64,000 nucleotides of DNA from Actinocatenispora sera (GTDB lineage: Bacteria > Actinomycetota > Actinomycetes > Mycobacteriales > Micromonosporaceae), in contig NZ_AP023354.1 of the NCBI RefSeq assembly GCF_018324685.1, forward strand, positions 2,170,001 to 2,234,000, read 5' to 3'. Within the stretch, counting starts at the first letter, position 1; each line of letters starts with the position of its first letter. A program made the translations under genes and the position numbers. The notes beneath the pieces were generated by a model, which was not told the DNA's origin, ran no database searches, and was given only the letters and a program-made list of their open reading frames with translations. Shown here piece after piece: positions 1 to 64,000 of this stretch.

Positions 1-58
1 GTGTTGTGCTCGGAGGTGTCTCCTCCAGGGCGCTGTTGGCGCCGGCCACGGCCTGGCC

Positions 59-87
59 TGGACAGCGGTGGGCCGTTCGGCTACACT
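59..87 (+). promoter_or_regulatory. rpoB promoter
   Basis: A hexamer TGGACA (59-64) matches the -35 consensus TTGACA at five of six positions. It is followed after exactly 17 bp by TACACT (82-87), a good actinobacterial -10. Transcription would start near 94, giving an rpoB leader of about 140 nt. This placement makes an upstream ATG-like start at 68 impossible, because it would lie inside the -35/-10 region, and supports the TTG start at 233. Confidence 0.75.
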
Positions 88-232
88 GCTAGTTTGCGCT
101 GCCTTCCAACTTCGAGCTCGCCGAAATTGTCTGATTGACCCTGTCTTGGGATCCTATTTGGGCGGTTTTTGGGGAGTCGTTTGGGGTGCGCGCGAAACGG
201 CCGTCGCTGACAGGTCCTCGGAAGGACGCATC

Positions 233-3661
<3,429 letters not shown>

Positions 3662-3667
3662 GTGGTT

Positions 3668-3695
3668 GTACCGGGGCGCTGCGGCGCCCCGGTAC
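3668..3695 (+). other. rpoB-rpoC intercistronic hairpin
   Basis: Perfect 12-bp inverted repeat: arm GTACCGGGGCGC (3668-3679), loop TGCG, complementary arm 3684-3695, starting 6 nt after the rpoB stop. There is no U tract, so it is more likely an RNA processing or stability element, or a partial attenuator, than a full terminator, since rpoC must be read through. Confidence 0.6.
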
Positions 3696-3773
3696 CCCGA
3701 CGACAGCGGCCGATACCACCGGCCGGGCGGCGTGCACACCGTCCGGCCACAACCCAAAGGGGACTGACCACAA

Positions 3774-7646
<3,873 letters not shown>

Positions 7647-7664
<18 letters not shown>

Positions 7665-7754
7665 CGCAGCACCGGCGGCTTCGGCCGCCGGCGCAGGGCT
7701 GGCGGCTTCGGCCGCCGGCGCGAGGTCGGCGGTCTCGACCGTCGGCCACCGCAA
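7647..7754 (+). repeat. 27-bp tandem repeat spanning the rpoC stop
   Basis: Four units start at 7647, 7674, 7701 and 7728, exactly 27 bp apart. The core GGCGGCTTCGGCCGCC is a 6-bp stem with a UUCG tetraloop. Unit 1 is the coding end of rpoC including its TGA; units 2 and 3 are nearly identical; unit 4 is degenerate. The non-coding copies therefore look like tandem duplications of the gene's 3' end. Confidence 0.85.
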
Positions 7755-7759
7755 CGATC

Positions 7760-7800
7760 GCGGGCCGTCGGTACCTTCGGGTGCCGGCGGCCCGCGCCGT
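7760..7800 (+). terminator. rpoBC terminator
   Basis: A 16-bp stem (7760-7775 with 7780-7795, two G-U pairs) is closed by a UUCG loop and followed by GCCGTTTCTG. This is the strongest hairpin after rpoC and the natural end of the rpoBC transcript. Confidence 0.8.
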
Positions 7801-7934
7801 TTCTGCGCGTTCCGGTGCCTCCGGTGCCTCCGGTGGCGCGCCCGGCTGCTGGGAGCCGCTCAGGTTCGCCGGGTAGCGTTGGGCGCTACCGGTGCGGCCG
7901 GATTCACCCCGGCCGCCGAGACAGGGGGCTTCGG

Positions 7935-8318
7935 TTGATTCCAGCAGGTGGTCCGGCGCCGGTCGGCGCCGAGCGGACCGCCGCGCGCCGGCACCCGCAG
8001 GACCCCGATCCGACGAGGTCGACCAAGGCGCTCGCGGTCGTCTGGTTGGCGGCGATCGGGCTGCTGTTCTCGCCGGTGGTGGCGGGTGCCCTGCCGGCCG
8101 GGTTCGCGCTGCTGCTGGCCCGCAGCACCGAGGCGGAGATGCGTGCCTCGGGCGGCTTCCTCACCGGGGTGGCACCGCTGCGCGTCGGTACCCGGTTGGC
8201 CCGGCTGGCGCTGCTGGTGGCCGTCGCGGTGGTCGTGGTCGGGATCGTGTTCGCGATCTTCCAGCTCGGCGGCTCGGACGGTGGCTCCGGTGTCCGGTAC
8301 GGCTCGGACGTGAACTGA
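7935..8318 (+). CDS. small membrane protein, unknown function
   Basis: About 128 aa from TTG 7935, chosen because a GGGGG-type SD lies 5-9 nt upstream; the frame is open back to 7815 but that part is repetitive and has no SD. After a charged N terminus (about 30 aa with DPDPTRSTKAL) there are two hydrophobic segments (about residues 32-60 and 92-115) separated by a polar loop with ARSTEAEMRASGG. Topology suggests a two-pass membrane protein with a short Gly/Ser tail outside. I do not recognise the family. It follows the rpoBC terminator, so it probably has its own promoter, and it is 44 bp ahead of another membrane protein. Confidence 0.6.
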   Translation: MIPAGGPAPVGAERTAARRHPQDPDPTRSTKALAVVWLAAIGLLFSPVVAGALPAGFALLLARSTEAEMRASGGFLTGVAPLRVGTRLARLALLVAVAVVVVGIVFAIFQLGGSDGGSGVRYGSDVN

Positions 8319-8362
8319 CTTCGTAGTGTTGCCGCGTCAGCATCGCTCCAGGAAGGACTCGC

Positions 8363-9301
8363 ATGAGCGACCAGTCCGGGCACGGCGACCGCCCCGCCGC
8401 TCCGCCGGATCCCGGCTACCTGATCCCCTCCGACGCCGATCGCGGCGTCGAGGCGTCGAACGTGCCGCCGCGGCCGCCGGCCCCCGAGCCGCCGCCCGCC
8501 CCACCGGCCAGCGGGCCGGCCTTCACCCTGCCGTCGGCCGAGCCGGAGTCGCCGGTCAGCTCCCCGCCGCCACGGCATCTGGCGGCCGACGAGCCGGCGA
8601 CCTCGCCCGGTGGGTACGGCGCCGGGGCGACCTCCGGTGCCGGGTCGTATGCGCAGTCCGGCCCGCCGGCGCCGGGTGACTACGCGCCGGACACGCAGGC
8701 CAGCGCCCCGGCCGCCTACGGCCAGCCGTCCGCCCCGGCGTACGGGCAGCCCGCGGCGCCCGGTTACCCGCGGCCTCCGGCCCCGCCGCAGTACGGGGCG
8801 CCGCAGCCACCCGGTTACCCACCGGTCGGTGGGTACGGCGCACCGCAACCACCGGCCGGTGGGTACGGCCCACCGCAACCGCCAGTCGGCTACGGCGCAC
8901 CGCCGCCAGTCGGCTACGGGGCGCCGGCGCAGCCCGGGCTGCCGCCCGGTGGGTACGCGGTGCCGCCGCCCACCCCGCAGTACGGCGTGATGCTGCCGGC
9001 GAGCAAGCCGCCGAACTCCGGGCTGGCGGTCGGCGCGATGGTGGCCGGCATCGCCGGCTGTGCGATCGCGATCGGTGGCTTCTGCTCGTTGATCATCAGC
9101 ATCCCGGCCATCCTGGCCGGTGTGGCCGGCCTGGTGATGGGGATCATGGCGCGAAAGACCCTGACCACCACGTCCGGCGCGACCGACCAGAGCGGCGCCG
9201 GGATGGCCCTGGCCGGCATCATCTGCGGTGCGGTCGGTGCCGGTCTCGGCCTCATCGGGCTGATCATCCAGGTGATCCTGCTGGTGGCGTACGCCACCTG
9301 A
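8363..9301 (+). CDS. DUF4190-type proline-rich membrane protein
   Basis: 312 aa. Residues 1-210 are low-complexity Pro/Gly/Ala/Tyr with repeated YGAPQPP-like units. The rest has two hydrophobic segments (about 222-260 and 275-305) with NSGLAVGAMVAGIAG at the start, the hallmark of DUF4190 proteins. The start ATG 8363 has AGGAAGGA 7 nt upstream. Such proteins are common in actinobacteria; their role is unknown, possibly at the cell envelope. The N-terminal tail would be cytoplasmic and disordered. Confidence 0.8.
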   Translation: MSDQSGHGDRPAAPPDPGYLIPSDADRGVEASNVPPRPPAPEPPPAPPASGPAFTLPSAEPESPVSSPPPRHLAADEPATSPGGYGAGATSGAGSYAQSGPPAPGDYAPDTQASAPAAYGQPSAPAYGQPAAPGYPRPPAPPQYGAPQPPGYPPVGGYGAPQPPAGGYGPPQPPVGYGAPPPVGYGAPAQPGLPPGGYAVPPPTPQYGVMLPASKPPNSGLAVGAMVAGIAGCAIAIGGFCSLIISIPAILAGVAGLVMGIMARKTLTTTSGATDQSGAGMALAGIICGAVGAGLGLIGLIIQVILLVAYAT

Positions 9302-9434
9302 CTCGGAGGCGCGAGCCAGATCACGAAGTTTCCGGGCCGGCGCCGGCGGCGTCCGCCCAACCGGTAGGCTGGGCAGTCACAACAGATGACGTCGGGCGTC
9401 GGCCCAGGCGCGTGGCCGAGATGGCACCCCCGTT

Positions 9435-9463
9435 TTGACCCTGGTCCGGATGGTGGGTACTCT
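9435..9463 (+). promoter_or_regulatory. str operon promoter
   Basis: TTGACC (9435-9440) and TACTCT (9458-9463) are separated by exactly 17 bp, an almost consensus housekeeping promoter. Transcription should start near 9470, leaving a leader of about 430 nt before rpsL. The 600-bp gap 9302-9903 holds this promoter, the leader hairpins at 9658 and 9801, and no coding region I can support. Confidence 0.75.
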
Positions 9464-9657
9464 TGGTCTTCGTGCCTGGGCACTGCCTGGGCTCGTCGCG
9501 TGTGCGTCCGTGGTTGGCGTGGTTGCCTCGCCGACCTGTCGGGGCTGATCGGGCCCGACCAACCGGCGCGCCACACCGCGACGTGCGACAAGAGTGTGTC
9601 AAGTGAATGTGCAGGGCACTGCGTCAAGCAATTGTGCAGTGCGTCGGTTCGCGAGCG

Positions 9658-9686
9658 GGCGACACGCCCGACCGCGGGGGTCGGTC
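9658..9686 (+). promoter_or_regulatory. leader hairpin shared by str and S10 operons
   Basis: A 29-bp sequence here is identical to 14541-14569 in front of rpsJ. Its core is CCGACC-GCGGG-GGTCGG, a 6-bp stem with a 5-nt loop, preceded by GGCGACACG. Both copies lie on the sense strand in the leader of a ribosomal protein operon (218 bp before rpsL, 131 bp before rpsJ). The identity and position suggest a common leader control or processing element. I have an impression that similar sequences precede other actinobacterial ribosomal operons, but cannot confirm it here. Confidence 0.65.
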
Positions 9687-9800
9687 CACCGGCCGCCGAT
9701 CTGCGCATCCGTCGGCGGGGGCCATCGGTACCTGCCCGGCGCCCCGGACTCGACACGGGCTCACCAGGCACGACACCCCGGAAACGGCAACACGCACGAC

Positions 9801-9827
9801 CTTGAAGACTGCACCACGGTCTTCAAG
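9801..9827 (+). promoter_or_regulatory. rpsL leader hairpin
   Basis: Perfect 9-bp stem CTTGAAGAC (9801-9809) with GTCTTCAAG (9819-9827) and a 9-nt loop; a third partial copy CTGAAGAC follows at about 9839. It lies 76 nt before the rpsL start in the untranslated leader, so it could bind a ribosomal protein or affect translation. Confidence 0.45.
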
Positions 9828-9903
9828 ACCGCATGACCCTGAAGACTCCGATCACTTTCACGATTGGCCCGGCCAGCGATGGCCGAAGGGAGCGAAAGAC
9901 CCG

Positions 9904-10278
9904 GTGCCCACGATCCAGCAGCTGGTCCGCAAGGGACGTCAGGCGAAGACCAGCAAGACCAAGACGCCGGCGCTGAACGGCAGCCCGCAGCGGCGCGGCG
10001 TGTGCACGCGTGTGTTCACGACCACGCCGAAGAAGCCGAACTCCGCCCTGCGGAAGGTGGCGCGCGTCAAGCTGTCCAGCGGCATCGAGGTGACCGCCTA
10101 CATCCCGGGCGTCGGCCACAACCTGCAGGAGCACTCGATCGTGCTCGTGCGCGGTGGCCGCGTGAAGGACCTGCCGGGTGTTCGGTACAAGATCATCCGC
10201 GGGTCGCTCGACACCCAGGGCGTGCGCAACCGCAAGCAGGCGCGCAGTCGTTACGGCGCGAAGAGGGAGAAGAGCTGA
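9904..10278 (+). CDS. rpsL: 30S ribosomal protein S12
   Basis: S12, 124 aa, decoding-centre protein of the small subunit. The family sequence is complete, from [11 protein letters not shown] to [10 protein letters not shown]. The streptomycin loop reads [15 protein letters not shown] with the wild-type lysines, so no streptomycin-resistance substitution is seen. The start is GTG 9904 with GAAGGGAG about 8 nt upstream; the open frame further upstream belongs to the leader. First gene of the str operon, one base before rpsG. Confidence 0.98.
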
Positions 10279-10279
10279 C

Positions 10280-10750
10280 ATGCCGCGCAAGGGACCCGCG
10301 CCACGTCGTCCGCTGACCCCGGACCCGGTCTACAGCTCGGTGCTCGTCACCCAGCTGGTCAACAAGTTGCTCATCTCGGGCAAGCGTCAGCTGGCCGAGC
10401 GACTTGTCTACGGCGCGCTGGAAGGCGCCCGGGAGAAGTCCGGTACCGACCCGGTGGTCACGCTCAAGCGTGCGCTGGACAACGTCAAGCCCAGCCTGGA
10501 GGTCCGCAGCCGCCGAGTCGGTGGCGCGACCTACCAGGTGCCGGTCGAGGTGCGCCCGCAGCGCGCCACCACCCTGGGCCTGCGCTGGCTGATCCAGTAC
10601 TCCCGCGCCCGGCGCGAGAAGACCATGACCGAGCGGCTGATGAACGAGCTGCTCGACGCCAGCAACGGGCTGGGTGCCGCGGTCAAGCGCCGCGAGGACA
10701 CCCACAAGATGGCCGAGTCGAACCGCGCGTTCGCGCACTACCGCTGGTAG
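10280..10750 (+). CDS. rpsG: 30S ribosomal protein S7
   Basis: S7, 156 aa, primary binder of the 16S rRNA 3' domain and assembly initiator of the 30S head. The typical N terminus [10 protein letters not shown] and the tail NRAFAHYRW are present. ATG 10280 follows the rpsL stop by one base, so translation is probably coupled. fusA starts 51 bp downstream. Confidence 0.98.
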
Positions 10751-10801
10751 TGCTCCGCCCGGTCCGCGACACGTGGCGGCCGAACCGCAACGGAGGTAGC
10801 A

Positions 10802-12904
<2,103 letters not shown>

Positions 12905-12909
12905 CGTGT

Positions 12910-12935
12910 GGCCGCCGAGCTCCGGCTCGGCGGCC
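12910..12935 (+). other. fusA-tuf intercistronic hairpin
   Basis: Perfect 11-bp stem GGCCGCCGAGC with its complement around a UCCG tetraloop, starting 5 nt after the fusA stop. There is no U tract. It may separate fusA from tuf by processing or partial termination; the 126-bp gap leaves room for a separate tuf promoter but I see no clear -35/-10 pair. Confidence 0.5.
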
Positions 12936-13030
12936 CGCCCTCGCGAATCACATGAAATCGTCCGGCGGCCAGCGTCAGGTGCCCGTACCGGATAGGTAAG
13001 TAGCAAAGAACAGTCCACAGGAGGACACCA

Positions 13031-14224
13031 GTGGCGAAGGCGAAGTTCGAGCGGACCAAGCCGCACGTCAACATCGGCACCATCGGTCACATCGACCACG
13101 GCAAGACGACGCTGACCGCGGCCATCACGAAGGTCCTGCACGACAAGCACCCGGACCTCAACCCGTACACGCCGTTCGACGAGATCGACAACGCGCCTGA
13201 GGAGAAGCAGCGCGGTATCACGATCTCGATCTCGCACGTCGAGTACCAGACCGAGTCGCGGCACTACGCGCACGTCGACTGCCCCGGGCACGCCGACTAC
13301 ATCAAGAACATGATCACCGGTGCCGCCCAGATGGACGGCGCGATCCTGGTGGTCGCGGCGACCGACGGCCCGATGCCGCAGACTCGCGAGCACGTGCTGC
13401 TGGCCCGCCAGGTCGGCGTTCCGTACATCGTGGTCGCCCTGAACAAGGCGGACATGGTCGAGGACGAGGAGCTCATGGAGCTCGTCGAGCTCGAGGTGCG
13501 CGAGCTGCTGTCGACCCAGGAGTACCCGGGTGACGACCTGCCGGTCGTGAAGGTCTCCGCGCTGAAGGCGCTGGAGGGCGAGGAGCAGTGGGTGACGTCG
13601 GTCCAGGACCTCATGGAGGCCGTGGACACCTACATCCCTGAGCCGGAGCGCGACATCGACAAACCGTTCCTGATGCCGATCGAGGACGTCTTCACGATCA
13701 CCGGCCGCGGCACCGTGGTCACCGGTCGCGCCGAGCGCGGCACGCTGAAGGTGAACGAGGAGGTCGAGATCGTCGGCATCCGCGAGAAGTCGACCAAGAC
13801 CACCGTCACCAGCGTCGAGATGTTCCGCAAGATCCTCGACGAGGCGCGCGCCGGTGAGAACTGCGGTCTGCTGCTTCGTGGCATCAAGCGCGAGGACGTG
13901 GAGCGCGGCCAGGTCGTCGTGAAGCCCGGCACGATCACCCCGCACACCAACTTCGAGTGCCAGGTCTACATCCTGAGCAAGGACGAGGGTGGGCGGCACA
14001 CGCCGTTCTTCAACAACTACCGGCCGCAGTTCTACTTCCGCACCACCGACGTGACCGGTGTGGTGACCCTCCCCGAGGGCACCGAGATGGTCATGCCCGG
14101 TGACAACACCTCGATGTCGGTGGAGCTGATCCAGCCCATCGCCATGGAGGAGGGGCTGAAGCTGGCCATCCGCGAGGGCGGTCGTACCGTCGGCGCCGGT
14201 CAGGTCACCAAGATCATCAAGTAA
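13031..14224 (+). CDS. tuf: elongation factor Tu
   Basis: EF-Tu, 397 aa, delivers aminoacyl-tRNA to the ribosome. The GTPase motifs are [26 protein letters not shown] and [11 protein letters not shown]; domain 2 holds [13 protein letters not shown] and domain 3 holds the [13 protein letters not shown] segment contacted by elfamycins. The start is GTG 13031 behind an AGGAGG SD. Last gene of the str operon, ended by the hairpin at 14233. Confidence 0.98.
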
Positions 14225-14232
14225 CGGGTAAG

Positions 14233-14270
14233 CGGGGTGGCCGGCCACTCAGGTGGATCCGGTCACCCCG
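14233..14270 (+). terminator. str operon terminator
   Basis: 12-bp stem (14233-14244 with 14259-14270, one G-U pair), 14-nt loop, 9 nt after the tuf stop, followed by GTTTCCGTT. The stem and position fit the end of the str operon. Confidence 0.65.
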
Positions 14271-14272
14271 GT

Positions 14273-14302
14273 TTCCGTTCGCCGCACTCTGTACGGCATA
14301 CT
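14273..14302 (+). promoter_or_regulatory. possible S10 operon promoter
   Basis: CATACT (14297-14302) is an acceptable -10, but the matching -35 (TTCCGT, 18 bp upstream) is weak. The 476-bp gap 14225-14699 otherwise holds the tuf terminator and the 29-bp leader hairpin; a promoter is expected here, and this is the best candidate I see. Confidence 0.3.
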
Positions 14303-14540
14303 AGACAGGTTGCGTCCGCGGGGCGTCTGCTCGTGTGTTCGGCCGGCTGGGCCGGTCTACCGGGCGGGGTTTGCGCCGCACGGCGCGGGGCCAGCGAAAT
14401 CGACCGGGTGTGACATCCGGGCGGGGCTGTGCCAGGCGTCGAGACCCGCGCACGGGTCACCGTCAGTTCGGTGAACTGCGGGCAGTGACGACGAGCAAGG
14501 TGGATCCTTCCGTTTCCGGGCGGATCCATGACCTTGAATC

Positions 14541-14569
14541 GGCGACACGCCCGACCGCGGGGGTCGGTC
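14541..14569 (+). promoter_or_regulatory. leader hairpin shared by S10 and str operons
   Basis: Second identical copy of the 29-bp element at 9658-9686, here 131 bp before rpsJ. The CCGACC/GGTCGG stem with GCGGG loop is preserved exactly. Sequence around it differs, so the identity is confined to the element itself. Confidence 0.65.
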
Positions 14570-14699
14570 GAATCGGTTCTCCGATCGACTGAAGAAGGAC
14601 CACAGGAGCCTCAGGTCGGGGACTCCGGGGCGCTCGGACAGATCGGTTGCTCCGCTTCCTGGCCAGGCAGCGGCACGAGAGAAGGAATCAGAAGCCACC

Positions 14700-15008
14700 A
14701 TGGCGGGACAGAAGATCCGCATCCGGCTGAAGGCCTACGACCACGAGGTCGTCGACTCCTCGGCGCGAAAGATCGTCGAGACGGTGACGCGCACCGGGGC
14801 GCAGGTCGCTGGCCCGGTGCCGCTGCCCACGGAAATCAACCGTTTCTGCGTCATCCGCTCGCCGCACAAGTACAAGGACTCGCGCGAGCACTTCGAGATG
14901 CGTACGCACAAGCGGCTGATCGACATCATCGACCCGACTCCGAAGACCGTCGACTCGCTGATGCGGCTTGACCTGCCGGCCGGCGTCGACATCGAGATCA
15001 AGCTGTAG
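14700..15008 (+). CDS. rpsJ: 30S ribosomal protein S10
   Basis: S10 (NusE), 102 aa; 30S head protein that also joins the Nus antitermination complex. It starts [16 protein letters not shown] and contains the conserved [10 protein letters not shown] and [14 protein letters not shown] stretches. The start ATG 14700 has GAAGGA about 12 nt upstream. First gene of the S10 operon. Confidence 0.98.
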
Positions 15009-15019
15009 GGACCGAGACG

Positions 15020-15685
15020 ATGGACAGGCAAGTCAAGGGAATCCTGGGCACCAAGCTCGGCATGACCCAGGTCTGGGACGAGTTCAACCGGGTCGTCCCG
15101 GTGACCGTGGTGCAGGCCGGACCGTGCGTCGTCACCCAGGTCCGTACCGAGGACAAGGACGGCTACTCGGCCGTGCAGCTGGCGTTCGGTTCGATCGACC
15201 CGCGCAAGGTGAACAAGCCGCGGGCCGGCCACTTCGCCAAGGCGGGCGTCACGCCGCGCCGGTACGTGGTGGAGATCCGCACCAGCGATGCCGCCGAGTA
15301 CGAGCTGGGCGCCGAGGTCACGCTGAACGACTTCGGCGGCGTCGGCCTGGTCGACGTGACCGGCCGTACCAAGGGCAAGGGCTTCGCCGGTGTGATGAAG
15401 CGGCATGGCTTCCATGGCCTGAAGGCCTCGCACGGCGTCGAGCGCAAGCACCGTTCGCCGGGCTCGATCGGCGGCTGCGCCACTCCGGGTCGCGTCTTCA
15501 AGGGCGTGCGGATGGCCGGCCGGATGGGCTCCGACCGGTTCACCGCGCAGAACCTCTCGATCGTCGACGTCGACACGGAGAACAACCTCCTGCTGGTCAA
15601 GGGTGCGATCCCCGGCCCGACGAACGGGCTGGTGCTGATCCGCACGGCGGCCAAGCAGGCGCTGCGCAAGGGCGGTGTCAAGTGA
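15020..15685 (+). CDS. rplC: 50S ribosomal protein L3
   Basis: L3, 221 aa, early-assembly 23S binder near the peptidyl transferase centre. Typical N terminus ([18 protein letters not shown]) and the central extension [17 protein letters not shown] with [14 protein letters not shown] are present. It begins 11 bp after rpsJ and its stop overlaps the rplD start (GTGA). Confidence 0.98.
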
Positions 15686-16344
15686 CTGAGGTGAAGGTAC
15701 TGGACCGCGAGGGCAAGGACGCCGGCTCGGCCGAGCTGCCCGACGACATCTTCGACGTCCAGGCGAACATCCCGCTGATGCACCAGGTCGTGGTGGCTCA
15801 GCTGGCCGCGGCCCGGCAGGGCACGCACAAGGCCAAGACCCGCGGCGAGGTCTCCGGCGGCGGCAAGAAGCCGTACCGGCAGAAGGGCACCGGCCGGGCC
15901 CGCCAGGGTTCGACCCGGGCGCCGCAGTTCGCCGGCGGTGGCACCGTGCACGGCCCCGTACCGCGGGACTACTCGCAGCGCACCCCCAAGAAGATGAAGC
16001 GCGCGGCACTGCGCGGCGCGCTGTCCGACCGGGCGCGTGCCGAGCAGGTGTTCGTGGTCTCCTCGCTGGTCGAGGGGGACACCCCGAGCACGAAGAGCGC
16101 GCTGACCGCGCTGCGCCAGGTGACCAAGGCCGCCCGGGTGCTCGTCGCGGTGGCTCGCGAGGACGAGCTCACCTGGAAGAGCCTGCGCAACGCGCCCGAG
16201 GTGCACCTGCTCGCCGCCGACCAGCTCAACACGTACGACGTGCTGGTCAACGACGACGTGGTGTTCGTCGGCGACGCGCTCGACGAGTTCCTGGGCGTGC
16301 AGGGGCACGGTTCGGCCTCGGCGAGTGAGGAGGAGCAGGCATGA
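15682..16344 (+). CDS. rplD: 50S ribosomal protein L4
   Basis: L4, 220 aa, lines the exit tunnel; in some bacteria it also represses its operon. GTG 15682 overlaps the rplC stop by four bases, and gives the usual start [15 protein letters not shown]. The tunnel loop is recognisable ([23 protein letters not shown]). The open frame upstream to 14968 is out-of-frame reading through rplC and is not coding. Its stop overlaps rplW (ATGA). Confidence 0.97.
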
Positions 16345-16649
16345 GCGGCGTGAGCTTCAACGACCCGCGCGACGTGATCGACAAGCCGGTCGTCTCGGAG
16401 AAGAGTTACGGCCTGCTGGACCAGAACAAGTACACGTTCCTGGTCCACCCGGACTCGAACAAGACGCAGATCAAGATCGCGATCCAGCAGATCTTCAACG
16501 TGAAGGTGCTGTCGGTCAACACGATCAACCGGCAGGGCAAGCGCAAGCGCACCCGGACCGGTTTCGGGAAGCGCAAGGACACCAAGCGGGCGATCGTGAC
16601 CCTCGCTCCGGGCGACCGGATCGAGGCGTTCGGCGGCCCGGTTTCCTGA
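16341..16649 (+). CDS. rplW: 50S ribosomal protein L23
   Basis: L23, 102 aa, at the tunnel exit, docking site for trigger factor and SRP. Contains [17 protein letters not shown] and the [17 protein letters not shown] loop. Overlaps rplD by four bases with a GAGGAGG SD inside the rplD end. Confidence 0.97.
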
Positions 16650-16706
16650 CAGCGGCGCGCCGGTACCGAATCTGATGGACACCGGCCTTGAGGTAGAGAG
16701 AGAACG

Positions 16707-17543
16707 ATGGGCATCCGCAAGTACAAGCCGACCACGCCGGGTCGTCGCGGCTCGTCCGTGGCCGACTTCGCGGAAATCACGCGAAGCACGCCGGAGAAGT
16801 CGCTGCTGCGTCCGCTGCACAACAAGGGCGGTCGCAACGCGCAGGGCAAGATCACCCAGCGTCGGCAGGGTGGTGGGCACAAGCGGCAGTACCGCCTGAT
16901 CGACTTCCGTCGCAACGACAAGGACGGCATCCCGGCGAAGGTCGCGCACATCGAGTACGACCCGAACCGCACCGCCCGCATCGCGCTGCTGCACTTCGCC
17001 GACGGCACCAAGCGCTACATCCTGGCGCCGCGGAACCTCGGCCAGGGCGCGACCGTCGAGTCCGGCCCGGCCGCCGACATCCAGCCCGGCAACAACAAGC
17101 CGCTGCGCAACATCCCGGTCGGTACCACGGTGCACGCCGTGGAGCTGCGGCCCGGTGGTGGCGCGAAGCTGGGCCGGTCCGCCGGCGCCAGCATCCAGCT
17201 GCAGGCCAAGGAGGGCATGTACGCCACGCTGCGGCTGCCCTCCGGTGAGACCCGGATGGTCGACGTGCGCTGCCGCGCCACGATCGGCGAGGTGGGCAAC
17301 GCCGAGCAGTCGAACATCAACTGGGGCAAGGCCGGCCGGATGCGCTGGAAGGGTCGGCGGCCGAAGGTTCGTGGTGTCGCGATGAACCCGGTTGACCACC
17401 CGCACGGCGGTGGTGAGGGCAAGACCTCCGGTGGTCGTAACCCGGTCAACCCGAACGGTAAGCCCGAAGGCCGGACCCGGCGTCAGGGCAAGGAGTCCGA
17501 CCGGCTCATCGTTCGTCGTCGTTACGCCAACCGGAAGCGCTAG
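16707..17543 (+). CDS. rplB: 50S ribosomal protein L2
   Basis: L2, 278 aa, needed for subunit joining and peptidyl transfer. Shows [16 protein letters not shown] at the start, the SH3/OB core and the conserved [15 protein letters not shown] loop whose His is functionally important. 57 bp after rplW. Confidence 0.98.
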
Positions 17544-17551
17544 GAGTAGGG

Positions 17552-17833
17552 ATGCCTCGCAGCCTCAAGAAGGGCCCCTTCGTCGACGACCACCTGATGA
17601 AGAAGGTGGAAGTCCAGAACGACAAGGGCACCAAGAACGTCATCAAGACCTGGTCTCGCCGGTCCACGATCACGCCCGAGATGCTCGGTCACACGATCGC
17701 GGTGCACAACGGCCGCAAGCACATCCCGGTGTTCATCACCGAGGCGATGGTCGGGCACAAGCTCGGCGAGTTCGCGCTGACCCGCACGTTCAAGGGTCAC
17801 GAGAAGGACGACAGGAAGAGCCGGCGTCGCTGA
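17552..17833 (+). CDS. rpsS: 30S ribosomal protein S19
   Basis: S19, 93 aa, 30S head protein at the A-site finger contact. Starts [19 protein letters not shown] and contains [15 protein letters not shown]. Eight bp after rplB, with GGAG before the ATG. Confidence 0.98.
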
Positions 17834-17906
17834 CCCCCGGGTCGCACTGCTTCACCAAAGACGCTGACGTACGAATCGATACGAGGAAACGAGCAAGGGG
17901 ACAGCG

Positions 17907-18428
17907 ATGCCAACTAAGGGCGACGCTACTGCGCCTCCCGGCGCGCGGGCGGTTGCGCGACACGTGCGCACCTCGCCGATGAAGGCGCGCCGTGTGGTCA
18001 ACCTCGTTCGCGGGATGTCCGCGAAGGAGGCCCTCACGGTGCTCAAGTTCGCCCCCCAGGCAGCCAGCGAGCCGGTCTACAAGGTGGTTGCCTCCGCGAT
18101 CGCCAACGCCGAGAACAACGAGCGGCTGGACCCGGATTCGTTGCTCATCAGCGAGGCGTACGTCGACGAGGGGCCGACACTGCGGCGCTTCCGTCCGCGT
18201 GCCCAGGGTCGGGCGTACCGGATCCGCAAGCGCACCTGCCACATCACGATCGTGGTGGAGAGCGTGCAGGCGGCACCGGCGGACCGGAAGGGCGCCAAGA
18301 AGGCGGCGGCGAAGAAGGCCGCGCCGGCGAAGAAGGCGGCCGAGCCGGCGGCGAGCGCCGAGGGCGAGGCTACGACGGCTGCGGCGGCAGAAGCCACGAC
18401 GGCCGGCGAGAAGGAGAGCGCGGAGTAA
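17907..18428 (+). CDS. rplV: 50S ribosomal protein L22 with Ala/Lys-rich tail
   Basis: L22, 173 aa. The core (about residues 10-120) is normal, with [14 protein letters not shown] and [13 protein letters not shown]; it lines the exit tunnel where macrolides bind. Residues about 125-173 are a low-complexity tail of [14 protein letters not shown] repeats then acidic Ala/Thr/Glu. Such tails are usual in actinobacteria. AAGGGGAC lies before the ATG. The stop overlaps the rpsC start (TAATG). Confidence 0.97.
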
Positions 18429-19264
18429 TGGGTCAGAAGGTCCACCCGCACGGGTTCCGGCTCGGTATCAGCACCGACTGGACCTCCCGGTGGTACGCGG
18501 ACAAGCTGTACAAGGACTACGTCGCCGAGGATGTCAAGATCCGTCGGATGATCTCCGGTGGCCTGGAGCGGGCCGGTATCTCCCGGGTCGACATCGAGCG
18601 CACCCGGGACCGGGTCCGCGTCGACATCCACTCCGCGCGTCCCGGCATCGTGATCGGCCGCAAGGGCGCCGAGGCGGACCGCATCCGCGGTGAGCTGGAG
18701 AAGCTGACGAAGAAGCAGATCCAGCTCAACATCCTCGAGGTGAAGAACCCCGAGTCGGACGCCCAGCTCGTCGCGCAGGGCATCGCCGAGCAGCTGGCCC
18801 AGCGGGTCGCGTTCCGGCGGGCGATGCGCAAGGCGATCCAGTCGGCCATGCGCAACCCGCTGGTCAAGGGCATCCGGGTGCAGTGCGGCGGCCGCCTCGG
18901 CGGCGCCGAGATGTCGCGCTCGGAGTTCTACCGCGAGGGTCGTGTTCCGCTGCACACGCTGCGCGCCAACATCGACTACGGCTTCTTCGAGGCCCGGACC
19001 ACCTTCGGCCGTATCGGCGTGAAGGTCTGGATCTACAAGGGCGAGGCCGTACCGGGTCGTGAGCAGCCGGAGGTTCCGTCCGGCCGTCCGCGCCGGGACC
19101 GCAACGACCGTCCGCGGCGCACCCGGTCGGGTTCGTCCGGCACGACCGCCGGCGGTACCGAGGCGGGTCGCGCGGCCGCGGCCGAGCGTCAGGGCGGTCG
19201 CCCGGCGCCCGAGCCGGCTGCATCTTCGACGGCCCCCGCGGCCGAGACGAGTCAGGAGGGCTGA
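18428..19264 (+). CDS. rpsC: 30S ribosomal protein S3
   Basis: S3, 278 aa, mRNA-entry protein with helicase activity. Starts [14 protein letters not shown]; the KH motif ([18 protein letters not shown]) and the C-domain ([16 protein letters not shown]) are present. After about residue 212 comes a basic Arg/Pro-rich then Ala-rich tail of roughly 65 aa, longer than in E. coli but ordinary here. Overlaps rplV by one base. Confidence 0.98.
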
Positions 19265-19267
19265 GCA

Positions 19268-19693
19268 ATGCTGATTCCGCGTAAGCCCCCGAAGGGCTTC
19301 CGGAAGCCGCATCACCCGACGCGCCGCGGCAAGTCCAAGGGCGGCACCCGGGTGGCGTTCGGCGAGTTCGGCATCCAGGCGCTGGAGCCGGCGTACGTGA
19401 CCAACCGGCAGATCGAGGCCGCACGTATCGCCATGACCCGCCACATCAAGCGTGGCGGCAAGGTCTGGATCACCATCTTCCCGGACCAGGCGCTGACCAA
19501 GAAGCCGGCCGAGACCCGGATGGGTTCCGGTAAGGGTTCGCCCGAGTGGTGGGTCGCCAACGTGAAGCCCGGTCGGGTGATGTTCGAGCTGTCGTTCCCG
19601 AACGAAGCGGTCGCGCGTGAGGCGCTGACCCGCGCGATCCACAAGCTTCCGATGAAGTGCCGGATCGTGAAGCGCGAAGTGGGTGAGGTCTGA
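19268..19693 (+). CDS. rplP: 50S ribosomal protein L16
   Basis: L16, 141 aa, organises the A-site tRNA elbow region of the 50S. Starts [19 protein letters not shown]-like and contains [19 protein letters not shown]. Three bp after rpsC with AGGAGG; its stop overlaps rpmC (TGATG). Confidence 0.98.
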
Positions 19694-19923
19694 TGGCGGC
19701 TGGTACGCCTTCTGGTGAGCTGCGCGAGCTCGGCGACGAGGAGCTCGCGACGAAGCTCGGCGAGGCCAAGGCGGAGCTGTTCAACCTCCGCGTGCAGGGT
19801 GCCACCGGGCAGCTGGACAACAACCGTCGGCTCCAGGTGGTACGCCGGGAGATCGCCCGGATCTACACGATCATGCGTGAGCGCGAGCTCGGCCTCAGCG
19901 CTGCGCCCAGCGAGGTTGCGTAA
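19693..19923 (+). CDS. rpmC: 50S ribosomal protein L29
   Basis: L29, 76 aa, two-helix protein near the tunnel exit. Core [20 protein letters not shown] and [15 protein letters not shown] are typical. Its TAA stop is directly followed by the mini-ORF cassette at 19924. Confidence 0.97.
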
Positions 19924-20004
19924 ATGAGCGAGCGTCAGCGAGCGAATCGAAAGGCTTTGTGCGTCGCGAATGCGTTCGCCGAGCGAAGCGAGGTGTGCTC
20001 ATGA
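19924..20004 (+). CDS. coupled 26-aa mini-ORF (MSERQRAN family) before rpsQ
   Basis: A 26-codon ORF starts at the base after the rpmC stop (TAA-ATG) and ends in the ATGA overlap with the rpsQ start. The peptide begins MSERQRAN and ends AERSEVCS. Its first 25 bases are identical to the repeats at 26153 and 26233 before adk, and its end (GAGCGAAGCG, then an SD-like GAGGTG) matches the end of those repeats. It fills the whole 77-bp rpmC-rpsQ gap. Whether the peptide matters or only translational coupling does is unknown. Confidence 0.5.
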
Positions 20005-20273
20005 GCGAGCAGACGACAGAGCAGCGTGGCCGCCGCAAGGTCCGTGAGGGCCTGGTGGTCAGCGACAAGATGGACAAGACCGTCGTGGTCGCCGTGGAGG
20101 ACAGGGTCAAGCACCCCCTGTACGGCAAGGTCATGCGGCGGACCAACAAGCTCAAGGCGCACGACGAGCAGAACCAGTGCGGCGTCGGCGACCGGGTGCG
20201 TCTGATGGAGACGCGCCCGCAGTCGGCGACGAAGCGGTGGCGGGTCGTCGAGATCCTGGAGAAGGCCAAGTAA
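20001..20273 (+). CDS. rpsQ: 30S ribosomal protein S17
   Basis: S17, 90 aa, OB-fold primary rRNA binder. ATG 20001 gives the normal length; the frame is open 42 bp further up but that part is the mini-ORF cassette read in another frame. Core [16 protein letters not shown] and [20 protein letters not shown] is typical. GAGGTG lies about 9 nt upstream, inside the cassette. Confidence 0.97.
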
Positions 20274-20363
20274 AGCGAGCCGCCGTGACCCGGAAACGGG
20301 CCGCGGCGGGACGTTCCGCCAGGCTTCGCGTCAGCGGAGGACCGGCAGACATCAGGAGTTGAC

Positions 20364-20732
20364 GTGATTCAGCAGGAGTCGCGACTGCGCGTCGCCGACA
20401 ACACGGGTGCCAGGCAGATTCTGTGCATCCGGGTGCTCGGCGGCTCCGGTCGGCGCTACGCGAGCATCGGCGACGTCATCGTGGCCACAGTCAAGGACGC
20501 GATCCCGGGCGCCGGTGTGAAGAAGGGCGACGTGGTCAAGGCCGTGGTCGTCCGTACCGCCAAGGAAAAGCGCCGGCCGGATGGCTCGTACATCCGCTTC
20601 GACGAGAACGCAGCGGTCCTGATCCGGGACGGCGGGGACCCTCGGGGCACCCGCATCTTCGGGCCGGTCGGCCGGGAGCTGCGCGACAAGAAGTTCATGA
20701 AGATCATCTCCCTGGCACCGGAGGTGTTGTAG
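20364..20732 (+). CDS. rplN: 50S ribosomal protein L14
   Basis: L14, 122 aa, at the subunit interface near bridge B8 and the RsfS site. Starts (GTG) [17 protein letters not shown], and contains [21 protein letters not shown]-type core and [19 protein letters not shown]. 90 bp after rpsQ with AGGAG upstream; first gene of the spc-type group. Confidence 0.98.
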
Positions 20733-20736
20733 GGCC

Positions 20737-21051
20737 ATGAAGGTCAAGAAGGGCGACACGGTCCTCGTCATCGCCGGCAAGGACCGGGGCGCGAAGGGCA
20801 AGGTCATCGCGGCCTACCCGGAGCAGAACCGGGTTCTGGTCGAGGGCGTGAACCGCGTCAAGAAGCACACGAAGATCCAGACGTCCCAGCGCGGTTCCCA
20901 GAGTGGCGGCATCGTCACCCAGGAGGCGTCGATCCACGTCAGCAACGTGATGGTGATCGACGGCGACGGGAACCCGACCCGGGTGGGTTACCGCAAGGAC
21001 GAGTCCGGGCGCAACGTGCGGATTTCCCGGCGCTCCGAGAAGGACCTGTGA
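20737..21051 (+). CDS. rplX: 50S ribosomal protein L24
   Basis: L24, 104 aa, KOW-domain assembly initiator. Starts [33 protein letters not shown]-type segment present as [17 protein letters not shown]. Four bp after rplN; the stop overlaps rplE. Confidence 0.98.
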
Positions 21052-21620
21052 TGTCGACGGCAACTGATGAGAAGGTCACCCCGCGCCTGAAGACGCGGTA
21101 CCGGGCGGAGATCGCGGGCGGGATGGTCGAGAAGTTCGGCTACGCCAACCCGATGACCGTCCCCGGTCTGGTGAAGATCGTCGTCAACATGGGTGTCGGC
21201 GACGCGGCCCGGGACGCCAAGCTGATCGATGGCGCGGTGCGTGACCTGACCGCGATCACCGGCCAGAAGCCGCTGGTACGGCGGGCGAAGAAGTCCATCG
21301 CGCAGTTCAAGCTGCGTGAGGGGATGCCGATCGGCGCGAAGGTGACCCTGCGCGGCGACCGGATGTGGGAGTTCCTGGACCGGCTGCTGTCGATCTCGCT
21401 CCCGCGCATCCGCGACTTCCGCGGCCTGTCGGCGAAGCAGTTCGACGGCCACGGCAACTACACGTTCGGTCTCACCGAGCAGTCGGTCTTCCACGAGATC
21501 GACCAGGACAAGATCGACCGTGTGCGCGGCATGGACATCACCGTGGTGACGTCCGCAACGACCGACGAGGAGGGCCGGCACCTGCTGCGGCTGCTGGGCT
21601 TCCCGTTCAAGGAGAACTGA
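21051..21620 (+). CDS. rplE: 50S ribosomal protein L5
   Basis: L5, 189 aa, 5S rRNA binder. ATG 21051 overlaps the rplX stop by one base; GTG 21048 one codon upstream is equally open. Conserved [16 protein letters not shown] and [16 protein letters not shown] segments are visible. Confidence 0.97.
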
Positions 21621-21621
21621 C

Positions 21622-21807
21622 ATGGCCAAGAAGGCGCTAGTCATCAAGGCGGCGCGGAAGCCGAAGTTCTCCGCGCGTGCGTACACTCGCTGCCAGCGTT
21701 GCGGTCGCCCGCGGGCGGTCTACCGCAAGTTCGGGCTGTGCCGGGTGTGCATCCGTGAGATGGCGCACCGCGGCGAGCTTCCCGGTGTGTCCAAGGCGTC
21801 CTGGTAA
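21622..21807 (+). CDS. rpsZ: 30S ribosomal protein S14 type Z (zinc form)
   Basis: 61 aa. Two CxxC pairs (CQRCGRP and CRVCIRE) form the zinc ribbon, so this is the short zinc-binding S14 rather than the long zinc-free paralogue induced in zinc starvation. One bp after rplE. Confidence 0.97.
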
Positions 21808-21878
21808 CAGCCGACGCTGGATAAGCAACGCCACAGGCCCGTGAGGCGGGAACCGGGGCGAGGAAGGCACCACATCAC

Positions 21879-22286
21879 ATGACGATGACCGATCCGATCG
21901 CAGACATGTTGACCCGTCTGCGTAACGGCAACCAGGCATACCACGATGTCGTGGCGATGCCCTACTCGAAGATCAAGGCGAACATCGCCGAGGTCCTCAA
22001 GCAGGAGGGCTACGTCACGGGCTGGTCCGTCGAGGAACCGGCCGAGGGTACCGTCGGCAAGAAGCTGAGCGTCGAGCTGAAGTTCGGCCAGAACCGGGAG
22101 CGCAGCCTCGCCGGTATCCGTCGGGTCTCCAAGCCGGGCCTGCGGGTGTATGCGAAGGCAGACGAGCTGCCCCGGGTGCTCGGCGGTCTGGGCGTCGCGA
22201 TCATCTCGACGTCGCAGGGGCTGCTGACCGACAGGCAGGCTCGCAAGCGCGGCGTGGGCGGGGAAGTCCTCGCCTACGTCTGGTAA
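21879..22286 (+). CDS. rpsH: 30S ribosomal protein S8
   Basis: S8, 135 aa, central-domain rRNA binder and, in E. coli, translational repressor of the spc operon. [16 protein letters not shown] start and the C-terminal [20 protein letters not shown]-type motif are present. The ATG six bases later (MTDPIAD) is an alternative start. Confidence 0.97.
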
Positions 22287-22301
22287 GGGAGTTGCTGAGC
22301 C

Positions 22302-22838
22302 ATGTCTCGGATTGGACGTAAGCCGATCCCGGTCCCGGCCGGCGTGGACGTCAAGATCGACGGTGCCACGGTCGCGGTCAAGGGCCCGAAGGGCGAGCTG
22401 TCGCACACGCTCGCCGAACCGATCACCGCACGCCTCGAGGACGGCACCATCTACGTGGAGCGGCCGAACGACGAGCGTCGTTCGCGCGCCCTGCACGGGC
22501 TGTCCCGGACGCTGGTGAACAACCTGGTCGTCGGCGTGACGAGCGGGTACGAGAAGGTGCTGGAGATCCAGGGCACCGGTTACCGTGTCCAGGCCAAGGG
22601 CCAGGACCTGGAGTTCGCGCTCGGGTTCTCGCACCCGGTCGTGGTCCCGGCGCCGGCCGGCATCACGTTCAGCGTGCAGAAGCCGACCCAGCTGACGGTC
22701 TCGGGCATCGACAAGCAGCAGGTCGGTGAGATCGCGGCGAACATCCGCAAGATCCGGCCGCCGGAGCCGTACAAGGGCAAGGGTGTGCGGTACCAGGGCG
22801 AGAACGTTCGCCGCAAGGCTGGAAAGGCGGGTAAGTAA
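22302..22838 (+). CDS. rplF: 50S ribosomal protein L6
   Basis: L6, 178 aa, near the sarcin-ricin loop. Starts [15 protein letters not shown]; the second domain ends with [19 protein letters not shown]. 15 bp after rpsH; stop overlaps rplR (TAATG). Confidence 0.98.
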
Positions 22839-23233
22839 TGGCTGCCACACTGGCCAACCGCAACTCGGCGAAGGGTGGTGCGGCGGCGCGCCGGATTTCC
22901 CGGAACCGTCGGCACTTCCGGGTGCGCAAGCGGGTCACCGGTACCGAGGCGCGTCCTCGGCTGGTCGTGACCCGTTCGCTGCGGCACATCTACGCGCAGG
23001 TCATCGACGACACCAGGGGCCACACGCTGGTCGCGGCGTCGACGCTCGATGGCACCCTGCGCGGCGCCGACGGCGACAAGAAGGACCAGGCCCGCAAGGT
23101 CGGCGAGCTGCTCGCCGAGCGGGCGAAGGGCGCGGGTGTGACCAAGGTGGTCTTCGACCGGGGCGGCAACGCCTACCACGGTCGGGTTGCCGCGCTTGCC
23201 GACGCCGCTCGGTCCGGTGGCTTGGAGTTCTAG
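22838..23233 (+). CDS. rplR: 50S ribosomal protein L18
   Basis: L18, 131 aa, 5S rRNA binder. Basic N terminus with [18 protein letters not shown], then [20 protein letters not shown] and the C-terminal [20 protein letters not shown]. One-base overlap with rplF. Confidence 0.98.
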
Positions 23234-23296
23234 GAAACCGACCAGCATCGGGCCCGACCGGCCCGGTGACGAGGGACTTAAGAAAGGTAGCGCCTG

Positions 23297-23896
23297 ATGG
23301 CAGGTCCGCAGCGCCGTGGCGGATCCGGCGATAACCGCCGGGATCGCCGGGATGGCGGCCGTGGCGGCGCGGCCGCGGAGAAGACACCGCACCTCGAGCG
23401 GCTCGTCAAGATCAACCGCGTCGCGAAGGTCGTGCGAGGTGGCCGACGCTTCAGCTTCACCGCGCTGGTCGTGGTGGGTGACGGCGACGGTACCGTTGGT
23501 GTCGGATACGGAAAGGCCAAGGAGGTGCCCGCGGCGATCGCCAAGGGCGTCGAGGAGGCCAAGAAGCACTTCTTCAAGGTGCCGCGCATCGGTGCGACGA
23601 TCACCCACCCGGTGATCGGCGAGGATGCGGCCGGCGTCGTGATGCTCAAGCCGGCCAGCGCCGGTACCGGTGTCATCGCGGGCGGCCCGGTGCGTGCCGT
23701 GCTGGAGTGCGCCGGTATCCACGACGTGCTGTCCAAGAGCCTCGGCTCGTCCAACCCGATCAACATCGTGCACGCCACCGTGGCAGCCCTGAAGAGCCTG
23801 GAGTCTCCGGAGCAGGTGGCCGCGCGCCGTGGCCTGCCGCTGGAGGACGTGGCTCCGACCGCGATGCTGCGGACCCGTGCGGGCCTGGCGAGCTGA
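23297..23896 (+). CDS. rpsE: 30S ribosomal protein S5
   Basis: S5, 199 aa, fidelity protein at the mRNA entry. A Gly/Arg-rich N-terminal tail (about 30 aa) precedes the double-stranded RNA-binding domain ([19 protein letters not shown]). The Lys/Gly loop altered in spectinomycin resistance looks wild type. GAAAGGT upstream of the ATG. Confidence 0.98.
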
Positions 23897-23910
23897 ACGG
23901 GAGACATGAC

Positions 23911-24093
23911 ATGGCACGCCTGAAGGTCACCCAGGTCCGGTCCGTGATCGGGTCGAAGCAGAACCAGCGCGAGACGCTGCGCAGCCTCGGCCTGAAGCGG
24001 ATCAACGACGTGGTGGTCAAGGAGGACCGTCCGGAGATCCGGGGCATGGTCCGTACCGTGACCCACCTCGTGCAGGTTGAGGAGGTGGAGTAG
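23911..24093 (+). CDS. rpmD: 50S ribosomal protein L30
   Basis: L30, 60 aa. Reads [19 protein letters not shown] then [14 protein letters not shown] 23911 gives the standard length, and the longer open frame upstream is antisense-free reading through rpsE out of frame. 14 bp after rpsE, two before rplO. Confidence 0.97.
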
Positions 24094-24095
24094 CG

Positions 24096-24539
24096 ATGGC
24101 GCTCAAGGTGCATCACCTGCGCCCGGCTCCGGGTGCGAAGACCGCCAAGGCGCGGGTCGGCCGCGGTGAGGGCTCGAAGGGCAAGACCGCCGGCCGCGGT
24201 ACGAAGGGCACCAAGGCCCGGAAGAACGTGCCGGCGTACTTCGAGGGTGGGCAGATGCCCATCCACATGCGGCTGCCGAAGCTGAAGGGCTTCAAGAACC
24301 GGTTCAAGGTCACCTACCAGGTGGTCAACCTCGACCGGCTGGCCGCGCTGTTCCCGAACGGCGGCGAGATCGGCCCGGTCGAGCTGGCGAAGGCCGGCGC
24401 GGTGCGCGCCGGTGAGCCGGTGAAGGTGCTGGGTTCCGGCGATCTCGGTGGGGTCAAGCTCCAGGTTGCGGCGCACGCGTTCAGCGGCTCCGCCAAGGAG
24501 AAGATCACCGCCGCCGGTGGTTCGGTCACCGAGCTGTAA
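24096..24539 (+). CDS. rplO: 50S ribosomal protein L15
   Basis: L15, 147 aa, late-core 50S protein. The Gly/Lys-rich N half ([19 protein letters not shown]) and the C half with [18 protein letters not shown] are typical. Last ribosomal gene before secY, followed by a strong hairpin. Confidence 0.98.
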
Positions 24540-24552
24540 GTGAAGCAATTTG

Positions 24553-24595
24553 CCGCGCCGTTGTGAGCCCCAGCAGGGTGTTCACAACGGCGCGG
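24553..24595 (+). terminator. rplO-secY hairpin
   Basis: Perfect 14-bp stem CCGCGCCGTTGTGA (24553-24566) with its complement at 24582-24595 and a 15-nt loop, 14 nt after the rplO stop. Only a weak TCTCAT follows, so termination may be partial. A -10-like TACTGT at 24646-24651 downstream could restart transcription for secY, though no -35 is convincing. Confidence 0.6.
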
Positions 24596-24740
24596 TCTCA
24601 TGTCGGTACGGAAGTGGCCGGCACGGATACCGCCGTAAACGCCCGTACTGTTAGAGTCGCCCCCGGACCCCGGCCATGCCGTGGGCGAAGGTCTCGACAC
24701 GCACCGCCGCGTCGGCGGTCAGTCTGCGCAGGAGGAACAG

Positions 24741-26066
24741 TTGCTCTCCGCCTTTGTCAGTGCGTTCAGAACGCCTGACCTGCGCAAGAAACTGCTGTTC
24801 ACGGTCTTCATCCTGGCCATCTTCCGGCTCGGGGCCGCGTTGCCGAGCCCGGGCGTGTCGTACACGAACGTGCAGACCTGTATCGGCATCGCGTCGAAGT
24901 CCGGTGGCACGCAGGACGTCTTCACCCTGCTGAACCTCTTCTCCGGTGGCGCGCTGTTCCAGTTGAGTGTGTTCGCGCTGGGCATCATGCCCTACATCAC
25001 CGCGAGCATCATCCTGCAGCTGCTCACCGTGGTGATTCCGCGGTTGGAGCTGCTGAAGAAGGAAGGCCAGTCCGGCCAGGCGAAGATCACCCAGTACACG
25101 CGGTACCTGACGCTCGGGCTCGCGGTGCTGCAGGCGGCCGGCTACATCGCGCTGGCCGAGTCGGGCCAGCTGTTCGGCAACCAGTGCCCGGACCCCATCA
25201 TCCCGACCGTCGGCCCGCTGCCGCACTGGCTGACGCTGGTGATGATCGTGACCACGATGACCGCCGGCACCGGCTGCATCATGTGGCTGGGTGAGCTGAT
25301 CACCGACCGCGGTGTCGGCAACGGCATGTCGGTGCTGATCTTCACCAACATCGCGGCCCGGATGCCCGCCGAAGGCTGGACGATCCTGAAGAAGGGCACG
25401 CTGACCTTCGCGATCGTGCTCGGTATCGGTGTCGTGGTGATCGCCGCGGTGGTCTTCATCGAACAGGCGCAACGCCGGGTCCCGGTGCAGTACGCGAAGC
25501 GCATGATCGGCCGCCGGATGTTCGGCGGCACCTCGACCTACATCCCGTTGAAGGTCAACCAGGCCGGCGTCATCCCGGTGATCTTCGCGTCGTCGCTGCT
25601 CTACCTGCCGCAGTTGGTCACCCAGCTGGCGGGGTCGAACAGCACGAACCCGGTGGTCGTGTTCATCAACCGCTACATCACCCAGCAGGACAACTGGCTC
25701 CACATCCTGTTCTACTTCCTGCTGATCATCTTCTTCACGTACTTCTACGTCGCGATCACGTTCAACCCCACCGAGGTCGCGGACAACATGAAGAAGTACG
25801 GCGGGTTCGTGCCCGGCATTCGGCCCGGCCGGCCGACCGCCGAGTACCTCGACTACATCCTGAGCCGGATCACCCTGCCCGGTTCGCTCTACCTGGGCAT
25901 CATCTCCGTCCTGCCGAACCTGTTCATCGGCCTGGTCGGCGGTAACGTCCAGAACTTCCCCTTCGGTGGTACGGCCGTGCTGATCATGGTTGGCGTCGGC
26001 CTGGAGACTGTGAAGCAGATCGAGTCGCAGCTGATGCAGCGCAACTACGAAGGGTTCCTCCGGTAG
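24741..26066 (+). CDS. secY: preprotein translocase subunit SecY
   Basis: SecY, 441 aa, channel of the Sec translocon, ten membrane segments. TTG 24741 is chosen: GGAGG lies 5 nt upstream and the protein starts LLSAFVSAFRTPDLRKK as in relatives; the in-frame start at 24681 has no SD. The cytoplasmic loop VPVQYAKRMIGRRMFGG and the SecA-contact segment PTEVADNMKKYGGFVPGIRPG are recognisable. Confidence 0.97.
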   Translation: MLSAFVSAFRTPDLRKKLLFTVFILAIFRLGAALPSPGVSYTNVQTCIGIASKSGGTQDVFTLLNLFSGGALFQLSVFALGIMPYITASIILQLLTVVIPRLELLKKEGQSGQAKITQYTRYLTLGLAVLQAAGYIALAESGQLFGNQCPDPIIPTVGPLPHWLTLVMIVTTMTAGTGCIMWLGELITDRGVGNGMSVLIFTNIAARMPAEGWTILKKGTLTFAIVLGIGVVVIAAVVFIEQAQRRVPVQYAKRMIGRRMFGGTSTYIPLKVNQAGVIPVIFASSLLYLPQLVTQLAGSNSTNPVVVFINRYITQQDNWLHILFYFLLIIFFTYFYVAITFNPTEVADNMKKYGGFVPGIRPGRPTAEYLDYILSRITLPGSLYLGIISVLPNLFIGLVGGNVQNFPFGGTAVLIMVGVGLETVKQIESQLMQRNYEGFLR

Positions 26067-26117
26067 TGTCGCCGCGCAGCGGCAGCGATGTGCCGGCGAG
26101 CGGATCGGGGTGGCGGT

Positions 26118-26156
26118 ATGAGCGGCCGGCCGGAGCGAAGCGGAGGGCGGCTATGA
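26118..26156 (+). CDS. coupled 12-aa mini-ORF
   Basis: A 12-codon ORF ([12 protein letters not shown]) ends in an ATGA overlap with the next mini-ORF at 26153. It is a shortened version of the 27-codon unit: the start of the peptide is replaced but the PERSGGRL end is kept. It may be a deletion derivative of the repeat. Confidence 0.35.
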   Translation: MSGRPERSGGRL

Positions 26157-26310
26157 GCGAGCGTCAGCGAGCGAATCATGAGCATCGCGGCTTCGTGTCT
26201 CATGCCCGGCCGGAGCGAAGCGGAGGGCGGCTATGAGCGAGCGTCAGCGAGCGAATCATGAGCATCGCGGCTTCGTGTCTCATGCCCGGCCGGAGCGAAG
26301 CGGAGGGCGG
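26126..26310 (+). repeat. 80-bp tandem repeat before adk
   Basis: Units starting CGGAGCGAAG at 26131, 26211 and 26291 are exactly 80 bp apart; the first two are identical over 80 bp and the third is cut off after 20 bp by the adk start. Each unit carries GGAGGGCGG, an SD directly followed by an ATG. The unit shares 25 bp with the element before rpsQ (19924). Confidence 0.9.
26153..26236 (+). CDS. coupled 27-aa mini-ORF, repeat copy 1
   Basis: 27 codons beginning MSERQRAN and ending RPERSGGRL. It starts with an SD GGAGGGCGG 2 nt upstream and its TGA overlaps the ATG of copy 2 (ATGA). Because the repeat is 80 bp and the ORF 81 bp plus stop, each copy re-enters the next by a -1 step. No known family; expression untested. 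Confidence 0.45.
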   Translation: MSERQRANHEHRGFVSHARPERSGGRL

Positions 26311-26316
26311 GCATGA
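26233..26316 (+). CDS. coupled 27-aa mini-ORF, repeat copy 2
   Basis: Same 27-residue peptide as copy 1. Its stop TGA (26314-26316) overlaps the adk start ATG 26313. Ribosomes finishing this ORF would sit exactly on the adk start, whose SD is inside the repeat. Confidence 0.45.
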
Positions 26317-26966
26317 GGTTGGTGCTGGTGGGTCCGCCCGGGGCGGGCAAGGGGACCCAGGCGGAGTTCATCGCCTCGCACCTGTCGGTGCCGAAGATCT
26401 CCACCGGTGACATCCTGCGGGCCAACGTCGCCGAGGGCACCGAGCTGGGGCGTGAGGCCAAGGGCTACATGGACGCCGGCGAGCTGGTTCCGGACCAGGT
26501 CGTGATCAACATGGTGCGCGACCGGCTGGCCGAGCCGGACGCCGAGGACGGCTTCCTGCTGGACGGCTTCCCGCGCACCGTGCCGCAGGCGCAGGAGCTC
26601 GACAAGATGCTCGCCGACCTCGGTACCGGCCTCGACCTGGTGCTGGAGCTGGTGGTCGAGGAGGAAGAGGTGATCCGGCGGCTGTCCGGCCGGCGCACCT
26701 GCCGCGGCTGCGGCAAGATCTGGCACGTCGAGTTCGATCCGCCGGCGGTGGCCGGGGTCTGTGACCGGTGCGGCGCCGAGCTGTTCCAGCGCGACGACGA
26801 CAAGCCGGAGACGATCGCCGAGCGCCTCCGGGTGTACGCGCGGGATACCCAGCCGCTGGTGGCCTACTACGGCGCCCAGGGCAAGCTGGTCGGTCTCGAC
26901 GCGGTCGGGCCGGTCGAGGACGTGACCCAGCGCGCGTACGACGCTCTCGCGTCCTACGGCGGCTGA
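26313..26966 (+). CDS. adk: adenylate kinase
   Basis: Adenylate kinase, 217 aa, interconverts ATP+AMP and 2 ADP. P-loop [10 protein letters not shown] at residues 7-16; LID domain carries a four-cysteine zinc site (CRGCGKIWH and CDRCGAE), the long-type form. DGFPRT motif present. The SD (GGAGGGCGG) is provided by the last, truncated copy of the 80-bp repeat. Confidence 0.97.
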
Positions 26967-27038
26967 CCGACCGTCCGCGGGCGGTGCCGGGCTCCGTCCG
27001 GTCGCCGCGGCGGTACGCACAATCCGTGAGGAACCACC

Positions 27039-27863
27039 TTGTTCGCCAAGCAGCAGATCCAGCTCAAGACGCCGGAACAGATTCGGATGATGCGGCGGGC
27101 CGGGCTGCTCGTCGCGGACACGCTGGCGAAGGTGCGGGCTGCGGTGGCGCCGGGGGTGTCCACCGCGGAACTGGACGAGCTGGCCGAGGAGAACATCCGG
27201 GCCAATGGCGGCATCCCGAACTTCAAGGGCTACTACGGCTATCCGGCGACGATCTGCGCATCGGTCAACGACCAGGTCGTGCACGCGATCCCGAGCCGCA
27301 AGCAGGTGCTGGCCGAAGGCGACATCATCTCGATCGACGCCGGCGCGATCATCGCCGGCTGGCACGGCGACTCGGCGATCACCGTACCGGTGGGTGAGGT
27401 CGACCCGGCGCTGCTGCGGATGATCGAGGTCGCCGAGGACGCGATGTGGGCGGGTATCGCCGCCGCCGGTACCGGCCGGAAGCTCACCGACATCTCCGCC
27501 GCGGTGGAGCGTTCGGTGCACGCCGGCGGGCCGTACGGGATCGTCGAGGGGTACGGCGGGCACGGCATCGGCACCGAGATGCACCAGGACCCGCACATCC
27601 TCAACTACGGCAAGCCGGGCCGGGGGCCGAAGCTCGTGACCGGGATGGCGCTGGCCATCGAGCCGATGATCACGATGGGCTCGCCCGACGTGGTGGAGCA
27701 GGACGACCAGTGGACGGTGGTGACCGTCGACGGCTCGCGCGCCGCGCACGTGGAGCACTCGATCGCGCTGTGCGGCGACGGCCTGTGGGTGCTGACGGCG
27801 GTCGACGGCGGCAAGGCGCGGCTCGGCTCGTTGGCATCGGCTCTGGTCGATTCGACCGAGTGA
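27039..27863 (+). CDS. map: methionine aminopeptidase, type I
   Basis: 274 aa, removes N-terminal methionine from nascent proteins. Metal ligands are seen in SIDAGAIIAGWHGDSA (Asp, Asp), GYGGHGIGTEMH (His), AIEPM (Glu) and the C-terminal SRAAHVEHS (Glu). Start TTG 27039 with GTGAGGA upstream. The usual secY-adk-map order is kept. Confidence 0.95.
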   Translation: MFAKQQIQLKTPEQIRMMRRAGLLVADTLAKVRAAVAPGVSTAELDELAEENIRANGGIPNFKGYYGYPATICASVNDQVVHAIPSRKQVLAEGDIISIDAGAIIAGWHGDSAITVPVGEVDPALLRMIEVAEDAMWAGIAAAGTGRKLTDISAAVERSVHAGGPYGIVEGYGGHGIGTEMHQDPHILNYGKPGRGPKLVTGMALAIEPMITMGSPDVVEQDDQWTVVTVDGSRAAHVEHSIALCGDGLWVLTAVDGGKARLGSLASALVDSTE

Positions 27864-27940
27864 GGGCGGAGTTCGGCCGACTGAGAGGTCACTGAGCCGG
27901 CCAGCTGGCCGAGGTAAGCGCTTTCCCGAATTCTCCGCCG

Positions 27941-27946
27941 TACGAT
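27941..27946 (+). promoter_or_regulatory. -10 element for the DUF1707 gene
   Basis: TACGAT, a TANNNT-type -10, lies 38 bp before GTG 27984 and overlaps the alternative ATG 27945. Transcription would start downstream of that ATG, which supports the GTG start. No clear -35. Confidence 0.4.
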
Positions 27947-27983
27947 GGACGTGGTGGCTCTGCAGCGCGGGGAGGGGGCGGCC

Positions 27984-28379
27984 GTGGACCGGCAGGACAT
28001 GCGGGTTTCCGATGCCGAGCGGCAGGAGGTTGCCGAGCGGCTGCGCACCGCGCTCGGCGAGGGCCGGCTGGAGCTCGACGAGTACGACCAGCGGGTGCAG
28101 TCGGCGTACCAGGCGAAGACCTATCGCGATCTGGTGCCGCTGACCGCGGACCTGCCCGACGTGCCGATGCCGATGCCGCCGGTGCAGGCGCGGGTGCGGG
28201 AGCAGCAACGGTCCGCCCATCCGAACCGGACGGTGGCGCTGCTGTCGGTGGTTTTCGTGTTCATCGGCCTGAGCGTGCTGCTCTCGGTGGCCAGCGGTGG
28301 GGTGTTGGTGCCGTTCTGGCCGCTGTTCATCTTCGGCTTCTGGGGCCTGGCCCGGTCCGGGCGGTACGGGCGGCATTGA
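27984..28379 (+). CDS. DUF1707-domain membrane protein
   Basis: 131 aa from GTG 27984, chosen for the GGGGAGGGGG SD 6 nt upstream; ATG 27945 would add 13 aa but overlaps a -10. Residues about 4-55 are a DUF1707 domain: MRVSDAERQEVAERLRTAL then GRLELDEYDQRV. Two hydrophobic segments follow (about 83-120) and a short basic tail. Such proteins are common in actinobacteria and their function is unknown; the N-terminal domain may be a protein or DNA contact module. Confidence 0.8.
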   Translation: MDRQDMRVSDAERQEVAERLRTALGEGRLELDEYDQRVQSAYQAKTYRDLVPLTADLPDVPMPMPPVQARVREQQRSAHPNRTVALLSVVFVFIGLSVLLSVASGGVLVPFWPLFIFGFWGLARSGRYGRH

Positions 28380-28433
28380 GCGGTCGGCGTGGCGGCCCGC
28401 GGCGGGCTCGCCACGCGACCTCTGCCACCCCTG

Positions 28434-28463
28434 CTGGCAGGCGCCGGGGCGGCGGGCTAAGAT
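28434..28463 (+). promoter_or_regulatory. infA operon promoter
   Basis: CTGGCA (28434-28439) and TAAGAT (28458-28463) with an 18-bp spacer, 165 bp before infA. A reasonable promoter for infA-rpmJ-rpsM-rpsK-rpsD-rpoA-rplQ. The 249-bp gap from 28380 holds nothing else I can identify. Confidence 0.5.
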
Positions 28464-28628
28464 ATCCGGTGGCGCACAGCGCCCGTCCCTTTGTGTCCGG
28501 AATCCGAACGCCCTGTGATCTCGTCTCCTGCTGAGACGGATGGACAGCGTCCGGCCGGCCAGTCGGGGCGCGGCTGAGGGTGTTGTACGTCGACCATAGG
28601 ATCCGACTCGTCACGGTTAGCGGAGGAC

Positions 28629-28850
28629 ATGCCGAAAAAGGACGGCGCCATCGAGATCGAGGGCCGTGTCGTCGAGCCCCTGCCGAACGCGATGTTCCGC
28701 GTGGAGCTCACCAACGGCCACCGAGTGTTGGCACACATCAGCGGCAAGATGCGGCAGCACTACATTCGCATCCTGCCGGAAGACCGAGTCGTCGTGGAGC
28801 TCTCTCCCTACGACCTGACTCGGGGTCGCATCGTCTACCGCTACAAGTAG
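28629..28850 (+). CDS. infA: translation initiation factor IF-1
   Basis: 73 aa OB-fold protein that blocks the A site during initiation. [20 protein letters not shown] start and the C-terminal [18 protein letters not shown] are diagnostic. GCGGAGGAC lies before the ATG. Confidence 0.98.
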
Positions 28851-28999
28851 CCCGCTCGTCGGGTCGCTTCGAGTGGCGAGGTTGCCGGGCCGTGGCCTGC
28901 ATGCCTCGCCGTCTGCTCGCTGACGCGGATCCGCGTGTCCGTGATCGAACGCGTTCCCGCATACGCGGGGCGAGGATCGCAACAAGGAAGCCAACAACC

Positions 29000-29113
29000 G
29001 TGAAGGTAAAGCCGAGCGTCAAGAAGATCTGCAACAAGTGCCGGGTGATCCGTCGCCACGGCCGGGTCATGGTGATCTGCTCCGACCCGCGCCACAAGCA
29101 GCGTCAGGGCTGA
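29000..29113 (+). CDS. rpmJ: 50S ribosomal protein L36
   Basis: 37 aa, reads [20 protein letters not shown]. Zinc ligands are Cys (CNKC), Cys and His near the end ([10 protein letters not shown]), so it is the zinc form. The start is GTG 29000. 149 bp after infA; the gap contains a palindromic ACGCGGATCCGCGT at about 28923. Confidence 0.96.
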
Positions 29114-29262
29114 CCCAGCAGCACCCAGCGGATCGACAACGCTGACCACAGAAAGGCCCGTTCACAGTTCACCCCCGGCCCGGAGGCTGGGGCCCCGCTC
29201 ATTGGGCGGGCGGGGACGGACGGGCGCAGACCTCCGGATGGACACGAGGAGCACGCCCAGCA

Positions 29263-29643
29263 ATGGCACGTCTGGTTGGCGTCGACCTCCCCCGCGAAAA
29301 GCGGCTGGAGATCGCGCTCACGTACATCTACGGGGTGGGCCGGACCCGCGCGGCGGAGACGCTCGCGAAGACCGGTGTCAGCCCGGACAAGCGCGTCCGT
29401 GACCTCACCGACGAGGAGCTGGTTTCGCTCCGCGATTGGATCGAGGCCAACTACCAGGTAGAGGGCGACCTTCGCCGCGAGGTTGCTTCGGACATCAGGC
29501 GCAAGATCGAGATCGGTTGCTACCAGGGCATCCGGCACCGTCGCGGCCTGCCCGTCCGCGGGCAGCGGACCCGTACCAACGCGCGTGGACGCAAGGGTCC
29601 CAAGCGCACCGTCGCCGGCAAGAAGAAGCCCGGCAAGAAGTAG
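29263..29643 (+). CDS. rpsM: 30S ribosomal protein S13
   Basis: S13, 126 aa, contacts P-site tRNA and the 50[21 protein letters not shown] start, helix-two-turn-helix and C-terminal [18 protein letters not shown] extension are typical. Confidence 0.98.
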
Positions 29644-29674
29644 TAGCCACCTCGATTAGGAGAGACATACAGGT

Positions 29675-30076
29675 ATGCCGCCCAAGGCGCGCGCCGGTGC
29701 CAAGAAGGTACGGCGCAAGGAGAAGAAGAACGTGGCCCACGGCCACGCCCACATCAAGAGCACGTTCAACAACACGATCGTGTCGATCACCGACCCCACC
29801 GGCGCGGTGATTTCGTGGGCGTCGTCCGGCCAGGTCGGTTTCAAGGGCTCCCGCAAGTCGACCCCGTTCGCGGCGCAGATGGCGGCCGAGGCCGCCGCCC
29901 GCCGTGCCATGGAGCACGGCATGCGCAAGGTCGACGTGTTCGTCAAGGGTCCCGGCTCCGGCCGGGAGACCGCGATCCGGTCGCTGCAGGGCGCCGGTCT
30001 CGAGGTCGGTTCGATCCAGGACGTCACGCCGCAGCCGCACAACGGATGCCGTCCGCCGAAGCGGCGTCGGGTCTGA
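29675..30076 (+). CDS. rpsK: 30S ribosomal protein S11
   Basis: S11, 133 aa, platform protein near the mRNA 3' end. Core [18 protein letters not shown] and the C-terminal [12 protein letters not shown] are present. 31 bp after rpsM with AGGAGAG upstream. Confidence 0.98.
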
Positions 30077-30092
30077 GGGGGAGCAGAGAATC

Positions 30093-30719
30093 ATGGCTCG
30101 TTACACAGGCGCGGACTGCCGCCGGTGCCGTCGCGAGAAGATGAAGCTGTACCTCAAGGGCAGCAAGTGCGAGGGCCCGAAGTGCCCGCTGGAGTCGCGT
30201 CCCTACCCGCCCGGTCAGCACGGCCGCGGTCGGCTCAAGGAGACCGAGTACCTGCTCCAGCTGCGTGAGAAGCAGAAGGCCAAGCGGGTCTACGGCGTGC
30301 TCGAGAAGCAGTTCGTCCGGTACTACGACGAGGCGAACCGGCAGAAGGGCAAGACCGGTGAGGCGCTGCTGCAGCTGCTGGAGATGCGGCTGGACAACGT
30401 GCTCTACCGGGCCGGCTACGCGAAGTCGCGCGACATGGCTCGCCAGCTGATCCGGCACGGTCACATCGTGGTGAACGGCCGCAAGGTCGACATCCCGTCG
30501 TACCAGGTCTCCGAGCACGACATCGTCGAGGTCCGGGAGAAGTCCCGCGAGCTGACGCCGTTCGTGGTCGCGCGGGCCGAGGCCGGCGAGAAGACCGTCC
30601 CGGCGTGGCTGGAGGCGATCCCCGGCCAGCTGAAGGTCCTGATCCACTCGACGCCGGCCCGGCAGGTCATCGACACGCCGGTGCAGGAGCAGCTCATCGT
30701 CGAGTACTACTCGAAGTAA
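30093..30719 (+). CDS. rpsD: 30S ribosomal protein S4
   Basis: S4, 208 aa, assembly initiator and fidelity protein. Four cysteines at the N terminus (CRRC and CEGPKC) form a zinc site, as in Bacillus-type S4. S4 RNA-binding domain: MRLDNVLYRAGYAKSRDMAR then GHIVVNGRKVDIPS. ATG 30093 gives the normal MARYTGADC start; the frame is open further up through rpsK out of frame. Confidence 0.97.
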   Translation: MARYTGADCRRCRREKMKLYLKGSKCEGPKCPLESRPYPPGQHGRGRLKETEYLLQLREKQKAKRVYGVLEKQFVRYYDEANRQKGKTGEALLQLLEMRLDNVLYRAGYAKSRDMARQLIRHGHIVVNGRKVDIPSYQVSEHDIVEVREKSRELTPFVVARAEAGEKTVPAWLEAIPGQLKVLIHSTPARQVIDTPVQEQLIVEYYSK

Positions 30720-30732
30720 TACCCGCGGGATC

Positions 30733-30765
30733 GGGTCGCGGGCCGCTGCCCGCGGTTCGCGACCC
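30733..30765 (+). other. rpsD-rpoA intercistronic hairpin
   Basis: Outer stem GGGTCGCG (30733-30740) with CGCGACCC (30758-30765) plus an inner GGGC/GCCC pair, 14 nt after the rpsD stop. No U tract; a possible processing or partial termination site before rpoA. Confidence 0.4.
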
Positions 30766-30846
30766 GGCCGGGGCGCACATCCCGGAACCGCGGCGTGAAG
30801 TTTGCGGCGTCATATGGCGGGCGCCCGACTTAGAAGGAGATACACC

Positions 30847-31869
30847 GTGCTCATCACCCAGCGGCCGTCGCTGTCCGAGGAATCGATCGTCGAGAACCGT
30901 TCGCGGTTCACGATCGAGCCGTTGGAGCCCGGCTTCGGGTACACCCTCGGCAACTCGCTGCGGCGTACCCTGCTCAGCTCGATTCCCGGCGCGGCCGTCA
31001 CCAGCATCAAGATCGACGGCGTGCTGCACGAGTTCACGACGATCCCCGGGGTCAAGGAGGACGTCGTCGACCTGGTGCTGAACATCAAGGAGCTGACCGT
31101 CAGCTCCGAGCACGACGAGCCGGTCACCATGTACCTGCGCAAGCAGGGCCCGGGCCCGGTCACCGCGGGCGACATCCAGCCGCCGGCCGGCGTCGAGGTG
31201 CACAACCCCGACCTGCACCTGGCCACCCTGAACGACAAGGGTCGGCTGGACATGGAGCTCGTCGTCGAGCGCGGCCGGGGGTACGTGACCGCGGCGCAGA
31301 ACAAGCAGCAGGGCCAGGAGATCGGCCGGATCCCGGTCGACTCGATCTACTCGCCGGTGCTCAAGGTCAGCTACCGGGTCGAGGCCACTCGTGTCGAGCA
31401 GCGCACCGACTTCGACAAGCTGATCCTGGACGTCGAGACCAAGAACTCGATCTCGCCGCGCACCGCGCTGGCCTCCGCCGGTTCGACCCTGGTCGAGCTG
31501 TTCGGGCTGGCCCGGGAGCTGGACGAGGCGGCCGAGGGCATCGACATCGGCCCGTCGCCGCAGGATGCGCAGCTCGCTGCCGATCTGGCGCTGCCGATCG
31601 AGGAGCTGGACCTGACCGTCCGGTCGTACAACTGCCTCAAGCGCGAGGGCATCAACAGCGTCGGTGAGCTGCTGTCTCGCACCGAGGCCGACCTGCTGGA
31701 CATCCGGAACTTCGGGCAGAAGTCCATCGACGAGGTCAAGATGAAGCTGGCCGGTATGGGGCTGGGCCTCAAGGACCAGGCTCCCGGGTTCGACCCCGCC
31801 AGCGTCGCGGAGAGCTTCGCCGAGCCGGACTACGACGGCAACGACTACCGCGAGACCGAGCAGCTCTGA
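30847..31869 (+). CDS. rpoA: DNA-directed RNA polymerase subunit alpha
   Basis: Alpha subunit, 340 aa. GTG 30847 with AAGGAG about 9 nt upstream. The N domain ([20 protein letters not shown]) assembles polymerase; the C domain ([18 protein letters not shown] and [14 protein letters not shown], about residues 255-315) binds UP elements and activators. The acidic tail is usual. Confidence 0.98.
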
Positions 31870-31943
31870 GCTGCAGTTCCGAGCTGGAGTACTTCGCCGG
31901 CAAGGGGCACCCCCGAGCCGCACTGGAATAAGGAGCCTGAGAA

Positions 31944-32447
31944 ATGCCCAAGCCGACCAGGGGTGCCCGCCTGGGTGGCAGCCCGGCCCACGAGCGGATG
32001 CTGCTGGCGAACCTGGCGACGTCGCTGTTCAAGCACGGCCGGATCACCACCACCGAGGCCAAGGCCAAGCGGGTCCGCCCGCTGGCTGAGCGGATGGTGA
32101 CCTTCGCCAAGCGCGGCGATCTGCACGCGCGTCGCCGGGTTGCCACCGTCATCCGCGACAAGGACGTGGCGTACCAGCTGTTCGCCGAGATCGCGCCGCG
32201 GTTCACCGCCCGGCCGGGTGGCTACACCCGGATCGTGAAGGTGGGTCCGCGCAAGGGCGACAACGCGCCGATGGCCGTCATCGAGCTGGTCGAGGAGCTG
32301 GCCGAGCCGGCGACGCCGGCCCGCGCCTCCCGCCCGGCGAAGAAGCAGGACAACGCCGCCGCGCTGGCTCCGGAGGAGTCGACGCCGGCTCCGGCCGCGG
32401 AGGCCGACGAGCCGGCCGCGTCCGACGAGAGCAAGACCGAGGAGTAG
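31944..32447 (+). CDS. rplQ: 50S ribosomal protein L17 with acidic/Ala tail
   Basis: L17, 167 aa. Core residues 1-118 are normal ([20 protein letters not shown], then [17 protein letters not shown]). The last 45-50 aa are a low-complexity Ala/Pro/Glu tail as in other actinobacteria. 74 bp after rpoA. Confidence 0.97.
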
Positions 32448-32520
32448 GTCTCTCCTCGCAGTACGATGCCCGAGCCCGTCACCCCCGTGGTGGCGGGCTC
32501 GGTGCGTACCGGAAGCGAAG

Positions 32521-33360
32521 GTGGTGGCGGTGCGGCTGCGGCTGCGGGTGGCGTACGACGGGACCGGGTTCTCCGGCTGGGCGGTGCAGCCGGAGCGGCG
32601 CACTGTCGCGGGTGAGCTGGCCGCGGCGCTGGACCGCCTGTTCGACCCGGCGACCGGGCTGACCGTCGCCGGGCGGACCGACGCCGGCGTGCACGCCACC
32701 GGGCAGGTCTGTCACGTCGACGTACCGGACGAGCAGTGGCAGCGGGTGGCCACCGCTCGCGGCGCCGGCGAGCCGGACCCGGTGGTACTGGTACGGCGGC
32801 TTGCCGGAGTGCTGCCACCGGACGTGCGGGTGCCGAGCGTCGAGGTCGTCGACGACCGGTTCGACGCGCGGTTCTCCGCCTTCCGCCGGCACTACCGGTA
32901 CCGGATCACCGACGACCCGGCCGGGCCGCCGCCGCTGCGCCGGTTCGACACGCTGGGCTGGCCGCGGCCGCTGTCGGCGGACGCGATGGCGGCCGCCGCG
33001 CCGGGCCTGCTCGGCGAGCACGACTTCGCCGCGTACTGCCGGCGCAAGCCGGACGCGACCACGATCCGCGAGCTGCAGCGGCTCGACGTGCGCCGGGACG
33101 GCGACGTCGTCACGGTCGCGGTGTCGGCGGACGCGTTCTGCCAGGCGATGGTGCGCAGCCTGGTCGGCGCGCTGCTGGCGGTCGGTGAGGGCCGGCGCCC
33201 GGTGGACTGGCCGGCCGGCCTGCTGACCCGTACCGAGCGCTCCAGCGAGGTCACCGTGGCGCCGGCGCACGGCCTGACCCTGGTCGGCGTCGACTACCCG
33301 ACCGATCCGGCCGCCTGGGCCAGCCGGGACGCCGCCACCCGCCGTCGCCGCGACACCTAG
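32521..33360 (+). CDS. truA: tRNA pseudouridine38-40 synthase
   Basis: 279 aa, makes pseudouridine at positions 38-40 in the anticodon stem. The catalytic Asp lies in AGRTDAGVHATGQVCH (about residues 45-60). It starts LRVAYDGTGFSGW. GTG 32521 is taken; GTG 32530 is possible. The rplQ-truA order is conserved. Confidence 0.93.
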   Translation: MVAVRLRLRVAYDGTGFSGWAVQPERRTVAGELAAALDRLFDPATGLTVAGRTDAGVHATGQVCHVDVPDEQWQRVATARGAGEPDPVVLVRRLAGVLPPDVRVPSVEVVDDRFDARFSAFRRHYRYRITDDPAGPPPLRRFDTLGWPRPLSADAMAAAAPGLLGEHDFAAYCRRKPDATTIRELQRLDVRRDGDVVTVAVSADAFCQAMVRSLVGALLAVGEGRRPVDWPAGLLTRTERSSEVTVAPAHGLTLVGVDYPTDPAAWASRDAATRRRRDT

Positions 33361-33392
33361 CGCCGCGCGTGACTGCTGGACGGGCTCGCGGT

Positions 33393-33899
33393 TCAGGGCC
33401 GGGGCAGGGTGTAGAGCACGAAGTGCTCGCCATGGTGCCTGATCGGGCGCGGATCGCGCATGCCGAGCCGCTCCATCACCGCGCGGGACCGCAGGTTGTC
33501 CGGCTCGGTGAACGCGACGATCTCGTCGGCGCCCAGCTCGCCGAAGCCGACCTCCAGCCCGGCGCGGCCGATCTCGGTGGCGTAGCCGCGCCCCCAGTAC
33601 CGGGCCCGGACGATCCAGCCGATCTCGAGCCGGCGGGCACCGTCGACGTGCTGGTAGGACAGCCCGCCGCGGCCGACCAGCTCGCCGCTGACCCGGTCGT
33701 ACGCGATCCACTTGTGCACGCCGTCGCGCGCCCAGCCGGCGGCCATCTCGTCCGCGACGGCCTGTGCCTGGGGCAGCCGCAGCCGGCCGAGCCACCAGAT
33801 GGCGACCGGCTCGTCGGCGTGCAGCCGCCACAGCTCGACCGCGTGCGCCGGTTCGATCGGCTCCAGCCGCAACCGCGGCGTGTCGTAGCGTCCCACCAT
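33393..33899 (-). CDS. GNAT-family N-acetyltransferase
   Basis: 168 aa from ATG 33899 (reading MVGRYDTPRLRLEPI); the frame is open another 30 codons but without similarity to the family start. RimJ-like layout: LRLEPIEPAHAVELWRL, then the acetyl-CoA motif region RYWGRGYATEIGRAGLEVGF and PDNLRSRAVMERLGM near the C terminus. Substrate unknown; such proteins acetylate small molecules or protein N termini. Convergent with truA. Confidence 0.8.
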   Translation of the reverse strand: MVGRYDTPRLRLEPIEPAHAVELWRLHADEPVAIWWLGRLRLPQAQAVADEMAAGWARDGVHKWIAYDRVSGELVGRGGLSYQHVDGARRLEIGWIVRARYWGRGYATEIGRAGLEVGFGELGADEIVAFTEPDNLRSRAVMERLGMRDPRPIRHHGEHFVLYTLPRP

Positions 33900-33984
33900 C
33901 CGCCGACCGTAGCGCGCCGGGTACCGCCCGGAAACACGATATCCGACTGTCCACTGTGGATGGACTTGACGGCGGCCGGGCTGG

Positions 33985-34025
33985 CACAAAGAGAGGACCC
34001 GGCGGAGTAGCCATCCGCCGGGTCC
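33985..34025 (-). terminator. terminator of the tRNA-like RNA array
   Basis: On the minus strand GGACCCGGCGGA (34025-34014), a 7-nt loop and the exact complement (34006-33995) form a perfect 12-bp stem followed by TCTCTTTGTG. This is a textbook intrinsic terminator. It begins 3 nt after the last recognisable tRNA-like segment, so it marks the end of the array transcript. Confidence 0.85.
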
Positions 34026-34028
34026 AAT

Positions 34029-34110
34029 GGGATTGCAACTGCTCTACCTGATTGAGCTACCGGCGCAACCGCCGAGGAGGACTCGAACCTCCAACCTGCT
34101 GCTCAAAACC
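34029..34110 (-). ncRNA. permuted tRNA-like RNA c
   Basis: Minus strand, in transcript order: GTTTTGA, anticodon-stem strand GCAGC (34102-34098), 5-nt variable loop AGGTT, T arm GGAGG-TTCGAGT-CCTCC (34092-34076), acceptor 3' strand TCGGCG, a 4-nt link GTTG, acceptor 5' strand CGCCGG (34065-34060), TA, D arm GCTC...GAGC with GG in the loop, A, anticodon-stem strand GTTGC (34039-34035). Acceptor 6 bp, D stem 4 bp, anticodon stem 5 bp (one G-U), T stem 5 bp all pair. The halves are in reversed order compared with a normal tRNA. The acceptor is capped by only 4 nt and there is no CCA, so ordinary charging looks unlikely. The terminator follows at once. Confidence 0.7.
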
Positions 34111-34152
34111 CTCGCCGACTTTGCCGCGTCGACACGTTTAAGAGCCGGATCA

Positions 34153-34261
34153 TCTTCACGACCCACGACTCTGCCATTGAGTCTACCGCCCGATGGGAAA
34201 CCGTTGCGGTGCAACGGTTTCGTTGGCCGGGCGGGCCGGATTCGAACCGGCAACCTGGGTC
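34153..34261 (-). ncRNA. permuted tRNA-like RNA b
   Basis: Best of the three. Order on the minus strand: anticodon-stem strand GACCC (34261-34257), variable AGGTT, T arm GCCGG-TTCGAAT-CCGGC (34251-34235), acceptor strand CCGCCCG (34234-34228), G then CCA (34227-34224), a 31-nt link with a 10-bp hairpin, acceptor strand CGGGCGG (34192-34186), TA, D arm GACTC...GAGTC with GG, GT, anticodon-stem strand GGGTC (34164-34160), then GTGAAGA. Acceptor 7/7, anticodon stem 5/5 and T stem 5/5 pair. GTGAAGA resembles an anticodon loop with U33 and GAA, but an isotype cannot be assigned. The encoded G-CCA means a mature 3' end could be made. Confidence 0.75.
34198..34220 (-). other. hairpin in the link of RNA b
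   Basis: AAACCGTTGC (34220-34211), loop ACC, and GCAACGGTTT (34207-34198) form a perfect 10-bp stem exactly between the CCA end and the acceptor 5' strand of RNA b. It would hold the two acceptor strands close, or act as a processing signal. Confidence 0.65.
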
Positions 34262-34334
34262 TACGTCCTGACTCCCTCGATTCGACACTCGACGAAATGC
34301 TGAAACTGGAGCGATAGCGTGAACGTGAGTCGGT

Positions 34335-34415
34335 CTCCGGGACTGCCTCTGCCAGTTGGGCTACCCCGTCACGAGTGACGGGAGGAGGGCTCGAACCTCC
34401 ACTGTGGACCCGGAG
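34335..34415 (-). ncRNA. permuted tRNA-like RNA a
   Basis: First of the array. Minus strand: CTCCGGG (34415-34409), variable region TCCACAGT, T arm GGAGG-TTCGAGC-CCTCC (34400-34384), acceptor strand TCCCGTC (34383-34377), ACTCGT link, acceptor strand GACGGGG (34370-34364), TA, D arm GCC...GGC with GG, then CCCGGAG (34341-34335). Acceptor 7 bp (one G-U), T stem 5 bp, and CTCCGGG pairs fully with CCCGGAG in place of the anticodon stem. The acceptor helix continues into the link (CGTCAC/GTGACG), leaving almost no loop. No CCA. The anticodon region is less tRNA-like than in b and c. Confidence 0.6.
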
Positions 34416-34422
34416 CCTGGAA

Positions 34423-34464
34423 CGCGCAGGATCCCTGCCTGCGCGACCCTGGTTCAGGCTGAAC
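34423..34464 (-). other. leader hairpins of the RNA array
   Basis: Two hairpins precede RNA a: GTTCA-GCC-TGAAC (34464-34452) and CGCGCAGG with CCTGCGCG around CAGGGAT (34445-34423, 8 bp, 7-nt loop). They resemble tRNA arms in size but do not complete a cloverleaf. Confidence 0.5.
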
Positions 34465-34499
34465 ATCAGTCTCAGTCTGCGCTCCTGTGGCGCGCGGCC

Positions 34500-34528
34500 A
34501 GCATAACCGGCGCCAGCAAGACGTTCGA
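34500..34528 (-). promoter_or_regulatory. possible promoter of the RNA array
   Basis: Minus-strand TCGAAC (34528-34523), 17 bp, TATGCT (34505-34500). The -10 is good, the -35 matches three of six. Transcription would start near 34493, about 80 nt before RNA a and 70 nt after the stop of the upstream co-oriented gene; the array could also be co-transcribed with that gene. Confidence 0.4.
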
Positions 34529-34565
34529 GTGCATTCGTCGCGCGCGGGCGCGGGGCGCGCGGGCG

Positions 34566-35297
34566 TCAGCCGAACAGGTAGCCCAGCACGCGCTCGCCGA
34601 CCTTGCGGTCCTCGACCTCGGTGCCGTTCGCGTCCTCGCGGGCGAACTTGACCGCCGCCTGCAGCTTCTCCACCCGGTCGATCAGCTCGTTGACCCGGCT
34701 GGCCGGCAGCGCACCGGAGAACTTCACGGTGCGCCAGTAGCCCACCGTCACGTCCTCGTGGTACACCTCGACCTGCGCCGGGTGCTTCTCGGTCGCCTCC
34801 GCCTTGACGTGGTTGCGCGGCACCTTCCGGGTCCGCAGCGTCTGCACCGGCTCGGTGGCGAAGCAGTCTGCGGACGAGTCGTAGTTCCACGACTCGGCCG
34901 CATCCAGCACCGGCAGCTTGCGCACGAACGTGTGCAGGTCGACCAGCTGCTTCTCCAGGAACAGCAGGTAGGTCACCGGCACCTCGGCGAGGATCGTCCG
35001 GCCGTCGACGACCACGTCGGCGCGGGCGACGCAGTTCGCCCAGTCCTTCGTCGCCGTCACGTCGAACAGCTTGGTGAGGATCCGGGTCGTCTCCCGGATC
35101 ACCTCCTCGGCCTTCACCTGAACCCGGGTCGACTCCGGCGGCAGCCGCTCGCCCTCCTCGTCCTTCGGCTGGTACGTCCGGGAGATGCCGGACAGCGCCG
35201 CCTGCTTCTGCAGGGTGTGGTGGCTCGCGGTGAGCTCGGCGAACGAGCGGCTCTTGACGCCCTTCTCCACGGCGATGATCTGGTTCAGCTTGGCCAT
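34566..35297 (-). CDS. conserved hypothetical protein next to the tRNA-like RNAs
   Basis: 243 aa from ATG 35297 (MAKLNQIIAVEKGVKSRSF). The frame is open upstream to 35396 but that part is Arg/Pro-rich and unlike the rest. The protein is soluble, mixed charge, no membrane segment; notable stretches are RTYQPKDEEGERLPPES, KDWANCVARADVVVDG, VTYLLFLEKQLVDLHTFV and KFSGALPASRVNELIDRV. I recall similar proteins in many actinobacteria and actinophages (a DUF7873-type family, from memory) without known function. It is co-oriented with and just upstream of the permuted tRNA-like RNAs, so an RNA-related role is a reasonable guess, not shown. Confidence 0.75.
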   Translation of the reverse strand: MAKLNQIIAVEKGVKSRSFAELTASHHTLQKQAALSGISRTYQPKDEEGERLPPESTRVQVKAEEVIRETTRILTKLFDVTATKDWANCVARADVVVDGRTILAEVPVTYLLFLEKQLVDLHTFVRKLPVLDAAESWNYDSSADCFATEPVQTLRTRKVPRNHVKAEATEKHPAQVEVYHEDVTVGYWRTVKFSGALPASRVNELIDRVEKLQAAVKFAREDANGTEVEDRKVGERVLGYLFG

Positions 35298-35504
35298 CGT
35301 GTCTGCTTTCGTCGTTGTATTCCGGCCGGTCCTCGGCGGCGACGGGATGGGTCGTTCGGCGTCGGAGGCTACCTTTCGCCGGCAACCGTCCAGCACCCGA
35401 TTTCGCCCCGCGGAGTCGTCGCGCGGGCGCTACGCCACCCGCCCGGCGCCGGGCGGGCCCTCGGGAGGACCGAAACGTCGGAGGGGCGACGTAGCCTCGA
35501 TCGC

Positions 35505-36344
35505 ATGACCGGGAGAGGTCGAAGCGCGGCCACCACCGGCGCCTGGTCCGCGCCCGCCGCGGCGAGCGCCGCCGAGTGGATCGCGCCGGCCGGCGACACC
35601 TGGTACCGCCCGGCGCCGCCGCCCGTCGACCTCGCCGGGGGCCTGGCAGTCGGCTGGGCCGCACGGATGGCCGGGCGATACCGGCTGGTTCCGGACGGCT
35701 CGGTGGAGCTGCTGTGGCTCGACACCGGCGCGGTCTGGCTCTGCGGCCCGGAAACCACCGCCTGGCAGACCGACCTGCCGCGGCCGGTCGAGGCGGTCGG
35801 CATCCGGTTTCGCCCCGGGCAGGCGGCCGCGGCGCTGCGGCTGGACGTCGCCGAACTGCGCGACCGGCGGGTGCCGGTGGACGACGTGTTCGGCGCCCGG
35901 TTCGCGCGCCGGCTGGCCGACCAGCTCGACACGGCGCGGGACCCGTCGGCCCGGCTCGACCTGCTGCACGGTACGGCCCGGGGTTGGCTGGCCGAGGCGG
36001 CCGAGCCGGATCCGGTCGCCGCCACCGTCGCCGGGCTGCTCGGTGCCGACCCGGCCACCTCGGTGACCGAGCTGGCCGACGAGGCCGGCCGCAGCGGCCG
36101 GCAGCTGCACCGGCGATGCCAGGCCGCCTTCGGGTACGGGCCGGCCACCCTGCGGCGGATCCTCCGGCTGCAACGGTTCCTGGCGCTGGCCCGACGCACC
36201 GACGCCGGGCTCGCCACGCTGGCCGTCCTCGCCGGGTACACCGACCAGCCGCACCTGTCCCGGGACTGCCGGCAGATCGCCGGCGTCAGCCCCGCGGTAC
36301 TCGTGGGCGCCCGCCCGGCACCGCTCGCGCCGGCCGGCCGATGA
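35505..36344 (+). CDS. AraC-family transcriptional regulator
   Basis: 279 aa from ATG 35505; the frame is open far upstream through the RNA array but that is not coding. The N half resembles a sensor domain of AraC proteins (WYRPAPPPVDL, VGIRFRPGQAAAALRL). The C half has the two helix-turn-helix motifs: SVTELADEAGRSGRQLHRRCQ-like and AVLAGYTDQPHLSRDCRQIAG followed by SPAVL. It starts 207 bp from and divergent to the hypothetical gene, and 46 bp ahead of a DinB-like gene it may control. Confidence 0.85.
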   Translation: MTGRGRSAATTGAWSAPAAASAAEWIAPAGDTWYRPAPPPVDLAGGLAVGWAARMAGRYRLVPDGSVELLWLDTGAVWLCGPETTAWQTDLPRPVEAVGIRFRPGQAAAALRLDVAELRDRRVPVDDVFGARFARRLADQLDTARDPSARLDLLHGTARGWLAEAAEPDPVAATVAGLLGADPATSVTELADEAGRSGRQLHRRCQAAFGYGPATLRRILRLQRFLALARRTDAGLATLAVLAGYTDQPHLSRDCRQIAGVSPAVLVGARPAPLAPAGR

Positions 36345-36390
36345 CCGATTCGTACACGACGAGGCGGGCGCGGCGGCGCAGGATGAGGGC

Positions 36391-36945
36391 ATGAGTGAGA
36401 TCGCGCAACGGCACCACAAACTCGCCGCCGAGTTCGATCGACGGGTCGTCGCGGTACCGGACACCGCATGGGACAACGCGTCGCCGTGCACCGGCTGGAC
36501 GGCGCGCGACGTGCTCCGGCACGTACTGGAAACCTCGTACCGGGACATGCCCGCGCACGTCGGGCTGACCGTGACGATCGGCTCGGTGGACGACGACCCG
36601 GTCGGCTCCTGGCGCGGTGCCCGGGACCAGATGCAGGAGATCCTGGCCGATCCGGCGCGCGCCGGGCTGGAGTACGACGGCATGTTCGGGCGCACCTCGT
36701 TGCAGCAGACCGTCGCCGGCTTCTGCCTGTTCGACCTGCTGATTCACGGTTGGGACATCGCCCGCGCGACAGGCGGCGACGAGACATTGCCGGCCGACGA
36801 GGTGCACTCCACGTACGAGCAGGCGGTCGGGATGGGCGAGATGCTGCGTACCGACGGGGTGTGCGGGCCGGCCGTGCCGGTTCCGTCGGACGCGCCGGAA
36901 CAGGACCGGTTGCTCGGCCTGCTCGGCCGCGACCCGCGGCACTGA
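36391..36945 (+). CDS. TIGR03086/DinB-like metal-binding protein
   Basis: 184 aa. The fold family is the DinB/mycothiol-dependent maleylpyruvate isomerase type: N-terminal RHHKLAAEFDRRVVAVPDTAWD, PCTGWTARDVLRHVLE (His ligand) and LLIHGWDIARATG (HxxxD-type ligands). Such proteins bind a metal and may use mycothiol, which fits an actinobacterium. Substrate unknown. Probably co-transcribed with the AraC gene. Confidence 0.75.
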   Translation: MSEIAQRHHKLAAEFDRRVVAVPDTAWDNASPCTGWTARDVLRHVLETSYRDMPAHVGLTVTIGSVDDDPVGSWRGARDQMQEILADPARAGLEYDGMFGRTSLQQTVAGFCLFDLLIHGWDIARATGGDETLPADEVHSTYEQAVGMGEMLRTDGVCGPAVPVPSDAPEQDRLLGLLGRDPRH

Positions 36946-37159
36946 CCTGGTCGCCGAATCGGACGCTGAGCGGCGCCGGACCATCGGCGCCGACGCTCGG
37001 CGCGCCGGTGCTGCCGCCGCCCGCGTCGCCCGGCGCCGCGGTGGCTCTACCGCCGGCGGTCGCATCGGCGGGCGGTGCGCGGCAGGTGCGTGTCAGTTCG
37101 CGCTGTGGCGGGCGCGCGGCCAGCTGTGCGGCTGGCCGTCGGTATGCGGCGGCGTGTGG

Positions 37160-37407
37160 CCGGCGGTCGCGCCGGGTGGCGGTGCCCCGGGAGTGCTGTC
37201 GGCGGTTGCGTGGGCGGCGGTGTGGCGGGTGCGCGGCCAGCGGTGTTGCCGGCCGTCGGTATGTGGCCGGCGGTCGGGTCGGGTGGCGGTGCCCCGGGAG
37301 TGCTGTCGGCGGCCCGGTCCGGCGGCGGTGCCCCGGGAGCACTGTCGGCGGTCGCGTCGGGCGGCGGTGCGGTGGGGGTGCTGCCGGCGGTCGGGTCAGT
37401 TGGCGGT
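37160..37407 (-). repeat. 39-bp tandem repeat spanning a stop codon
   Basis: On the minus strand, 39-bp units starting ACCGCC begin at 37407, 37368, 37329 and 37290. Unit 1 contains the TGA stop of the upstream gene (37396-37398); the others are downstream. The core is GACCGCCGRCAGNRCTCCC. More degenerate copies continue to about 37080. The 450-bp region 36946-37395 holds these repeats and no gene I can support. Confidence 0.75.
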
Positions 37408-39117
37408 ACGGCGGGCGTCGATCACGCCGGTCAGGTAGCTCTGCACCAGGTCGGTCACGATCTGCTGGGTGGTCGCGTCGGCGCTCGGCGCCTTCCCGTC
37501 GGTGCGGCCGACGACGACGTAGAGCAGGTAGTGCCCGTACGGCTGGAGGGTGAAGGCGGTCGGCGACTTCGCCAGCTTGCTCGCCCCCGGCGCGGACAGC
37601 GCGGTCAGCGCGCCGTCGCCCGCCTTGCCGAGATTCTTGATCTTGTCGGTGGCCGCCTGGGCGCCGCCCGAGTCGGCCAGGTTGGCGATCCCGATGGTGG
37701 CCACGTACCCCTTGGCCGGCGCGGCCACCGTCGCCCGGACCACCTGGTCGCATTTGTACTGCGCGAGCACGCCGCCGACCTGGCCGCGGGCCGCCTTGGC
37801 GCAGTCGGTCAGCGGCTTGTCCCGGGCGAGTACGTGATAGACGGCGTCCCGGCCCGGATCGGGGTGCAGGTCGTCGTCGCCGAAGACCTCCTTGACGGTC
37901 AGCGGTGCGGGATCGGTGGCCCGCGCGCTGACGTCGATCGGTGACTTCTCCGGCGTGGGGCTGCCGGTCGGCGACTGCGCCCGGGCGGACGGGCTGGTCG
38001 ACGGCTTGTCGGTCGAGCTGCGCCGGACCAGCGCGTACGACCCGGCGAGCAGGCCCGCCAGCACGACCACGGCGACGATGCCGGCCAGTACCTTCGGCCA
38101 CAGCCGCGGTCCGCGCTCCGGCGGTGGCGAGACGGTGACCGGCGGCGACACGTCCGCCGGCGTTCCGCCGCCTTGCTGGTACCGGTCGTCGTTCGGTGTG
38201 CCGGGCTGCCACCCGCCCGACGGTGGGAACGGCTCGGGCGCGTCCCAGCCCGGCGGGGCGAACCCGGCCTCGTCGGGCCGCGGCGTCGTGGACCCGCCGC
38301 CGAGCGGTGCGGTGCCGCCCGCGGGCCAGCCGCCGCCCGGACCGCCCGGACCGCCCGGACCGCCGGGCAAGCCCGCCGGCCCGAAGCCGGGGCCGCCCTG
38401 GAAGCCGCCGCCTGGGCCGCTCGGGGCGTCCTGGAATCCGGCCGGCCCGAAGCCGGGGCCGCCCTGGAATCCGCCGCCTGGGCCCCTCGGGGCGCCCTGG
38501 ACTTCGCCTGGGCCGCTCGGGATGTCCTGGAAGCCGGACGGGGGGATGCCGTGGCCGGCTGGGGCACCGAGGCCGGTGCCGCCCGCAGGGCTGTCGCTAC
38601 CCGGGCTGCCCGCGGCGGCCTGAAAACCGGAGGGCCCAAAGCCTGGGCCGCCCGCGGTGCCCTGGAATCCGGCGAGCCCGCCGCCTGGGCCGCCCGGGGC
38701 ATCCTGGAAGCCACCCGGGCTGCCCGCGGTTCCGAGTCCGCCGCCTGGGCCGCCCTGGGCGTCCTGGTAGCCACCCGGGCTGGCCGGGGTGGCGGGGAGG
38801 CCGGCGGGGCCGTCACCTGGGCCACTTGCGGCGCCGGGGAAGCCAGCGAAGCCGCCCGGCCCGGCCGAACCCGGGCGGGCGGCGGGGCCGAAGCCGGGGC
38901 CGGCTGCGGTGCCGAAGCTGGGGGCGGTGCCGGCTGCGGTGCCGAAGCTGGGACCGGCGCCGAAGCTCGGTGGCGGGGTGAACGGTGGCGCGGCCGGCGG
39001 TGGTACCGACGACTGCGTGGTGGGTTGCTCGTCGGACGGTCCCGGCCTGCCGGCACCGTTCGGGGCGTCGGGGAAGCGCTCGGGGCCACCCGGATACCGT
39101 GGGTCCCGGTGCGTCAT
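37396..39117 (-). CDS. Gly/Pro-rich single-pass membrane protein
   Basis: 573 aa from ATG 39117 (MTHRDPRYPGGPERF). Residues about 1-330 are a low-complexity region with degenerate repeats of the type FQDAPGGPGGG and FGPAGF. One membrane segment follows (VLAGIVAVVVLAGLLAGSYALV, given here in parts: VLAGIVAVVV and LAGLLAGSYALV, about residues 340-361), then a Ser/Thr/Pro linker and a folded outer domain of about 170 aa with two cysteines (LTDCAKAARG, AQYKCDQVV). Domain function unknown. The tandem repeat at its 3' end starts inside its last codons. Divergent from the methyltransferase, 38 bp apart. Confidence 0.75.
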   Translation of the reverse strand: MTHRDPRYPGGPERFPDAPNGAGRPGPSDEQPTTQSSVPPPAAPPFTPPPSFGAGPSFGTAAGTAPSFGTAAGPGFGPAARPGSAGPGGFAGFPGAASGPGDGPAGLPATPASPGGYQDAQGGPGGGLGTAGSPGGFQDAPGGPGGGLAGFQGTAGGPGFGPSGFQAAAGSPGSDSPAGGTGLGAPAGHGIPPSGFQDIPSGPGEVQGAPRGPGGGFQGGPGFGPAGFQDAPSGPGGGFQGGPGFGPAGLPGGPGGPGGPGGGWPAGGTAPLGGGSTTPRPDEAGFAPPGWDAPEPFPPSGGWQPGTPNDDRYQQGGGTPADVSPPVTVSPPPERGPRLWPKVLAGIVAVVVLAGLLAGSYALVRRSSTDKPSTSPSARAQSPTGSPTPEKSPIDVSARATDPAPLTVKEVFGDDDLHPDPGRDAVYHVLARDKPLTDCAKAARGQVGGVLAQYKCDQVVRATVAAPAKGYVATIGIANLADSGGAQAATDKIKNLGKAGDGALTALSAPGASKLAKSPTAFTLQPYGHYLLYVVVGRTDGKAPSADATTQQIVTDLVQSYLTGVIDARRTAN

Positions 39118-39155
39118 GCGCGCCAGCGTACCCAACCTTTTCGAGGGGACCAGCC

Positions 39156-39776
39156 GTGTCGAACGACCACTACTTCTCCGCGGATCCGGCCGCGCCGGCG
39201 ACCCGGGTGCAGGTGTCGTTCACCGCGGCCGGTCGGGAACTGGAACTGACCGCCTCCGCCGGCGTGTTCTCCGCGTCCCGGCTGGATCCGGGCACCGCGG
39301 TACTGCTGCGCAAGGCGCCGTTGCCGCGCCGCGCCGGCACCCTGCTCGACCTCGGCTGCGGGTACGGGCCGATCGCGGCGACGCTCGCGGTCAGCGCGCC
39401 GGACGCCACCGTGTACGCGGTGGACGTGAACGGCCGCGCGCTGGATCTGGTGCGCGAGAACGCGGCGCGGATCGGGGCCGCCGACCGGGTCGTACCGGCG
39501 ACGCCCGACCAGGTGCCGGCGGACGTCCGGTTCGACGAGATCTGGTCGAACCCGCCGATCCGGATCGGCAAGCCGGCGCTGCACGAGCTGCTGGAGACCT
39601 GGTTGCCGCGGCTCGCGCCCGGCGGGGTGGCCTGGCTGGTGGTGTCGCGCAACCTCGGCGCGGACTCGCTGGCCGGCTGGCTGACCGAGCGCGGCTACGC
39701 CGTCGACCGGCACGCCAGCCAGAAGGGGTACCGGGTGCTCAGCGTCAGCCACCGTGCCGACGCGCCGGAGAGTTGA
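39156..39776 (+). CDS. class I SAM methyltransferase, RsmC-like
   Basis: 206 aa from GTG 39156 with GAGGGGAC upstream. The SAM-binding motif LLDLGCGYGPIAATLA (about residues 65-80), the acidic loop VYAVDVNGRALDL and the catalytic NPPIR motif mark the RsmC/RlmG type that methylates guanine N2 in rRNA. It is single-domain, half the E. coli length, as is usual in actinobacteria. The stop codon lies in a 20-bp repeat. An ABC-F gene follows. Confidence 0.85.
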   Translation: MSNDHYFSADPAAPATRVQVSFTAAGRELELTASAGVFSASRLDPGTAVLLRKAPLPRRAGTLLDLGCGYGPIAATLAVSAPDATVYAVDVNGRALDLVRENAARIGAADRVVPATPDQVPADVRFDEIWSNPPIRIGKPALHELLETWLPRLAPGGVAWLVVSRNLGADSLAGWLTERGYAVDRHASQKGYRVLSVSHRADAPES

Positions 39777-39820
39777 TCAAGCGCTGGCGAAGTTGATCAA
39801 GCGCTGGCGAAGTTGATCAA
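39771..39820 (+). repeat. 20-bp repeat with TTGATCAA at the methyltransferase stop
   Basis: Units AGTTGATCAAGCGCTGGCGA at 39771 and 39791, then a half unit at 39811. The TGA stop of the methyltransferase (39774-39776) is inside unit 1. TTGATCAA is palindromic. Confidence 0.85.
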
Positions 39821-39871
39821 GGGATCGGGACACTCGGTGCTGGGCCATCGTGTACGAATCCCTTGATCAAC
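39812..39871 (+). terminator. 14-bp inverted repeat joining two repeat arrays
   Basis: GTTGATCAAGGGAT (39812-39825) and its exact complement (39858-39871) flank a 32-nt loop. A hairpin could end the methyltransferase transcript, but there is no U tract. Confidence 0.5.
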
Positions 39872-39998
39872 GACCGCCTCCCTTGATCGACGACCGCCTC
39901 CCTTGGTCGACGACCGCCTCCCTTGGTCGACGACCGCATCCCTTGATCAACGACGCCATCGCTTGGTCGATGGCCGCGTCTCTTGATCGACTCGGGCG
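39859..39998 (+). repeat. seven 20-bp tandem repeats (CTTGATCAACGACCGC type)
   Basis: Units of exactly 20 bp at 39859, 39879, 39899, 39919, 39939, 39959 and 39979: TCCCTTGATCAACGACCGCC, with variants CTTGGTCGA and CTTGATCGA. Two helical turns per unit. The array lies just before the ABC-F gene. It reads in reverse orientation to the units at 39771. Confidence 0.9.
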
Positions 39999-40052
39999 AC
40001 GGTGCGAATTGGGTTCGCGTTCCGGGCGGTGGGGCGGCAGACTCCGGTAGCC

Positions 40053-41792
40053 GTGGGGTATGTGGACGTGGCCGGGGTGGCGCAGGTGTTGCCGGATGGC
40101 CGGGAACTGTTCTCGGACGTGTCGTTCCGGGTCGGTGAGGGCGCCAAGGTCGCCCTGATCGGCGCGAACGGCGCCGGCAAGACGACGCTGGTCTCGATGG
40201 TCGCCGGTGACACGCCGGTGCGGACCGGCGCGATCGCCAGGTCCGGCGGCCTGGGCGTGATGCGCCAGTTCATCGGGATGAACCGGGCGATCCCCGGCAT
40301 CGATGCGCCGCACGGCGGCTGGACGCTCGGCGACCTGGCGCTGTCGCTCGCGCCGCCCACGGTGCGCGATGCCGGCCGTACCCTCGCGGCGGCGGAGCGG
40401 CGGATGCGCGCCGAGGAGACCCGCGGCAAGTTCTCCAATGTGGCCCGGCGGGCCCAGCTGCAGTACGCCGAGGCGCTGGGGGCGTGGGGCGACGCCGGCG
40501 GGTACGAGGCGGAGGTGGCGTTCGACGTCGCCGCGATCGAGGTGCTCGACGCCGAGTGGCCGGACGTCAGGGATCGCCGGCTCGACACCCTGTCCGGTGG
40601 TGAGCAGAAGCGGTTCGCGCTGGAGCTGCTGCTCGCCGGCCCGGACGAGGTGCTGCTGCTGGACGAGCCGGACAACTTCCTCGACGTACCGGCGAAGCGG
40701 CGGCTGGAGCGAGCGCTCACCGCCTCGGACAAGAGCATCCTGTACGTCAGCCACGACCGGGAGCTGCTCGCGAACACCGCCGACCGGGTGGTGACGCTGG
40801 AGTCCGGTAGCTGCTGGACGCATGGCGGCGGCTTCGCCACCTGGCACCAGGCCCGCGAGGACCGGTACGAGCGGCTCGACGAGCTGCGTCGCCGGTGGGA
40901 CGAGGAGCACGCCAAGATCAAGCAGCTGGTGCTGATGTACCGGGAGAAGGCGAAGTACAACGCGGACATGGCGAGCCGGCTGCAGGCGGCGAAGACCCGG
41001 CTGGCGAGGTTCGAGGAGGCCGGTCCGCCGCCCGAGCGCCCGCGCGACCAGGACATCCGGATCGACCTGCGCGGCGGCCGGACCGGCAAGCGCGCGGTCA
41101 TCTGCGAGCAGCTGTCGCTCACCGGCCTGACCGACCCGTTCGACCTGGAGATCTGGTACGGCGACCGGGTCGCGGTGCTGGGCGCCAACGGCACCGGCAA
41201 GTCGCACCTGCTGCGGCTGCTGGCGCTCGGCGGTACCGACCCCGAGCCGGGCACCGTGCTGCCCGGTACGCACCTGAAACCGGTGGCGCACACCGGCGTG
41301 GTGCGGCTCGGTGCGCGGGTGCGGCCCGGCCACTTCTCGCAGACCCACGACCGGCCGGAACTGTCCGGACGGGTACCGGGGTCCGAAGGGGACGGTTCGG
41401 GGAGCCGGCGGTCGCTGCGGGACATCCTGTGGCACGGGGACGGCGACCGGCCCGGCATGGACCGGTCGGCGGCGATGAAGGCGCTCAGCCGGTACGAGCT
41501 GGCGTTGCAGTCCGAGCAGGACTTCGACACCCTCTCCGGCGGCCAGCAGGCCCGGTTCCTGATCCTGCTGCTGGAACTGTCCGGGGCGACGTTGCTGCTG
41601 CTCGACGAGCCGACCGACAACCTCGACCTGGTCAGCGCCGAGGCGCTGGAGGCCGGGCTCGCGTCGTTCGCCGGTACGGTCGTCGCGGTCACCCACGACC
41701 GCTGGTTCACCCGCGGCTTCGACCGGTTCGTCACGATCGCCAACGACGGCACCGTCACCGAGACCCCCGAGCCGGTCTGGGACGTCCGCTGA
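40053..41792 (+). CDS. ABC-F family ATP-binding protein
   Basis: 579 aa from GTG 40053 (VGYVDVAGVAQVLPDG); the frame starts at 40002 but the added residues are not family-like. Two ABC domains without membrane segments: Walker A GANGAGKTT and GANGTGKSH, signatures LSGGEQKRF and LSGGQQARF, Walker B LLLDEPDNFLD and LLLDEPTDNLD. The Lys/Arg-rich linker between domains (WDEEHAKIKQLVLMYREK) is the ribosome-probing part. ABC-F proteins act on the ribosomal E/P site, as translation factors or antibiotic protection proteins; which one is unclear. Preceded by the 20-bp repeats. Confidence 0.88.
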   Translation: MGYVDVAGVAQVLPDGRELFSDVSFRVGEGAKVALIGANGAGKTTLVSMVAGDTPVRTGAIARSGGLGVMRQFIGMNRAIPGIDAPHGGWTLGDLALSLAPPTVRDAGRTLAAAERRMRAEETRGKFSNVARRAQLQYAEALGAWGDAGGYEAEVAFDVAAIEVLDAEWPDVRDRRLDTLSGGEQKRFALELLLAGPDEVLLLDEPDNFLDVPAKRRLERALTASDKSILYVSHDRELLANTADRVVTLESGSCWTHGGGFATWHQAREDRYERLDELRRRWDEEHAKIKQLVLMYREKAKYNADMASRLQAAKTRLARFEEAGPPPERPRDQDIRIDLRGGRTGKRAVICEQLSLTGLTDPFDLEIWYGDRVAVLGANGTGKSHLLRLLALGGTDPEPGTVLPGTHLKPVAHTGVVRLGARVRPGHFSQTHDRPELSGRVPGSEGDGSGSRRSLRDILWHGDGDRPGMDRSAAMKALSRYELALQSEQDFDTLSGGQQARFLILLLELSGATLLLLDEPTDNLDLVSAEALEAGLASFAGTVVAVTHDRWFTRGFDRFVTIANDGTVTETPEPVWDVR

Positions 41793-41799
41793 CGGGGCG

Positions 41800-42966
41800 G
41801 TGCGGGCGGTGGGAGACCATGGGTTGGTGTCCATTCCCCGGCAGGCGCACGACGCGCCGGACCCCCAGCAGAAGCTCGACCCGGACGAGGTCTCCCAGGC
41901 ACTGCCGATCCGGCTGACCGCCGACGACTCGGACGAGCCGTTCGACGTAATCGACGCGCTGACGCTGACCCGGTTCACCAACGGCGAGCAGCCGTTCGCC
42001 CGCACCGTACGGCTCGACCGGGTCAAGCCGGAGGCCACCCTGGTCCCGCCGGACGGCCGGCTGCTGCGCGGCGTCCGCGAGGACACCCGCCGCTCCCAGC
42101 TGGTCGCCGGTGACGGCTGGACGCTGCGCGCGATCCGCTGGCACAGCGGCGGCGGCGAGGTGACCGTCACCGCGGAGTCCGAGGAGCTCGCCGACCAGGT
42201 ACTGGAGCGGGCCGTCGCCGGCGCCGCGGCGGAGGAGAAGGTGCCAAGCGACACCGTCGAGATGGGCTTCTGGTACCACTCGAGCCGGCGCGGCGCGTAC
42301 CGCACGACCAGGCCGATCGCCGCCGCGAACTGGGCCGACATCCGGCGCAACTACGCGCGCGGGGTGTCCGGGGCGCTCGACTCGCTGATGACGCTGACCG
42401 CGGAGACGGTCACCGGCCGGCTGCTGCTGTTGCACGGCCCGCCGGGTACCGGCAAGACCACGGCGCTGCGGTCGCTGGCCCGGGCCTGGCGCGACTGGTG
42501 CCAGGTCGACTGCGTGCTCGACCCGGACAAGCTGTTCGGCGAGCCGAGCTACCTGATGGACCTGGTCATCGGCGACGACAGCGACGACGGCCGGTGGCGG
42601 CTGCTGCTGCTGGAGGACTGCGACGAGCTGGTCCGCGGCGAGGCGAAGTACGCCACCGGGCAGGCGCTGTCCCGGCTGCTGAACCTCACCGACGGGCTGC
42701 TCGGCCAGGGCCGCAACGTGATGGTCGGGATCACCACCAACGAGGACCTGCAGCAGCTGCACCCCGCGGTGGTACGGGCCGGCCGGTGCCTGGCGCAGGT
42801 GGAGGTGGGGCCGTTCGGCGCCGACGAGGCGCAGGAGTGGCTGGGTGGCGAGGCGACCGCGCCGGCCGACGGCGCGACGCTGGCCGACCTGTTCGCGCTG
42901 CGGTCCGGCCGGCGCCCGGTCGAGCTGCGCCGCGAGCCCGAGCCGGCCGGCGGCTTCTACCTGTAA
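41800..42966 (+). CDS. AAA ATPase with N-terminal DUF5925-type domain (paralogue 1)
   Basis: About 388 aa if GTG 41800 is used; GTG 41827 is the other likely start. Residues about 15-190 form a domain with FDVIDALTLTRFTNGEQPF and MGFWYHSSRRGAYRT. The AAA module follows: Walker A GPPGTGKTTALRSLARAW (about 212), Walker B LLLLEDCDEL, sensor-1 ITTNEDLQQLHPA, ending in GGFYL. The DUF5925 name is from memory. Partner and substrate unknown. It begins 7 bp after the ABC-F gene and 93 bp ahead of its paralogue. Confidence 0.8.
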   Translation: MRAVGDHGLVSIPRQAHDAPDPQQKLDPDEVSQALPIRLTADDSDEPFDVIDALTLTRFTNGEQPFARTVRLDRVKPEATLVPPDGRLLRGVREDTRRSQLVAGDGWTLRAIRWHSGGGEVTVTAESEELADQVLERAVAGAAAEEKVPSDTVEMGFWYHSSRRGAYRTTRPIAAANWADIRRNYARGVSGALDSLMTLTAETVTGRLLLLHGPPGTGKTTALRSLARAWRDWCQVDCVLDPDKLFGEPSYLMDLVIGDDSDDGRWRLLLLEDCDELVRGEAKYATGQALSRLLNLTDGLLGQGRNVMVGITTNEDLQQLHPAVVRAGRCLAQVEVGPFGADEAQEWLGGEATAPADGATLADLFALRSGRRPVELRREPEPAGGFYL

Positions 42967-43059
42967 CGCCCACGCTGCGGCGACCGCCCGGTTCGGGGTT
43001 ACCTAGTTGATCTGTTTTGGCTGGTCAGGCGTGGGTTTTCTCACTGTCCACGGGGTGCC

Positions 43060-44226
43060 GTGACGGGACACCATCGAAGAGTGAGCGCCCCCCGTGAGCT
43101 GACCGTGCCCGAGCTGACCGTGCCGGCCGCCGTGCACGACCCGGTCCGCACCCTGCCCATCGTCGTGCACATGGACGACGCCGATACCACGTACGACGTG
43201 GTCGACGCGCTGTCGCTGTCCCCGTTCGCCGACGGCGCCCAGCCGTGGGCCCGCACCACCCGGCTCGACCACGTACGGCCGGAGGCGACGCTGCTGCCGG
43301 CCGGTGCCGTACCGGTACGGCAGGCGTCCGGTGACCGCCGGGAGGCGCTGCTCGCCACCGGCGACGGCTGGACGCTGCGCGCGGTGCGCTGGCGCGGCGG
43401 TGGCGGCGAGGTGACCGTCACCGCGGTCAGCGACGAGCTGGCCCAGCGGATCCTCGCCGAGGCGGTCGCGGACGCCACGACCCCGCTGCTGGAGTCCGCC
43501 GACAGCGAGGTCGAGCTCGGCTTCTGGTACCACTCGGCAAGGCGCGGCGGCTACCGCACGGTGCGCGCGGTCGACGCGCCGGAGTGGGCGGACATCCGCG
43601 GCAACTACGCCGCCAGCGTCGGCACCGACCTGGACAAGGTGATGGCGTTCCGGCCGCGCCCGACCGCCGGCCGGCTCCTGCTGCTGCACGGCGAGCCCGG
43701 TACCGGCAAGACCACCGCGCTGCGGTCGCTGGCCCGGGCCTGGCACGACTGGTGCCAGGTCGACTGCGTGCTCGACCCGGAGCACCTGTTCGCCGACCCC
43801 GGCTACCTGATGGACGTGGTACTCGGCGACGACGAGGACGAGGACGACGGCCGCTGGCGGCTGCTGCTGCTGGAGGACTGCGACGAGTTGATCCGCGGCG
43901 ACGCCAAGCGCACCAGCGGCCAGGCGCTGGCCCGGCTGCTCAACCTCACCGACGGGCTGCTCGGCCAGTCCCGCCGGGTGCTCGTGGCGATCACCACGAA
44001 CGAGGACCTGACACGGCTGCACCCGGCGGTCACCCGGCCCGGCCGGTGCCTGGCGCACCTGGAGATCGGCGCGCTGCCGCACGAGGAGGCGGCCCGGTGG
44101 CTCGGCGATCCCGGCCCGCTCGCCGGCGACGGCGCCACCCTGGCGGAGCTGTTCGCGCTGCGCGACGGCGGCGGCGCGGTCAACGCGGCCCGTACCGTCC
44201 GCCCCGCCGGCGGTTTCTACCTCTGA
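43060..44226 (+). CDS. AAA ATPase with N-terminal DUF5925-type domain (paralogue 2)
   Basis: 388 aa (GTG 43060; GTG 43081 possible). Same layout as the previous gene, with matching blocks GFWYHSARRGGYRT, GEPGTGKTTALRSLARAW, DWCQVDCVLDPEHLF, LLLLEDCDEL, LLNLTDGLLGQ and the end GGFYL. The N-terminal 40 residues and the central acidic loop (DDEDEDD) differ. A tandem gene duplication. The gene's stop is in unit 1 of a 28-bp repeat. Confidence 0.8.
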   Translation: MTGHHRRVSAPRELTVPELTVPAAVHDPVRTLPIVVHMDDADTTYDVVDALSLSPFADGAQPWARTTRLDHVRPEATLLPAGAVPVRQASGDRREALLATGDGWTLRAVRWRGGGGEVTVTAVSDELAQRILAEAVADATTPLLESADSEVELGFWYHSARRGGYRTVRAVDAPEWADIRGNYAASVGTDLDKVMAFRPRPTAGRLLLLHGEPGTGKTTALRSLARAWHDWCQVDCVLDPEHLFADPGYLMDVVLGDDEDEDDGRWRLLLLEDCDELIRGDAKRTSGQALARLLNLTDGLLGQSRRVLVAITTNEDLTRLHPAVTRPGRCLAHLEIGALPHEEAARWLGDPGPLAGDGATLAELFALRDGGGAVNAARTVRPAGGFYL

Positions 44227-44304
44227 TCCCGCGGCCCGGGCCGCGCACCACTGATCCCGCGGCCCCGGGCCGCACCACGGATCGCGGCCCCGGGCCGCAC
44301 CGCG
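44223..44304 (+). repeat. 27/28-bp tandem repeat spanning the stop of paralogue 2
   Basis: Units CTGATCCCGCGGCCCGGGCC at 44223 and 44251 (28 and 27 bp), a third degenerate one at 44278. The TGA of the ATPase gene is in unit 1. Each unit contains GCGGCCCGGGCCGC, a self-complementary run that can form a hairpin. Confidence 0.8.
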
Positions 44305-44350
44305 CCGGTCTGGTGACCGGGCCCGACCCGCCGTTGTGGTGAGAGCTGCG

Positions 44351-44385
44351 GCACGCCCCGGGCCCGGGGTGGGTCCGGGGCGTGC
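44351..44385 (+). terminator. bidirectional terminator
   Basis: 11-bp perfect stem GCACGCCCCGG (44351-44361) with CCGGGGCGTGC (44375-44385), between the convergent ATPase and MFS genes. Confidence 0.6.
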
Positions 44386-44423
44386 TCACCGGGCGACGCG
44401 GTGCTCCCGCGCGCCCGGCCGGA

Positions 44424-45707
44424 TCAGCTACCGACCTTCGCGGCGACCGCCGAGGTGTCCGTGGTACCGAACCGGATGCCGCGGCGTTCCTTGCCGATCG
44501 CGCTGAGCACGATCACCGCGATCAGTACCGGCACGATCGTGGCGGTCAGCGCGAACGGGTACCCGTGCCGTTCGGCGAGCGCGGCCTGGATCGGCAGGTT
44601 CAGCGCCGCCAGCAGGTTGCCCAGCTGGTAGGTCACACCCGGGTAGAAGCCGCGGATCTCGTCCGGCGACAGTTCGGTCAGGTGCGCCGGGATGACGCCC
44701 CAGGCACCCTGCACCATGATCTGCATCAGGAACGAGCCGAGGCACAGCATCCCCGCGGTGGTGGAGAACGCGAACAGCGGCACGATCGGCAGCGCCAGCA
44801 CCGCGCAGAAGATGATCAGCAGCCGCCGGCCGAACCGCTGCGACAACGTGCCGGCGACGGTACCGCCGACGATCGCGCCGATGTTGTAGAGCACCACGAT
44901 CCAGGTGGCGGTGGTCGGGTCCAGCCCGATGCCGCCGTGCGCGGTCTCCTTCAGGAACGTCGGGTACACGTCCTGGGTACCGTGGCTCATCCAGTTGAAC
45001 GCGGTCATCAGCAGCACCAGGTAGATGAACCGGCGCAGTGTCTTGGCGTTGAACAGCACCTGCGCGATCGAGGTGCGGGTCATCTTGCGCCGCTCCGCGG
45101 CCTTCTCCCACACCTCCGACTCGCGGACCCCGAGCCGGACCAGCAGCGCGATCAGCGCCGGGATGATCGACAGGGCGAACATCCACCGCCAGTTCAGCCC
45201 GAGCGTGGAGTGCACCAGCAGGAACGCCAGCGAGGCCAGCAGGTAGCCGAACGAGTACCCCTCCTGCAGGACGCCGGAGAAGAAGCCGCGCCGGCTGGCG
45301 GGGATCTTCTCCATCGCGAGCGCCGCGCCGAGGCCCCACTCGCCGCCCATCCCGATCCCGTACAGCAGGCGCAGGACCATCAGGGTGGCGAAGTTCGGCG
45401 CGAAGGCGCAGAGGAACCCGACCACGGAGTAGAAGCAGACGCAGGCGATCAGCGGCACCCGCCGGCCGGCCCGGTCGGCCCACAGGCCGAACAGGGCGGC
45501 CCCGACGGGCCGCATGACCAGCGTCAACGTGGTGATGATCGCGGTCTCGGCGAGCGAGACGTTGAACGTGTCGGCGATGTCCTTGATGACGAGGACGACG
45601 ATGAAGTAGTCGAACGCGTCCATCGTCCAGCCGAGTAGTGCGGCGAGGAACGAACTGCGTTGGTCCCGGGTGAGTCGCTGCCGCCCGGACGGCGCTATGT
45701 CACTCAT
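44424..45707 (-). CDS. MFS transporter, sialate/lactate-type (SHS) family
   Basis: 427 aa from ATG 45707 ([17 protein letters not shown]); the longer frame further upstream crosses rplM and is not coding. About twelve membrane segments. MFS loop motif [13 protein letters not shown] after helix 2, [14 protein letters not shown] in the middle (characteristic of SHS carriers including lactate and sialate transporters), and [12 protein letters not shown] after helix 8. Probably a proton-coupled carboxylate importer; substrate uncertain. Divergent from rplM. Confidence 0.82.
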
Positions 45708-45828
45708 AGCCGCATCCTGCTCTTGTGGCCGGTGTTTCGCACTATGTCGAACCAGTCGTATTTTGCTGGCTATGGCCGGGCCCATCGGGGCCCGAACCGC
45801 GCTAGGCTGGTGCTTGACCGGGGCCACT

Positions 45829-45858
45829 TTGACCCTGCCGGATCGCGGCGGGTATCGT
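45829..45858 (+). promoter_or_regulatory. rplM promoter
   Basis: TTGACC (45829-45834), 18-bp spacer, TATCGT (45853-45858), about 135 bp before rplM. A good match. The 285-bp gap between the MFS gene and rplM contains nothing else obvious. Confidence 0.6.
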
Positions 45859-45992
45859 TGCGGGCTGTTGCGTGTACCGTCCGCGCGCCTGCTCGCACCA
45901 GCCCGGCCATCAGGCCCGGTCTCCAGTGCGGCAGGCGTCGATAGCCTCAGGCGGCCGCACCCCGAGACACCGACGACAGACAAGGTAATTCT

Positions 45993-46436
45993 GTGCGTAC
46001 GTACAGCCCCAAGCCGGGCGAGATTGCGCGCCAGTGGCACGTCATCGACGCCACGGACGTCGTGCTCGGCCGCCTCGCCAGCCAGACCGCGCAACTGCTG
46101 CGCGGCAAGCACAAGCCGACGTTCGCCCCGCACATGGACATGGGCGACTTCGTGATCATCGTGAACGCGAGCAAGGTCGCGCTGACCGGCAACAAGCGTG
46201 AGCAGAAGATCGCGTACCGGCACTCCGGTTACCCGGGTGGCCTGAAGCAGGTCCGCTACGTCGACCTGCTCGCCAGCCGCCCCGAGCGTGCGGTCGAGCT
46301 GGCCGTCAAGGGCATGCTCCCGCACAACAAGCTCAGCCGGCAGGTTCTGAAGAAGCTCAAGGTCTACGCTGGCCCGGAGCACCCGCACCTGGCTCAGCAG
46401 CCGGTGCCGTTCGAGATCACCCAGATCGCGCAGTAG
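45993..46436 (+). CDS. rplM: 50S ribosomal protein L13
   Basis: L13, 147 aa, early 50S assembly protein. Reads [20 protein letters not shown] from GTG 45993, then [14 protein letters not shown] and RAVKGMLP-type segment ([16 protein letters not shown]). First gene of the rplM-rpsI pair. Confidence 0.98.
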
Positions 46437-46449
46437 GGCAGGGAGAAGC

Positions 46450-46899
46450 GTGACCAGCGACATCGAAACCCCCGTCGTGGCCGAAGAGCCGATCCCGACG
46501 CCGCGCGCCGCTGACCGTCCGGTGCAGACCGTCGGTCGCCGCAAGGAAGCCGTCGTCCGGGTTCGCCTGGTGCCCGGCACCGGCCAGTTCAAGCTGAACG
46601 GCCGCACCCTGGAGGAGTACTTCCCCAGCAAGGTCAGCCAGCAGCTGGTCAAGGAGCCGCTGGTGACCTCCGACCGCCTCGAGGCGTACGACGTGCACGC
46701 CAACCTGAAGGGTGGCGGCATCACCGGTCAGGCCGGCGCGCTGCGGCTGGCGATCGCCCGGGCGCTGGTCGAGGTCGACCCCGACCACCGTCCGGCGCTC
46801 AAGAAGGCCGGCTTCCTCACCCGTGACGACCGCATGGTGGAGAGCAAGAAGTACGGCCTCAAGAAGGCGCGCAAGGCGCCTCAGTACTCGAAGCGCTGA
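46450..46899 (+). CDS. rpsI: 30S ribosomal protein S9
   Basis: S9, 149 aa; its C-terminal tail ([12 protein letters not shown]) reaches the P-site tRNA. Core [20 protein letters not shown] is typical. GTG start, 13 bp after rplM with AGGGAGAAG. Confidence 0.98.
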
Positions 46900-46936
46900 T
46901 TTCAGGCACGACCGGCCCTGCGGCCGGGATCGCATT

Positions 46937-46969
46937 TTCGGCCGGGCACGACACTCGTGCCCGGCCGAA
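46937..46969 (+). terminator. rplM-rpsI terminator
   Basis: Perfect 15-bp stem TTCGGCCGGGCACGA (46937-46951) with its complement (46955-46969) and a 3-nt loop, 37 nt after the rpsI stop. The rest of the 312-bp gap before glmM shows no clear feature. Confidence 0.7.
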
Positions 46970-47211
46970 GTGCTCTAGGGTTTGTGTCAATGTCCCGCGT
47001 GCCGGCTGCGGCGGACCCGTCTGCCCGCTGGCGGCGTTGGCGGCACGAGCGCATGCGACAGCGGTGTGCACTCGCACCTCCGCCCGGCCAGCGGAGGGAC
47101 GCCTCGCCCGGCCGGGGGCATCGAAACGAACCCCCAGTGGGGACCTGTCCTGCGGCCGAGCGGGCGATGACATGCCGGTGGCCGCGACGCGATCGAGGTG
47201 AGGCGGTGCGC

Positions 47212-48564
47212 ATGGGCCGGCTGTTCGGTACCGACGGGGTTCGGGGCCTGGCGAATGCGGAGCTGACACCGGAGCTGGCGGTCGCCGTCGCGGTGTCCGC
47301 GGCGCACGTGCTGGCCCCGGAACCGGACGGGCCGACCGGGAGGCGACCGGTCGCCGTGGTCGGCCGGGACCCGCGGGCCAGCGGCGACATGCTCGAGGCG
47401 GCGGTGGTCGCCGGGCTGTGCAGCGCCGGTACCGACGTGCTCCGGGTGGGCGTGCTGCCGACGCCGGCGGTGGCGCACCTGGTCGCCGAGACCGGCGCCG
47501 CGTTCGGCGTGGTGCTGTCGGCGAGCCACAACCCGATGCCGGACAACGGGATCAAGCTGTTCGCCGCCGGCGGCCAGAAGCTACCGGACGACGTCGAGGA
47601 CGCCATCGAGCGGCTGGTCGCGGCGCCCGACGGGTGGCGCCGGCCGCGCGGCGCGGCGATCGGCCGGGCGGTCGACCACGCCGCCGGCGCCGATCGGTAC
47701 CTGGAGCACCTGCTCGGTTCGCTGCCGCACCGGCTGGACGGGGTGAAGGTGGTCGTCGACTGCGCCAACGGGGCGGCCTCCGCGGTCAGCCCGGAGGCGT
47801 ACCGGCGGGCCGGCGCCGAGGTGATCGCGATCCACGCCGAGCCGAACGGGCTCAACATCAACGCCGACTGCGGTTCCACCCACCTGGAGACGCTGATCGC
47901 GGCGGTCGCCGAGCACGGCGCCGACCTGGGCATCGCGCACGACGGTGATGCGGATCGCTGCCTCGCGGTGACCGCCGACGGTACGCCGGTGGACGGCGAC
48001 CAGATCATGGGCATTCTGGCGCTGGCGATGCGCGAGTCGGGCACCCTGACCGACGACGTGCTCGTGGTCACGGTGATGAGCAACCTGGGCCTGCACCTGG
48101 CGATGCGCGAGCACGGCATCGAGGTCGCGACGACCGCGGTGGGCGACCGGTACGTGCTGGAACTGCTCCGCTCGCGTGGCCTGTCGCTGGGCGGCGAGCA
48201 GTCCGGCCACGTGGTGCTGCCGCGGCACGCGACGACCGGCGACGGCACGCTGACCGCCCTGCAGCTGATGGCCCGGATGGCGGCCACCGGCGCGAGCCTG
48301 GCGGAGCTGGCCGCGGTGGTCCGGCCGCTGCCGCAGGTTCTGCTCAACGTCCGGGTGGCGGACAAGGCGGCCGCCGTGGACACCGTGGTGCGGGACTCGG
48401 TGGCGAGCGCCGAGCGGGAGCTGGGGGACAGCGGCCGGGTGCTGCTGCGCCCGTCCGGCACCGAGCCGCTGATCCGGGTGATGGTGGAGGCCGCGACCCA
48501 GCCGCAGGCGGCGGAGACAGCGGAGAAGATCGCCGCCGCGGTGCGCGCCGCCAGCCCGATCTGA
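47212..48564 (+). CDS. glmM: phosphoglucosamine mutase
   Basis: 450 aa, converts glucosamine-6-P to glucosamine-1-P for peptidoglycan and mycothiol precursors. ATG 47212 is preceded by GAGGTGAGG; the upstream GTG 47206 is also open. The phosphoserine loop is [16 protein letters not shown], the metal loop DGDADRC, the sugar loop GGEQSGHV, and the phosphate-binding [15 protein letters not shown] is at the C terminus. Follows rplM-rpsI as in other actinobacteria. Confidence 0.96.
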
Positions 48565-48586
48565 CGGACCGGCCGCCGTTGCCGGG

Positions 48587-49087
48587 TCAGAGCAGGCTGG
48601 GCAGCAGGGCCGCCGCGAGAATGATCAGGAACACCGGGATCGCGATGACCAGCGCGATCAGTACGATCCGCCGGCGCAGCTGGCGCTGGTCGGACGCCGA
48701 TGCGAAGTAGTCGCTGACGCCGTCGGTGACTCGCCGGCCGCGCTCGCTCGCGAGGATCTGCCCGGCGACCCCGGACGGGTACTCGGCCGGCGGCGGGTAG
48801 CCGTGCGGCGGTGGGTACCCACCGGGCGGCGGGTAGGCGCCCGGCGGGGCCGGCTGGGACTGGCCGGGGTTCGGGCCCGCCATCGGATACGGGCCCGCCG
48901 CCGGGTACTGCCCGGGTGCCGGGTACGGGTTCGGGCCGGTCGACGGGTAGCCGCCGGATGGCGCCGCCGGCTGCTGGCCGGGTGCGGGCCAGCCGTGGGG
49001 CGACGCGCCGGCGGACGGGTACGGGCCGGGCGGGGCCGGGCCGAAAGAACCTGGTACGCCGTCCGGGGGCGGGGGCGGGCTCGACAT
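48587..49087 (-). CDS. proline-rich tail-anchored protein
   Basis: 166 aa. Residues 1-105 are Pro/Gly/Tyr repeats of the type PGGYPPPHGYPPP. Then an amphipathic stretch (VTDGVSDYFASASDQRQLRRR) and one C-terminal hydrophobic segment (IVLIALVIAIPVFLIILAAA) make it a likely tail-anchored membrane protein. Function unknown. Convergent with glmM. Confidence 0.65.
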   Translation of the reverse strand: MSSPPPPPDGVPGSFGPAPPGPYPSAGASPHGWPAPGQQPAAPSGGYPSTGPNPYPAPGQYPAAGPYPMAGPNPGQSQPAPPGAYPPPGGYPPPHGYPPPAEYPSGVAGQILASERGRRVTDGVSDYFASASDQRQLRRRIVLIALVIAIPVFLIILAAALLPSLL

Positions 49088-49159
49088 CCCGACATCGTAG
49101 GGCGCCGCCGCACATACCAGGAGGCTGCGCGTACCCGTGCCGAGGCGCGGGCGGAGCCG

Positions 49160-50062
49160 TCAGTCGGCGACGGTGGCGCGCAGCCGGGCGAGCAGTTCCT
49201 CGGTGAGCGGGGAGTGCCAGCGGCCGATCGGGTAGAGGGCGCCGACCTGCCGGACCGGTTCGGGGTCGAGCCGGCGGGCGACGACCTCGCCGGCCGGCCC
49301 GGCGAGCGCCACGGTCGGTACCAGGGCGACGCCCATCCCGGCGGCGACCACCGACTGCATGAACAGGTAGTCGCTGGCGTAGCAGGCCACCTGCGGGGTG
49401 AAGCCGGCGACCGCGGCGTAGTGGTCGAGCAGCTGGCCGACGTCGGCCCAGCCCTGCACCCAGCGCTCGTCGGCGAGGTCGGTGAAGGCGATGGTGCGCT
49501 GGCCGGCGAGTGGATGGTCGGCGGGCAGGACGACTCGGACCGGGTCCCGGCGCAGCCGCACGTACCGCAGGGACTCGCCGACGCCCCAGTCGTCCGGCGG
49601 CCGGGGTGCACCGAAGTGGTAGACGACGGCGAGGTCGGCCTCGCCGCGCCGCAGCTTCGGTACCGCGTCGAACGGCTCGTACTCCAGCACGGTGACCTCG
49701 GCGTCCGGCCGGTCGGCGGCGAGCGCGCTGACCGCCTGCGGCAGCAGCCGCTGGCCGGCGGAGGCGAACGTGGCCACGGTGAGCCGGCCGCGGGTGCCTT
49801 CGGCGATGTCGGCGATGTGACGCTCTGCTTTCGCGAGCTCGGCGGCGATCACGTCGGCGGTGGCCACCAGCGCGCGGCCCGGCGCGGTCAGCGTGATGCC
49901 GGTCGTCCGGCGCTCGACCAGCGGCACGCCGACCTGCCGTTCCAGCGCTGCGACCTGCTGTGACACGGCCGACGGTGTGATCTTCAACAGGCGCGCGGCG
50001 GCGCTCAGGCTGCCCCGGGCCGCGGCCGCCCGCAGCACCATCAGGCGGGGTACGTCGATCAT
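49160..50062 (-). CDS. LysR-family transcriptional regulator
   Basis: 300 aa. N-terminal winged helix: LMVLRAAAARGSLSAAARLL, SAVSQQVAALERQVGVPLVER. The effector domain follows (GRLTVATFASAGQRLLP to VALAGPAGEVVARRL). It is divergent from the DMT exporter, with 71 bp between them, the standard LysR/target layout. Confidence 0.9.
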   Translation of the reverse strand: MIDVPRLMVLRAAAARGSLSAAARLLKITPSAVSQQVAALERQVGVPLVERRTTGITLTAPGRALVATADVIAAELAKAERHIADIAEGTRGRLTVATFASAGQRLLPQAVSALAADRPDAEVTVLEYEPFDAVPKLRRGEADLAVVYHFGAPRPPDDWGVGESLRYVRLRRDPVRVVLPADHPLAGQRTIAFTDLADERWVQGWADVGQLLDHYAAVAGFTPQVACYASDYLFMQSVVAAGMGVALVPTVALAGPAGEVVARRLDPEPVRQVGALYPIGRWHSPLTEELLARLRATVAD

Positions 50063-50133
50063 TAGCTCTACTTAACACCCCTGGGCCAATTGACCACTAC
50101 TCCTGGCAGGGATTTCGACGCACAGTAGTTGCC

Positions 50134-51069
50134 GTGAGCCGACGTTCGCTGTTCCTGCTGCTCGTGCTGTCCGCCACTTGGGGCGCCTCGTACCTGTTCA
50201 TCGACCTGTCGTTGCGGGGGTTGTCCGCGCCGGTGGTGGTGTTCGGGCGGCTCGCCATCGGTGCCGCGGTGCTCTGCGTACTGGCCCGGGCGAGGCACCG
50301 GCGCCCGTTCGCGGCGCTGCGCGGGGACTGGCCGCGGATCGCGCTGTTCGCGCTGTTCGAGATGGTGCTGCCGTACCTGCTGATCGCCTTCGGCCAGAGC
50401 CGGATCGCCACCGGTACGGCGAGCCTGCTGGTGTCCACGCAGATGCTCTGGCTGGTGCTGCTGACCCCGCTGATGGTGCGTGGCGCCCGGGTGCGGGCGG
50501 TGCAGCTGGCCGGCGTCGGAGTGGGGCTCGTCGGCGTGGCGGCGCTGGTGCAGCCGTTCGGTGCCGGTGGCGCGCCGGACCCGCTCGGCGCGGTACTGGT
50601 GACGCTGGCGGCGGCCAGCTACGCGATCGGCTCGCTGCTGCTCGGGTTGCTGCTGCCGGGCCGGCCCACGCTGCCGGTCACCGCGGCCGGCCAGGCGGTC
50701 GCCGCGGTACTGGTCGCGCCGGTCGCCGCGGTCGGCCTGCCGCGGGCGATGCCGTCGGCCGGTACCTTCGGCGCGCTCGCGGTGCTCGGCGTGGCCTGCA
50801 CCGCCGGCGGGTTCCTGCTGTTCAACGTGCTGATCACCCGTGCCGGCGCGGGCACCGCGAGCCTGGTCGCCTACCTCGCGCCGGTGTTCTCGCTGGCGTA
50901 CGGGGCGCTCGTGCTGCACGAGCCGTTCACGGTGCCGGCCGCGGCCGGGTTGGTGCTGATCGTCGCCGGGACGGCGTTGACCGTGTCCCGGCGGCGGCGC
51001 GCGGTTCAGCCGAACACGGAGCCGGCGCCCGCGGCGGTCCGGGTCGGCTCGACCTCGACCACGCGGTAG
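50134..51069 (+). CDS. EamA/DMT-family transporter
   Basis: 311 aa from GTG 50134. Ten hydrophobic segments in two EamA repeats; LLLVLSATWGASYLFIDLSL at the start and GAGTASLVAYLAPVFSLAYG in the second half are typical. Likely exports amino acids or metabolites; probably controlled by the LysR gene. Its last 64 bp overlap the end of the YciI gene on the other strand. Confidence 0.85.
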   Translation: MSRRSLFLLLVLSATWGASYLFIDLSLRGLSAPVVVFGRLAIGAAVLCVLARARHRRPFAALRGDWPRIALFALFEMVLPYLLIAFGQSRIATGTASLLVSTQMLWLVLLTPLMVRGARVRAVQLAGVGVGLVGVAALVQPFGAGGAPDPLGAVLVTLAAASYAIGSLLLGLLLPGRPTLPVTAAGQAVAAVLVAPVAAVGLPRAMPSAGTFGALAVLGVACTAGGFLLFNVLITRAGAGTASLVAYLAPVFSLAYGALVLHEPFTVPAAAGLVLIVAGTALTVSRRRRAVQPNTEPAPAAVRVGSTSTTR

Positions 51070-51293
51070 CGGGCCACGCCGGCGCGGGCGAACGGGTCCT
51101 CGGTGACGATCCGGTCGATCGTGGCCCGGTCGACGTGCCGGGCCAGGATCGCCCCGCCGGTACGCGGCACCTGCCGGCCGGAGAGCACGAACGTGCCGTC
51201 CCCGTAGTACCGGTCGAGGTAGTCGCGGTGTGCGGGGAGCAGCGCGTCGATCTCGCTCAGCGGCTTCAGGTAGTCGAGCAACAGGATGTACAC
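51006..51293 (-). CDS. YciI-family protein
   Basis: 95 aa from GTG 51293. Ferredoxin-like YciI fold: MYILLLDYLKPLSEIDALLP, HRDYLDRYYGDGTFVLSGRQ and DPFARAGVARYRVVEVEP. The His-Asp pair usual in the family (HRDYL) is present. Related enzymes include muconolactone-type isomerases; role here unknown. Overlaps the DMT gene tail-to-tail. Confidence 0.8.
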   Translation of the reverse strand: MYILLLDYLKPLSEIDALLPAHRDYLDRYYGDGTFVLSGRQVPRTGGAILARHVDRATIDRIVTEDPFARAGVARYRVVEVEPTRTAAGAGSVFG

Positions 51294-51443
51294 GCAGGCA
51301 GTCTGGCATGGCGCCGGCCGCGACCCGGGAGCACGTTCGTACCGAGGAGGCGGCTTGCTCGGGCTCGCGCCGATTGGCTACTTCAATCAAATCGGCTGCG
51401 TGAAACATCGGGGACTGCGCACCGCCGCTGCGCATTTCGCTGC

Positions 51444-51449
51444 TACCCT
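51444..51449 (+). promoter_or_regulatory. -10 of a leaderless glmS transcript
   Basis: TACCCT (51444-51449) ends 6 nt before the glmS ATG (51456), so transcription would begin at or next to the A of the start codon. No SD is visible, which fits a leaderless mRNA, common in actinobacteria. Confidence 0.5.
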
Positions 51450-51455
51450 GCCGGC

Positions 51456-53516
51456 ATGTGCGGCATCGTGGGGTACGTGGGAGCCGGGTCGGCGTGCACC
51501 GTCGTGGTGGACGGACTTCGCCGGCTGGAATACCGGGGGTACGACTCGGCCGGCGTCGCCGTCGTCGCCGACGACGAGGTCCGGGTGGTGAAGCGGGCCG
51601 GCAAGCTGACGAACCTGACCAAGGCGCTGGCCGAGCTGCCGCCGACCGACCCGCTGTGCGCCGCGACCAGCGGCATCGGGCACACCCGGTGGGCCACGCA
51701 CGGCGCGCCGACCGACCGCAACGCGCACCCGCACGCGTCCGCGGACGGCCGGGTCGCGGTGATCCACAACGGCATCATCGAGAACTTCGCCCGGCTGCGC
51801 GACGAGCTGGAGGCGGCCGGCGTCGAGCTCGCCAGCGACACCGACAGCGAGGTCGTCGCCCACCTGCTCGCCGCCGAGCTGGCCCGCACCGCGGTCCCGG
51901 CCGGCGGTCCCGGCAGCGCGGTCCCGGCCGGCGGTCCCGGCACCGGCGCACCCAGCGGCGCCGGGATCCCCGCGGGCCTCGGTCGCGCCAGCGCCGCCGG
52001 CGGGGTCGGCGGCGCCGAGGTGGCGGGCCCGACCAGCGCCGAGGTGGCGGGCCCGGCCGGCGCGGTGCTGGTCGACGACGCGCCCACCGGCACCGGGCTG
52101 GTGGCGGCGATGCGGACCGTGTGCGCGCGGCTGACCGGCGCGTTCACCCTGCTCGCGGTGTCGGTGGACGAGCCCGGGCTGGTCGTCGGTGCGCGCCGCA
52201 ACTCCCCGCTGGTCGTGGGTGTCGGGTCCGGTGAGTACTTCCTCGCCTCGGACGTCGCGGCGTTCATCGAGCACACCCGGGACGCGGTCGAACTCGGCCA
52301 GGACCAGGTCGTCGCGATCACCGCGGACGGGTACCAGGTGACCGACTTCGCCGGCGCGCCGGCGCCGACCCACCGGTACCACGTGGAGTGGGACGCGAGC
52401 GCCGCCGAGAAGGGCGGCTACGACTACTTCATGCTCAAGGAGATCGCCGAGCAGCCGAAGGCGGTCGCCGACACGCTGCGCGGCCGGCTCACCGAGGCCG
52501 GCGAGATCACCCTGGACGAGGTGCGGCTGTCCGACCAGGACCTGCGCGACGTGGACAAGATCTTCATCGTGGCCTGCGGCACGGCGTACCACGCCGGGCT
52601 GGTGGCGAAGTACGCGATCGAGCACTGGACCCGGATCCCGTGCGAGGTGGAGCTGGCGAGCGAGTTCCGCTACCGCGACCCGGTGCTGGACCGCTCCACG
52701 CTGGTGGTGGCGATCTCGCAGTCCGGCGAGACGATGGACACGATCATGGCGCTGCGGCACGCGAAGGTGCAGAAGGCGCGGGTGCTCGCGATCTCGAACA
52801 CCAACGGTTCGACGATCCCCCGCGAGTCCGACGCGGTGCTGTACACGCACGCCGGGCCGGAGGTCGCGGTCGCCTCGACGAAGGCGTTCCTGACCCAGCT
52901 GGTGGCGTGCTACCTGGTGGGGCTGCACCTGGCGCAGGTGCGCGGAATCAAGTACGCGGACGAGGTCGGTGCGGTGGTCGCCCAGCTGCAGGCGATGCCG
53001 GCCAAGGTGGACGAGGTGCTGGCCACGATGGAGCCGGTGCGGGAGCTGGGGCGGTCACTGGGGGCCGCACGCTCGGTGCTGTTCATCGGCCGGCACGTCG
53101 GGTACCCGGTGGCGTTGGAGGGCGCGCTGAAACTCAAGGAGCTGGCGTACATGCACGCCGAGGGGTTCGCCGCCGGCGAGCTGAAGCACGGCCCGATCGC
53201 CCTGATCGACAACGGCACCCCGGTGATCTGCGTGCTGCCGTCGCCGCGCGGCCGGGCGGTGCTGCACGACAAGATGATCTCCAACATCCAGGAGGTACGG
53301 GCCCGCGGCGCCCGCGTCGTCGCGATCGCCGAGGAGGGTGACACCGCGGTCGCGCCGCACGCCGACCACGTGGTGTACGTGCCGCGCACGCCGACGCTGC
53401 TCGCGCCGCTGGTGACCACGGTGCCGCTGCAGGTGCTCGCCGCCGAGATCGCCGCCACCCGCGGTCACGACGTCGACCAGCCCCGCAACCTGGCCAAGTC
53501 GGTCACCGTCGAGTAG
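51456..53516 (+). CDS. glmS: glutamine-fructose-6-phosphate aminotransferase with insertion
   Basis: 686 aa, makes glucosamine-6-P from fructose-6-P and glutamine; works ahead of GlmM. Cys1 is the nucleophile after Met removal (MCGIVGYVG); HTRWATHG and the NGIIENF motif form the glutaminase site. Two SIS domains follow, with ISQSGETMDTI and SIGRHVGY-like FIGRHVGYPVALEG, and the C-terminal KSVTVE tail. Residues about 146-208 are a low-complexity insertion with two AVPAGGPG and two AEVAGP repeats, absent from most family members (usual length about 610-640 aa). Confidence 0.95.
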   Translation: MCGIVGYVGAGSACTVVVDGLRRLEYRGYDSAGVAVVADDEVRVVKRAGKLTNLTKALAELPPTDPLCAATSGIGHTRWATHGAPTDRNAHPHASADGRVAVIHNGIIENFARLRDELEAAGVELASDTDSEVVAHLLAAELARTAVPAGGPGSAVPAGGPGTGAPSGAGIPAGLGRASAAGGVGGAEVAGPTSAEVAGPAGAVLVDDAPTGTGLVAAMRTVCARLTGAFTLLAVSVDEPGLVVGARRNSPLVVGVGSGEYFLASDVAAFIEHTRDAVELGQDQVVAITADGYQVTDFAGAPAPTHRYHVEWDASAAEKGGYDYFMLKEIAEQPKAVADTLRGRLTEAGEITLDEVRLSDQDLRDVDKIFIVACGTAYHAGLVAKYAIEHWTRIPCEVELASEFRYRDPVLDRSTLVVAISQSGETMDTIMALRHAKVQKARVLAISNTNGSTIPRESDAVLYTHAGPEVAVASTKAFLTQLVACYLVGLHLAQVRGIKYADEVGAVVAQLQAMPAKVDEVLATMEPVRELGRSLGAARSVLFIGRHVGYPVALEGALKLKELAYMHAEGFAAGELKHGPIALIDNGTPVICVLPSPRGRAVLHDKMISNIQEVRARGARVVAIAEEGDTAVAPHADHVVYVPRTPTLLAPLVTTVPLQVLAAEIAATRGHDVDQPRNLAKSVTVE

Positions 53517-53660
53517 CCCGCGCACCGCGCCAGCGGGAGCCGATCGGATCAGCAGGCGTCGATCAAGGACTTGTGGTCGGCGGGTCGGGCAGGACACGCC
53601 GCAGTGGGTCCCTGATCGGCTGGTTGGTGCGCCGCGGCTCCGGGCTCGACGGGCGGGCGG

Positions 53661-54695
53661 TCACCGGGTCACGTCGAGGACGCCGCGGGCGGAGAGCGCC
53701 CGCAGGAAGTCGGCCGGGTCGAAGATCTCGCCGGCCGACGCGACGCCGACGGTCCTCGTCTCGCCGTCGAGGACCCGCCGGACCGCCTCGACCACCAGCG
53801 GCGCGGTGACGGCGTAGATGTCCTGCCCGCGGGCCACCGCCCGCCGCTGCGTGCCGCCGGCGTGGACCCGGACGTCGACCGCGAACGTCTGCCCGGACCG
53901 GCCCCGGGCGTCGACCGCCGCCGGCGCCGGCGTGTCCGGCGCGGCGATGTCCCGGGCCGCCTCGGTGGTCATGTACGTGCACACCTCGCCGACGTCCAGA
54001 TGGCTGGGCAGGGTGACCACGTCGGCCATGGTGAACTCGGCGATCACCGTTCGCGGCCCGAGCGGGGCGGGGAAGTCCCAGGTCGTCGTCGCCGGCTCGG
54101 CGTCGTGGTACTGCAGCCGGCCGTCCCGGTAGCGCAGCCGCCGGCCGTCGCGCCGCTGGCTCGACACCGCGCCCGCGGCCCGCGTCCCCGCGGTCGGGTG
54201 CCAGCTGCTCAGCCCGTACCCGATGTGCACCTCGTCGGCGCGGGTCGCGCCGTCCAGTACCGCGCCGGCCAGCAGGTCGCCGAGGCCGCCGTAGAAGGCC
54301 ATCGCGGGGACGACGATCGCGCCGGCGGCCCGGGCACGGTCGGCGAAGTGCGCGAAGGTGTCCAGGTTCGCCTCGATCTCGGCGGCGACGTCCAGGTACG
54401 GGATGCCCGCGCGCAGCGCGGCCTCGACCACCGGCCCCGCGGTCGTCGCGAACGGCCCGGCGCAGTTGATCACCGCGGCGGCGCCGGCCAGCGCCCGGTC
54501 GAGCGCGGCCGGATCGTCGACCGTCGCCGGCCGCACCTCGGTACCAGGGTGGGCCGCCGCGAGCGCCCGGAGCCGGTCCTCGTCGCGGCCGGACAGCACC
54601 GGGGTGAACCCGCGGTCCCGCAGCTCGGCGACCACGAAGCGGCCGGTGTGCCCGTACGCCCCGTACACCGTGACCTGGTGGTTGTTCGTGTTCAT
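53661..54695 (-). CDS. saccharopine dehydrogenase-like/trans-acting enoyl reductase family protein
   Basis: 344 aa. N-terminal Rossmann fold with VYGAYGHTGRFVVAEL and SGRDEDRLRALAA; then CAGPFATTAGPVVEAALRAG and AMAFYGGLGDLLAG, typical of the saccharopine dehydrogenase NADP-binding family that includes mycobacterial trans-acting enoyl reductases. Substrate unknown. Divergent from a GlxA-type regulator, with a repeat-rich leader between. Confidence 0.8.
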   Translation of the reverse strand: MNTNNHQVTVYGAYGHTGRFVVAELRDRGFTPVLSGRDEDRLRALAAAHPGTEVRPATVDDPAALDRALAGAAAVINCAGPFATTAGPVVEAALRAGIPYLDVAAEIEANLDTFAHFADRARAAGAIVVPAMAFYGGLGDLLAGAVLDGATRADEVHIGYGLSSWHPTAGTRAAGAVSSQRRDGRRLRYRDGRLQYHDAEPATTTWDFPAPLGPRTVIAEFTMADVVTLPSHLDVGEVCTYMTTEAARDIAAPDTPAPAAVDARGRSGQTFAVDVRVHAGGTQRRAVARGQDIYAVTAPLVVEAVRRVLDGETRTVGVASAGEIFDPADFLRALSARGVLDVTR

Positions 54696-54704
54696 CGGCC
54701 CTCC

Positions 54705-54805
54705 GCCGTCAGGTCGTCATCGACGGCCTCGCCGTCCGGTCGTGCGCGCCGGCCGCGCCGTCCGGTCGTGCGCGCCGGCCTCGCCGTCCGGTCGTGCTCG
54801 ACGGG
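54705..54805 (-). repeat. 26-bp tandem repeat in the leader of the reductase gene
   Basis: Units GCCGTCCGGTCGTGCGCGCC (plus strand) start at 54731, 54757 and 54783, 26 bp apart. A degenerate fourth at about 54705 overlaps the reductase SD (minus strand GGCGGAGGG). The repeat lies between two divergent genes. Confidence 0.75.
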
Positions 54806-54860
54806 AACCAGCCTGGCAGCGGATCACCGCGGGCACGAGTGGCAGGAACGCCAACTCGCG

Positions 54861-54866
54861 TACAGT
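54861..54866 (+). promoter_or_regulatory. -10 of a leaderless transcript
   Basis: TACAGT ends 7 nt before ATG 54874, so the mRNA would start at or beside the start codon. No SD precedes the ATG. Confidence 0.45.
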
Positions 54867-54873
54867 TTCGGAC

Positions 54874-55821
54874 ATGCGTACCGTCGCGTTCGCCGTCACC
54901 GACGGCATGCTCAGCCTGGAACTGTCGATGGCCCACGAGGTCTTCGCCGGCGGACCGTCCGCCGATCGGTACGACGTCGCCCTGTGCGGTCCGCGCCCGG
55001 TCACCGTCGGCCGGTTCCGGCTGGCGCCCGACGCCGGGCTCGACCGGCTCCGGCACGCCGACACGGTGATCGTCCCGGGCTGGGCGGACGTCGACGCGGA
55101 CCCGCCGGCCGACTTGGTCGCCGCGGTACGGGCGGCACACCAGGCCGGCGCCCGCGTCGCGTCGCTGTGCACCGGTGCGTTCGTGCTGGCCGCCGCCGGC
55201 CTGCTGGACGGCCGCCGGGCCACCACGCACTGGGCGCACACCGATGCGCTGGCCGCCCGGTACCCGCGGGTGACCGTCCACCCGGACGTGCTCTACGTCG
55301 ACAACGGCAGCGTGCTCACCTCCGCCGGCAAGGCCGCCGCGATGGACCTGTGCCTGCACCTGGTACGCCGCGACCACGGCTCGGCGATCGCGAACGCGGT
55401 GGCCCGGCGGCTGGTCGTACCGCCGCACCGGGAGGGCGGGCAGGCCCAGTTCGTCACCGCGCCGGTACCGGTGCGCGACGGCCGGCCGCTGGCGGAACTG
55501 TGCGACTGGGCGCTGGACCGGCTGGCGGAACCGCTGACCGTGCCGGACCTGGCCCGCCAGGCGAACATGAGCACTCGCAACCTGGTGCGGCACTTCCGCG
55601 CGGCGACCGGTACCACGCCGCTGCAGTGGCTGCTGTCCCAACGCATCCGGCGCGCCCAGGAGTTGTTGGAACGCACCGACGACGGCATCGACAGGATCGC
55701 CGCCGCCACCGGGCTGGGCAGTGCTGCGACGCTGCGCCGGCACTTCCACCGCACCGTCGGGGTACCCCCCGACACCTACCGCCGCACCTTCCGCGCCACC
55801 GCCCCGCCCGAGCCCGCCTGA
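54874..55821 (+). CDS. GlxA-type transcriptional regulator (DJ-1/PfpI + AraC HTH)
   Basis: 315 aa. Residues about 1-170 form a class I glutamine-amidotransferase-like domain with VIVPGWADVD and the nucleophile-elbow-like ASLCTGAFVLAAAG; residues about 205-305 carry the AraC DNA-binding domain (LTVPDLARQANMSTRNLVRHF and IAAATGLGSAATLRRHFHR). Ligand unknown. Probably regulates the divergent reductase. Confidence 0.88.
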   Translation: MRTVAFAVTDGMLSLELSMAHEVFAGGPSADRYDVALCGPRPVTVGRFRLAPDAGLDRLRHADTVIVPGWADVDADPPADLVAAVRAAHQAGARVASLCTGAFVLAAAGLLDGRRATTHWAHTDALAARYPRVTVHPDVLYVDNGSVLTSAGKAAAMDLCLHLVRRDHGSAIANAVARRLVVPPHREGGQAQFVTAPVPVRDGRPLAELCDWALDRLAEPLTVPDLARQANMSTRNLVRHFRAATGTTPLQWLLSQRIRRAQELLERTDDGIDRIAAATGLGSAATLRRHFHRTVGVPPDTYRRTFRATAPPEPA

Positions 55822-55832
55822 CCCCGCGTCGG

Positions 55833-56093
55833 TCAAGCCTCGTAGTGGTAGCGGCAGGCGGCGATGCGGATCTCGTCGCCCTCGATCCGAGACACCAGTC
55901 GATGCTCATCGGTGATGCGGCGGGACCAGTACCCGTGGAAGCCATGCTTGAGGGGCTCGGGTTTTCCGAGCCCCTCGTTGCCGTTCCGGTCGATATCCTT
56001 GATCAACAAGTTGATCCGCCTGAGTACCTTGCGATCCTGTTGCTGCCACCACAGGTAGTCGTCCCAGGCGCTGCCATCCCAGATCAGGATCAC
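55833..56093 (-). CDS. Txe/YoeB-family mRNA interferase toxin
   Basis: 86 aa from GTG 56093, which overlaps the antitoxin stop by 3-4 bases (GTGA). YoeB features: ILIWDGSAWDDYLWWQQQD, RINLLIKDIDRN, GKPEPLKHGFHGYWSRRITDEHRLV and the C-terminal CRYHY with the catalytic His-Tyr. Ribosome-dependent mRNA cleavage is expected; on this evidence the toxin is intact. Confidence 0.88.
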   Translation of the reverse strand: MILIWDGSAWDDYLWWQQQDRKVLRRINLLIKDIDRNGNEGLGKPEPLKHGFHGYWSRRITDEHRLVSRIEGDEIRIAACRYHYEA

Positions 56094-56320
56094 TCGATCA
56101 GATCCCGCTGCGAGCCTTCGCCACGTTCCAGGCGTTCGATCGACGCCAGCAGGCGGCGCGCGTTGGCGGGGTTCCGCAGCAGGTACGCCGTCTCCTTCAA
56201 CGATTCGTAGTCGTCCAGCGAGACAATCACGACAGGTTCGTGGCCTGCTCGCGTCACGACGACCTCGGCTGGGCGCCACCTCGACGATCCGTACCGCGGG
56301 CCTGCTCCGTACCGGACCAA
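56090..56320 (-). CDS. YefM/Phd-family antitoxin with unusual N terminus
   Basis: 76 aa. From residue 20 on it is a standard YefM: EVVVTRAGHEPVVIVSLDDY then SLKETAYLLRNPANARRL. The first 19 residues (MVRYGAGPRYGSSRWRPA) do not resemble the usual YefM start of about 35 aa with a SxARxN-type motif that binds operator DNA. The antitoxin may therefore neutralise the toxin but repress poorly, or the start region has been replaced. An alternative upstream start in frame was not found. Confidence 0.75.
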   Translation of the reverse strand: MVRYGAGPRYGSSRWRPAEVVVTRAGHEPVVIVSLDDYESLKETAYLLRNPANARRLLASIERLERGEGSQRDLIE

Positions 56321-56340
56321 GCCAGTCCACTGTGGACTTT

Positions 56341-57381
56341 CTAGTCGGTCGTGCGCGACCAGCCGGTGCGGACGGCGAACGGGGTGGCGATCTTGCCCGG
56401 GTCGCGTTCGATCACGTCGCCGAACTCGGGATCGAGGAGGGCGGCGTCGATGCGCGCCATCGTGTCGGCGTCCAGCACGCCGCCGGCCGCCGCCGCGTTG
56501 TCGCGAACCTGCTCCGGCCGGGAGGCGCCGAGGATCGCGCTGGACACCGCCGGATTCGTCAGCACCCAGCGGATCGCCAGCTGCGCCAGCGTCAGCCCCT
56601 GCTCGGCGGCGATCGGCGCCAGCCGCTGCACCGCGGACAGCACCGCGTCACCCAGGTACCGGCCGACGAACCGGCCACCGCGGTCCTGCGTGGCCCGGCT
56701 GCCTTCCGGCATCGGCTGTCCCGGCCGGTACTTGCCGGTGAGCACGCCCTGCGCGACCGGCGACCAGACGATCTGCCCGATGCCGAGCCGCTCGCAGGTC
56801 GGTACGACCTCGGCCTCGATCACCCGCCACAGCATCGAGTACTGCGGCTGGTTGGAGATCAGCGGCACCCGCAGCTCGGCGGCGAGCTTCGCGGCCGCCT
56901 CGATCTGGTCCGGTCGCCACTCCGAGGTGCCGAGGTAGCCGACCTTGCCCTGCCGGACCAGGTCGGCGAACGCCACCATGGTCTCCTCCAGCGGGGTGCC
57001 GTCGTCGTACCGGTGCGCCTGGTACAGGTCGATGTGGTCGGTGCCGAGCCGGCGCAGCGACGCGTCGCAGCTCTCCATGATGTGCTTGCGGGACAGGCCC
57101 TGGTCGTTCTCGCCCGGCCCGGTGCGGAGGCACACCTTGGTGCACAGCACGTAGCCGGCCCGGCGCACCCGGCGCAGTGCCGAGCCGAGCACCTCCTCGG
57201 CGGCGCCGTAGTCGGGCGCGCCGTACACGTCGGCGGTGTCGAACGTGGTGATGCCGACGTCGAGCGCGGCGGCGACGCACTCGCGCGCCACCTGCTCGGT
57301 GTCCTTGCCGTGGGTCAGCCAGTTCCCGTACGTCACGGCGCTGACCTGCAACCCACTGCCGCCCAGTCTGCGATGTTCCAT
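56341..57381 (-). CDS. aldo/keto reductase
   Basis: 346 aa, NADPH-dependent reductase related to potassium-channel beta subunits. TIM-barrel motifs: MEHRRLGGSGLQVS, the Asp-Tyr pair FDTADVYG, Lys in LCTKVCL, His in YQAHRYDD; C-terminal NADPH site AILGASRPEQVRDN. Substrate unknown. Its stop is 21 bp upstream of the antitoxin start, same strand. Confidence 0.9.
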   Translation of the reverse strand: MEHRRLGGSGLQVSAVTYGNWLTHGKDTEQVARECVAAALDVGITTFDTADVYGAPDYGAAEEVLGSALRRVRRAGYVLCTKVCLRTGPGENDQGLSRKHIMESCDASLRRLGTDHIDLYQAHRYDDGTPLEETMVAFADLVRQGKVGYLGTSEWRPDQIEAAAKLAAELRVPLISNQPQYSMLWRVIEAEVVPTCERLGIGQIVWSPVAQGVLTGKYRPGQPMPEGSRATQDRGGRFVGRYLGDAVLSAVQRLAPIAAEQGLTLAQLAIRWVLTNPAVSSAILGASRPEQVRDNAAAAGGVLDADTMARIDAALLDPEFGDVIERDPGKIATPFAVRTGWSRTTD

Positions 57382-57488
57382 CCGTCCACGCTAGCAACAG
57401 CGCACGGTGTCGGCTGTTGGTGCGAGGTCGCTACGGTCGGAGCGGTACGGCAGGCGCTGCCTGCGCGCCGATCGGACGGAGGAGCCCG

Positions 57489-59642
57489 GTGGCGGTGGGA
57501 TGCGCGTTGGCGGTCGACCTGGGCACGGTGCACACGGTGGCGATGGTGGGCCACCCGGACGGCCGGCTCGAGCCGCTGCTGTTCGACGCCTCGCCGCTGC
57601 TGCCCTCGGCGGTGTTCGCCCAGCCCGACGGAAGCCTGCTCGCCGGCCGGGACGCGGTGCATGCGGCCCGGCTGGCCCCGGAACGGTTCGCGCCGAACCC
57701 GCTGCTGCGGATCGCCGACGAGACGATACCGCTGGGCGACGACGTGCCGGTCGCGACGGCGCTGGCCGCGATCCTGGGCCGGGTCGCCGCGGAGGCGACC
57801 AGGGCCGTCGGCACCGCCCCCGATCGCGTCGTGCTGACCTGCCCGGCCGGCTGGGCCGAGCGGGAACGGTCGGTGCTGGCGGCGGCGGCGGAGTCCGCGG
57901 GTCTGGGCACGGTGCTGTTCGATGCCGCGCCGATCGCCGCCGCGCGGTACTTCCAGCGGCTGTTCGGTGCCCGGGCAGCGCCGCTGACAGTGCTCGATCT
58001 CGGTGGTACCGCCGAGGTCTCGGTCGTGTTCGGCGACCGGGTCCTGGCGACCGAACGGCTCGCCGAGGCCGGCGGGCTGAACCTGGACGAGGAACTGATC
58101 GACCACCTCGACCGTAGCTACCAGGAGCGGGATTCCGTTGCGTGGCAACGGATCCGTGCGCCAGAGACGCCGGACGACCGGCGGGCGCGGCAGCAGCTGG
58201 TCGCCGACGTGCGGGCCGCGAAGGAGATGCTGTCCCGCACCCCGCAGGCGACGGTGCACGTGCCGCTGGTCGGCGTCGACGCGCCGATCTCGCGGGCAGA
58301 GCTGGAGGGGATCGCCGAACCGCTGGTCGGCGACGCCATCGAGGCGCTGCGCGACGCGCTCCGGGACGCCGGGCTGGCGTCTCCGCTACCGGGGCCGATG
58401 TTCCTGACCGGCGGGATGAGCCGGATGCCGGTGGTGGCCACCGTGCTGCATCGCGAGCTCGGGGTGACGCCGACCGGGGTCAACCAGCCGGAACTGGTCG
58501 GCGTGCACGGCGCCCTGCTCGGGCTGCTCGCCCGGTCCGCAGCGGGCGGCGGTGCGGCCGACCCGCGGCGGGCCCGCACCGACCGGGCGTACCGGCTGCT
58601 CGCCCAGGCGGAGCAGCTCGCCCGCCGGGTGTCCGCGCCGGCCGATCGGGCGCCGGCCTGGGCCCACCTGGCCGCAGCGGTGGCGCGGGTGGCACCGGAT
58701 CGGGCCCGGCAGCTCGCCGTCGAGGCCGACGCGGTCGCCCGGGCCACCCACGACGCCCGGTTCCGGGCCGGCGCGCTCGGCGAGGTGATGGCCGCGCTGG
58801 CCGCGGCCGACCTGCCCGAGCTGGCGCCGATGGCGTCCGCGGCGGCTCGGACGGTGCTGGCGGTGCCCGACCCGTACTGGCAGGTCATGGCGTTGGGGGA
58901 ACTCGCGGCGGCGCTGCGGGCGGTGCTGCCGGCCCGTGCGGCTGCGCTGCTCGAGGTCGCCGAGCTGGTCGTCGAGGGGATGGCCGACCAGCAGCAGCGC
59001 CGGGACGGCCTGCTCTGCGTCGGGCAGGCGGCGGCGCTGGTCGATCCGGCGCGGGCGGTGCGGATCGCCGGCTACCTCGACGATCCGGACGCCCGGGCGA
59101 GCACACTGGCGTCGGCGGCGGTCACCGTCGCGGCGGCCGACCCGGACCGCGGCGCCGAGCTCGCCGCGGAGGCGCTGCGGTGCGCCCGGACGCAGGCCAC
59201 GCCGAACACCTGGGTCTCCGTGCTGACCTACCAGGTGCTGACCGGGGGCCCGCGGTGCGACCCCGCCACCGTCGAGGAGGCGGTACGGATCGCCTACGGG
59301 AGCGGCGATCCGGTCGACCGCGCCTGGCTGCTGGCGTGCTGCGCGGTGCTCACCGACGACGCCGGCCGGGCCGAGCGGTTCGCCGCCGACGCCACCGCGC
59401 AGACCCGGTTCGACGACACGGATCCGGGCGTCGCGGCGGGCATCGCCGCGGCCGCCCGGCTGCTGGCCGGGCCGCTGCCGGTGGCGGCCGAGATGCTCGG
59501 TACCGCGTGCGCCCGGATGGTTGCCGCGGCGGCCAAGGGCCGCTCGGACGAGTGGCACCTGGCCGGCGTGGCGACGGTGCTGGCCGACCTGGCCCGGCTG
59601 CTGGCCGGTGGGCCGATCCGCCCGGCCGACATGTGGTCCTGA
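57489..59642 (+). CDS. Hsp70-like ATPase with alpha-helical C-terminal half
   Basis: 717 aa from GTG 57489 with GGAGGAG upstream. Residues about 1-370 are an actin/Hsp70 fold: phosphate-1 AVDLGTVHTVAMVG, phosphate-2 VLDLGGTAEVSVVFG, adenosine motif FLTGGMSRMPVVA. The usual substrate-binding beta domain is missing; instead about 340 aa of Ala/Leu-rich repeats (LAAAVARVAPDRARQLAVEA, then similar helical pairs) suggest a TPR/HEAT-like solenoid. Such fusions occur in actinobacteria. A role in binding proteins rather than classical chaperoning is a guess. Confidence 0.78.
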   Translation: MAVGCALAVDLGTVHTVAMVGHPDGRLEPLLFDASPLLPSAVFAQPDGSLLAGRDAVHAARLAPERFAPNPLLRIADETIPLGDDVPVATALAAILGRVAAEATRAVGTAPDRVVLTCPAGWAERERSVLAAAAESAGLGTVLFDAAPIAAARYFQRLFGARAAPLTVLDLGGTAEVSVVFGDRVLATERLAEAGGLNLDEELIDHLDRSYQERDSVAWQRIRAPETPDDRRARQQLVADVRAAKEMLSRTPQATVHVPLVGVDAPISRAELEGIAEPLVGDAIEALRDALRDAGLASPLPGPMFLTGGMSRMPVVATVLHRELGVTPTGVNQPELVGVHGALLGLLARSAAGGGAADPRRARTDRAYRLLAQAEQLARRVSAPADRAPAWAHLAAAVARVAPDRARQLAVEADAVARATHDARFRAGALGEVMAALAAADLPELAPMASAAARTVLAVPDPYWQVMALGELAAALRAVLPARAAALLEVAELVVEGMADQQQRRDGLLCVGQAAALVDPARAVRIAGYLDDPDARASTLASAAVTVAAADPDRGAELAAEALRCARTQATPNTWVSVLTYQVLTGGPRCDPATVEEAVRIAYGSGDPVDRAWLLACCAVLTDDAGRAERFAADATAQTRFDDTDPGVAAGIAAAARLLAGPLPVAAEMLGTACARMVAAAAKGRSDEWHLAGVATVLADLARLLAGGPIRPADMWS

Positions 59643-59723
59643 CCGCCGCCCGCCCGCTCCGCACCGGCGCAGACCGCCGGCGCGGCCGGCGCCGACCAGG
59701 CGCGGCGCGGATCGTCGGGGCCG

Positions 59724-59818
59724 TCGGCATCGACCAGGTGGCGCGGATCGTCAGCGGTGGTCGGCGTCGACCAGGTGGCGCGGATCGTCAGGCGCGGTCG
59801 GCATCGACCAGGTGGCGG
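59724..59818 (-). repeat. 37-bp tandem repeat spanning the prolyl oligopeptidase stop
   Basis: Units TCGGCATCGACCAGGTGGCG (plus strand) start at 59724, 59761 and 59798, exactly 37 bp apart. On the minus strand the 59798 unit is the gene's last codons (LVDADRA) and its stop TGA follows; the two others lie downstream as further copies, each again with TGACGATCC. Confidence 0.85.
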
Positions 59819-61839
59819 TGCAGGAAGTGGTGGACGAGGGCGGAGAGGAAGGCGGCCTGGGCGTTGTCCGCGGCCCCGGCATGGCCGCCCTCGATGTTCT
59901 CGTAGTACGACACGTCGTGTCCGCTCGTGCGGAGCCGGGCGACCATCTTACGGGCGTGCCCCGGATGCACCCGGTCGTCCCGGGTCGAGGTGGTGACCAG
60001 CAGCGGCGGGTAGTCGCCGTCCGGCCGGATCTGGTGGTACGGCGAGAACTCGCGCAGGAACGCCCAGTCGTCGGCGACGTCCGGGTCGCCGTACTCGGGC
60101 ACCCACAGCGCGCCGGCGAGCAGGCGGTGGTAGCGGCGCATGTCGGTCAGCGGCACCTCGCTGACCGCCGCGCCGAACAGCTCGGGCCGGCGCATCGTCA
60201 TCAGCGCGGTCAGCAGCCCGCCGTTGCTGCCGCCGAGGATGCCCAGCCGGCTCGGCGTGGTGAGCCCGCGCTCGGCCAGATCCGTTGCCACCGCGGCGAA
60301 GTCGTCGTACACCCGGCGCCGGTCGGCGCGCAGCGCGGCGGTGTGCCAGGGCGAGCCGTACTCGGCGCCGCCGCGGGTGTTCGCCACCGCGTACCGGAAT
60401 CCACGGGCCAGCCAGGTCCGGCCGACGACGCCGGAATAGCCGGGCAGCAGGGAGATCTCGAACCCGCCGTAGCCGTACAGCAGGGTCGGCAGCGGCTCGT
60501 CGGTGTCCGGCCCGACCACGAAGTACGGCACCTTCGTGCCGTCCGCCGACGCGGTGAAGTGCTGGCGCACCGCGAGTCCCGCCGCGTCGAAGTAGCGCGG
60601 CTCGCGCTTCACCGCTACCGCGTCGTCGCCGCCCGCGGTCCCCAGGTACACGGTGGACGGGGTCAGGAAACCCTCGACGGTGAGCTGGTACTCGTCGTCC
60701 ACGTCGCTGTCGGTACCGAACGCGGAGGCGTCGCTGTGCGGCGGCAGCGCGGTCAGCGACGCCGCGTGCCACGGCCCGGACTCGGCGGGGGTGAGTACCC
60801 GCAGGTGGCTGGAGACGTCACGCAGCTCGGTGACGATCAGCCGGTGCCGGGTCCAGGACCAGCCGGCCAGCGCGGTGCGGTCGTCCGGCGCGAACAGCAC
60901 CACCAGCTCGGGTGCGGCGCCGTCGGCGGTACTGGCGAGGAACTCGGTGAACCGGGTGGCGAGCAGCGAGCCGGCGGCGTGCTCGATGCCGCCGACCTGC
61001 CAGGCCGAGCGCAGCTCGATCAGCAGCCAGTCCCGGTTGACCGAGGCGATCGCGTCGTCCGGCACCGGGATCCGGCGCAGCGTGGCGCCGTCCCGCAGGT
61101 ACCACTCGGTGCGGTAGAAGTCGACCGAACGGTGCACGAAGTCGCGTTCGAATCCCGGGGTGTCGTCGTGCCACGCCGCCACGCTCGAGTCCGTCGGCTC
61201 GCCCTCGTACACCAGCGTGGCGTCGGCGAGCGGGGTGCCGCGCCGCCACTCCCGTACGGTGCGGGGCAGCCCGGCGGTGGTCAGCGTGTCCGGGCCGAAG
61301 TCGGTGGCGACGTAGATGCGGTCGGCGTCGATCCAGTCGATCGACGTCTTCGCCTCGGGCAGCACGAACCCGTCGGCGACGAACTCCCGGCGCTCGATGT
61401 CGTACTCGCGAACCACGCTCGCGTCCGCCCCGCCCCGGGACAGCGACACCAGCGCCCGGGTGTACTCCGGCCGCAGGACCGTCGCGCCGCCCCACACCCA
61501 GTTCTCGCCCTCGTCGGCGGCGAGCCGGTCCACGTCCAGCACCGTCTCCCACGCCGGCTGCTCGCTCCGGTACGACTCCGGGGTGGTGCGGCGCCACAGC
61601 CCGCGCGGATGCTGGGCGTCGCGCCAGAAGTTGTACCGGTACGCCCCGCGGCGGGTGACATAGGGGATCCGGTCGTCGGCGTCGAGCACCTCCCGGATGG
61701 TCTCGCGCAGCGCCTCGAACTCCGGCCCGGCCAGCGCGGCGATCGTCTCCGCGTTGCGTTCGCGGACCCAGTCCAGCGCGCGCGGCGAGTCGATCTCCTC
61801 CAGCCAGAGGTTCTCGTCGTAGTCGTCCGTACCGGTCAT
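59788..61839 (-). CDS. prolyl oligopeptidase family serine peptidase (S9A)
   Basis: 683 aa. An N-terminal beta-propeller region (residues about 1-400, W/D-rich) precedes the alpha/beta hydrolase domain. Catalytic triad: Ser in [11 protein letters not shown], Asp in DDRVHPGH, His in EGGHAG. Cytosolic, no signal peptide. Cuts short proline-containing peptides. Gene on its own, 170 bp from acpS, divergent. Confidence 0.93.
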
Positions 61840-62009
61840 GGGCGCGTCCTCCAGGCGGTGCGGGCAGGCGTGCGGTGCGGGCAGGCTACCCAGGCTGCCA
61901 CAGCCGGCCCCGGCCGTCCCCCCAGCCGTTCGGCGCGTGGGGCCGCTTGAACGCGGGCGGCAGCGCCCGACGGAACTCGAAGGGGCCGCCGGTGTGTCAG
62001 GGTGGGGGC

Positions 62010-62384
62010 GTGATCATCGGGGTGGGAGTGGACGTGGTGTTGGTGGAGCGGTTCGCGCGGGCGCTGCTGCGCACGCCGCTGCTCGCGGATCGGTTGTTCA
62101 CCGATGATGAGCGGGTGACCGCGGTCGGTCACCCGCGGGCGCCGGAGTCGCTGGCGGCCCGGTTCGCGGCCAAGGAGGCGGTGGCAAAGGCGCTCGGTGC
62201 ACCGGCCGGCCTGAACTGGCGCGACTGCGAGGTGGTCGTCGACCGGGCGGGCCGGCCGTGGCTGACGGTCACCGGTAGGGTCGCCGACGTCGCCGCCGAG
62301 CACGGCATCGCGCGCTGGCACCTGTCGCTGTCGCACGACGGCGGGATCGCCTCGGCCATGGTCGTTGCGGAGGGGAACGCATGA
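62010..62384 (+). CDS. acpS: holo-[acyl-carrier-protein] synthase
   Basis: 124 aa, transfers phosphopantetheine from CoA to acyl carrier protein. GTG 62010 has GGTGGGGG upstream and gives [15 protein letters not shown]. Metal and substrate motifs GVDVV and [11 protein letters not shown] are present, with [13 protein letters not shown] at the C terminus. Overlaps nnr by four bases (ATGA). Confidence 0.95.
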
Positions 62385-63889
62385 GGCACGCGTACGGGGT
62401 GGCGCAGGTGCGTGCCGCCGAGCAGGCGCTGATGGCGACCGTGCCGGACGGCGCCCTGATGCAGCGGGCGGCGGCCGGCCTGGCGGTGCGGGCCGCCGGC
62501 CTGCTGGCCGACCGCGGCGTCTACTCGTCCCGGGTGTTGCTGCTGGTGGGGGCCGGCAACAACGGTGGCGACACGCTGTTCGCCGGCGCCCGGCTGGCGC
62601 GTCGCGGCGCGCAGGTACGGGCGCTGCTGCTGGCCGGTGAGCACACCCACGCCGCCGGCCTGGCCGACTTTCGTGCCGCCGGCGGCCGGCTGGTCGACGA
62701 GGTGTCCGGCCCGGTCGACCTGGTTCTGGACGGGATCGTCGGCATCGGTGGGCGGCCGGGGCTGCGGCCGGACGCGCTCGCGGCGGTACGGGCGGTCGCC
62801 GGGACCGGCGCGCCGGTGCTGGCGGTCGACGTACCGTCGGGGGTCGACGTGGACACCGGTGCCGCGCCGGCCGAGTCGGTGTGGGCCGATGTCACGGTCA
62901 CGTTCGGCACGTACAAGCCGTCCCTGGTGGTGGGGCCGGCGGCGCCGCGGGCCGGTCTGGTCGAACTGATCGACATCGGCCTGGCCCCGTACCTGCCCAC
63001 CGCCCCGGTGGCGGAGGCGGACGGGCCGTCGGGGTGGTCGGTGTCGCCGGCGCTGCCGGCGCTGTCGGTACCGGACGCCGACGACATCGCCGCGATCTGG
63101 CCGGTGCCGGTGCCGTCGTCGGACAAGTACACCCGCGGGGTGGTCGGCGTCGCCACCGGCTCGGAGGCGTACAGCGGGGCGGCGGTGCTGTCGGTCGGCG
63201 GCGCGCTGGCCGGCCCGGCCGGGTTCGTGCGCTACGCCGGCCACGCGGCCGACCACGTTCGCCGGGCCTGGCCGCCCGCGGTCATCGCGGACCGGGTCGG
63301 TGACGCCGGCCGGGTGCAGGCCTGGGTGGTGGGCTCCGGCCTCGGTACCGACGTGCGGGCCAAGGGTGAGCTGCGCGCCGCGCTCGCCGCCGACGTACCG
63401 GTGTGCGTCGACGCGGACGGCCTGACGCTGCTCGCCGACGACCCGGTCGGTTGGCTCGCCGACCGCACCGCGCCGACCGTACTGACGCCGCACGACCGGG
63501 AGTTCGCCCGGCTCGCCGGCGCCGAGCCGGGCGACGACCGGCCGGCCGCGGCGCGGGAGCTGGCCGCCCGGCTCGGCGTGACCGTGCTGCTGAAGGGCGA
63601 CCGGACGGTGGTCGCCAGCCCGGACGGCCGCTGCCTGGTCAACTCCACCGGTACGGCCGTGCTCGCCACGGCGGGCTCCGGCGACGTGCTGTCCGGCCTG
63701 CTGGGGTCGCTGCTCGCGGCTGGGCTGCCGGCGGAGCGGGCGGCGATCGCCGCGGCATTCGCGCACGGGCTGGCCGGTCGCGAGGCGGCTACGCACGGGC
63801 CGGTGACCGCGATGGATGTACTGTCCGGACTCCGGCCCGTTGTCCGCTCTCTGACCAGCGGGAACGTTGCCGCACACACTTTCAGATGA
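62381..63889 (+). CDS. nnr: bifunctional NAD(P)HX epimerase/dehydratase
   Basis: 502 aa. The N domain (about residues 1-210) repairs hydrated NAD(P)H by epimerisation: [13 protein letters not shown] and [12 protein letters not shown]. The C domain (about 225-500) is the ADP-dependent dehydratase with [22 protein letters not shown] and [16 protein letters not shown]. Overlaps acpS. In other actinobacteria alr follows; the window ends 111 bp after this gene, with no further feature visible. Confidence 0.95.
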
Positions 63890-64000
63890 GGAAGCTGAAC
63901 CTGTACGCAGGGTAGCGGTCGTACCGCTTTCGGGGGCGGGCGACCGCCCGGTGTGCGGCGATTCCGGGAACGTTCACGGCTACGCAGAGTCGTTCCGGCG

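Follow-up and report, generated by a model that had tools for sequence, protein, structure and literature searches.

The closest known RNA to the one analysed here is YrlA, whose Rfam model (RF02553) runs in the order T arm, acceptor hairpin and D arm, and in which a basal stem adjoins the anticodon-stem position. As described in excerpts of one source (PMC8394870), YrlA mimics tRNA with a single module (90–150 nt, bound to Rsr/Ro60), its basal stem is bound by Rsr, its tRNA-like domain is bound to PNPase, and the RNA is modified by DusA and TruB. In permuted tRNA genes of algae and archaea, the 3′ half likewise precedes the 5′ half and a loop joins the acceptor ends (excerpts of PMC3978253). 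Two-piece tmRNA has a permuted tRNA-like domain with the acceptor ends joined in the precursor, and its permuted form is probably matured by RNase P and tRNase Z (excerpts of PMC3985003).

The window (the whole 64,000-nt stretch of the Actinocatenispora sera genome that was analysed) contains a locus with the same order of parts. Comparison with relatives establishes, at the level of sequence, one noncoding RNA (about 350–500 nt) in which two tRNA-like domains, or three in this genus, stand in tandem, and shows that in genomes this RNA almost always accompanies the DUF7873 gene immediately upstream of it, a gene that the sequence-only reading of the locus had not mentioned. The features of the locus are as follows.

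33988..34485, minus strand: structured RNA, ends approximate, from the GGAGCGC start to the 3′ hairpin and T-rich tail
34566..35297, minus strand: DUF7873 (PF25283) gene (Pfam E 6e-121), next to the RNA on its upstream side; the product has 243 aa when read from the ATG of MAKLNQ
34505-34500, minus strand: candidate -10 element TATGCT, picked by eye
34454..34475, minus strand: 5′ strand of the helix enclosing module a (CTGAGACTGATGTTCAGCCTGA), a helix present in the RNAalifold structure of relatives and in the window fold
34424..34444, minus strand: extra hairpin GCGCAGG/CCTGCGC preceding module a, in the window fold; a similar hairpin occurs in L016 and L024
34335..34415, minus strand: module a, in which the stem CTCCGGG/CCCGGAG replaces the anticodon stem
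34400-34384, minus strand: T arm of module a
34383-34377 with 34370-34364, minus strand: acceptor of module a
34361-34345, minus strand: D arm of module a
34288..34330, minus strand: conserved linker between modules a and b, forming the 3′ strand of the module-a helix (alignment of relatives)
34159..34260, minus strand: module b, with the anticodon-position stem ACCCA/TGGGT and an inner hairpin
34251-34235, minus strand: T arm of module b
34234-34228 with 34192-34186, minus strand: acceptor of module b
34227-34224, minus strand: GCCA of module b, immediately after the acceptor 3′ strand
34183-34167, minus strand: D arm of module b
34123..34142, minus strand: conserved tail beginning CTTAAACGTG, the 3′ part of the helix enclosing module b (alignment of relatives)
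34029..34102, minus strand: module c, with T arm 34092-34076, a 6-bp acceptor (34075-34070 with 34065-34060) and D arm 34058-34041
33988..34025, minus strand: 3′ hairpin with a GGNNA-type loop (GGATGGCTACTCC) and T-rich tail

Re-reading of the sequence confirms that three T arms (T loops TTCGAGC in module a, TTCGAAT in b and TTCGAGT in c) and three D arms lie on the minus strand, as the sequence-only reading had reported, and that in a, b and c alike each T arm and acceptor 3′ strand precedes its own acceptor 5′ strand and D arm. The reported T stems (5/5 in all three), anticodon-position stems (5/5 in b and c, the latter with one G–U by eye) and pairing of adjacent acceptor strands (7/7 for a and 7/7 for b) also hold. 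The acceptor of c, given as 6/7, is register-dependent, because six consecutive pairs (UCGGCG/CGCCGG) form whereas a seven-base frame gives 3/7. Pairing in normal order had been said to fail, and it does: the acceptor 5′ strand of a matches the 3′ strand of b at 3/7 positions, and that of b matches the 3′ strand of c at 5/7. Ordinary or intron-split tRNA genes were rejected on the same ground and because ARAGORN finds no tRNA gene across the window.

Rfam at gathering scores also has no match across the window. Matches to sodF, SECIS_4, AS1890 and sul1, obtained at a permissive threshold, are weak and were discarded; they coincide with the terminator hairpin, a different hairpin or stretches rich in GC. 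The minimum free energy (MFE) of the window RNA (501 nt) is -228.2 kcal/mol, compared with -200.2 (sd 6.1) for shuffles (z -4.57; 0/100 shuffles), and the MFE structure includes all three modules and the long enclosing helices. The three units thus look like domains of one predicted structured RNA, rather than three tRNA genes. A coding tail after module b was considered and rejected: some relatives allow a peptide to be read there, but, as judged by eye, the frame does not survive the single-base insertions that distinguish relatives.

The elements proposed for expression fared unevenly. The promoter claim has in its favour the TATGCT element and is suggestive at most; a scan of 121 upstream regions from relatives gave a shuffle share of ≤0.1 in 16 and no qualifying site in 73. 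The hairpin that had been called a perfect terminator exists, but GGNNA is found in the loop region of this 3′ hairpin in 100/105 relatives; the hairpin is therefore probably part of the RNA, beyond a mere terminator. A GGNNA loop, as at 33988-34025 and in relatives, is unusual for a plain terminator.

DUF7873 is assigned by Pfam to its own family only. The AlphaFold2 model of the protein has a pLDDT of 93.7, and the protein is near-neutral (pI 6.4; 35 Lys and Arg, 37 Asp and Glu), with no recognised RNA-binding fold or motif. No match was obtained in PHROG, NCBIfam, PADLOC or PDB sequences, and three structure searches gave no confident fold match, which does not in itself prove a new fold. 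The term ‘DUF7873’ is absent from the open-access literature searched, and no description of this RNA was found in the titles, abstract openings and excerpts of the open-access papers listed on Y RNA/YrlA, permuted tRNA, tRNA mimics and two-piece tmRNA.

The linkage of protein and RNA was assessed in 150 genomes of the family, including that of the window, which were searched for DUF7873 and Ro60/TROVE. DUF7873 occurs in 80/150 genomes (at 81 places) and TROVE in 54/150. Permuted units were also sought 3′ of DUF7873 at 30 family loci by a strict scan, which required a fully paired T stem (5/5), an acceptor with 6/7 pairs or more, and a D arm; it finds one or more permuted modules at 30/30 and two or more at 29. 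R1, a covariance model of the module-1 domain built from 30 sequences, was run over the same 150 genomes and matches on the same strand within 700 bp downstream at 80/81 DUF7873 places, with a median distance of 50 bp (70/71 when the ten loci used as training sequences are left aside); the window match (G000:C1:2204287-2204447) scores 92 bits. The sole place without a match is in G064, where DUF7873 is truncated. Scores at the 80 linked places are at least 49 bits in 74 cases and 31.8–45.2 bits in six. Among the 150 R1 matches listed, which leave out weaker ones, 42 lie away from DUF7873, with a best score of 47.6 bits, and thus none of these reaches 49 bits. Apart from DUF7873 and frames that overlap it, no gene family recurs in more than 13/95 loci: the three largest neighbour clusters overlap DUF7873 or its RNA (by offset), and the next is found at 13/95 loci. 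In G067 (C1:3149087-3149410), a copy of the RNA scoring 135.9 bits adjoins a match to the last 34 positions of DUF7873 only; the gene there is perhaps decayed or frameshifted.

Conservation of the fold was examined in an alignment of 43 non-redundant arrays, drawn from 71 with an acceptor loop of ≤12 nt and a spacing of 135–165 nt and excluding the window genus. The 31 T, acceptor and D pairs set by tRNA rules are paired in 99.5% of 1332 cells, compared with 44–50% for slid versions of these pairs. Double changes are present at 24/31 pairs, including all seven acceptor pairs of module 1 and all seven of module 2, and 0/500 shuffles reach the observed values. The test suggested by the sequence-only reading, conservation of the paired strands in related genomes, thus has a positive outcome through the compensatory changes of these relatives. 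Permuted acceptors pair in 299/300 and 298/301 cells, whereas normal order gives 174/301, with no array at 7/7. RNAalifold, with no structure supplied, recovers the same T and acceptor stems and helices around each module, with compensatory changes at 44/57 pairs; for the first D stem, it picks a register different from the tRNA one. The three D pairs of the first module are invariant and are therefore neutral evidence. Conserved stretches also lie between and after the modules. Taken at sequence level, these data establish that the RNA tied to DUF7873 is conserved and covarying, and that its permuted tRNA-like domains stand in tandem.

Each domain has the order T arm, acceptor and D arm, with the acceptor stem closed into a hairpin and the anticodon-stem position continuing into the RNA body. 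Most relatives have two modules, mostly about 145–160 nt apart. A third module was seen solely in the window genus among the loci inspected: a third T arm is visible by eye in L016, L017 and L024, and the strict scan finds a third module in L032 and L078. Members of the genus with three modules include Actinocatenispora comari and A. rupis.

The view that the units are chance resemblances or decayed tRNA genes is supported by nothing except weak family scores in the window. The strict scan gave 0 matches in 569,706 bases of reversed sequence, a control that contains no tRNA genes, and in real sequence a few stray matches occur outside the arrays, some of them beside ordinary tRNA genes. Together with the covariation and DUF7873 linkage in relatives, the empty control leaves this view with a negligible probability, and it is already refuted.

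The locus had been described as an array of three circularly permuted tRNA-like RNAs. The permuted tRNA-like structure is upheld by covariation; the part that does not stand is a set of three separate permuted tRNA genes, because long conserved helices and linkers join the modules, two modules are usual and ordinary tRNAs are present. It is accordingly very improbable that the modules are spliced into ordinary tRNAs in the manner of red algae and some archaea, even though the order of halves and the acceptor pairing (299/300 and 298/301 cells) match such genes. The window genome has 69 tRNA genes (Rfam); ARAGORN, run on 42 loci from it, finds tRNAs for all 20 amino acids even without the Ro60 region, where an array next to Ro60 adds 28. 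The domains would thus be dispensable for decoding and, on structural evidence, they stay in one RNA, unlike the products of permuted tRNA genes. The ends of the modules enter long conserved helices rather than an anticodon loop, and such helices are present at the junction of the halves in the window fold. Bacteria are also not known to have the archaeal/eukaryal splicing endonuclease, which likewise stands against splicing.

The alternative raised together with the array, a YrlA-like tRNA mimic, is nearer, having the same module order, but the RNA scores below the Rfam YrlA cut-off and is not linked to Ro60 (41/80 DUF7873 genomes have no TROVE match). At a permissive threshold, YrlA is the only sub-threshold Rfam match that fits the structure in the window: module c, the most YrlA-like, scores 43.7 bits (E 2e-8), b 25 and a 15.7, against a gathering cut-off of 69. 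None of nine relatives attains the gathering score either (best 37.6 bits). In comparison with YrlA, the RNA here has two or three modules, a larger conserved body and a hairpin with GGNNA; CCA is present in 72/206 unique modules, and the partner gene is DUF7873. DUF7873 resembles Ro60/TROVE in being encoded near an RNA with the same kind of tRNA-like module, and differs from it in belonging to its own Pfam family and in having no confident fold match.

TROVE matches lie within 3 kb of 29 of the 42 listed R1 matches away from DUF7873; these look like Ro60 Y RNAs, which have the module in common. The 13 others among those listed (31–43 bits; for example, G033:C3:15283-15401 and G139:C1:8036406-8036543) have neither an adjoining DUF7873 gene nor TROVE within 3 kb, and are possible orphan mimics or noise. 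Across the 150 genomes, 39 have both DUF7873 and TROVE, 41 DUF7873 only, 15 TROVE only and 55 neither. Co-occurrence is above expectation (Fisher p 6e-4, uncorrected for kinship), and therefore the two systems may be related in role, although each is often found alone.

An orphan Y RNA of the YrlA type, serving a Ro60 protein encoded elsewhere in the genome, would account for the shared module order, the sub-threshold scores with c as the most YrlA-like module, the presence of a Ro60 gene in the window genome (about 0.83 Mb away) and the weak R1 matches near TROVE. It is improbable, because 41/80 DUF7873 genomes lack TROVE, as do two members of the genus that have three modules (G012 and G070), and because Ro60 has its own adjoining module. 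By analogy, the YrlA scheme may serve as a working model for the DUF7873 RNA, without membership in that family.

The Ro60/TROVE match of the window genome (G000:C1:3031695-3032572) is divided between open frames of 422 and 276 aa, and the gene may be frameshifted or mis-sequenced. Beside Ro60 and its YrlA-like module are 28 ordinary tRNA genes (positions 5110-8371 of L076, G000:C1:3028000-3040000). The idea that this locus is a long Y RNA array was rejected, since several weak YrlA matches fall in the normal 28-tRNA array.

The acceptor hairpins have a further property. CCA stands at tRNA positions 74–76 in 72/206 unique modules (45/117 first and 27/89 second modules, numbered by order of detection), compared with at most 4 at any other loop offset examined (0–7) and with 3/25 units found by the same scan at TROVE loci. 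In the window, CCA occurs in module b only. At the first loop position, A predominates in first modules and T or G in second modules, and the acceptor loops are mostly 6–8 nt. The chief clue to a possible opening of the acceptor hairpins is the exact position of CCA.

Opening by RNase P and 3′ nucleases would yield a mature 5′ end and an aminoacylatable CCA 3′ end at each module, so that the RNA would act as a split tRNA or a relative in kind of two-piece tmRNA, with two or three charged ends. The CCA counts (from related sequences, which are not independent), the bias at the first loop base and the probable maturation of permuted two-piece tmRNA noted above (excerpts of PMC3985003) all point this way. 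We nevertheless consider it rather unlikely: 134/206 modules have no CCA, the acceptor loops mostly measure 6–8 nt, and in four phage loci the second module, read by eye, follows normal tRNA order and its acceptor runs into the RNA body. The RNA also differs from two-piece tmRNA in having several domains, DUF7873 as a partner and no tmRNA match at gathering score in the window; elsewhere, the one tmRNA family score is a beta_tmRNA fragment in L181 (24.8 bits, against a cut-off of 84).

DUF7873 and its RNA extend beyond the family. A one-genome-per-species collection contains 564 stretches with DUF7873 relatives, and the best 80 of these 564 loci are mostly from Actinomycetota; other record titles among the best 80 name Chloroflexi or Ktedonobacterales, Gloeobacterales, Armatimonadetes and Acidobacteria, several of these records being metagenome-assembled genomes. 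Further relatives occur in IMG/VR contigs (17), in 50,697 phage records (73) and in 72,556 plasmids (4). Strict modules lie 3′ of DUF7873 at 77/80 loci from other genomes and in 14/17 viral contigs. Four of the six loci missed by the strict scan among these 97 have diverged or insertion-split modules (by eye); in the remaining two (L079 and L169), DUF7873 is present and no module is visible by eye. In a phylum sample, DUF7873 was found in 6/296 genomes. To judge from these sequence collections, the distribution is patchy, as for an accessory system.

Among named phages, strict modules lie 3′ of DUF7873 at 14/15 loci, and the exception (L179) has a T arm only. Annotated tRNA genes occur within 3 kb at 10/15 phage loci, a doubtful call in L188 being excluded; for two of these ten (L184 and L185), the sole annotated tRNA is a unit inside the RNA itself. 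Whole tRNA clusters are present at the locus in Racecar, GodonK, NiceHouse and Rhizobium phage TM21B. Loci L182–L185, from two Vibrio phages and two Rhizobium phages, have a permuted module 1 and, further along the one RNA, a tRNA-like unit whose parts follow the normal order. This unit is annotated as tRNA and lies within about 600 nt 3′ of DUF7873; by eye, its acceptor stem continues into the body of the RNA. The tRNA shape, not one topology, therefore seems to be kept. In the phage copies L178, L181 and L188, the module-1 D arm (TGGCGGAATTGGTAGACGC) resembles that of bacterial tRNA-Leu.

Patchy spread (6/296 genomes in the phylum sample, 80/150 in the family) and carriage by large phages inside tRNA gene clusters would suit a tRNA decoy, an RNA that soaks up or inhibits tRNA-cutting toxins or nucleases and so protects host or phage tRNAs. 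This role is unlikely, given that no gene family recurs widely beside the pair and that DUF7873 has no PADLOC match. The permuted modules also lack an anticodon loop and so would be no decoy for anticodon nucleases.

The explanation we favour, as moderately probable, is a new DUF7873–RNA particle that presents tandem tRNA mimics, with putative binding and function. DUF7873 would bind the conserved RNA body (enclosing helices, linkers and GGNNA hairpin), resulting in a stable particle whose tRNA-like heads would offer the tRNA elbow (T loop and D loop) to cellular tRNA-binding proteins. The logic would be that of Ro60–YrlA, but with a different protein and several heads, and it is by analogy that we infer particle formation, elbow mimicry and work on tRNA or structured RNA. 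The likely use would be to handle or guard structured RNA, tRNA included, during stress or an attack by phages; this would fit the patchy spread and the place in phage tRNA clusters; distribution is the evidence for this link. Against a particle stand the near-neutral charge of DUF7873 and its lack of a recognised RNA-binding fold or motif, and a pure elbow mimic leaves the exact CCA of 45/117 and 27/89 modules unexplained. The loci with DUF7873 but no visible module (L079 and L169, two of 97), the phage locus with a T arm only (L179) and the different register that RNAalifold picks for the first D stem also count against this reading.

A bolder version is possible but doubtful, namely an undescribed class of ribonucleoprotein in five phyla (by record titles) and large phages, in which a protein, perhaps of new fold, is built on an RNA that has several permuted tRNA heads, with acceptor hairpins that open into aminoacylatable CCA ends. 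If this were true, two or three tRNA mimics, charged or not, would be kept at set spacings on the particle, for instance for contact with ribosomes, RNase P or enzymes that handle tRNA.

DUF7873, a protein family of unassigned function, is tied to a specific RNA, and its function is therefore directly testable. To our knowledge, a permuted tRNA mimic was previously known only from Ro60 Y RNAs; the present RNA shows that such mimics also occur beyond the Ro60 system, as tandem copies, and in phages next to tRNA genes. The family also provides a natural set in which one tRNA-like domain occurs in two alternative circular arrangements, as well as a candidate case in which tRNA ends may be matured from within a permuted bacterial RNA.
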